A stretch of DNA of 33,622 bases from Nitrospirales bacterium. GTDB taxonomy: Bacteria > Nitrospirota > Nitrospiria > Nitrospirales > UBA8639. The translations under genes and the position numbers were made by a program. Below the pieces are notes generated by a model, which was not told where the DNA came from, made no database searches, and saw nothing but the letters and a program-made list of their open reading frames with translations. This document shows positions 1-33,622 of this stretch, piece by piece. The stretch is from NCBI GenBank assembly GCA_007570995.1, contig RKSG01000069.1:1-33622 (forward strand), in the 5' to 3' direction. Positions within the stretch are counted from its first letter, which is position 1, and each line of letters begins with the position of its first letter.

Positions 1-927
1 TGTGGCACTGACCATCGTGACGTGGCCGGCCCCGTACGGGCCGGTGGCATTGGGATTCGTGGGTCCGAAACATGCCAGCACGGGTACCCGACAGGCGGCG
101 GCCACGTGGACCGGCCCGGAATCGTTTGCGATCAACAGGGCCATTCTCTCAAAGACCAGACTCAACTGGCGAATCCGCGTTTTCCCAACCAGATTGATGC
201 ACGCAGGCCCGAGTGCTCTGGGGAAACGCATGGCCACGGCGCGGTCGTCCGGCGATCCAATCAGCACAATTTTAATATCCTTCTGTTTCGCCAACGCCAC
301 CGCGACCTCAACAAACCTTCCAACCGGCCAGCATTTCATGGTCTGACGCGAAATCGGAGCCATGGCCACAAGCCGGTCGTGCCGTCCCACTCCGGCCTCG
401 GCAAACAACCGGTTGACCGCGGCTCGATCGTGGTCCAGTCGCGGCAACACAAACCGCGGCCTGTCCACGGACGCCCCAAACCATTTGGCAATTTCCAGGT
501 TGCGATCAACCGCATGCATATCCCGTAGACGCCAGGTGACCGTGCCGTCATTCGGCAACCGAATCCGATGGGTGTACAACCAGAAGCTTCCCTCCCGTCC
601 CGCGGCAAACCCCACTCGAACCGGAGCACCCGACAACCTGGCGATCAGAGCGGAGCGAAGCAGACCCTGTAAATCAACCACGCAATCGAAGGCGCGCGCA
701 CGCACGGTGGCCATGATCGTCCGCCACGAACGAACACGAAAATCCACAGGGATGACTTCGTGGAGATCAGGATGTCCTTCCAGCAGTTCCGCCCATTCCG
801 CTTTGACCAACCAGGAAATTTTTGCGTCGGGCAACACCGCCCGTAACGCACTGACCGTTGGCAGGGCATGAAGAATATCGCCAAAGGAACTGGGCTTGAT
901 AATCAGGAGATTGTCAGGTCGGATCAT
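1..927 (-). CDS. waaC: Lipopolysaccharide heptosyltransferase I-like (GT9), C-terminus cut by window edge
   Basis: Reading the minus strand from an ATG at 927 gives 309 open codons to the window edge, so the C-terminus is missing. The N-terminus reads MIRPDNLLIIKPSSFGDILH, the typical opening of heptosyltransferase I, which adds the first heptose to Kdo in the inner core at the cytoplasmic membrane. Further on, the GT9 donor-site block is visible as ANDSGPVHVAAA, followed by a CFGPTNP segment. The gene lies 39 bases downstream of gmhB and is the last visible gene of the LPS cluster. A GTG directly before the ATG (928-930) is an alternative start, preceded by a weak AGG. WaaC is favoured over another GT9 enzyme because waaF is also present in the cluster, but the acceptor cannot be proved from sequence. 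Confidence 0.85.
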   Translation of the reverse strand, partial: MIRPDNLLIIKPSSFGDILHALPTVSALRAVLPDAKISWLVKAEWAELLEGHPDLHEVIPVDFRVRSWRTIMATVRARAFDCVVDLQGLLRSALIARLSGAPVRVGFAAGREGSFWLYTHRIRLPNDGTVTWRLRDMHAVDRNLEIAKWFGASVDRPRFVLPRLDHDRAAVNRLFAEAGVGRHDRLVAMAPISRQTMKCWPVGRFVEVAVALAKQKDIKIVLIGSPDDRAVAMRFPRALGPACINLVGKTRIRQLSLVFERMALLIANDSGPVHVAAACRVPVLACFGPTNPNATGPYGAGHVTMVSAT

Positions 928-966
928 CACCCTGCACTGCGACAGACGGAACGCGGGACACCATGT

Positions 967-1551
967 CTAGCGAGGCCCCGCAGGTGAAGAGTTTGTCCAA
1001 TCCCGAAGGATCCATGAGACGGCATCGGCAAAATCCGGAGCGACGCAATCAATCACGACACGTTTCGTCTGGCAGACAGCCAGTGATTCACGACTGCGCG
1101 GACCCGTCATCACCAGAATACCTTTGGCTCCCACACGATTCGCCAACTCGACATCGTGGGACTGGTCGCCCACCACATAACTTGTTGACACGTCAATGGC
1201 ATGACGACTCGTGGCCTGTTCAATCATGCCTGGGCCCGGCTTCCGGCACCGACACCCGTCAGCGGGGTGATGCGGGCAACACAACACATCATCCAGCCAG
1301 GCATGTGACCGTGTGAGGTCGGCCTGCAATTTCTGATGAATGGCATCCAGATCCTCGAACGAGAGCAAGCCACGCGCGATGCCGGATTGATTCGTCACCA
1401 GAATCACTTTCAGCCCCGAGCGATTTAACCGGAACACGGCCTCCGGCACCTGCGGAAACACTTCCAACGCCCCGGGAGACGAGAGATAGTCGACGTCGAC
1501 ATTCAACGTCCCGTCACGATCCACAAATACCGCTCCATGCGTTGAAGACAT
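967..1551 (-). CDS. gmhB: D-glycero-D-manno-heptose 1,7-bisphosphate 7-phosphatase (HAD family)
   Basis: This cytoplasmic enzyme dephosphorylates heptose bisphosphate on the route to ADP-heptose, the donor for WaaC and WaaF. Counting from the ATG at 1551 gives 194 residues, close to the 191 of E. coli GmhB. The HAD nucleophile motif DRDGT places the two aspartates at D11 and D13. A zinc-site cluster follows as C92, H94, C100 and C102. The ATG at 1551 has a GGAG nine bases upstream. An earlier in-frame GTG at 1596 lies inside waaF and would add 15 residues before the conserved start, so I prefer 1551. The stop of waaF lies 31 bases upstream, consistent with co-transcription. Confidence 0.93.
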   Translation of the reverse strand: MSSTHGAVFVDRDGTLNVDVDYLSSPGALEVFPQVPEAVFRLNRSGLKVILVTNQSGIARGLLSFEDLDAIHQKLQADLTRSHAWLDDVLCCPHHPADGCRCRKPGPGMIEQATSRHAIDVSTSYVVGDQSHDVELANRVGAKGILVMTGPRSRESLAVCQTKRVVIDCVAPDFADAVSWILRDWTNSSPAGPR

Positions 1552-1582
1552 CGCCGGAGACTCCCGCACACTCAGCCGACTG

Positions 1583-2668
1583 TCAGCGCACGACACGCTT
1601 TGCCAGCATCCCCCGTGCGGCCTGCACCACCTGACCGGCAGACACGGACGTCATACAACGATGGTCAATGGGACATTCGCGCAGCAGACAGGGGGAGCAG
1701 TCCACAGGCGTGCGCACCACCGAAGACAATCCGTTATAGGGTGCCGTGGCTACCGGATCCGTTGACCCGAACACCGCGACAACCGGCACGCCCAACGCAT
1801 TCGCCATGTGCATTGGCCCCGTGTCATTAGTGACCAGCAGGCAACATCGTTTCAGGACAGCTTTCAAGCCACGTAATGACGTACGTCCCGACAAGACGAC
1901 GGCATTCGACAGCATGCGCCGCGCAATGGCCTCACCCAATGCCTGCTCCCCCGGCCCTCCGACAATCAGGCACCGCACGGGATTCGGAGAACGGTGACGG
2001 ACATCAACAATTAACCGATCCGCCACCTCGGCAAACCGTTCAGCCAACCAGCGCTTGGCCCCACCATACACGGATCCCGGGTTCACGCCAATGAGAACAT
2101 CCGCACCCCGGACCCCGTGTTCCTGCAGCAACCGGTTCGCCATGGTTTCTTCTTCCTGTGACACGTACAGGACGGGTGCCTGAACCGGCACGGTGTTCAC
2201 CAGGGGGGTCAGCATATCCAGATAATACCGAACCTGGTGCAAGGCCCGTTTGGGATCCGGACATGCGACAGGATGCGTGAGCAACACCCTTCGGCCATCC
2301 GTCGCATAGCCACACCGCAGAGCAATCCCAGCCAGCGCACTCAGCAACGCTGCACCGAAGGCGTTTTGAAACAACAACGCCAGATCATAGCGTTCCCGCC
2401 GCAGGCTCCGCGCCAATCTGAGCATTCCCCACCATCCCGCGTGCTCCCCCTGATAATCGCAGGTCACCACGCGATACGCGCCCGGGCGATCAACAAACAC
2501 CTCGCCAGTCACGGGACGAGCCAGCACGGCAATTTCCGACTCTGGAAATGCCTCACGAAGTGCATCCAACGCCGGAAGGCACATCACGGCGTCGCCGACC
2601 CAGTTCGGGGCGCGCACCAGAATTTTCCGTATGTCGTTCGGTTGGATTGTGAACGTTCCGACAGTCAT
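1583..2668 (-). CDS. waaF: Lipopolysaccharide heptosyltransferase II (GT9)
   Basis: A 361-residue glycosyltransferase that adds the second heptose of the LPS inner core from ADP-heptose. After a short lead, the sequence ILVRAPNWVGDAVMCLPAL is the characteristic heptosyltransferase II N-terminus. The GT9 signature NDTGPMHMANALGVP occurs near residue 280 and is followed by a VFGSTDP loop. The open frame extends 42 codons further upstream, to 2794, but that part runs back into lpxK and does not resemble the family. I therefore start at the ATG at 2668, although no strong Shine-Dalgarno sequence precedes it. It lies 55 bases downstream of lpxK and just upstream of gmhB, so heptose transfer and heptose synthesis are encoded together. 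Confidence 0.93.
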   Translation of the reverse strand: MTVGTFTIQPNDIRKILVRAPNWVGDAVMCLPALDALREAFPESEIAVLARPVTGEVFVDRPGAYRVVTCDYQGEHAGWWGMLRLARSLRRERYDLALLFQNAFGAALLSALAGIALRCGYATDGRRVLLTHPVACPDPKRALHQVRYYLDMLTPLVNTVPVQAPVLYVSQEEETMANRLLQEHGVRGADVLIGVNPGSVYGGAKRWLAERFAEVADRLIVDVRHRSPNPVRCLIVGGPGEQALGEAIARRMLSNAVVLSGRTSLRGLKAVLKRCCLLVTNDTGPMHMANALGVPVVAVFGSTDPVATAPYNGLSSVVRTPVDCSPCLLRECPIDHRCMTSVSAGQVVQAARGMLAKRVVR

Positions 2669-2723
2669 GGCTTGTGAAACACGGGGTGTCAGGCCTTCGA
2701 CGATGCCACATCCCTGACATCTG

Positions 2724-3758
2724 TCACAGGCCCGCCAACGATGCCTCCAGACGACTCCGGCCCTCGACAAATTCCACCGCAAGCGATATGGCAAAGACCG
2801 GAACAGCCAGTGACCACCGTGACGGACATTTCACCAGATCCTTTTCGGTCGTGAGCACCACATCCGGGTGACTCCGTTCCACGGATCGAGCAATGGTCCT
2901 GAGCGTCAAAGCCGTATACGTCACATGGTCATGAAACACACATTCGTCAACCACGTGAACACCGAGCGCGACCACCATCCGACGAAACTGCCTCGGGTTC
3001 CCGACGCCGCTGAAAATAAGCGCGCGCCGTCCCAGGATCGTGGCAATCGGTTGACAGACGGCGTCTGCCGATGCCCCCATCAATGCCTGGGCCGTGAAGC
3101 GCGTCGTAATGGGATCACACTGGCAACCCATGGCTGCCTCCAGCGATTCCACCACGCGGGGCACGGCAGCGGCATCGTCCACCCGGGTCAGGATAATCTC
3201 CGAAGCCCGTCTTGCCTCCACAAGCGATTCCCGAAGCCTGCCTGCAGGAAGCAACGCGCGCATGCCATGAAGATCGGAGCTGTCAATCAACAACAGATTC
3301 ACATCGCGAGCCAGGCTCAAATGCTGGAATCCGTCATCTAACACAAAACAATCAACGGACATCTGCCGTAACACCCAACGGCCCAGCCGGTAGCGATTGG
3401 TGCCAACGGCCACCACGACCCCCGGGCAACGACGGGCCATCAAATACGGCTCATCGCCCGCCTCACGGGGGCCAGCAAAGACTGCCTGTCCATCGGAGAC
3501 CAGCACAAAGGTGTGCCGGGCATGCCGCCGGTATCCCCGACTGAGGATGGCCACCTTTTTCCCTCGCTCCATAAGCCTGTTGGCCACCCACATGGTCATG
3601 GGCGTTTTGCCCGTGCCACCCACGGTCAGATTGCCCACACTGACAACCGGACACGGCAACCGATGCTGAGGGAACCATCCATGCTCGTACAGCCATGTTC
3701 GGGAACGTATCAGGCCCTGATACGGCACGGCAATCAGCGACTTCCAGACATTGCCCAT
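2724..3758 (-). CDS. lpxK: Tetraacyldisaccharide 4'-kinase
   Basis: LpxK phosphorylates the 4' position of the lipid A disaccharide at the inner face of the cytoplasmic membrane, producing lipid IVA. The P-loop region reads VVSVGNLTVGGTGKTP near residue 40, which is diagnostic. The segments ILSRGYRR, GDEPYLMA and DCFVLDDGFQH are also LpxK hallmarks. The hydrophobic N-terminal part is expected to contact the membrane. Starting at the ATG at 3758 gives 344 residues. An upstream TTG at 3848 would overlap the end of waaA and add 30 residues with no family resemblance. The gene lies 58 bases after waaA, in the order in which Kdo-lipid A enzymes are often clustered. Confidence 0.94.
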   Translation of the reverse strand: MGNVWKSLIAVPYQGLIRSRTWLYEHGWFPQHRLPCPVVSVGNLTVGGTGKTPMTMWVANRLMERGKKVAILSRGYRRHARHTFVLVSDGQAVFAGPREAGDEPYLMARRCPGVVVAVGTNRYRLGRWVLRQMSVDCFVLDDGFQHLSLARDVNLLLIDSSDLHGMRALLPAGRLRESLVEARRASEIILTRVDDAAAVPRVVESLEAAMGCQCDPITTRFTAQALMGASADAVCQPIATILGRRALIFSGVGNPRQFRRMVVALGVHVVDECVFHDHVTYTALTLRTIARSVERSHPDVVLTTEKDLVKCPSRWSLAVPVFAISLAVEFVEGRSRLEASLAGL

Positions 3759-3816
3759 TGGTTCATGCACGCCCGGTGAGGACTGACTGACAGCAGATCC
3801 CGTGGGCCCAGGAGGG

Positions 3817-5124
3817 TTACGGCCTGTGAAAACCGGCCACCTGCTCAAGCAGATTCATATTTCTTTCGACCACACCCCGATTGTCATCGATGACTTTCCG
3901 CGCACATTGTCCGACATGAGAGGCCCAGGCATGATCCCGCATGCCTTTCAGGAACGTGTCCGTCAATTCCCGGACGTTACGGACCCGAATGCCCCCACCG
4001 GTTTCAATGAACAACTCTGCGATGTCCTGACAGTGATCGGTGTACGGACCAAAACAGACCGGCCTGCCCCACGCCGCCGGTTCCAAAAGATTATGCCCTC
4101 CAACGGGCTCCAGTGTCCCTCCAACAAACGCCATCACGGCCAATCCGTATATCCGGGCCAATTCGCCGCGGGTATCAAGCAGAATGACTCGAGGCACCCC
4201 GGCGTCCCTGACATCCCCGGCACGATACCCGTTCGTGCGCAAGGCACTCCGTCTCATCACCGGAAACCCGCACTGCCGAATGGTGCGAGCCAGCCCGTCG
4301 CTGCGCTCGATGTGTCGCGGGGCCAGGAGCAGGACTGTCCCTGGAACCTCACGCGTCACCGCGCGATAACTTTCCAGAAGCATGGCTTCTTCGGAAGGAT
4401 GGGTGCTACCCGCAACAATCAATCCCTCGTCTTCCAGAAGCCCCAGTGCCGACCGCTCAATGGCCCCCTGCCCGGTCTGCCCGCCCTCCATGGTCAGGTC
4501 AAACTTCATGTTCCCCGTACTGTGCATTCGAGCCGGCGCGGCCCCCAACTCAACAAACCGACGTTCATCCCGCCGGGATTGCAGAAGGCCCAGGGACACC
4601 GTGGCGAGTACGTGCCGCATGAAAGGCCGAATCCATTGATAGCGGGAAAAGGAACGGGAGGACAATCGGCCATTCACAATAATCGACGGAATGCCGCGGC
4701 GACCGAGGGCGCGTAACAAATTCGGCCACAGTTCGGTTTCGACCACACAAAACCCCATCGGGCGCAGAGACTCAATAAACCGGCGGACAATCCACGGATA
4801 ATCAAGCGGGACAAAACAATGTGTCGCCATGCCTGCCAGACAGCGTTCTACGGCTTCCCGTCCGGTTTCCGTCACGGTTGAGACGACAATCCTGATGCCA
4901 GGATACCGACGACGGAACGCGGAGACGAACGGCACAATGGCAGAGACCTCACCCAGGGACACAGCATGAATCCAGAAAATTTTTTCGTCAGAGGCCTCCC
5001 GACACGGTACGACCCATCCCATTCTCTGCGACAGGCCGGCGCGACACCGTTTTTTGATCAGCAGCATGCCAAGCACAACGGGAAAACCGAGAATCAGGAG
5101 CACATTATACAGGCCATACCACAT
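3817..5124 (-). CDS. waaA: 3-deoxy-D-manno-octulosonic acid (Kdo) transferase
   Basis: This membrane-anchored GT30 enzyme attaches Kdo to lipid A precursor using CMP-Kdo. The N-terminus has one hydrophobic anchor (about residues 3-20) followed by basic residues. The segment WIHAVSLGEVSA contains the catalytic glutamate of the family. Later blocks include VETELWPNLL, a VAGSTHPSEEAMLL motif and the C-terminal GGHNLLEPAAWG, all typical of WaaA. From the ATG at 5124 it is 435 residues. A TTG four codons upstream is possible. Whether it adds one, two or more Kdo residues cannot be read from the sequence. It sits between the acyltransferase and lpxK. Confidence 0.95.
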   Translation of the reverse strand: MWYGLYNVLLILGFPVVLGMLLIKKRCRAGLSQRMGWVVPCREASDEKIFWIHAVSLGEVSAIVPFVSAFRRRYPGIRIVVSTVTETGREAVERCLAGMATHCFVPLDYPWIVRRFIESLRPMGFCVVETELWPNLLRALGRRGIPSIIVNGRLSSRSFSRYQWIRPFMRHVLATVSLGLLQSRRDERRFVELGAAPARMHSTGNMKFDLTMEGGQTGQGAIERSALGLLEDEGLIVAGSTHPSEEAMLLESYRAVTREVPGTVLLLAPRHIERSDGLARTIRQCGFPVMRRSALRTNGYRAGDVRDAGVPRVILLDTRGELARIYGLAVMAFVGGTLEPVGGHNLLEPAAWGRPVCFGPYTDHCQDIAELFIETGGGIRVRNVRELTDTFLKGMRDHAWASHVGQCARKVIDDNRGVVERNMNLLEQVAGFHRP

Positions 5125-5219
5125 CTCGGTCGCCAATTCTCAGTGGGGCACAGGGAGGATTTTCGCACATCCCACCTTTCACACAGGATGCCATGGGGAC
5201 ATGGCGCGACGTCTTGCTG

Positions 5220-5875
5220 TCAATCGCGCTGGTGAACCATCGCTTCGGCTTCAGATGCCATGGTCACAAGGGTCATCTCGACATTCCGCCGCGCGCGTTC
5301 CATGGCCTCGGGACCGGAGGCCCGTTCAACCCGGATTGGGGGCCCCCACAGAAAAATCCCCCGCGAAAATGGATACGGGATCATCAACCGATCCCAGCTG
5401 GACAACCTTTTTTTTTTGAGCACGCAAACGTCAGCGGCACAATCGGCATGCCTGTGGCTCCGGCAAGGACCAGGACACCCGGCTGCACCCGATGCATGGG
5501 CCCCCGCGGGCCATCAGGCGTAATGACAAGATCCACCCCCTGTCGCCCCGCGCGGATGAGTTGACGCAATGCGCTCGCCCCTCCCCTCGTCGTCGATCCG
5601 CGAACCGCGCCGAACCCGAATTGTTTCATCACGCGATACACGAGCTCTCCATCACGATGCTGGCTGATCAGAATCCTGGCATCACGGCCGCGGTAGGCAA
5701 GCGGCATCATCAACTGTTGTCCATGCCAGAACGTGATGATCACAGGGCGACCCTGCCGGTGTAATCGATCAACGTGTTCGCATCCCTGCACACGCCATGA
5801 CATGGAGCGACCGAGCAGACGAATGGCGCGGGCACCGATGAGCGGGAACAGGTTCGCGTGCAGCCAGCGCCTCAT
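5220..5875 (-). CDS. DUF374-type lysophospholipid/lipid A acyltransferase, split by a frameshift at an A10 run
   Basis: The first 150 or so residues match the DUF374 branch of the LPLAT family. TFWHGQQLMM carries the HX4 active-site region and TPDGPRGP is the second conserved block. In frame 0 the protein stops at 163 residues, shortly after three lysines. A matching C-terminus (RLSSWDRLMIPYPFSRGIFLW and onward to 5220) continues in the -1 frame. The two parts join at a run of ten A on the coding strand (5408-5417). With eleven A, or a -1 slip, the product would be 218 residues, the normal family length. Its place between msbA and waaA suggests late acylation of lipid A, in place of LpxL/LpxM. 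The break may be a sequencing or assembly error, phase variation, or programmed slippage; see the findings. The start ATG at 5875 is 21 bases after the msbA stop. Confidence 0.8.
5377..5395 (-). other. Hairpin 12 bases downstream of the A10 slip site
   Basis: GGGATC and GATCCC form a perfect six-base-pair stem around a seven-base loop. The UGA that ends frame 0 (5384-5386) lies inside the loop. The position is compatible with a stimulator of -1 frameshifting, though the 12-base gap is longer than in the classic dnaX signal. Confidence 0.5.
5408..5417 (-). repeat. Homopolymer of ten A (coding strand) at the acyltransferase frame break
   Basis: The plus strand shows ten T, so the coding strand reads UCA followed by three AAA codons and then GGU. 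This is a strong slip site for ribosomes (A AAA AAA type) and for RNA polymerase, and it is also a site prone to sequencing error. Confidence 0.95.
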
Positions 5876-5896
5876 CGCAAAACCGTCACGCGTCGT

Positions 5897-7657
5897 TTAC
5901 AGCTGTACCGTGGATTCAGCCGGTTCGTCATGCCACTGGGTTTCGTACAGACGCCTGTAGAGCGCATTCCGACGAAGCAGATCGTGGTGGACGCCCATCC
6001 CGATCATGCGTCCCGCATCCATCACCACAATGCGGTCCGCACACCGAACGGTGGACAGACGATGGGCAATGACAAATGTCGTTCGATTTTTCACCAGTTC
6101 GGTCAGGGCAGCCTGAATATGTCGTTCAGACTCGGTATCCAGAGCAGACGTGGCCTCGTCCAGAATCAACAGCGGCGGATTGCGCAGGATCGCCCGAGCG
6201 ATGGCTAACCGCTGGCGTTGCCCCCCGGACAGCTTGACGCCATTTTCTCCAATCGGCGTGTCGAGACGATCTGGCAGTTTCTCAATAAATTCCCACGCAT
6301 GTCCTGCCCATGCCGCCCGAATAATGTCCTCTTCGCTGGCATCCGGCCGCCCGTAGGCGATGTTACCCCGTATGGTTTCCTCAAACAAGACGGTCTCCTG
6401 AGAGACAACGGCAATCTGCGCACGCAGCGAGGCTAAGGTGGCATCCGTGATGTCCCGCCCGTCAATCAACAGTTGCCCTTCAGTCGGGTCATACAACCGT
6501 GGGAGCAGACTCACCAGGGTGGATTTGCCACTTCCGCTTTTGCCAACCAACGCAATGACTTCACCAAAGTTGACCGTGAGATTGACATGATCGACCGCCA
6601 GCCTGTCCTCGTTGTCGTAGCGAAAGCTCACGTTCCGAAACTCAAGGACACGCCAGCGGTTCGGTAACGTCGTGCGCCCTCTGTCACTGACAAATTCGTG
6701 ATCCGTATCCATCATGTGAAAGACGCGATGCGCAGCAGACAGCGCATGCTGAATTGCCGTATTGGCCCCCACGATTTTTTTCACCGGGGCATAGGCCATC
6801 AACATGGCCGCCAGAAAGGAAAAAAATTCTCCGGGTTTGAGTTGGTCGTCAATGACCAGCAGCCCCCCGTACCAGATAATCATGGTCACCCCGCCAACCC
6901 CGATCACTTCCATAATCGGCGAGGCAAAGGCCGTGAGCTGAGCCGACTTGATACAGGCCCGCATGTACGACGTGTTGCTCCTGGTAAAACGCTTCTGTTC
7001 AATGTGTTCTCCCCCATAGGCTTTGACGATACGAATACCGGTGAACGCCTCTTTCAGCGTGGACGCCATGTCCCCCATCGACTCCTGTCCCTTGGTAGCC
7101 AGGGTGCGCAACCGCGGGCCGATGGTGGTAAGGGCATAGATGGAAAACGGCATCATGACGATGAGTATCGTCGCCAACTGCCAGTTCTGATAAAACGCCA
7201 CGCCCACCATCACCACAAAGGTGAGACTCTGCTGGAACACGTCCTTCAGCACACTCGGAATGGCAGCGGCCATTTCATTGACGTCATTCAGAATTCTCGC
7301 AACCAGGCGGCCACTCGTCTGTCCATGATGAAACGCCAACGACTGTCGAAGGAACTGTCCGAACAACTGCTCGCGAATTTTGGCAACGGTTCGATGCCCC
7401 ACGGAACTCATCAGGTAGGCCTGTCCGTACGCGAAACCGCCTTTCAGGATCGCGACCACCAGAATCACGACGGGCAGGATCATCAGCAACGTCCGGTCTT
7501 TCTCGATAAAGATCCCATCCAGGACCGGCTGCACCAACCAGGCATACAGCCCCGACAGGCCTGCCACGCCAGCCGAACACAGACAGGCCATGGCCACCCG
7601 AAACCGGTGCTCGCGAAAGCACGACACAATCCGCAGAAAAACGGTCAGACCTGACAT
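5897..7657 (-). CDS. msbA: Lipid A ABC exporter/flippase MsbA
   Basis: A 586-residue half-transporter with six predicted membrane helices in the first 300 residues, then an ATP-binding domain. The Walker A sequence VGKSGSGKST is near residue 370, the ABC signature LSGGQRQRLAIARA near 473 and Walker B LLILDEATSALD near 494. The H-loop segment IAHRLSTV follows. As a homodimer it flips core-lipid A across the cytoplasmic membrane for pickup by the Lpt machinery. The start codon overlaps the end of lpxB by 13 bases, indicating translational coupling. Generic ABCB exporters look alike, but the position next to lpxB and waaA supports MsbA. Confidence 0.93.
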   Translation of the reverse strand: MSGLTVFLRIVSCFREHRFRVAMACLCSAGVAGLSGLYAWLVQPVLDGIFIEKDRTLLMILPVVILVVAILKGGFAYGQAYLMSSVGHRTVAKIREQLFGQFLRQSLAFHHGQTSGRLVARILNDVNEMAAAIPSVLKDVFQQSLTFVVMVGVAFYQNWQLATILIVMMPFSIYALTTIGPRLRTLATKGQESMGDMASTLKEAFTGIRIVKAYGGEHIEQKRFTRSNTSYMRACIKSAQLTAFASPIMEVIGVGGVTMIIWYGGLLVIDDQLKPGEFFSFLAAMLMAYAPVKKIVGANTAIQHALSAAHRVFHMMDTDHEFVSDRGRTTLPNRWRVLEFRNVSFRYDNEDRLAVDHVNLTVNFGEVIALVGKSGSGKSTLVSLLPRLYDPTEGQLLIDGRDITDATLASLRAQIAVVSQETVLFEETIRGNIAYGRPDASEEDIIRAAWAGHAWEFIEKLPDRLDTPIGENGVKLSGGQRQRLAIARAILRNPPLLILDEATSALDTESERHIQAALTELVKNRTTFVIAHRLSTVRCADRIVVMDAGRMIGMGVHHDLLRRNALYRRLYETQWHDEPAESTVQL

Positions 7658-8781
7658 GCAGCCAACACCTCCTCCGCCGCCCGACGGGAGGCCCCGGGTG
7701 TGCCAAGCTTGGCCCGAACATGCCCCAGAGCTTCCCGCATACGCTCATACTGCGCGCGATCCTTGAGAAACCGCAGGGCCTCTCCGCTGAGTCGTTCCGC
7801 CGTGGCTTCCGATTGCAGCAATTCCGGGACCACCCCGCGCCCGGCCACCAGATTGACCAACCCCACGTGGTCCACCTTCAGAAGCATTCTGGCCAGTAGC
7901 GCACTCAGCCATGACACCCGATACGCGAGAACCATCGGGGTACCGATCAGAGCCGCCTGCAAGGTGGCAGTCCCCGAGGCCACCAACAGGAAATCGGCGG
8001 CGGCCATGACCTCATTCGGCTGGTTCGGGATCAGCGTGACAGGAAATGTCGTGTGGTGCAGTCCTTCGTGGATCCAGTCATCAGGCACCGTGGGGGCTTG
8101 CCCGATCACACAATGGAGGGTGGGAAACGAGGCCTTGATTCGCAACACCGCTTCCATCATGACCGGCAGGAGCGACCGAATCTCGGCACGACGGCTCCCG
8201 GGAAGCACGCCAAGAATCATCCCTTCAGGGGGAAGCCCCAGGTGTTGCCGCGAACGGGTCCGCTCGTAGGCCGGGGCCATGCTGTCGAGTAACGGATGGC
8301 CCACAAAACGGCAGGGCACTCTGGCCTCCCGGTACAGCGGTTCCTCAAACGGCAAAATCACGACCATCCGACACACCACACGCTGAATCGTATGGATCCG
8401 CCGTCGGCCCCATGCCCAGATTTGCGGCGCAATATAATAGATCACCCGATGGCCAAGCCGAGCCGCAATTTTCGCCAATCGAAGATTCATGGATGGATTA
8501 TCGACAAAGACCACTCCAGCCAGCTTTTCCCGCCTGAAAAACCGTTTGAGGGTCGCCAGATTGGCAAGCCCTTTTCCGATCGTCGCCAGTCCCGGCACTC
8601 CAACGACATCCACACGATGTAACCCTTGCACGACCTCTATCCCCGCAGCCCGCATGTGTGGTCCGCCCACCCCAACGAGTCTGATATCCGGCCGGAGTGT
8701 GTGTAACGCTTTGGCCAGCCCGGCGCCATGGAGATCCCCCGACGCCTCTCCAGCCACAATCATGATTGACAGACCAGCCAT
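7645..8781 (-). CDS. lpxB: Lipid-A-disaccharide synthase
   Basis: LpxB (GT19) condenses UDP-2,3-diacylglucosamine with lipid X into the lipid A disaccharide on the inner leaflet. The protein is 378 residues, the usual length. The N-terminus reads SIMIVAGEASGDLHGAGL, a near-invariant LpxB opening. IYYIAPQIWAWG and the C-terminal region LLVASGTATLQAALIGTPMV (UDP-sugar site) are also diagnostic. Only three bases separate its ATG from the stop of the upstream oxidoreductase gene, and its end overlaps msbA, so the three genes form one tight transcription unit. Confidence 0.97.
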   Translation of the reverse strand: MAGLSIMIVAGEASGDLHGAGLAKALHTLRPDIRLVGVGGPHMRAAGIEVVQGLHRVDVVGVPGLATIGKGLANLATLKRFFRREKLAGVVFVDNPSMNLRLAKIAARLGHRVIYYIAPQIWAWGRRRIHTIQRVVCRMVVILPFEEPLYREARVPCRFVGHPLLDSMAPAYERTRSRQHLGLPPEGMILGVLPGSRRAEIRSLLPVMMEAVLRIKASFPTLHCVIGQAPTVPDDWIHEGLHHTTFPVTLIPNQPNEVMAAADFLLVASGTATLQAALIGTPMVLAYRVSWLSALLARMLLKVDHVGLVNLVAGRGVVPELLQSEATAERLSGEALRFLKDRAQYERMREALGHVRAKLGTPGASRRAAEEVLAACQV

Positions 8782-8784
8782 GTG

Positions 8785-9765
8785 TCAGGCGCACGGCCGG
8801 GGCATGGCGGTGGACAACCCGGCCGGTGGCCGAGTCGCCCGGCCCATGGCCTGACCGATCGCATGGACGACGCCCAGGGCCGCCAGGCCCTCTTCACCGG
8901 AGACGCCACATGGCATGCCCGTTTGAATAGACTGCACAAAGGCTTCCAGTTCCCGTTTCAGTGATTCCGCATCCCCTCCCTGAATCGCTTCCTCAACCAC
9001 GGACCCGGGACCTGCCTGTCCCGTCCGGCGATACACCACACCGCGGCGCGAATGAAAATCCGCAGAGAGATACAGCCCGTCCTGGAAGAGACGCATCTTT
9101 CGTAAACGGTCGGTTGACATACGGCTTGCCGTAAAACTGGCGAGGCAGCCTCCGGAAAATTTCACGCGAGCATGGGCAAAATCCACCCGAGAGGAACGCA
9201 TCGAGACACCCACGGCTTCCACGTCGCTCACATCCCCCAGCCCAAAAGACAACGCCAGGTCCACGTCATGAATCATCAAATCCAGGGTCACGTCAACGTC
9301 GGTTCCCCGTGCCTGAAACGGCGCGAGACGGTGGCATTCGATAAAGTGAGGATTCCTCACCCTTGCCCGGACCAGATCGCTGACGGGATTAAACCGTTCC
9401 ACATGGCCCACCTGCAAGATCAGCCCTTTGTCCTGTGCACGCTGGACCATCAACCGACCTTCATCCAGCGTGACAGCGAGGGGCTTTTCCACCAGGACAT
9501 GGACGCCCGCCGTCAGGCATGCCTGTCCCACTTCCAGATGCCGCACCGTGGGCACGGCGACACTGACTGCAGCAACGCGAGGCAGTAAATCCTGGTAACG
9601 CGAAAATACCGGCACCCCGAAACGGTGACCCATGGCGGCCAGCCGGTCGTCGTCAACATCCGCTACGCCGACCAGGTGCGTCTGTGGACACTCGGCATAG
9701 AGACGAGCATGGTGCTGCCCAAGATACCCAACACCAATAACCCCGACTTTCAGTGGTGCTGCCAT
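8785..9765 (-). CDS. Gfo/Idh/MocA family oxidoreductase, GnnA-like
   Basis: A 326-residue NAD(P)-dependent sugar oxidoreductase. The Rossmann motif VGVIGVGYLGQHHARLY opens the protein. The family EKP motif appears as VLVEKPLAVT near residue 93, and the substrate-domain motif as DLMIHDVDLAL. Its position between lpxI and lpxB resembles GnnA of Acidithiobacillus ferrooxidans, a UDP-GlcNAc 3-dehydrogenase that, with the aminotransferase GnnB, produces the 3-amino sugar for amide-linked lipid A. No gnnB-like gene is in this window, so the substrate is uncertain. A UDP-sugar substrate is the best guess. The fold assignment is secure. Confidence 0.85.
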   Translation of the reverse strand: MAAPLKVGVIGVGYLGQHHARLYAECPQTHLVGVADVDDDRLAAMGHRFGVPVFSRYQDLLPRVAAVSVAVPTVRHLEVGQACLTAGVHVLVEKPLAVTLDEGRLMVQRAQDKGLILQVGHVERFNPVSDLVRARVRNPHFIECHRLAPFQARGTDVDVTLDLMIHDVDLALSFGLGDVSDVEAVGVSMRSSRVDFAHARVKFSGGCLASFTASRMSTDRLRKMRLFQDGLYLSADFHSRRGVVYRRTGQAGPGSVVEEAIQGGDAESLKRELEAFVQSIQTGMPCGVSGEEGLAALGVVHAIGQAMGRATRPPAGLSTAMPRPCA

Positions 9766-9827
9766 TATGACTTGTTGTACGTCATGACGCGTGTCCGGCA
9801 GGATAGCACCAGGGGCTTCCCCCTCAC

Positions 9828-10682
9828 TTACCCCGAAACCCCAAGAATCACGATACCGGACTGATGCGCCCGCTCCAGCATGTCCTCTCGATCAAGCATA
9901 ACGGTCTTGCCAGCCTCGACGGCGAGTACCGAAGCCCTGACCTCATTCATCACCTCGATGGTCCTGGGACCCACTGCGGGCAAATCAAAACGTAGATCCT
10001 GTTGAGGTTTACAACGCTTGACCACCACGGCTCCCTGCCGAACCAGTTGGCCACCCCGTCGGATAGCGTCATCCGTTCCTTCAACTGCCTCAACCGCGAC
10101 GATCACACGATCCTTCACCACCACACACTGACCAATATCCATTCGGCCAATCTCTTGCGCCACCGCCCACCCGTAGGATACGTCCTCCCGTTCCCTCTCG
10201 GACAGGTGGCGTCGCGTCAGGTCCCCCTCCGGAACCAGAATATTCGACAGGCCAAAGGTAGATTCCCGAATCGTAATGCCTTCCTCCGCAAAACCATCGG
10301 CCAGTGCCCTGAGAATATGATCGTCTTTCCACGATTTCAGTTTGGTGAAGAACGCAATGGCCCGGAAGTCTGGACGCACGCCGGAAAAGAGCGCTGTTTT
10401 TTTCATCCCTCCAAGCATCACGGCCTGCCGCACGCCATCACCCTTCAACGCCTGAATGACCTTCCCGAACTGACCAACACGCACCCAGTGCATCTGATCA
10501 ACGACCTGTGCCAACTCGGGAGACGTCTCCCCGTGATGAGCGACAGCTGACACCCGCAACCCGAGTTTTCTGGCGTTTTCGGCAAAAATGATGGGGAAAC
10601 GGCCATTCCCCGCGATGAGACCGATCCATCCGCCGGGAACAGGAAGCGGGGGCGTGAGAGATGAACGTTCGTCAGTCGCCAA
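9828..10682 (-). CDS. lpxI: UDP-2,3-diacylglucosamine pyrophosphatase LpxI (DUF1009)
   Basis: LpxI hydrolyses UDP-2,3-diacylglucosamine to lipid X and UMP in bacteria that lack LpxH. The 284 residues match the family length. The N-terminal domain begins WIGLIAGNGRFPIIFAENA, and VMLGGMKKT follows near residue 90. The C-terminal catalytic domain holds VEAVEGTDDAIRRGG (about 197-211) and RFDLPAVGPRTIE (about 231-243). It starts 12 bases after the lpxA stop and is followed, after a 62-base gap, by the GnnA-like gene. Its presence predicts that the genome does not need LpxH or LpxG. Confidence 0.94.
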   Translation of the reverse strand: MATDERSSLTPPLPVPGGWIGLIAGNGRFPIIFAENARKLGLRVSAVAHHGETSPELAQVVDQMHWVRVGQFGKVIQALKGDGVRQAVMLGGMKKTALFSGVRPDFRAIAFFTKLKSWKDDHILRALADGFAEEGITIRESTFGLSNILVPEGDLTRRHLSEREREDVSYGWAVAQEIGRMDIGQCVVVKDRVIVAVEAVEGTDDAIRRGGQLVRQGAVVVKRCKPQQDLRFDLPAVGPRTIEVMNEVRASVLAVEAGKTVMLDREDMLERAHQSGIVILGVSG

Positions 10683-10694
10683 CGGTGTGATCGC

Positions 10695-11513
10695 CTAAAA
10701 ATCTTCCGAGTCGTCCCGACCTTTGTTGACGGGACGACAGGTTCCACGCGTCGAGGTTTCCAGAAACGTCAGCAGGACCAACACGTCCGGACTGTCCTGA
10801 AATTGATGACGCGCCACTTTAATGGCATCGGCCATGCGTTGTTTCTTGCGGAACAGGACAGTATAGGCCTGTTTCAACAACCGGATACGCTGCGCCGAAA
10901 TCCCTTCCCGACGCAGGCCAATGGCATTCAGCCCGTAGAGACGGGCCCGGTTGCCCGCCGCACGCATGAACGGCGGCACATCTCGCGTCACGGCCGAACA
11001 GCCGCCAATCATGGCGTAATCACCAATACGCACGTATTGATGCACCCCGACCAGCCCCCCGATCACGGCGTAATGTCCGATGGCAACATGGCCGGCCAGC
11101 GTCGCGCCATTAGCCATGATCACGTGATTGCCCACACGACAGTCATGTGCCACATGCGAATACGCCATCAGATAATTCCCCTGCCCAATCGTCGTGACGC
11201 CTTCATCGAACGCCGTTCCACGGTTGATCGTGACATATTCCCGAACAATATTGTCGTCGCCAATCTGTACCCGCGTCGGTTCATCGTGATACTGCAAATG
11301 CTGGGGAGGCGAGCCGATGGAGACGTAGGGAAAGATGGTACACCGTTGACCGATTTCCGTGATGCCTTCGATGCACACATGCGCGCGCAACTCGGTCCCC
11401 CGACCGAGTGTCACATGTTCGCCAACCACGCAAAACGGCCCGACACGCACGTCTTCAGCGAGTTTCGCCTGGGGATGCACGGATGCCGTCGGATCAATGA
11501 CTATCTCACCCAC
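10695..11513 (-). CDS. lpxA: UDP-N-acetylglucosamine (or analogue) acyltransferase
   Basis: The first enzyme of lipid A synthesis, transferring a 3-hydroxyacyl chain from ACP to the sugar 3 position. The 272-residue protein shows hexapeptide repeats of a left-handed beta helix. HVAHDCRVG carries the catalytic histidine at H123 (E. coli H125). The hydrocarbon-ruler position corresponding to E. coli G173 is glycine (G171, in the run AMIGGCS), which suggests a long acyl chain. The start is GTG at 11513, with a GAGG eight bases upstream. It lies 29 bases after fabZ. If the GnnA-like enzyme acts in this pathway, the acceptor could be the 3-amino sugar, giving an amide bond. Confidence 0.95.
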   Translation of the reverse strand: MGEIVIDPTASVHPQAKLAEDVRVGPFCVVGEHVTLGRGTELRAHVCIEGITEIGQRCTIFPYVSIGSPPQHLQYHDEPTRVQIGDDNIVREYVTINRGTAFDEGVTTIGQGNYLMAYSHVAHDCRVGNHVIMANGATLAGHVAIGHYAVIGGLVGVHQYVRIGDYAMIGGCSAVTRDVPPFMRAAGNRARLYGLNAIGLRREGISAQRIRLLKQAYTVLFRKKQRMADAIKVARHQFQDSPDVLVLLTFLETSTRGTCRPVNKGRDDSEDF

Positions 11514-11542
11514 TCACCAGCCCTCTGCTCAATCGCGATGCC

Positions 11543-12022
11543 CTACCCCGTTCCAGGATTCGAGGTGGCCTCGGCCTCTGACGACACCATCGCTGTGGAC
11601 TCGGCCTCACAGACAAGACGGGATTTCACAAAGGCCTTCCCCCGCATCTTCCAGAATGGCGCGCGGTGTTTTATCACTTCGACTTCCAGACGCATTTGAT
11701 CCCCTGGAAGAACAGGTTTCCGGAACTTCGCTTTCTCAATGCCCGTCAGATACACAACCGGCGATGGGTCGGGGCCTGACGATCGAATGGCCAGGACCCC
11801 ACCCAACTGGGCAAGGGCTTCCACGATGAGGACACCAGGGAAGATCGGCCGGCCGGGGAAATGTCCCTGAAAGTACGGCTCGGTGATCGTGATGTTTTTC
11901 AACCCGACCGCCCGGTGCCAGGGCTCAAACTCCACCACGCAATCCACAAGCAAAAACGGATAACGGTGCGGCAGGATGGCCTGCAGGGCCATGCTGTCCA
12001 TGACAGTATCAGAGTCAGCCAT
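11543..12022 (-). CDS. fabZ: 3-hydroxyacyl-[acyl-carrier-protein] dehydratase FabZ
   Basis: A hotdog-fold dehydratase of fatty acid synthesis that competes with LpxA for 3-hydroxyacyl-ACP. The segment LPHRYPFLLVD near residue 18, the catalytic GHFPGRPIFPGVL and the helix VEALAQLGG are characteristic. I start at the ATG at 12022, which has GGAGG about nine bases upstream, giving 159 residues. The open frame continues 60 codons further upstream but that part has no family resemblance. The last residues (SSEAEATSNPGTG) are a low-complexity tail. fabZ directly follows the OmpH-like gene here. In E. coli, lpxD lies between those two genes. Confidence 0.96.
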   Translation of the reverse strand: MADSDTVMDSMALQAILPHRYPFLLVDCVVEFEPWHRAVGLKNITITEPYFQGHFPGRPIFPGVLIVEALAQLGGVLAIRSSGPDPSPVVYLTGIEKAKFRKPVLPGDQMRLEVEVIKHRAPFWKMRGKAFVKSRLVCEAESTAMVSSEAEATSNPGTG

Positions 12023-12119
12023 CTCCTCGTTCCTCCCATCCTGCGCAATCTGCCAGACCCATGTCTCTCCCCTGTGCGGGCAGCATCGCACGAGTGCCGT
12101 GAGGCCCGCGATCCATGTC

Positions 12120-12734
12120 TTACTGAACAAACATCCGATCCAGTTCTTCCAGCACGGCCTCCGAAAGATCCAGACCAGGCTCATAATACCTGGTCTGTGC
12201 ATTCTGGCCTTTTTCCACGACCAGGATCACGCCTTCCTCCTGGGCAATGCGATGCACGACGTTCTCAACATGGCGGCGAAACTCGTCTAATAACTCCCGT
12301 CGCTTCGACTGTAATTCCATGTTCATGTCTTCGGCATTCTGTTGATAGTCCAGCATACTCTGGCGCAAATGTTCTTCTTTCTGCTGTTTGGCCTCCGGAC
12401 TCAGGACGCTGCTCAGCCGCACGATTTCATTTTCCAGATCCCGAAGTTCTTCCTGCTCCAGCGCCATCAACTCCTGTCGATCCTTCATGAATTGATCGAG
12501 ATTTTCCGTGACCTGCTGTCCCATCTTCGACTCGCTCAACAACCATTGCGTATCCACCACGGCAAACGGCACCGGCGTGGATGAATCGGACACCATGGCA
12601 TGCCATTCTGCGTCGGTTGTGTCCGTCGACCCGGTTTCGCACCCGGCCAGCCCCCCGCCAAGGACAACCAGGCCAACTGACATCATCCACAGGTACAACC
12701 TTCTCCCGTTTGTCCCATACGCTCCCAACCCCAT
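12120..12734 (-). CDS. OmpH/Skp-family periplasmic chaperone, predicted lipoprotein
   Basis: About 204 residues, encoded directly after bamA. The N-terminus has arginines, a hydrophobic stretch and a lipobox ending LAGC, followed by E, T and G, so it should be lipidated and released toward the outer membrane. The rest is a long charged coiled coil (roughly residues 65-150), then the OmpH-type C-terminal segment EEGVILVVEKGQN. Skp itself is soluble, so a lipidated form is unusual. Two ATG codons compete: at 12743 the AGGAG is only one base away, while the ATG at 12734 has it about ten bases upstream and is preferred. Expected role: holding unfolded outer-membrane proteins for BamA. Confidence 0.85.
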   Translation of the reverse strand: MGLGAYGTNGRRLYLWMMSVGLVVLGGGLAGCETGSTDTTDAEWHAMVSDSSTPVPFAVVDTQWLLSESKMGQQVTENLDQFMKDRQELMALEQEELRDLENEIVRLSSVLSPEAKQQKEEHLRQSMLDYQQNAEDMNMELQSKRRELLDEFRRHVENVVHRIAQEEGVILVVEKGQNAQTRYYEPGLDLSEAVLEELDRMFVQ

Positions 12735-12752
12735 CCCCAACATTCTCCTGCC

Positions 12753-15077
12753 TTAGAAAACATTCCCGACGGAAAACTCAAACACCGTTCCCTGCTCCTG
12801 GGGTTGCTTGTCCAAATTGATGCCCAGTGCCGCACGGAGAGGACCAAACGGGGAAATCCACCGCACTTCGCCCCCCGTGGCAGGGCGCAAATCAAAATCC
12901 AGGTCTTCGTCATCCGCGAATCCTTTCCCGTAATCAAAAAAGATCACGCCATTTAACTTCGCACCTGGCAACACAGGAAACACCAGATCGGCATTAAAAA
13001 TCAGCTGTTTCGTCGCACCCCGCAGGGTTCCAGACGGCGTCACCGGCCCGGCCCGGCCAAAACGAAATCCACGCACGGTATTAATCCCACCGACAAAAAA
13101 GAGCTCGGACAATGGCAGCACATCACCCTTATACCCCTGCCCTAACCCAAAACGACCACGCAACGCGAGCCGCAGATCCCAAAAAGACAGCGGGACATAT
13201 TTCAACCCGTCAAGATCGATCTTGTAGAAATTATTCGTTCCTCCCAGAAGATCGGTCCCAAAACTGACGTTCGCACCGGTCCGTGACCCAAGACGCGGGT
13301 CCTGGAAATAGTCCCGAGTGTCACGGAAAATATTCGCGCGAAAACCCGTCGTGCTTTGCGTCCCCACCTGGTTCGTCACGTACGACCCCGCACCGCTGGC
13401 CGGATTTTTAATCAAGATTGACTCCGCCACCAGGGTCACATTCCCGGTCATATATTCGGTAATGGCCTGTCCAAATTCAAACGTGACACCCTGTCGTTCC
13501 TCCGCATACGTCAGAAAATTGGTGTCCGTACTGAACCCGTTGATCTGAAACGACGTGGCACCGTCAAACAGCGCCGGATTTCTAAACGTCATGACTCCAA
13601 TGGTTCGACGCTGGCCGAGTTGCCCCCGGATCCGCACCAGATACCCCAGGCCAAACAAATTGCCTTCCGAGATGTTGGCAATCGCGGTGAAACGATCAAG
13701 CGTGCTGAACCCGCCCCCAATACTGAACTGACCCGTGGGTTTTTCTCTGACGGTCACATCAAGATCGACTTTATCGTCCTCGACCTGCGTCGGAACAATT
13801 TCAACGGTTTCAAAAAAATTCAAATTATTGAGCCGTTGAAAACTTCGCGCCATGGAGACCGAATCAATGACTTCCTGTTCATTCACCCGCAACTCCCGTC
13901 GAATGACGTTGTCACGTGTCCGGTCATTCCCGACAATGTGAATTTCTTTTACGCGAATGAGTGATCCTTCATTGACGGTAAAGGTCACATCGGTCGTGAG
14001 CGTGTCACTGTTCGGATCCAATGTCGGCGTGACTTCCGCGAATGAATATCCTTTCTCCCCGTACAGATCCGTCACGCGGGCGACCTCATCCCGAATCACG
14101 GCCCGTTGAAACACGTCATTGGGACGGATGAACGAATCCTGTTCCAGCTCATCATCCTCAAACACGGTGGTGCCTTCATACCGAACCGTTCGCACCGTGT
14201 ATGGATGCCCTTCAATGATCCGAAACGTCAATGTCACCGCCTCTTTATCGTCACTCAGATCAAGGCTGGGTGGCCCGATCTGCACGTCGAGATATCCCTT
14301 GTTCGCATAAAATTCCTTGATGCGTTCCACATCATTGTCGAGTTCCTCCCGGTGTAAAATCCCCGCGTCCGTGAAGAGAGAGAAAAAGGGATTCCATTCC
14401 CGATTGGCCATAACGCCCAACAGGTCATCCCGGTCGAAGAGAGTCAGGCCGACGAAACGAATGGATTCGACCCTGGCACGCGTGCCTTCCTGAACAAAAA
14501 AGACCACACGATTGCGGCTCTCCCCTAACGCCTGCACAATCGGGATAATTTTCACCTTATGATACCCCTCCGCCTGGTACTGCTCCCGGATCTTTTCCGC
14601 ACTGACCTTAATCTCCTGCTGGTCCAGAAACACCTGATTCTCAAGCGTGATCACCTCCTGCAATTCATCGTCGGACACCTCATCGTTCCCGTCGAAGGCA
14701 ATTTCCACCACAAAGGGTTTCTCCTTCACCACAAAGACCACGTTCACGCCCTCCGCTGTTGTCTCGGACTCGACGCGCACATCGTCAAAAAATCCCATGT
14801 CATAAATCAGACGAATTTGCTCGCGCAAGACCTCCTGCGTCACCCGCCCCCCCGCTTTCAGCGTCGTTTTTCCGAGGATCGCCGTCGATTCAATGCGCTC
14901 ATTCCCCTCAACGGTCACGCTTTCCACCACCACATCCTGCGGCTGACTCACCCCGAGTGATGGCAGACTCAGGGCCAGGAATCCGCACCACACCATCGCG
15001 ACAAGGTGCCCGGTGAACTTCCGCACGGCATGACCTGTGGATATCGCGGCAGGACGCCGCCCTGTCCTGGTGCTCAT
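12753..15077 (-). CDS. bamA: Outer membrane protein assembly factor BamA
   Basis: BamA folds beta-barrel proteins into the outer membrane. From the ATG at 15077 it is 774 residues: a signal peptide of about 44 residues, five POTRA domains to about residue 390, and an Omp85 barrel ending in phenylalanine (VGNVF). The barrel loop-6 motif VRGF is at about 666-669, as expected for Omp85 proteins. A TTG ten codons upstream is possible but less likely. It is the first gene of the envelope cluster and is preceded by a good promoter at 15260-15288. The OmpH-like gene starts a few bases after its stop. Confidence 0.97.
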   Translation of the reverse strand: MSTRTGRRPAAISTGHAVRKFTGHLVAMVWCGFLALSLPSLGVSQPQDVVVESVTVEGNERIESTAILGKTTLKAGGRVTQEVLREQIRLIYDMGFFDDVRVESETTAEGVNVVFVVKEKPFVVEIAFDGNDEVSDDELQEVITLENQVFLDQQEIKVSAEKIREQYQAEGYHKVKIIPIVQALGESRNRVVFFVQEGTRARVESIRFVGLTLFDRDDLLGVMANREWNPFFSLFTDAGILHREELDNDVERIKEFYANKGYLDVQIGPPSLDLSDDKEAVTLTFRIIEGHPYTVRTVRYEGTTVFEDDELEQDSFIRPNDVFQRAVIRDEVARVTDLYGEKGYSFAEVTPTLDPNSDTLTTDVTFTVNEGSLIRVKEIHIVGNDRTRDNVIRRELRVNEQEVIDSVSMARSFQRLNNLNFFETVEIVPTQVEDDKVDLDVTVREKPTGQFSIGGGFSTLDRFTAIANISEGNLFGLGYLVRIRGQLGQRRTIGVMTFRNPALFDGATSFQINGFSTDTNFLTYAEERQGVTFEFGQAITEYMTGNVTLVAESILIKNPASGAGSYVTNQVGTQSTTGFRANIFRDTRDYFQDPRLGSRTGANVSFGTDLLGGTNNFYKIDLDGLKYVPLSFWDLRLALRGRFGLGQGYKGDVLPLSELFFVGGINTVRGFRFGRAGPVTPSGTLRGATKQLIFNADLVFPVLPGAKLNGVIFFDYGKGFADDEDLDFDLRPATGGEVRWISPFGPLRAALGINLDKQPQEQGTVFEFSVGNVF

Positions 15078-15259
15078 GTCAGCACTCGGGTGGATGCGTG
15101 AACACAACGAATGTCATACACCATGCAAGGAGACATGCACAGGAACCATCAGACATACCTGAAACAAATCACGACAAGCCTGATAGAGTCTGGTTGACGG
15201 GTCTGCTTCAGACAATCCCAAAACTGAAGACTGGAAAGGAGGGCCAGACAGCTAATGGC

Positions 15260-15288
15260 ATTATAGACGGCGGGTTGGGACTTGTAAA
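15260..15288 (-). promoter_or_regulatory. Sigma70-type promoter for the bamA/lipid A cluster
   Basis: On the minus strand, TTTACA (15283-15288) and a perfect TATAAT (15260-15265) are separated by 17 bases. The predicted transcript would start near 15252, leaving a leader of about 175 bases before bamA. This is the best promoter-like sequence I found upstream of the 15 kb gene run. Confidence 0.7.
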
Positions 15289-15425
15289 GTTTGCGTCCCC
15301 ATCCATCACCTGTGGAACCGGGGGGTGATTGCAGGAGACACGTAGACCGGAGCGCGTTCCGGATCAGAGATCCGGCATGGTCACGTGGCAGGGTCTGCCC
15401 GTTGGTTTGGAAACAGGTTTGCGAA

Positions 15426-15449
15426 CACACGACGTCGTGGAATCGTGTG
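15426..15449. promoter_or_regulatory. Inverted TCGTG/CACGA half-sites upstream of lon
   Basis: CACACGA (15426-15432) and TCGTGTG (15443-15449) are perfect inverted copies. Between and overlapping them, CACGACGTCGTG (15428-15439) is a 12-base palindrome. The cluster ends 15 bases before the possible lon -35 box, where a regulator could act. It does not match CIRCE or HAIR. Functional assignment is an inference. Confidence 0.4.
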
Positions 15450-15464
15450 GGCGATGGTCATTCC

Positions 15465-15494
15465 TTGACATTCATTTTTTCGTTCACCTACCAT
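15465..15494 (+). promoter_or_regulatory. Possible lon promoter
   Basis: A perfect TTGACA (15465-15470) is followed after 18 bases by TACCAT (15489-15494), which matches four of six -10 positions. It would leave a leader of about 170 bases before lon. Confidence 0.45.
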
Positions 15495-15670
15495 CGGTTG
15501 GCCGATGGAAGTGTCCATCGGGAAAACCCTGTCACCGCAACCCGCATGGATCACAGAAACATGATGCGTTGTCTGTCGTCGGTCTTGCGATCCCGGCTGT
15601 GCCCTGTTTGTTCCTCGTGCCCCGCTCTCTCCGCCACCGATCGTGCCAGAAAAAGGTCGACCCCCTCTCC

Positions 15671-18136
15671 ATGAATCAGGACTTCCATCCCCTTACACCG
15701 GACAGTGACATCCCCGATCAGTTGCCATTGATCCCCGTCAGGGACATCGTCGTGTTTCCTCATATGGTGTTGCCTCTGTTTGTCGGACGGGCCATGTCCA
15801 TTCATGCAATTGAGACGGCCCTTGCCGGGAACAGAATGGTCCTGCTGGCCACGCAGAAAGCCCACGACACGGAATCCCCGCGACCAGAGGATATTTTCGA
15901 AACCGGGACGGTTGGCATGATCCGGCGCATGCTGAAGCTTCCGGACGAACGGATTAAAATTCTGGTTCAAGGGCTGGCCCGGGCGAAAATCGCTGACTAT
16001 ACGCAGTCCCAACCGTTTTATGCCGTTCGTATTCACCCGATGCCGGCTCCCACGGAATCCCCCCCCACTCTCGAAATCGAGGCCCTCATTCGCACAACCA
16101 AAGAACGCGTGGACCGCATCGCCAGTATGGGGAAGGTCTTTACGCCGGACATTCTGATGGTCATCGAAAATGTCGAGGATCCCGGCCGTCTGGCAGATGT
16201 GGTGGTGTCGAATCTCGGGATCAAAGTGGAGCCCACCCAGATCATCCTGGAAACTGACGATCCCGTGACCCGATTACAGCGCGTGAACGAGCTGATGGCC
16301 AAAGAGATTGACGTGCTGTCGATGCAACAAAAAATCCATGCCGATGCCAAGGATGAAATCGATAAAACGCAGCGTGAATATTTCCTTCGCGAACAGGTGA
16401 AAGCGATTCAAAAAGAGCTGGGGGAACTGGATGACCGTGCCGAAGAAGTGGCCGAATTTCGCAAGCGCATTGAAGAATCTCACATGCCGGACAAGGTCGT
16501 GAAGGAAGTGGACAAGCAGCTGAAACGGTTGGGGAAAATGCACCCGGATACCGCCGAAGCGGCGACGGTGCGCACCTACATGGAATGGATGGTCGAAATC
16601 CCCTGGAATCGCGCTTCCGCGGACAATCTGGACATTCAGGCTGCCCACAAGGTCCTCAACGACGACCACTATGATCTGGAAAAAGTCAAAGAACGCATCC
16701 TCGAATATCTGGCCGTGCGCAAACTGAAAGAACAACTCAAGGGGCCGATTCTGTGCATTGTTGGCCCGCCTGGCGTGGGCAAAACATCGCTGGGGAAATC
16801 CATTGCACGGGCCCTGGGCCGGGAATGCGTACGCATGAGCCTGGGCGGCGTGCGGGACGAAGCCGAAATCAGGGGCCACCGCCGGACGTACGTCGGCGCC
16901 CTGCCCGGTCGCATCATCCAGGGCATTAAACAGGCGGGAACCAACAATCCCGTGTTCATGCTGGATGAAGTGGATAAAATCGGGATGGACTTTCGCGGTG
17001 ACCCGTCGGCCGCCCTGCTGGAAGTCCTCGACCCTGAACAGAACCATGCGTTCACCGATCATTATCTGGGGGTCCCGTTCGACCTGAGTCACGTGATGTT
17101 CATCACCACAGCGAATCTCATTGATCCCATCCTGCCGGCTCTCCGGGACCGCATGGAGATTATTGACATTCCGGGCTACACCGAAGAAGAAAAACTCGGG
17201 ATTGCCCGGCGCTATTTAATCCCGCGGCAACTGGACGAACACGGGATCTCCGAGAAACATTTTCGCATTACCGACGCCGCCATTCAGCGTATCATCACCC
17301 ATTACACGCGCGAAGCCGGCGTCCGAAACCTGGAACGGGAAATCGCCAACACCATGCGCAAAGTGGCCCGACGGGTTGCTGAAGGCCAACCGAAGCGACA
17401 TACCCTCACTCCCCACTCGCTGCACACCTATCTGGGCGTCCCGAAACATCTGCCGGAACTTGAAAAAGAAAAAGACCAGGTTGGGTTGGCGACCGGGCTC
17501 GCATGGACGGCAACGGGCGGCGAGACGCTGCACGTCGAAGCCACTCGGATGATGGGAAAAGGCAACCTGACCCTCACCGGCCATCTGGGCGACGTCATGA
17601 AAGAATCCGCTCAGGCTGCACTGAGTTACGTCCGCACGCAAGCCGAATTGCTTGGCATCGACCAGAACGACTTCGCCAGGACCGACATCCACGTTCATGT
17701 TCCTGCAGGAGCCATTCCCAAGGATGGCCCCTCGGCTGGGATCACCATGGCCACAGCCATCGCCTCGGCCTTAGCCAACATTCCCGTGCGCCATACCATG
17801 GCCATGACAGGGGAAATTACGCTGCGTGGCCGCGTCCTCTCTGTCGGCGGATTGAAAGAAAAATTACTGGCGACGAAGCGGGCCGCAATTCCAACGGTCA
17901 TGCTCCCCAAACAGAACGAAAAAGATCTGGAAGAGATTCCGAAACATTTACTGAAAGACGTGAAAATTCTCTTTGTGGAAACCGTGGCTCAGGTCTTTGC
18001 GACCGCACTCCATCTCCCGCCCCACATACGCACCGCCCTGAAACCGTCACAGGACTCACAGGCCAGAACGGGCATGCCGAATCAAAAAAACCGACGTGGC
18101 GTGGCCCGCAAACCAGGCCGGAGATCTCCGACATGA
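15671..18136 (+). CDS. lon: ATP-dependent Lon protease (LonA)
   Basis: An 821-residue cytoplasmic AAA+ serine protease for damaged and regulatory proteins. Order of parts: N-terminal substrate-binding domain (about 15-215, [20 protein letters not shown]), coiled region, AAA+ module with Walker [10 protein letters not shown] at 365-373 and Walker B MLDEVDK, and C-terminal protease domain. The catalytic dyad is S688 in PKDGPSAG and K731 in GGLKEKLL, the same 43-residue spacing as E. coli S679/K722. A basic tail of about 25 residues ends the protein. The ATG at 15671 gives the family N-terminus; the longer open frame from 15329 covers the promoter region. The stop overlaps the start of the next gene. 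Confidence 0.97.
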
Positions 18137-18375
18137 ACACACCACGCACAGCCTGTGACAGTTGCCTGATGCCGTTTGCGAAAGATCCCGGGCCACGAGA
18201 GTCGGACAGGTATTGCAGTCTGTGCTTCCAGAACGGCGCATTGTGCTACCAGGGAACCGACCTGAAGGAATTTCAAAGGCGTTGTTACCGCGCGATGATT
18301 GGGAAAGGGAGGCATCCCCTTGTGGCCACACTCTATACATTCATCATTCGGTTCGCTCCTCGCTGGAAAACATAA
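18133..18375 (+). CDS. Small zinc-ribbon protein (Zn_ribbon_2-like)
   Basis: An 80-residue protein whose ATG shares four bases (ATGA) with the lon stop, implying translational coupling. Four cysteines, C8, C11, C28 and C31, form a CxxC pair set. The pattern CxxCxMPxxKDP, then YCSxCFQNG and a C-terminal helix ending in PRW, matches the putative zinc-ribbon family PF12674 as I remember it. Members usually carry no other domain and have no established function. The coupling to lon suggests a possible accessory or adaptor role for the protease, which is an inference. Confidence 0.75.
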   Translation: MNTPRTACDSCLMPFAKDPGPRESDRYCSLCFQNGALCYQGTDLKEFQRRCYRAMIGKGRHPLVATLYTFIIRFAPRWKT

Positions 18376-18483
18376 TCATCTGGAGGTGTGACAGCCGGGA
18401 GGGCCACACCACTCCACTCTCTCCACTGCACGACGTGAAGAGGAGGAAGGGCACCCCTGAGACAGACAGGAGCACCACTCACG

Positions 18484-19542
18484 ATGCATCGCCATCAGCC
18501 ACGCATGGCGTCCAAACGCCACGCCCTCGGAACGATTGGAGAATTTGGCCTGATCCGGCAGTTGCAACGGCAGTGGCCGACGTCCTCTCCCCGGGTGCTG
18601 AAGAGTATTGGAGACGATGCAGCCATTCTGAAGACGGTGCCGGGCCAACAGCTTCTGCTGAGCACCGACGCCTTCGTTGAAGGCGTGCATTTTGACTGCA
18701 CGTTTCAAACCCTGCGAGATGTGGGCTTTCGAGCGGGAGTGGCCAACCTCAGTGACATCGCCGCCATGGGCGGGCAGCCGCTGTATCTGCTGGTCTCGCT
18801 GGCCGTTCCCACCTCTGTACCGGCTCAACACATTCGCCTCCTCTACCGCGGGATCCGGGAGGCCTGTGGCTCCCACAGGGTTGCGTTGATCGGCGGAGAC
18901 ACTTCATCGTCTCCACGGGACATCTTTCTCAGCCTGACCATCGTCGGCACGATTCCAGCGAACTGCGCACTGACCAGAAGCGGGGCACACGTGGGAGATC
19001 ACCTGTATGTGACGGGCACGCTGGGCGATGCACGTGCCGGGCTTCACATCCTGCAGACCCGTCCCCGATGGCCTCAACAATCCAGACTGTCCGTGCCGGA
19101 ACAATTTCTGACCCAACGCCATTTACGGCCCACGCCACGGATTGGCATCGGGCAGATTCTGGCTGCCCGGGGCATGGCCCATGCCGCCATCGATCTCTCC
19201 GACGGACTGTCAGGCGACATTGGACACATCTGTGACAACAGCCAGGTGGGCGTCGAGATCTGGGCGAACGCCGTGCCCCTCTCCTCACACCTTCACACAT
19301 TCGCCCGCCACCATCATCTGGACCCTGTCGACTTCGCACTGAGAGGTGGAGACGATTATGAACTGCTGTTTACTGCCCGGGCCAGACACCACACCCATGT
19401 GATGGCCCTGTCCAGACGAACGGGGGTGCCCATTGCCTGGATCGGGGAAATCAAACCGAAACACTTTGGCCAACGACTGACGTCTCCCCAGGGCCGTCTC
19501 CGCGCTCTTGTTCAGAAGAGTTATCGTCACTTTGTCGCATGA
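18484..19542 (+). CDS. thiL: Thiamine-monophosphate kinase
   Basis: ThiL phosphorylates thiamine monophosphate to thiamine diphosphate with ATP, the last step of cofactor synthesis. The 352-residue protein has the AIR-synthase-like fold signatures: SIGDDAAIL near residue 42, LLLSTDAFVEGVHF near 57, NLSDIAAMGG, IGGDTSSS and the C-terminal AIDLSDGLSGD and LRGGDDYELLF. The ATG at 18484 has GGAG 11 bases upstream. A second ATG seven codons later could also be used. It follows the zinc-ribbon gene after 108 bases. I found no TPP riboswitch ahead of it. Confidence 0.95.
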   Translation: MHRHQPRMASKRHALGTIGEFGLIRQLQRQWPTSSPRVLKSIGDDAAILKTVPGQQLLLSTDAFVEGVHFDCTFQTLRDVGFRAGVANLSDIAAMGGQPLYLLVSLAVPTSVPAQHIRLLYRGIREACGSHRVALIGGDTSSSPRDIFLSLTIVGTIPANCALTRSGAHVGDHLYVTGTLGDARAGLHILQTRPRWPQQSRLSVPEQFLTQRHLRPTPRIGIGQILAARGMAHAAIDLSDGLSGDIGHICDNSQVGVEIWANAVPLSSHLHTFARHHHLDPVDFALRGGDDYELLFTARARHHTHVMALSRRTGVPIAWIGEIKPKHFGQRLTSPQGRLRALVQKSYRHFVA

Positions 19543-19664
19543 ATACTGTTCCCCTCGCCGGGTTCACCGTTGCGCTGTTCCTCGAAACCCTGTGCATGAC
19601 ACACGGTTGCTCGTTCCCTGCGGCCCATGGAACACTCCGCGTCGGATTATCCGCTCTCTTCTGA
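19539..19664 (+). CDS. Possible 41-residue ORF overlapping the thiL stop
   Basis: An ATG overlaps the thiL stop as ATGA and opens a frame of 41 residues with a hydrophobic N-terminal half (VPLAGFTVALFLETLCM). It fills most of the gap before the HD-domain gene. There is no recognisable family and no strong ribosome binding site other than coupling. It may be chance. Confidence 0.2.
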   Translation: MNTVPLAGFTVALFLETLCMTHGCSFPAAHGTLRVGLSALF

Positions 19665-19675
19665 CTTGACCCGTC

Positions 19676-21061
19676 ATGTCCACACCCACACCGCATGGCG
19701 TTTCGCTGATTGCTGACCCGATCCACCACTACATTCACTTCACCGTTCCCGATCCGTCTTCCGACCCGCACGAAACCACGGAAAAAGATCTCATCGATTC
19801 GCCTTGGGTCCAGCGTCTTCGGTATATCTATCAACTGCAAAGCGCGCGATGGGTCTATCCCGCGGCGGAACACAGCCGGTTCCAACACGTACTGGGCACC
19901 ATGCACCTCGCCGGGCAATACGCCAGGCACGTGTATCCCTCCCTCGCCCGGACAGTCAGGAACGTCCCGACACTCCCCTACATCGAAGCCCTGCTCAGAG
20001 TCGCCGCCCTGCTCCATGATGTGGGACATGGCCCCTTCTGTCATTTTTTTGACTGGCATTTTCTTCACCACCATGGCTTATCCCATGAACGCCTGGGACA
20101 AGTCATTATTCGTGACAAACTCGGCCACCTGATTCAACGATTGAAACGAAGCCCCTCCGGCACGTTTGCCACGGGTGAAACGATCAATCCCGATCACATC
20201 GCGTCGTTGATTGCGAAAGATCCTCACAGGCCCAACCGGCGCTCCCCCCGGTGGCTTCGGCTCCTCCAACCGCTCATCGGGGGGCTGTTCACGGCGGACA
20301 ATTTCGATTATGTCCTGCGCGACTCCTACATGTGCGGCGTCGCGGTCGGTCCGGTGGACATTCCCCGGCTGATGCATTACACGATGATCACGCCGAAGGG
20401 ACTGGCCCTCCACAAGAACGGCCTGCCAGCCCTTCAAATGTTTCTCAACGCACGCCTCTATCTCTATTCCAATGTGTATTATCATCGCACCTCGCGAGCG
20501 ATTGATCTTCACCTTCTGGACATGTTCCGCGAAACCATGGAAGAAATCTTCCCCTACAACCCACTGCACCACCTGGAGCACTACCGGCAGCTGACGGACT
20601 GGTCCCTGCTGGAAACGGTCCGCACCTGGGCAACCTCGTCAAACCGGAAAAAACGACGGATCGGGAAGGAATGGAACCGGGTGCTGGGACGCTACGTCAA
20701 ATGGAAAACGGCATACAGCAAAGCCCTGACGACTCGTGATGACCCTCTGCGAGCATCCGAGATGTCCCCCGCCATGCTCGAAACGCGCATTCGTCAGGCC
20801 TTGCCCCGCCGACTCAAAGACCTGACGTTTCGCGTGGACATGGCCAGCAAGGACACGCGTCCCCTCAACGTTCTCAACATGGGCCAGTTTCAGTTTTATC
20901 TCTATGACCCGACGACACAAACGGTCGAAAAAGAAAAGCTCCAGGAGCTTTGTGAATTTCTCCCCTCACGGATCGTGCAACTCCGAATTTTTACCGAAGA
21001 TCATCACGCCGACCAGGCGTTAGCCCGGGCAACGGAACGGGTTCTCCACGGCGAACGGTGA
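19676..21061 (+). CDS. HD-domain phosphohydrolase, dNTPase/YwfO-like (COG1078)
   Basis: A 461-residue cytoplasmic metal-dependent phosphohydrolase. The HD metal ligands are visible as H66 and H71 in AAEHSRFQHVLG, the H114-D115 doublet in LLHDVGHGPF, and a distal aspartate in TADNFDYVLRDSYMCG. This arrangement and length match the COG1078 group, related to dGTPases and SAMHD1, which hydrolyse dNTPs or related nucleotides. The actual substrate is not shown by sequence. It lies 133 bases after thiL on the same strand and faces lptD tail to tail. The ATG at 19676 lacks a clear Shine-Dalgarno sequence. Confidence 0.88.
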   Translation: MSTPTPHGVSLIADPIHHYIHFTVPDPSSDPHETTEKDLIDSPWVQRLRYIYQLQSARWVYPAAEHSRFQHVLGTMHLAGQYARHVYPSLARTVRNVPTLPYIEALLRVAALLHDVGHGPFCHFFDWHFLHHHGLSHERLGQVIIRDKLGHLIQRLKRSPSGTFATGETINPDHIASLIAKDPHRPNRRSPRWLRLLQPLIGGLFTADNFDYVLRDSYMCGVAVGPVDIPRLMHYTMITPKGLALHKNGLPALQMFLNARLYLYSNVYYHRTSRAIDLHLLDMFRETMEEIFPYNPLHHLEHYRQLTDWSLLETVRTWATSSNRKKRRIGKEWNRVLGRYVKWKTAYSKALTTRDDPLRASEMSPAMLETRIRQALPRRLKDLTFRVDMASKDTRPLNVLNMGQFQFYLYDPTTQTVEKEKLQELCEFLPSRIVQLRIFTEDHHADQALARATERVLHGER

Positions 21062-21066
21062 CGGGA

Positions 21067-21082
21067 GGCCGGTCTGCCGGCC
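21067..21082. terminator. Hairpin between convergent genes
   Basis: GGCCGG and CCGGCC form a perfect six-base GC stem around TCTG, in the 42 bases between the stops of the HD gene and lptD. There is no T tract on either side, so intrinsic termination is uncertain. It could act in both directions. Confidence 0.35.
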
Positions 21083-21103
21083 CCGCCCGCATCGTCGTCC
21101 ATC

Positions 21104-23428
21104 TCAACGTGGTGCCCATGGCAGACCTGGTTCCCCCTGTAACAGAGGGCCAAGAATACTCCGGAGAACCCGTGTTCCCACTCCGACCGTCGCCCCCACA
21201 CCACGCAATGTGAGCACAACATTGACCTGATTCCGTTCAGGAAGATTATCTCCTGCCCCCAGGCGAATATAGTACAGGCCCAGTGACCAGCATTTGCAGG
21301 GATTCTGATACAAGCCAACGACATCCCATTCAGGAGTCTTCTCCGCGGCCAGGTCATGATACGCCCTGGTCCCAACCGTCCATCCCCCTGGCAGACGGAC
21401 AGCAGCGGTAGCGGTCAAAAAATGAATCTCCGCTTCAGACTCCAGCACTTCATTGAAGGAGAACGGATTCCAGATGTCGCCATGGCGGGGAACCATGCCT
21501 TCTCGCGTGTGGCGATACCCCAGCTCCACATACGCCTGCCGATGAACCTGCGCGGTGAGACCCGAATTCAACCGCGTGAAGGCCTGGTTATCCGCGTCAT
21601 AGAACGCATCGACGCTCAAGTGCAGGTGACTGAGCATGGCCGGCACGTACCTCACGGGAACGTCAAAGACTGCCCGGGTCCAGATGTCGGAAAACGTCTT
21701 CGCCTGGCCCGGTGCATCGCCAAGATGGTAACTCTGGGCCACTTCGAAATCCGCCATGGTCTTTGACAATGCCCCGTTCCATTCATCGGTCAAACTGGCC
21801 TTCAGGGCATACGTCACCAAATGTTTCTTCGGCAAATTATCCATGGCATCAATCAGGGGCAGGTCTGATTGCCTGGAAGCCGGCACATATTCATAGAAGA
21901 CATGAGGGCTCATCGTCTGACGAAGCCGATGCCCTTTGCCCACTGCAAAACCCCGTGACAGGCTCGTGACGGCCTCCAGACCAAGCCAGAAGGTCCCACG
22001 ACCCCGGGCAGCACCCGGAACATCCTCGTTCGCGGGATGATCCGCGGATGGAGTCGTCACACTCCGGGAATAGACGACTTCCCGGACCATCAACTGCGGC
22101 CGAAGGCCCACGAGATGCCCAAGATGTACCCCCTGCACGGAAACGGCGGGCGCGACGTCGAAACGACTGACGCTGAACCCCTTCTCGCGAACAAAATGCA
22201 CAAACGTCGAATCCAGGCCCACATCGAGGGCCACCGTTTCGCCCGTTGGGATCACGCGGTGATACCGGTACCCGATTTCCGGTAGACGCTGAAACGTCTC
22301 CCGTCCTCCGGAATCCAACGGCTGTAAATATTGCGCCTTGAGATAGGCACTGCCACCCGCCACACGCTGCGTGATGTTGATCACGGATTCCTGGCTCGGC
22401 AATGCCCGAAATGTTCCGGATGCACTCAAGTCCTGCAACAGCGTCCGATCCGTCGCGTAGTTGATGTTGGCTTGCACCAGCAGATCATCGTTCACGTGGT
22501 GAAGATGGGCACCGGTCATTTGCGCGCGTGTTTGCGCCTTGTCGGTATCGTGAAACACGTTGAGCAACCAGTTTCCCCGAGACCGCCGGTCCAGCACATA
22601 GCGATATCCAATGTCCCCACCGTACCCCCGATCGGACAACAGTTGCGGAGTCACCGTCAGATCCTGGCTGGGTGAGGCAGCCCAGTACACCCCCTGCCGG
22701 TATTGAAAGCCAAACACGTTGTCGAACCCGACCGTCGGGATCAGCAACCCGGTTTGTCTGGCGCCCGGCGCCGGATAGCGCAGCGCGGGTAAAGGCACGA
22801 TCGGGTACCCACGGATGTTCAGCCAGACATCGCTGGCAAAGACGCCGTGGCCCTGTTCCACATCCAGATCGTGAAATGAAAAACTCCAGTCGGGAATATG
22901 CCCGTCACCCGCGTCGCAGTTCGTAAACAGGCCATCCCTGGCACGATAATGCATTTCGGAAAACCGCTGGAACCGATGACTGCGAATCCAGGTATTGGTG
23001 TCTTTCAGAAACACGCTGCCATCCGTCATTGTTCCAGACTCCATCCTGGCGTTGACGGTCACCTTCTCCGCCCATACATCATTCGCGCCATCGGTCACAT
23101 GCACATGCCCTTCGGCCGTTACGAGGCCTGAACGTTTGTGAAGCGTGGCCTGGTCCGCGATCAACCGCACGGCACCGTGTTCCACCGCCACCGCATCGAA
23201 GGCATGGAATACCTCGGTGACATGATCAAACGCGATTCGTTCGCATGTAAGACGCAAGGGGGGCACGGACTGCGATCCCGGGAATTCCACCGTGGCACGT
23301 CTCGATTGCGCATGCCCCTCACGCACCACCGGCACGGTAACCTGACTGACCAGCAAGAGCCCCACCATCAGTCCCCCGGCCACCCAGCGGGCACGATGAT
23401 CATGCCGGCTACCCGACGACCGGTTCAT
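21104..23428 (-). CDS. lptD: LPS-assembly protein LptD
   Basis: The outer-membrane translocon that delivers LPS to the cell surface. 774 residues: signal peptide (about 1-40), an OstA/LptA-like beta-jellyroll domain (about 58-145) and a large C-terminal barrel. The protein has exactly four cysteines, C62, C171, C711 and C713, two N-terminal and two near the end, parallel to the disulfide-forming set of E. coli LptD (C31, C173, C724, C725). The segment FTNCDAGDGHIPDW is typical of the family. Its ATG lies within folC, overlapping by 20 bases. Placement after accD and folC, not in the LPS cluster, is notable. Confidence 0.93.
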   Translation of the reverse strand: MNRSSGSRHDHRARWVAGGLMVGLLLVSQVTVPVVREGHAQSRRATVEFPGSQSVPPLRLTCERIAFDHVTEVFHAFDAVAVEHGAVRLIADQATLHKRSGLVTAEGHVHVTDGANDVWAEKVTVNARMESGTMTDGSVFLKDTNTWIRSHRFQRFSEMHYRARDGLFTNCDAGDGHIPDWSFSFHDLDVEQGHGVFASDVWLNIRGYPIVPLPALRYPAPGARQTGLLIPTVGFDNVFGFQYRQGVYWAASPSQDLTVTPQLLSDRGYGGDIGYRYVLDRRSRGNWLLNVFHDTDKAQTRAQMTGAHLHHVNDDLLVQANINYATDRTLLQDLSASGTFRALPSQESVINITQRVAGGSAYLKAQYLQPLDSGGRETFQRLPEIGYRYHRVIPTGETVALDVGLDSTFVHFVREKGFSVSRFDVAPAVSVQGVHLGHLVGLRPQLMVREVVYSRSVTTPSADHPANEDVPGAARGRGTFWLGLEAVTSLSRGFAVGKGHRLRQTMSPHVFYEYVPASRQSDLPLIDAMDNLPKKHLVTYALKASLTDEWNGALSKTMADFEVAQSYHLGDAPGQAKTFSDIWTRAVFDVPVRYVPAMLSHLHLSVDAFYDADNQAFTRLNSGLTAQVHRQAYVELGYRHTREGMVPRHGDIWNPFSFNEVLESEAEIHFLTATAAVRLPGGWTVGTRAYHDLAAEKTPEWDVVGLYQNPCKCWSLGLYYIRLGAGDNLPERNQVNVVLTLRGVGATVGVGTRVLRSILGPLLQGEPGLPWAPR

Positions 23429-24710
23429 AGTTCGTTCCCGCCAGGAGACTTTTCACATGCCCGATAAGAAACAATGATCCTGTCACGCAGACAAGGTCAT
23501 GTTTGCCCCCCAGCCCAGTGGCCAGTGCCATGGCCGCTTGAGGTGAGTTCCGTTCATACAACAGGGCATCCGTGGCCGGCAGTGCCCGCTTCAGGACCTC
23601 CACGGAGGCCGAACGGGAAACATCGAGTTGCGTCAGAATCACCACGTCTGCCAGCGGAACCAGCATGCCCAAAAACCCGGCATGATTTTTGTCCTGCATC
23701 ATCCCAACCACCAGAATGAGCCGACACCCGTCATGTTCGGACAGGATCCGTTGGAGAGAGACCTTGAGACATGCCGCCGCGGCAGGATTATGCGCCCCGT
23801 CGCAGAGCATCAGAGGACGAGTCCCAAGTCGTTCGAGCCGGCCCGGCCAGGAAACATGATCCAGCCCCTGTCGAATGGCTGACTCGGAAATCACGATCCG
23901 TGGCATCACGCCGGCCTCAAGAACGGCCAGGGCACAGCCTGCATTTACCAGTTGATGCTGCCCCTCAAGCGCACAGCGAAGATGCAGGTAGTTGCCGTTC
24001 ATCCCCAGAAAATCGAATGTCCCGGCATCATGCGCCACGACCAGAAACTCATGACCAAAGACACGCATCGGCGCCTGCACGTGCCGGGCCTGTTCTTGAA
24101 AGACGTGCTCCAGTGAAGGGACGACCGGCCCAATGACCACAGGGACATGTTGTTTCATAATCCCGGCTTTTTCAAAGGCAATGGCCGGGAGTGTGGATCC
24201 CAGATACCGCTCATGATCAAACGACACATTTGTAATCACCGTGCCAATCGCACGACACACGTTCGTCGCATCGAATCTCCCTCCCATCCCCACCTCGATC
24301 ACGGCGAGATCAACCCGTTCTTCAGCAAAGTACTGAAAAGCCATGGCGGTCGTCGCTTCAAAAAACGTCGGCGAGGCAGCACAGGCCGGGAGAGCCTGGA
24401 GACGGGCAAACAGATCAACCACACGATCTTCGGGAATGGTCATCCCCTGAACCTGAATGCGTTCACGAAACTCAAGCAGATGGGGAGAGGTATACAGCCC
24501 GACCCGGACCCCGGCGGCGTGCAGTATCGAAGCCAGCATGGCAGCCACGGATCCTTTGCCGTTCGTACCAGCAACGTGAAGCGCAGGGAAACGCCGTTGG
24601 GGATTCCCCCAGTCCGACAATAACGCGCACACCGTTTCCAGCCCTGGCTGAATGCCGAATCGTTGCAAGGCGAAGAGACGCCTTCGCGTCACATCGTAGG
24701 AACACACCAT
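23409..24710 (-). CDS. folC: Folylpolyglutamate synthase/dihydrofolate synthase
   Basis: A Mur-ligase family enzyme of 433 residues that adds glutamate to dihydropteroate and folates. The P-loop HVAGTNGKGSVAAML sits near residues 45-58, followed by GLYTSPHLLEFRERI, the segment VIEVGMGGRFDATN and the ligand loop LCDGAHNPAAA. All are diagnostic of FolC. The ATG at 24710 has GGAAAG about eight bases upstream. It follows accD after 99 bases and its 3' end contains the lptD start. accD-folC adjacency is common in bacteria. lptD then depends on this unit. Confidence 0.95.
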   Translation of the reverse strand: MVCSYDVTRRRLFALQRFGIQPGLETVCALLSDWGNPQRRFPALHVAGTNGKGSVAAMLASILHAAGVRVGLYTSPHLLEFRERIQVQGMTIPEDRVVDLFARLQALPACAASPTFFEATTAMAFQYFAEERVDLAVIEVGMGGRFDATNVCRAIGTVITNVSFDHERYLGSTLPAIAFEKAGIMKQHVPVVIGPVVPSLEHVFQEQARHVQAPMRVFGHEFLVVAHDAGTFDFLGMNGNYLHLRCALEGQHQLVNAGCALAVLEAGVMPRIVISESAIRQGLDHVSWPGRLERLGTRPLMLCDGAHNPAAAACLKVSLQRILSEHDGCRLILVVGMMQDKNHAGFLGMLVPLADVVILTQLDVSRSASVEVLKRALPATDALLYERNSPQAAMALATGLGGKHDLVCVTGSLFLIGHVKSLLAGTNYEPVVG

Positions 24711-24809
24711 ACGCCGCGCTTTCCATGGTTGGTCCGCGAACGGCCGGACGCGTGGCCCACGCCACGACCGTGTGTGGACTCCAGCACATTCACGCCATCG
24801 TTCAAGGGA

Positions 24810-25685
24810 TCAACACGAGCGGTGGGACCCGGCACCGACTGGCGCACCGGGCATGAGATGCCGCAACATCGTGTGGATGGTATCGCGAAGATGGGGGCGA
24901 CTCACAATGGCATCAATCATCCCGTGCTCAAGTAACAATTCCGCGCGTTGAAACCCGTCCGGCAAACGCTGTTTGATGGTTTGTTCAATGACACGTGGCC
25001 CGGCAAATCCAATCAGGGCTTTCGGCTCAGCCAGGATAACATCCCCCAACATCGCCACACTCGCGGTGACCCCACCAAAGGTCGGGTCGGTGAGCAAGAC
25101 AAGAAACGGGATGCCGGCTTCATGGAGCCGCGCCACAGCTGCAGCCGTCTTCGCCATTTGCATCAGCGCGAGTATCCCTTCCTGCATTCTCGCTCCGCCC
25201 GATGTCGTGACCAGCAAAAACGGATGACGCCTCTCCACAGCCCGATCCACGGCTCGACAGATCTTTTCTCCGACCACAGATCCCATACTGCCACCCATAA
25301 ACCCGAAATCAAAGATCCCGAGCACCACCTGGCGATCATGCAACCTCCCTTCGCCCGTGACGATCGCATCGCGTCGCCCGGTCTTTGTCTGAGAGGCATC
25401 CAGGCGTTCGGCATACGACCGCGTGTCGACAAAAGCCAGGGGATCGCCAGGTGCCAGGACGGCATCCCATTCATGGAAACTGTGAGGATCCAGCAGGAGG
25501 TCAATGCGCTCCTGGACGGATAAGGGCAGATGATACCCGCATTTGGGACAAAGCTTGAAATTGCGATCCACCTCTTTCCGATAGACAATGGCGCGACACA
25601 AGGGACATTTCACCCACAGGCCCTGCACCACGTTCAGCGTGCCTTTTGCCGTGTCGTTCGACTGGCCCTTGCGCAACCAACTCAT
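24810..25685 (-). CDS. accD: Acetyl-CoA carboxylase carboxyltransferase subunit beta
   Basis: The beta half of the carboxyltransferase that makes malonyl-CoA. The 291 residues begin with the zinc finger, C27, C30, C46 and C49 (CPLC and CPKC pairs). The crotonase-like core has FMGGSMGSVVGEKICRA, TTSGGARMQEG and DPTFGGVTASVAMLGD. The ATG at 25685 has AAAGGA seven bases upstream. A promoter is recognisable at 25726-25754, so accD appears to head the accD-folC-lptD unit. accA is not in the window. Confidence 0.97.
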   Translation of the reverse strand: MSWLRKGQSNDTAKGTLNVVQGLWVKCPLCRAIVYRKEVDRNFKLCPKCGYHLPLSVQERIDLLLDPHSFHEWDAVLAPGDPLAFVDTRSYAERLDASQTKTGRRDAIVTGEGRLHDRQVVLGIFDFGFMGGSMGSVVGEKICRAVDRAVERRHPFLLVTTSGGARMQEGILALMQMAKTAAAVARLHEAGIPFLVLLTDPTFGGVTASVAMLGDVILAEPKALIGFAGPRVIEQTIKQRLPDGFQRAELLLEHGMIDAIVSRPHLRDTIHTMLRHLMPGAPVGAGSHRSC

Positions 25686-25725
25686 CGGGGCATCCTTTCA
25701 CATCACACGCGGCGAGCGGTCTGAA

Positions 25726-25754
25726 AATGTAGCACGGCAGGAGGGCAGTCTCAA
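25726..25754 (-). promoter_or_regulatory. Promoter for accD-folC-lptD
   Basis: On the minus strand, TTGAGA (25749-25754) and TACATT (25726-25731) are separated by 17 bases. The start of transcription would fall about 35 bases before accD. It matches five of six and four of six consensus bases. Confidence 0.5.
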
Positions 25755-25947
25755 GACAGGACGTCTGTCATGCACGCGCCCTGCACCAGTGGATCGTGAC
25801 GAGATGGCACACACCGGCAGGACTCCGGGCATCATGTGGACGGAGGCACGAGATCGGGCGCGAAGATGTGCGCACCATCACCCGGCACATACGACTCCTG
25901 TTGGCAATGAGACAGGGAGGAGAGAGGCACGCTGGAAGCGAGAAGCT

Positions 25948-27006
25948 TCACCCGCCACGCACGTGCATTTCCAAACGCGGGTCCTGACGAAGTTCGTCAA
26001 GCTCGATAAACTGACCGCGCCCATCTGAGGACTCAAGCCGTTTGCGTTCCTCCGCGCCACGGTCAATGCGATTGCGCCACCCGGAGCGGATACGTTCCCG
26101 CACGGTCGCCAAATCGTTCATCCGAAGCGGTCCCCGCAGGTCCAGTCCGTGCCTGGCATACAGGCATAAATACCAGAATCCATCGGCCGTCAAACGACTC
26201 CGATCGCACGTGGCACAAAACGGCGTCGTGGTCGAAGGAATAATCCCGAATGTGGTCCCGTCAGCCAACCGAAATCGCTGGGCCGGAGCCGAACCGTGCT
26301 CCTGCTCCGGTTCAATCGGCCCCCAAGCCTGTTCAAGGCGCAACAGGATGTCATTCCGGGAGAAGACTTTGTCTTTCACCCAGGCATTTGCACCGCCCAC
26401 ATCCATATATTCGATAAATCGCACTTCCCCGTTCACGGTTTTCCCATACTCAATCAAGGGAACGATTTCATCGTCATTAAACCCTTTTATCACGACGGTA
26501 TCGATCTTGAGCCCCTGCAATCCGACTTCGTTGACACGGGCGATCCCGCTCACGACACGATCAAACATGTCGCGCTTGGTCAAGGTGTGAAACCGGTCGG
26601 GCCGTAAGGTATCGAGGCTGACCGTGATGCGATGCAAACCGGCTTCACAAAGCGACTCCGCCTGTTCTTCCAACAACATGCCGTTGGTGGTTAGCGCGAT
26701 ATCGCGAATAGACGCCTGCCCGCGCAACAGACGAATCAGCGTGGGCAGATCCCGACGAAGCAGCGGCTCCCCGCCCGTCAACCGGACTTTATCAACGCCA
26801 TACTCCGCCAGCACGCCCACCAGCACATTGATTTCTTCAAAGCTCAGCAGGGTCTCGCGGGGAAGCCAGGCGTATTCATCTTCCGGCATGCAGTACTGGC
26901 AACGCAGATTACACCGATCCGTAACCGACACGCGCACACTCCGCAGGGGGCGACCGAACGTGTCGACAAGCCCTGAACCTGTCAAGGGTGCTGGCACAGT
27001 CTTCAT
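25948..27006 (-). CDS. moaA: GTP 3',8-cyclase MoaA
   Basis: A radical-SAM enzyme that starts molybdopterin synthesis by cyclising GTP. The 352-residue protein carries the SAM cluster motif CNLRCQYC with C32, C36 and C39, the GGEPLLR segment, and the second iron-sulfur site as C264, C267 and C281. The C-terminus ends in Gly-Gly, as is required in MoaA for activity. Its ATG overlaps the moaE stop by four bases (ATGA). It is the last gene of the moaC-moaD-moaE-moaA operon. The 262 bases after it, before accD, hold only the accD promoter. Confidence 0.97.
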   Translation of the reverse strand: MKTVPAPLTGSGLVDTFGRPLRSVRVSVTDRCNLRCQYCMPEDEYAWLPRETLLSFEEINVLVGVLAEYGVDKVRLTGGEPLLRRDLPTLIRLLRGQASIRDIALTTNGMLLEEQAESLCEAGLHRITVSLDTLRPDRFHTLTKRDMFDRVVSGIARVNEVGLQGLKIDTVVIKGFNDDEIVPLIEYGKTVNGEVRFIEYMDVGGANAWVKDKVFSRNDILLRLEQAWGPIEPEQEHGSAPAQRFRLADGTTFGIIPSTTTPFCATCDRSRLTADGFWYLCLYARHGLDLRGPLRMNDLATVRERIRSGWRNRIDRGAEERKRLESSDGRGQFIELDELRQDPRLEMHVRGG

Positions 27007-27467
27007 GGATGTTGCTCGACCCAGACGTCCCCATCCGGCGTGTGTTCACATTTCCAGATAGGGGTGATCTGCTTTAATTCATCAATACACCATCGGCAGG
27101 CCTTGAATGCGTCTGCCCGATGCACAGCGCCTACCACGACCAGCACGATATTGTCGCCAATGGCGATCTCCCCGTACCGGTGCAGAATCAGTGCCTCAAG
27201 CACGTCAAAATCCCGCAGCGCGCGAGTCCGAATCTCCCGGAGCGTCTTTTGAGCCATCCCTTCGTAATAGTCAAACACCATGTGACTGACATCCCGACCT
27301 TCCGACCAGTCTCGCGCGGTGCCAAGAAATGTGGCAATGCCCCCAATGCGTCTGGAGCGGTTCCGAACGCGATTGATTTCCTCATCAAGTGAAAAATCCT
27401 CGCGCTGGACACGAACCAGCATGGTTTCTTCGACCTCAATGCCATCCAGGGCAGCAGAGTCAGACAT
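27003..27467 (-). CDS. moaE: Molybdopterin synthase catalytic subunit MoaE
   Basis: The large subunit of molybdopterin synthase, which inserts sulfur from MoaD thiocarboxylate into precursor Z (cPMP). From the ATG at 27467 it is 154 residues. It has GGIATFLGTARD and the FDYYEGMA segment, VHRADAF, and the C-terminal catalytic lysines in ELKQITPIWKCE. A strong AAGGAGG lies four bases before the ATG. The frame is open upstream to 27530, but that part belongs to moaD. The start overlaps the moaD stop by eight bases and the stop overlaps moaA. Confidence 0.95.
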   Translation of the reverse strand: MSDSAALDGIEVEETMLVRVQREDFSLDEEINRVRNRSRRIGGIATFLGTARDWSEGRDVSHMVFDYYEGMAQKTLREIRTRALRDFDVLEALILHRYGEIAIGDNIVLVVVGAVHRADAFKACRWCIDELKQITPIWKCEHTPDGDVWVEQHP

Positions 27468-27741
27468 ACATCCTCCTTGACGCACACGACCCGCCAGAAA
27501 ACGGCGGAAGCAGCGCGATCTCGTCAGCACTCGTCAGTTCGGTATCGTCGTGCGCAATGTCATGGTTGACCGACACAATGACGTGTTTATCGAGCAACAA
27601 AGTCCCGACTTCAGGATTGAGTGTGTGGATGGCCATGATCAAATCGCGCACCCGCCGCCCCTGCTCCACCTGCACTGTGAGTGCAGGTCTGTCTCCGAGC
27701 CGAGCTTTCAGCGCACCAAACACTTTCACGGTCACGGTCAT
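27460..27741 (-). CDS. moaD: Molybdopterin synthase sulfur-carrier subunit MoaD, with residues past the Gly-Gly
   Basis: A ubiquitin-fold sulfur carrier of 93 residues. The N-terminus (MTVTVKVFGALKARLGD) and the C-terminal LLPPFSGG are typical of MoaD. The Gly-Gly is normally the very end, as it is adenylated and thiocarboxylated there. Here the frame runs on for nine residues (SCASRRMYV) before the stop, across the ribosome binding site of moaE. A protease step, or an alternative end, would be required. The ATG at 27741 follows the moaC stop by two bases; a TTG at 27747 is also possible. Confidence 0.88.
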   Translation of the reverse strand: MTVTVKVFGALKARLGDRPALTVQVEQGRRVRDLIMAIHTLNPEVGTLLLDKHVIVSVNHDIAHDDTELTSADEIALLPPFSGGSCASRRMYV

Positions 27742-27743
27742 GA

Positions 27744-28268
27744 TCAACGGTCATGGCGCGGCGTCAACGCCTCGACGCCGGCTCGTGTATAGGTTCCCGA
27801 TTTGCCTCCGGATTTCGAGATCAGGCAGATGTCGCCAATCTCCATGCCGCGATCCACGGCCTTGCACATATCGTAAATCGTGAGCGCGGCCACCGCCACA
27901 GCCGTCATGGTTTCCATTTCAACCCCGGTCGGGCCGTTGGTCTTGACCGAGGCCTGAATGGTGACAGCACACTGCCCGCGTTCATTGGGGCACATATCGT
28001 CCTGAAACTCGATATTCACACTGGTAATCATCAATGGATGACACATGGGGACCAGGTCCGACGTCCGCTTGGCACCCATGACACCGGCCACTTGGGCCAC
28101 AGCCAGCACATCACCTTTCGCCATGGTGCCTTCACGAATACGGCGGAGCGTGTCCGGCAACATGAACACCCGGCCCCGGGCCACCGCGATCCGCTCCGTC
28201 GCGGCTTTGGCCGACACGTCAACCATCCTCGCGCGCCCCTCTTCATTAAAATGGGTTAAAGCCACCAC
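27744..28268 (-). CDS. moaC: Cyclic pyranopterin monophosphate synthase MoaC
   Basis: MoaC completes conversion of the MoaA product to cPMP. The frame is open to 28367, but that part covers the promoter at 28317-28346. The family N-terminus [19 protein letters not shown] places the start at one of two adjacent GTG codons (28268 or 28265), giving about 174 residues. Diagnostic parts are [33 protein letters not shown] and the C-terminal KSGGKSG. It heads the operon, followed by moaD after two bases. Confidence 0.95.
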
Positions 28269-28316
28269 GGTCTGACGGTATCCTTTGGCAACCACCTGAG
28301 TGCAGAACTGGAGCGC

Positions 28317-28346
28317 AGTATAGAAGCCCGGCGGAAATCCGGTCAA
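28317..28346 (-). promoter_or_regulatory. Promoter of the moaCDEA operon
   Basis: On the minus strand, TTGACC (28341-28346) and TATACT (28317-28322) are separated by 18 bases, each matching five of six consensus bases. The predicted leader is about 40 bases. No molybdenum cofactor riboswitch is seen. Confidence 0.65.
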
Positions 28347-28371
28347 GCAACGAGCGCCTGCTCCCAATGGC

Positions 28372-28401
28372 TTGACACGTATTCACCCCTCCCCTGACAA
28401 T
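28372..28401 (+). promoter_or_regulatory. Promoter abutting the folB-methyltransferase start
   Basis: A perfect TTGACA (28372-28377) and GACAAT (28396-28401) are separated by 18 bases. The -10 box ends six bases before the ATG at 28408, so transcription should begin at or next to the start codon, with no room for a Shine-Dalgarno sequence. Confidence 0.55.
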
Positions 28402-28407
28402 GCCACG

Positions 28408-29325
28408 ATGAATGAAGAACTCGTCATTGAGGGCATACGATTTCAGGCCCGGTGCGGGGTCACGCCTGACGAACGTCAACGCCCTCAACCGCTGCTGGCC
28501 GACCTGACGTGTGCCTGCTCGGTACACGACGCCATTCAGTCCGACAATCTTGCAACAACGGTGGATTACGCCCGTGTCGTCCAACGGGTGATTGACGTGG
28601 GGACAGCCCATGAAACGGCACTGATTGAAAAACTGGCGGACCGGATCGTGCAAGTTCTGCTGGCCGAATTCCCTGTTGAGCGCATCACGGTCTGGCTCCG
28701 TAAAACCGCTCCGCCGCTCCCGGACGTGACCGGGTCGGTCGGCGTGCGCCTGACCCGTCTTCGACCACGCGTAAGTGCGGCAGGCCCACCGTCACTGGCC
28801 CCGTCCCCGTTTCTGACAGCCAACGTCCACATGATTCCTCAAGGGAAAGTCCTGGACTTAGCGACCGGACAAGGCAGACATGCCTTGTACTTGGCGACTT
28901 GCGGGTATGAGGTGGTCGGGCTTGACCGGGACGCAGATGCCCTGCGTACCCTTGCGCGCACGGCCCACGAACGCCGTCTGTCGAATCTGTTCACGCAGAC
29001 CGTAGACCTGGAACGACACCCGGAGACCCCACCCGGTCTTGGCGATCAGGAATATGACGGCATTGTCGTATTTTTCTATCTCTTTCGTCCGCTCTTTCCC
29101 TCGATCCTGCAAGCCCTGAAACCCGGAGGGGTCCTCATCTACGAAACGTTTCTGATTGACAACCATCTCCAGCACCACCATCCGCGAAGGAAAGAGTTCT
29201 GTTTAGAACGGAATGAACTGCTCCACGCCACCAACCGGTTGAGAGTCTTATCCTATCAGGAAGGTCCCCAACCTGCCCCTCCGCATGCCATCACTGCACG
29301 TCTTGTGGCTCAGCAGTCTCCATAG
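28408..29325 (+). CDS. folB: Fusion of dihydroneopterin aldolase (FolB) with a SAM-dependent methyltransferase
   Basis: A 305-residue two-domain protein. Residues 1-118 are a FolB domain: LVIEGIRFQARCGVTPDERQ, the segment TTVDYARVV with Y54, and IEKLADRI with the catalytic lysine K75. FolB cleaves dihydroneopterin in folate synthesis. Residues 140-303 are a class I methyltransferase: VLDLATGQGRHAL (148-160, SAM motif I), VVGLDRD (169-175) and LKPGG (237-241). The methyl acceptor is unknown; the second domain resembles TehB-like enzymes. I see no stop or frame break between the domains. The ATG at 28408 has no Shine-Dalgarno and appears leaderless. It is divergent from moaC. Confidence 0.88.
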   Translation: MNEELVIEGIRFQARCGVTPDERQRPQPLLADLTCACSVHDAIQSDNLATTVDYARVVQRVIDVGTAHETALIEKLADRIVQVLLAEFPVERITVWLRKTAPPLPDVTGSVGVRLTRLRPRVSAAGPPSLAPSPFLTANVHMIPQGKVLDLATGQGRHALYLATCGYEVVGLDRDADALRTLARTAHERRLSNLFTQTVDLERHPETPPGLGDQEYDGIVVFFYLFRPLFPSILQALKPGGVLIYETFLIDNHLQHHHPRRKEFCLERNELLHATNRLRVLSYQEGPQPAPPHAITARLVAQQSP

Positions 29326-29467
29326 AGAGATGAGACCCACACGCTCGTTCTCGACCTGTCCCTCGCCTCCTGACCCGCGTCCTGGCTCTTCCCCGGCAAC
29401 ACAACGTGACACCACGCGTCGAGGGTTGAACCTGTCATCTCCAGCCTGTCTCGAAAAGGAGAATACG

Positions 29468-29496
29468 CATTCCATCATTGATGGAAAGGGGAATGC
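29468..29496. promoter_or_regulatory. Nested inverted repeats, operator-like
   Basis: TTCCATCA (29470-29477) and TGATGGAA (29479-29486) form a perfect palindrome with one central base. An overlapping pair, GCATTCC (29468-29474) and GGAATGC (29490-29496), is also perfect. The two cannot form at once. There is no T tract, so an operator or RNA switch is more likely than a terminator. Confidence 0.45.
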
Positions 29497-29720
29497 ACCT
29501 CAAAAGGACGGAGACATGAACGATCTGTGACAACCAGAACGCAACATGTCCGATCAGGTCTGGTGGCGGGATGCCCCGTTCGTTTTGCGAATCTCTTCGA
29601 TTCGGCAACAGCATCGTCCGACAAACGCGGAAACACCTCCGAGGTCACTTCCGCTTCAGTGACTTCGCCCCATACGGCACCGCCACAATCACAGTTGTTC
29701 CAGAAACGGTGAATCACCAT
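29475..29720 (-). CDS. Doubtful 81-residue hypothetical protein
   Basis: An ATG at 29720, 18 bases after the stop of the 337-residue gene, opens a frame with an N-terminal part that looks protein-like (CDCGGAVWGEVTEAEV) and cysteines at both ends. There is no clear ribosome binding site and no family match. The opposite strand is also open. Treat it as a possibility only. Confidence 0.22.
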   Translation of the reverse strand: MVIHRFWNNCDCGGAVWGEVTEAEVTSEVFPRLSDDAVAESKRFAKRTGHPATRPDRTCCVLVVTDRSCLRPFEVHSPFHQ

Positions 29721-29738
29721 AAGAGGAATGCCGGATTG

Positions 29739-30752
29739 TCAGTTTTCCGACGCTTCAACGATGTGATTTTCAAACCTGGTACACCCTTCGGCCAGTAACC
29801 GGTTGGTCAACATTTCACCGGGCCATTCAATCGGCAGATCGGCCGTAAAGACCCACACATCCGGTGACGTCCACACTGGACCATGGTCCTCCGGCAAATC
29901 CGGATCGAACAGATCCGTCCACACGGGCATGTACACCCCATTCCCGCATTGCGTGTGCAAATGGACAATCGCCCGACTCCGCACCGGCGAATCAAGGCCA
30001 TGCCAGACGGCTGCCGTTTCATCGGCCAGCCGATGCAACCTGACGGCATTTTGCGCATCAAACATGCCATAGGCTGCGTAAACCGGAGCATCCAGCATAC
30101 TGGTCGCCAGGGCGATCTCGGGACACTGGTCCATCAGGCCTCGCAACAACAGTTCCCTGTCATCGTCCTGGATAGTTTCCGGGAGTGCCGACTCACGCGC
30201 ACCATACAATTCAAACAGCAGAAACGCTGCGGATTCGACCGGAGGATGCAAGCGGGCAGCAATGGCCCGCCGTCGGTGAGAATGGGCCATGCCTGACAGA
30301 TGTTCGTGGAGCTTCTGAAGGGTAATAAAATCGAATGTCGTATCGGTGAGCAAACGCGGTTCCACAGTGACGATGGTCCCGGCCGGAATGTGCAAGCAGT
30401 GGCGCAGCAGCTCCGCCGTTTTCTCCTGGTCAATCTTCAACCCAAGTGGCGCAGCCAGATTCGCCTGCAACGATAACTCTAACGAACCCAACACGGCATA
30501 GGCAGGATCATCATCGGGGCTGCCCTCAATCAACACCGAGCAGGCGGCTTCCGCCAACAGGTCAAACAGCCATTCGGCCATCTCCTCATCCAATGCTGCC
30601 AGTACGGTGAGGACATCATGCTCCCTGTCCTGTTCGAGCAACGCCTGCAGGATTTCAATGGCAAGCTCAGAATCGCCGTGGTCATGACGACGAGCGTTAA
30701 TCAGGTGAATCAGGTCTCGGGTTAAAGGGTCAGGACGATACCAGCCAGACAC
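29739..30752 (-). CDS. Hypothetical protein, 337 residues, unrecognised
   Basis: A soluble, acidic protein with no signal peptide or membrane segment. I do not recognise a family. The N-terminal 75 residues are helical and rich in Glu, Asp and Leu (LAIEILQALLEQ, ALDEEMAEWLFDLLAEAA). The middle has a run of basic residues (HSHRRRAIAARLHPPVESAA). The C-terminal part is rich in Trp and Pro (VWTDLFDPDLPEDHGPVWTSPDVWVF). The start is GTG at 30752, with GAGG seven bases upstream. It stands alone on the minus strand between plus-strand genes. Reading-frame length and the ribosome binding site support it as a real gene. Confidence 0.75.
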   Translation of the reverse strand: MSGWYRPDPLTRDLIHLINARRHDHGDSELAIEILQALLEQDREHDVLTVLAALDEEMAEWLFDLLAEAACSVLIEGSPDDDPAYAVLGSLELSLQANLAAPLGLKIDQEKTAELLRHCLHIPAGTIVTVEPRLLTDTTFDFITLQKLHEHLSGMAHSHRRRAIAARLHPPVESAAFLLFELYGARESALPETIQDDDRELLLRGLMDQCPEIALATSMLDAPVYAAYGMFDAQNAVRLHRLADETAAVWHGLDSPVRSRAIVHLHTQCGNGVYMPVWTDLFDPDLPEDHGPVWTSPDVWVFTADLPIEWPGEMLTNRLLAEGCTRFENHIVEASEN

Positions 30753-30967
30753 CTGCGCACCTCGACATCGGCTTCCGCCACCATTTCGTGCTCAATGGCA
30801 TTTACCCGCCCGTGTTGGTTCCAGAAGGACGGATCGGGGAATACTCCGGCTGTTGCCATACGTCTATCGGCCACAATTCTGCATGAGACACATACCCATG
30901 CGCAAGTATCCAGATGATGGTCCACGGAAACACCCTGCCTGAACGAGAACAGACGCAACGAAGCCAC
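30722..30967 (-). CDS. Doubtful 81-residue ORF upstream of the 337-residue gene
   Basis: An open frame from a GTG at 30967 overlaps the start of the 337-residue gene by 31 bases. Its second half (FPDPSFWNQHGRVNAIEHEM) looks protein-like, while the first half is cysteine-rich and ordinary. No ribosome binding site precedes the GTG. An internal ATG would leave 45 residues. Confidence 0.25.
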   Translation of the reverse strand: MASLRLFSFRQGVSVDHHLDTCAWVCVSCRIVADRRMATAGVFPDPSFWNQHGRVNAIEHEMVAEADVEVRRCLAGIVLTL

Positions 30968-31220
30968 AACGTGTTCTGGATTCCCATCACAGTCCGAGGT
31001 GTGTGACGGATCGACAACGCCCGTGCACTATCACGTACTTCTCACCGATTGCCTGCCGTGTCACGGTTTGACATTCCTCAGACAGAATGATAGGGATACA
31101 GGCCATCGCATCGTTGTCGACCAGCACAGCGTCAGCACAACGGCAAAAACCACGCGGCTCCATCTGCAGGGGGAGGGGGCTGTCATCCTCGGGTGTTCCG
31201 CGCCGCGCAGGAGACTCCTC
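30753..31220. other. Intergenic region between the 337-residue gene and the SH3 gene
   Basis: About 470 bases between divergent genes. It holds the doubtful 81-residue ORF on the minus strand and a perfect TTGACA at 31068-31073 that lacks a -10 partner at the right spacing. I see no repeat or RNA gene in it. Confidence 0.5.
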
Positions 31221-31847
31221 GTGACAGTGACAACGTTGTTCCAGACAGATTCCCACCTTTTCCCTCTCGCGCCTCTTTTCTTTGCTCGACAGACCAATCG
31301 GGAGCTGAACGACGATGACTTTGATGATGCAGCCGACGACTTTGACAGGTTTCGGCCTCGGCGCCCCCGCCGCCGTCTGTTCCTCAAGTTCACGCTGATC
31401 CTTCTTTTGATCACAGGTGTCTGGTACATCGCGAGGGATCCGGATATGCGGTCCATCGTCACACGCGTGGTCGTCGCTGTTAACAGCAGATTTGGTCCCG
31501 AGACAGAAGCCCTCCCACGGCAATCCCCCAACACCAAGGACCCGATCCCCTTACCGCAGACCGTGCCCGTTCCGGTTTTTCGCGAAGGGCAACGCGTCGC
31601 TGTGGTACTGAAGGGGGACTCCCGTGATCGTCTCAGGTTAAGCCATGATGTCGAAGGAACCGACCACGGGCCTTCGGTGAAAACCGGCGATGTATGCACG
31701 ATCATTGACGGGAGGCTCATCAAACATCGGTGGATCTATATCGTACAGACAAAATCCGGTGCATCCGGGTGGATCCAGGAAGATTACCTGCGCGCACATT
31801 CCCAGACAACGACCGATCCCGGAAAATCACACAGCAATCTTTCATGA
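31221..31847 (+). CDS. Membrane-anchored SH3-domain protein
   Basis: From GTG at 31221, which has GGAG seven bases upstream, the protein is 208 residues. It begins with a short tail that becomes strongly acidic (LNDDDFDDAADDFD, 29-42), then basic (RFRPRRPRRRL, 43-53). One membrane helix follows (about 53-71), then a Pro-rich linker (about 98-120) and a C-terminal bacterial SH3-like domain (about 121-193) containing VKTGDVCTIIDG and SGWIQEDYL. The basic patch predicts a cytoplasmic N-terminus and a periplasmic SH3 domain, which may bind peptidoglycan or protein. The frame is open upstream to 30999 but that part has no good start signal. Confidence 0.75.
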   Translation: MTVTTLFQTDSHLFPLAPLFFARQTNRELNDDDFDDAADDFDRFRPRRPRRRLFLKFTLILLLITGVWYIARDPDMRSIVTRVVVAVNSRFGPETEALPRQSPNTKDPIPLPQTVPVPVFREGQRVAVVLKGDSRDRLRLSHDVEGTDHGPSVKTGDVCTIIDGRLIKHRWIYIVQTKSGASGWIQEDYLRAHSQTTTDPGKSHSNLS

Positions 31848-32003
31848 CACACCGGCGAGCCCCCTGCGTGATCACCATGGGGAATCGGATCGCTGTTCTG
31901 CATGCCGGTCGGATGTTTTCCTGCCACAGGCATGTGCGCCCGTGAAGTTGCCCGTTTGTTCCTGCATGTCCTTTCTCTCCGACACAGGTCAGTGGTAACG
32001 CAG

Positions 32004-32882
32004 ATGACGACAGAGACTCCTGCCACGTGCCCCCCACACACCACAGACAGCAGCAGCAGTTTTTATTATTCCTTTCTCTTTCTCTCCCGTCCGCAACGGG
32101 AAGCCATATCTGCCGTGTACGCGTTGTGCCATCAAGTCGACACCACCATTGACCATCCTTCTGACGACCTTGATCCGCACGACCAGCTGGCACAATGGCG
32201 TCAGGAAATTGAAGCCATGTACCGCGGCATGCCACGACACCCGCTGACCATCCGGCTGAGGGAGCACGTCAACAGGCTTGCGATTCCACAGGCCTATTTT
32301 CAAGAACTCCTGAACGGGATGGCAATGGATTTGACCATCAGGCGGTATGCCACCTTTGACGAGTTATCTCTCTACTGCTACCGGGTGGCATCGGTAGTGG
32401 GACTGATCTGTTTACACATCTTTGGAACCACGGACCCGCGCGCGCACGACTATGCCATTCATTTGGGTACGGCCTTTCAACTCACCAATATCATGCGCGA
32501 CCTCGGAGCGGATGCGAAACGGAACCGGATTTACGTGCCTCAGGAAGACCTGGTCAGGTTTCACTACTCCGAACGGCAACTGTTGACAGGAACCTATTCG
32601 GCACAATTTATCCGGCTCATGGCATTCCAAGCCGCTCGGACGCGTGAGTATTACCGAAAGGCGCAAGCGGCGTACGATGCCCTGTCATCAACCAACCGTC
32701 AGGCTTTGCGTTCGGCGGAAATCATGCGCGCAATCTACTTTGCTCTGTTCACGCGTATTGAAAAAGCCCACTTTGCCGTTTTTGCATCTCGCATCCGAGT
32801 CCCACCCCCCATTCGCCTTGTCATTGCCCTGATGGCCTGGGTGCGCGTGTCGGTCACCAACAGCTTCTCCCAACCCACGTAA
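32004..32882 (+). CDS. Squalene/phytoene synthase family protein (HpnD/CrtB-like)
   Basis: A head-to-head prenyl transferase of about 292 residues, acting on farnesyl or geranylgeranyl diphosphate. The two aspartate motifs for magnesium-diphosphate binding are DTTID at 46-50, after YALCHQV, and DLGAD at 166-170, within FQLTNIMRDLGADAKRNRIY. YCYRVASVVG near 124-133 is another family hallmark. The sequence cannot decide between presqualene synthase (HpnD, hopanoids), HpnC and phytoene synthase (CrtB). No hpnC, hpnE or desaturase gene is adjacent. The ATG at 32004 is the likely start; the frame is open to 31902. Confidence 0.88.
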   Translation: MTTETPATCPPHTTDSSSSFYYSFLFLSRPQREAISAVYALCHQVDTTIDHPSDDLDPHDQLAQWRQEIEAMYRGMPRHPLTIRLREHVNRLAIPQAYFQELLNGMAMDLTIRRYATFDELSLYCYRVASVVGLICLHIFGTTDPRAHDYAIHLGTAFQLTNIMRDLGADAKRNRIYVPQEDLVRFHYSERQLLTGTYSAQFIRLMAFQAARTREYYRKAQAAYDALSSTNRQALRSAEIMRAIYFALFTRIEKAHFAVFASRIRVPPPIRLVIALMAWVRVSVTNSFSQPT

Positions 32883-32915
32883 GTCGGCACGGCAGCAGGT
32901 AGTACCACGGTCACA

Positions 32916-32944
32916 TTGACAACCGCGAACCACGTTCCTATGAT
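32916..32944 (+). promoter_or_regulatory. Strong promoter abutting the uracil-DNA glycosylase start
   Basis: A perfect TTGACA (32916-32921) and TATGAT (32939-32944) are separated by 17 bases. The -10 box ends nine bases before the ATG at 32954, so the leader would be about zero to three bases and no Shine-Dalgarno is possible. Confidence 0.65.
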
Positions 32945-32953
32945 GACGCCACG

Positions 32954-33559
32954 ATGTTTCTCACCGACCTCCACGACTCCCTGCGCGACTGCCAGCGATG
33001 CCGCCTGGCATCCGGGCGAACCCAAGTGGTCTTCGGCACAGGGAACCCCGAAGCGTCCATCATGTTTGTGGGAGAAGCCCCCGGGTTTCATGAGGACCAG
33101 CAGGGCATTCCGTTTGTTGGCGCAGCAGGGAATCTCCTGACAGAGTTACTGGAGTCGGCTGGACTTGGGCGGGATCATGTGTACATTGCCAACGTCATCA
33201 AATGCCGTCCTCCGGAAAACCGGAATCCCATGCCTGACGAAGTGGAAACATGCAAGCCCTTTCTTCTTGAGCAAATTCAGATTATCAACCCCCAGCTGGT
33301 CTGCTCACTGGGCAACTTCGCGACACAAACGCTGTTAGGCAAAAAAGTCGGCATCTCGAAAGTGCACGGGCAGCCATTGCCACTACCTGGTTTTCTCTTG
33401 TTCCCGCTGTTCCATCCCGCCGCGGCTCTTCACCAAGGCACATTGCTCCCGACTCTGCGCGAGGATTTCCAGAAATTAAAGCAGCTGCTCGACGAGATGG
33501 CCACGACGCCACGGGACACATCCATCGCTACCCAACCCGCTCAAATGGATTTATTCTGA
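32954..33559 (+). CDS. Uracil-DNA glycosylase, family 4 (iron-sulfur)
   Basis: A 201-residue repair enzyme that removes uracil from DNA. Four cysteines (C13, C16, C84, C100) fit the [4Fe-4S] ligands of family 4. Motif A is GEAPGFHEDQQGIPFVG (40-56). Motif B is HPAAAL, with H154. The segment NVIKCRPPENRNP is also diagnostic. Family 5 has a different motif A. The ATG at 32954 lies nine bases after a strong -10 box, so the message is probably leaderless. The stop is followed by about 60 bases to the window edge. Confidence 0.95.
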   Translation: MFLTDLHDSLRDCQRCRLASGRTQVVFGTGNPEASIMFVGEAPGFHEDQQGIPFVGAAGNLLTELLESAGLGRDHVYIANVIKCRPPENRNPMPDEVETCKPFLLEQIQIINPQLVCSLGNFATQTLLGKKVGISKVHGQPLPLPGFLLFPLFHPAAALHQGTLLPTLREDFQKLKQLLDEMATTPRDTSIATQPAQMDLF

Positions 33560-33594
33560 GAGGCCCCGGGGGTCATGGATGCTCAGCTAGGGGA

Positions 33595-33611
33595 GGGGGG
33601 GGGGGGGGGGG
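33595..33611 (+). repeat. Run of 17 G
   Basis: GGGG, one A, then 17 G in a row lie 35 bases after the glycosylase stop and 11 bases before the window edge. The tract could be variable in length, or mark an assembly or contig boundary. It is too long to be trusted without raw reads. Confidence 0.9.
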
Positions 33612-33622
33612 ACATTCACCAC

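Follow-up and report, generated by a model that had tools for sequence, protein, structure and literature searches.

A lipid A acyltransferase gene of the Nitrospirota with a conserved split at a run of A and a likely dependence on transcriptional slippage

A DUF374 (LpxJ-type) acyltransferase gene is split at the same codon, and in the identical manner, in 172 distinct sequences (duplicates removed) that span ten GTDB families and at least two classes of Nitrospirota; in each of them the C-terminal part lies in a frame that would be reached by the addition of one A at an uninterrupted run of at least nine. These sequences are kin to one another, so that the counts given below are not independent, and they come mostly from metagenome-assembled genomes. 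It is close to certain that recoding of the gene yields a full-length product. The form of the conservation makes it likely that the gene encodes an LpxJ-like secondary acyltransferase of lipid A and that productive transcriptional slippage is needed to make the full-length, active form.

The split gene and its surroundings

The window, by which we mean the whole stretch of 33,622 nucleotides analysed, carries the gene on its minus strand from 5875 to 5220, split at a run of ten A (A10, 5408-5417) in the context TCA AAA AAA AAA G. The frame-0 ORF (5384-5875, minus strand) encodes 163 amino acids, the N-terminal 156 of which would be common to the full-length protein, and it ends in TGC TCA AAA AAA AAA GGT TGT CCA GCT GGG ATC GGT TGA, with seven sense codons between the run and the stop (TGA, 5384-5386). 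The C-terminus of the family continues in the -1 frame for 62 codons and a stop (5220-5408, minus strand), reading ...KKKRLSSWDRLMIPYPFSRGIFLWGPPIRV... up to the stop at 5220; it would be read if the mRNA gained one A or if the ribosome shifted by -1. Joined, the two parts make 218 amino acids, the right length for the family, and our analysis confirmed the split, its coordinates and the joined length as they had been given in the first-pass annotation of this DNA. The frame-0 part matches DUF374 (PF04028) above the curated cut-off with E = 2.7e-29, and an in-frame homologue matches it with E = 2.7e-28. Neither strand of the window has another run of at least nine A besides A10, and shuffled sequences average 0.19 matches.

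The gene stands in a lipid A cluster on the minus strand of the window, consisting of lpxB (7645-8781), an msbA-type lipid A flippase gene (ABC transporter; 5897-7657) as the upstream neighbour, the DUF374 gene, the Kdo transferase gene waaA/kdtA (3817-5136) as the downstream neighbour, and lpxK (2724-3848). The association is general: msbA and/or waaA adjoins the DUF374 gene in 82 of the 84 loci tested. No gene of the LpxL/LpxM family (PF03279) was found in the draft genome that the window comes from (186 contigs, about 90% complete), and the DUF374 protein may therefore be the only late lipid A acyltransferase of its host; secondary acylation of lipid A is its putative role, at an exact acylation site that is likewise putative.

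Conservation of the split and of the run length

By tblastn the gene is present in 45 of 49 genomes of the GTDB family and in 217 of 236 genomes of the order; matches were obtained in 238 of 270 genomes of the class, the most distant of these being other DUF374 proteins, encoded in frame. The usual junction in the loci that we fetched is ...TGC TCA AAA AAA AAC/AAG, followed by an SWDRF..P segment in the -1 frame. The recoded arrangement extends to other families of the class (f5, f6, f7 and f8) and to other classes of the phylum (f17, f18 and f22), and 15 single-contig genomes are among its carriers. A pattern scan found the motif in 170 of 379 genomes of the phylum, mostly once per genome in the recoded clades, against three matches in a reversed control. 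The first-pass annotation had called for the tract to be compared in related genomes, and had named eleven A (or a sequence that is no homopolymer) with a plain full-length frame in the relatives as the outcome that would speak against it; the relatives proved to be out of frame at A9 or A10 almost everywhere, which supports its suggestion that slippage would yield both a truncated and a full-length enzyme.

Two minor observations may be added. One genome (G239) has two more matches to A9-N(11,12)-TGGGAY outside the DUF374 gene, on contigs C46 and C120, and several genomes of family f2 have a second, distant DUF374-like match of about 30% identity (L182, L187-L189 and L191).

The run itself is A9 in 156 of the recoded homologues, A10 in 15 and A11 in one; it is uninterrupted in all 172 and nowhere shorter than nine. 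If its first position is taken to be the third base of the Ser codon, the run occupies positions 1-9 in most species and is followed by C or G, whereas families f8 and f18 have T or C at position 1 and a run at positions 2-10; an f22 sequence outside the set of 172 (L277) has the same slid register. The registers of the lineages thus differ by one base, TCA AAA AAA AAC as against TCT/CGC AAA AAA AAA T/C. All 149 sequences with a base other than A at position 10 have A at position 1, and when position 10 is A, position 1 is some other base (T or C) in 8 of 23 sequences, a dependence with a Fisher value of 3e-8 when sequences are treated as unrelated. One species of f2 has changed its Ser TCA to Leu TTA and has still kept the A that belongs to the run, and TCA makes up only 12% of the TCN serine codons upstream in the same genes. 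The dependence between the two positions, the Leu codon and the rarity of TCA therefore argue for selection on nine consecutive A. As judged from these sequences, the conserved thing is the length of the run, not a codon or a heptamer, as would be expected for slippage of RNA polymerase that adds one A.

The direction of the shift that is needed is in all 172 cases the one produced by one added A. Over the 50 codons that follow the run, the -1 frame is free of stops in 169 of 169 sequences, compared with 11 of 169 for frame 0 and 27 of 169 for the +1 frame, and variability over the three codon positions of the -1 frame is 0.83, 0.61 and 1.50 bits, highest at the third; the -1 frame downstream of the run is under coding selection. 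The frame-0 stop, by contrast, follows the run at distances that range in relatives from a few codons to about 80, and the short protein accordingly has no conserved tail. One genome departs from the usual arrangement (G007; L009 and L264) in that A10 is kept and one T is missing a few bases downstream, which places the C-terminus in the +1 frame; this is either a sequencing error or a species that would need the loss of one A.

Transcriptional slippage and the alternatives to it

Bacterial RNA polymerase slips efficiently at runs of nine A (PMC5009743, PMC1088944), and at A/T runs in Escherichia coli and Buchnera most insertions, 80%, add a single base (PMC5574713). Selection against nine-A runs is seen in many genomes (PMC1088944). 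The features by which productive slippage is recognized are present here, namely an A/T run of at least nine at the frame junction (172/172 recoded homologues) and, after Baranov et al. 2005, a conserved run length together with a conserved extension in the shifted frame. We propose that RNA polymerase would sometimes insert one extra A on the run of at least nine; ribosomes on the slipped mRNA would then read on in the C-terminal frame and produce the whole enzyme (218 amino acids in the window), and unslipped mRNA would give the short, presumably inactive 163-amino-acid protein with its non-conserved tail. It is likely, given the pattern of conservation in the run, that the extra base is added by the polymerase and not by the ribosome. 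The lineages f4, G241, G015 and G039, which have no recoding, do count against any general need for the truncated product, which must be dispensable there.

The first-pass annotation had left slippage and dnaX-like -1 frameshifting side by side, and it is between these two that the details of the run discriminate. Programmed ribosomal frameshifting at A_AAA_AAN would also yield the full-length protein; a potential heptamer of this kind (ending in A, C or G) lies within every run, satisfying the X_XXY_YYZ pattern of dnaX-type sites, and a downstream hairpin can form in about half of the sequences. However, a heptamer at positions 4-10 would leave position 1 free, yet position 1 is invariably A in the 149 sequences just described, and the TCT or CGC that precedes the run in the slid-register families f8 and f18 abolishes any heptamer at positions 1-7. 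Most species moreover have A_AAA_AAC and not the strong A_AAA_AAG. Upstream Shine-Dalgarno-like 4-mers occur in just 1 of 172 sequences, on which ground a Shine-Dalgarno stimulator was rejected, and the conserved downstream structure of dnaX-type sites is also missing. The conservation pattern thus favours transcriptional slippage, and we consider the ribosomal explanation unlikely.

The hairpin deserves separate mention, since the first-pass annotation had drawn attention to it. The six-pair structure, GGGATC/GATCCC at 5377-5395 (minus strand) with the frame-0 TGA within its loop, does exist in the window; its standing as a conserved part of the system did not survive the comparison with relatives, where it is complete in 94 of 172 sequences and broken (four or fewer of the six pairs) in 42. 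Even in homologues that are in frame, and have no use for a stimulator, almost as many of the pairs form (mean 4.66 versus 5.19 in recoded sequences), since the two arms fall on the Trp-Asp and Ile/Val-Pro codons (Trp-Asp and Ile-Pro in the window). Codon choice in the 3' arm is GTC at Val in 80 of 92 cases, but at Ile it favours ATT, the weaker partner, over ATC, and these opposite preferences indicate no consistent selection on pairing. The stretch of the window downstream of A10 folds no better than shuffled sequences (z = -0.69). Having weighed the pair counts against slid registers and in-frame homologues, together with the folding, we rejected the hairpin as a stimulator and judge it incidental, forced in part by coding and broken in several clades.

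Phase variation, in which replication slippage in the tract toggles the gene between cells, was likewise raised by the first-pass annotation, as on/off switching of LPS acylation by tract length. Tracts of A9 to A10 do mutate easily, and G039 has an A10 that is in frame. Free switching would nevertheless give many in-frame lengths, and only one is found among about 175 sequences; among species the run stays at nine, or reaches ten by substitution of a flanking base, and remains in register. With run length conserved across species and free of drift, switching of this kind is very improbable. Still less plausible is gene fission, with two separate polypeptides that assemble, the second from its own start: a GTG does lie just before the tract in the -1 frame of the window, but only 60 of 172 sequences have an ATG, GTG or TTG anywhere in the stretch of open -1 frame that precedes the tract (ATG or GTG in 27), and fission leaves the conserved run of A unexplained. 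A separate start for the C-terminal part was accordingly discarded. Least credible of all is a sequencing or assembly error in one genome, which the first-pass annotation had held to be the simplest rival: errors are common in long homopolymers, the window is part of a draft in many contigs and a few odd cases (G007, G119) may indeed be errors, but the split, with its tract always in register, recurs in many independent assemblies across the ten families, those in a single contig included, and 172 distinct sequences exclude such an error as its cause.

The protein, known systems and the origin of the split

Comparison of an in-frame homologue (L053, from G039) with 24 other in-frame homologues showed that the family-invariant residues include W50, H51, D75, D121, W161 and D162, of which W161 and D162 fall after the shift site. 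Acylation by Rickettsia typhi LpxJ depends on each of W60, H61, D86, D132, W172 and D173 (PMC6148475); when the Rickettsia residues are matched to the invariant columns by local sequence and order, W172 and D173 correspond to W161 and D162, the Trp-Asp pair encoded in the -1 frame of the window at 5391-5396 (minus strand). The AlphaFold model (pLDDT 90.9) has the lysophospholipid-acyltransferase (LPLAT) fold, and its part after the shift site comprises three strands and two helices. A fold search of the PDB gave PlsC, LpxM and PatA as the ten best matches, and a sequence search of the PDB found no relative. The frame-0 product has neither the Trp-Asp pair nor the C-terminal strands and helices, and the short form should therefore be inactive, as presumably it is on the strength of residues and model together. 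The recoded full-length protein should be the enzyme, and slippage is probably needed for it to be active.

Well-documented cases of productive slippage in cellular bacterial genes are few and mostly narrow (Thermus dnaX, Shigella secretion genes, symbiont genes). In Thermus thermophilus dnaX, a run of nine A in the coding strand, as here, gives heterogeneous mRNAs and two products from one gene (PMC5009743, PMC1088944), but there the long product is templated and the slip makes the short one, whereas in the Nitrospirota the long, presumably active product would need the slip. Closer in this respect are Shigella mxiE and spa13, in which an added base joins two overlapping ORFs and function lies with the longer product (PMC1088944, PMC5009743); these are plasmid-borne virulence genes, in contrast to a gene of envelope biogenesis that sits in a conserved lipid A cluster and has persisted through much of a phylum. 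The ribosomal frameshift of E. coli dnaX (A_AAA_AAG) shares the A-rich site and the -1 direction, but in the Nitrospirota gene there is no Shine-Dalgarno stimulator, the hairpin is unconserved and at least nine A are kept rather than a heptamer. In Buchnera and Blochmannia, too, slippage at A runs mends disrupted frames; those are AT-rich reduced genomes, whereas the Nitrospirota genes are without such bias (as the 12% share of TCA illustrates) and the run is conserved over ten families. LpxJ (DUF374) of Rickettsia, Helicobacter and Campylobacter has the same essential W, H, D, D, W and D and a lipid A neighbourhood, but no recoding of those genes is reported in PMC6148475.

In the literature that we searched we found no published description of this split lipid A gene, and no published link of either DUF374/LpxJ or Nitrospira with slippage. 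A survey of 108 genomes in 2005 returned mostly insertion sequences as slippage candidates (PMC1088944), and that of Antonov et al. 2013 included one Nitrospirae genome. The Nitrospirota are the group of the nitrite-oxidising and comammox Nitrospira, and in them a lipid A gene appears slippage-dependent across ten families; annotation pipelines may label a probably active gene a pseudogene throughout this ecologically important group.

A maximum-likelihood tree places the recoded sequences in one Nitrospirota group (support 94), which also includes the outgroup-like L060, the in-frame f4, G241, G015 and G039, and G119, which has an upstream indel. Seven to eight changes are needed on this tree, compared with a mean of about 31 after shuffling. 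The nearest outgroup, L060, encodes SKKKIF in frame (TCG AAA AAG AAG ATC). Nested within the recoded clade are in-frame versions from G039 (L053/L151), G015 (L152), G241 (L203/L275) and f4 (L171, L172 and L176); one has A10 in frame and the rest are without an A run, for example TCG CAC AAG CAT. This nesting fits one ancient origin and a few reversions. The split probably arose from an in-frame run of A coding for SKKK: an ancestor of a large part of the Nitrospirota would have lost one A from an in-frame A10, slippage would have made up for the loss of frame, and selection on run length would since have preserved the arrangement, with rare returns to the plain frame.

The question raised by these observations is why the gene should stay out of frame for so long when a single common mutation could restore it. 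One added A would mend the frame at once, and its lasting absence suggests that slip-dependent output is tolerated or favoured. More tentatively, selection might act directly on the proportion of full-length and truncated LpxJ that slippage at A9 yields, as dosage or stress control of lipid A acylation, an idea that we hold to be possible but somewhat doubtful; if true, it would explain why the state lasts in so mutable a tract. In G119 (L173/L190), the start of the gene and the C-terminal part are brought into one frame by an indel some 12 codons ahead of A9, which may be a natural compensation or an assembly error.
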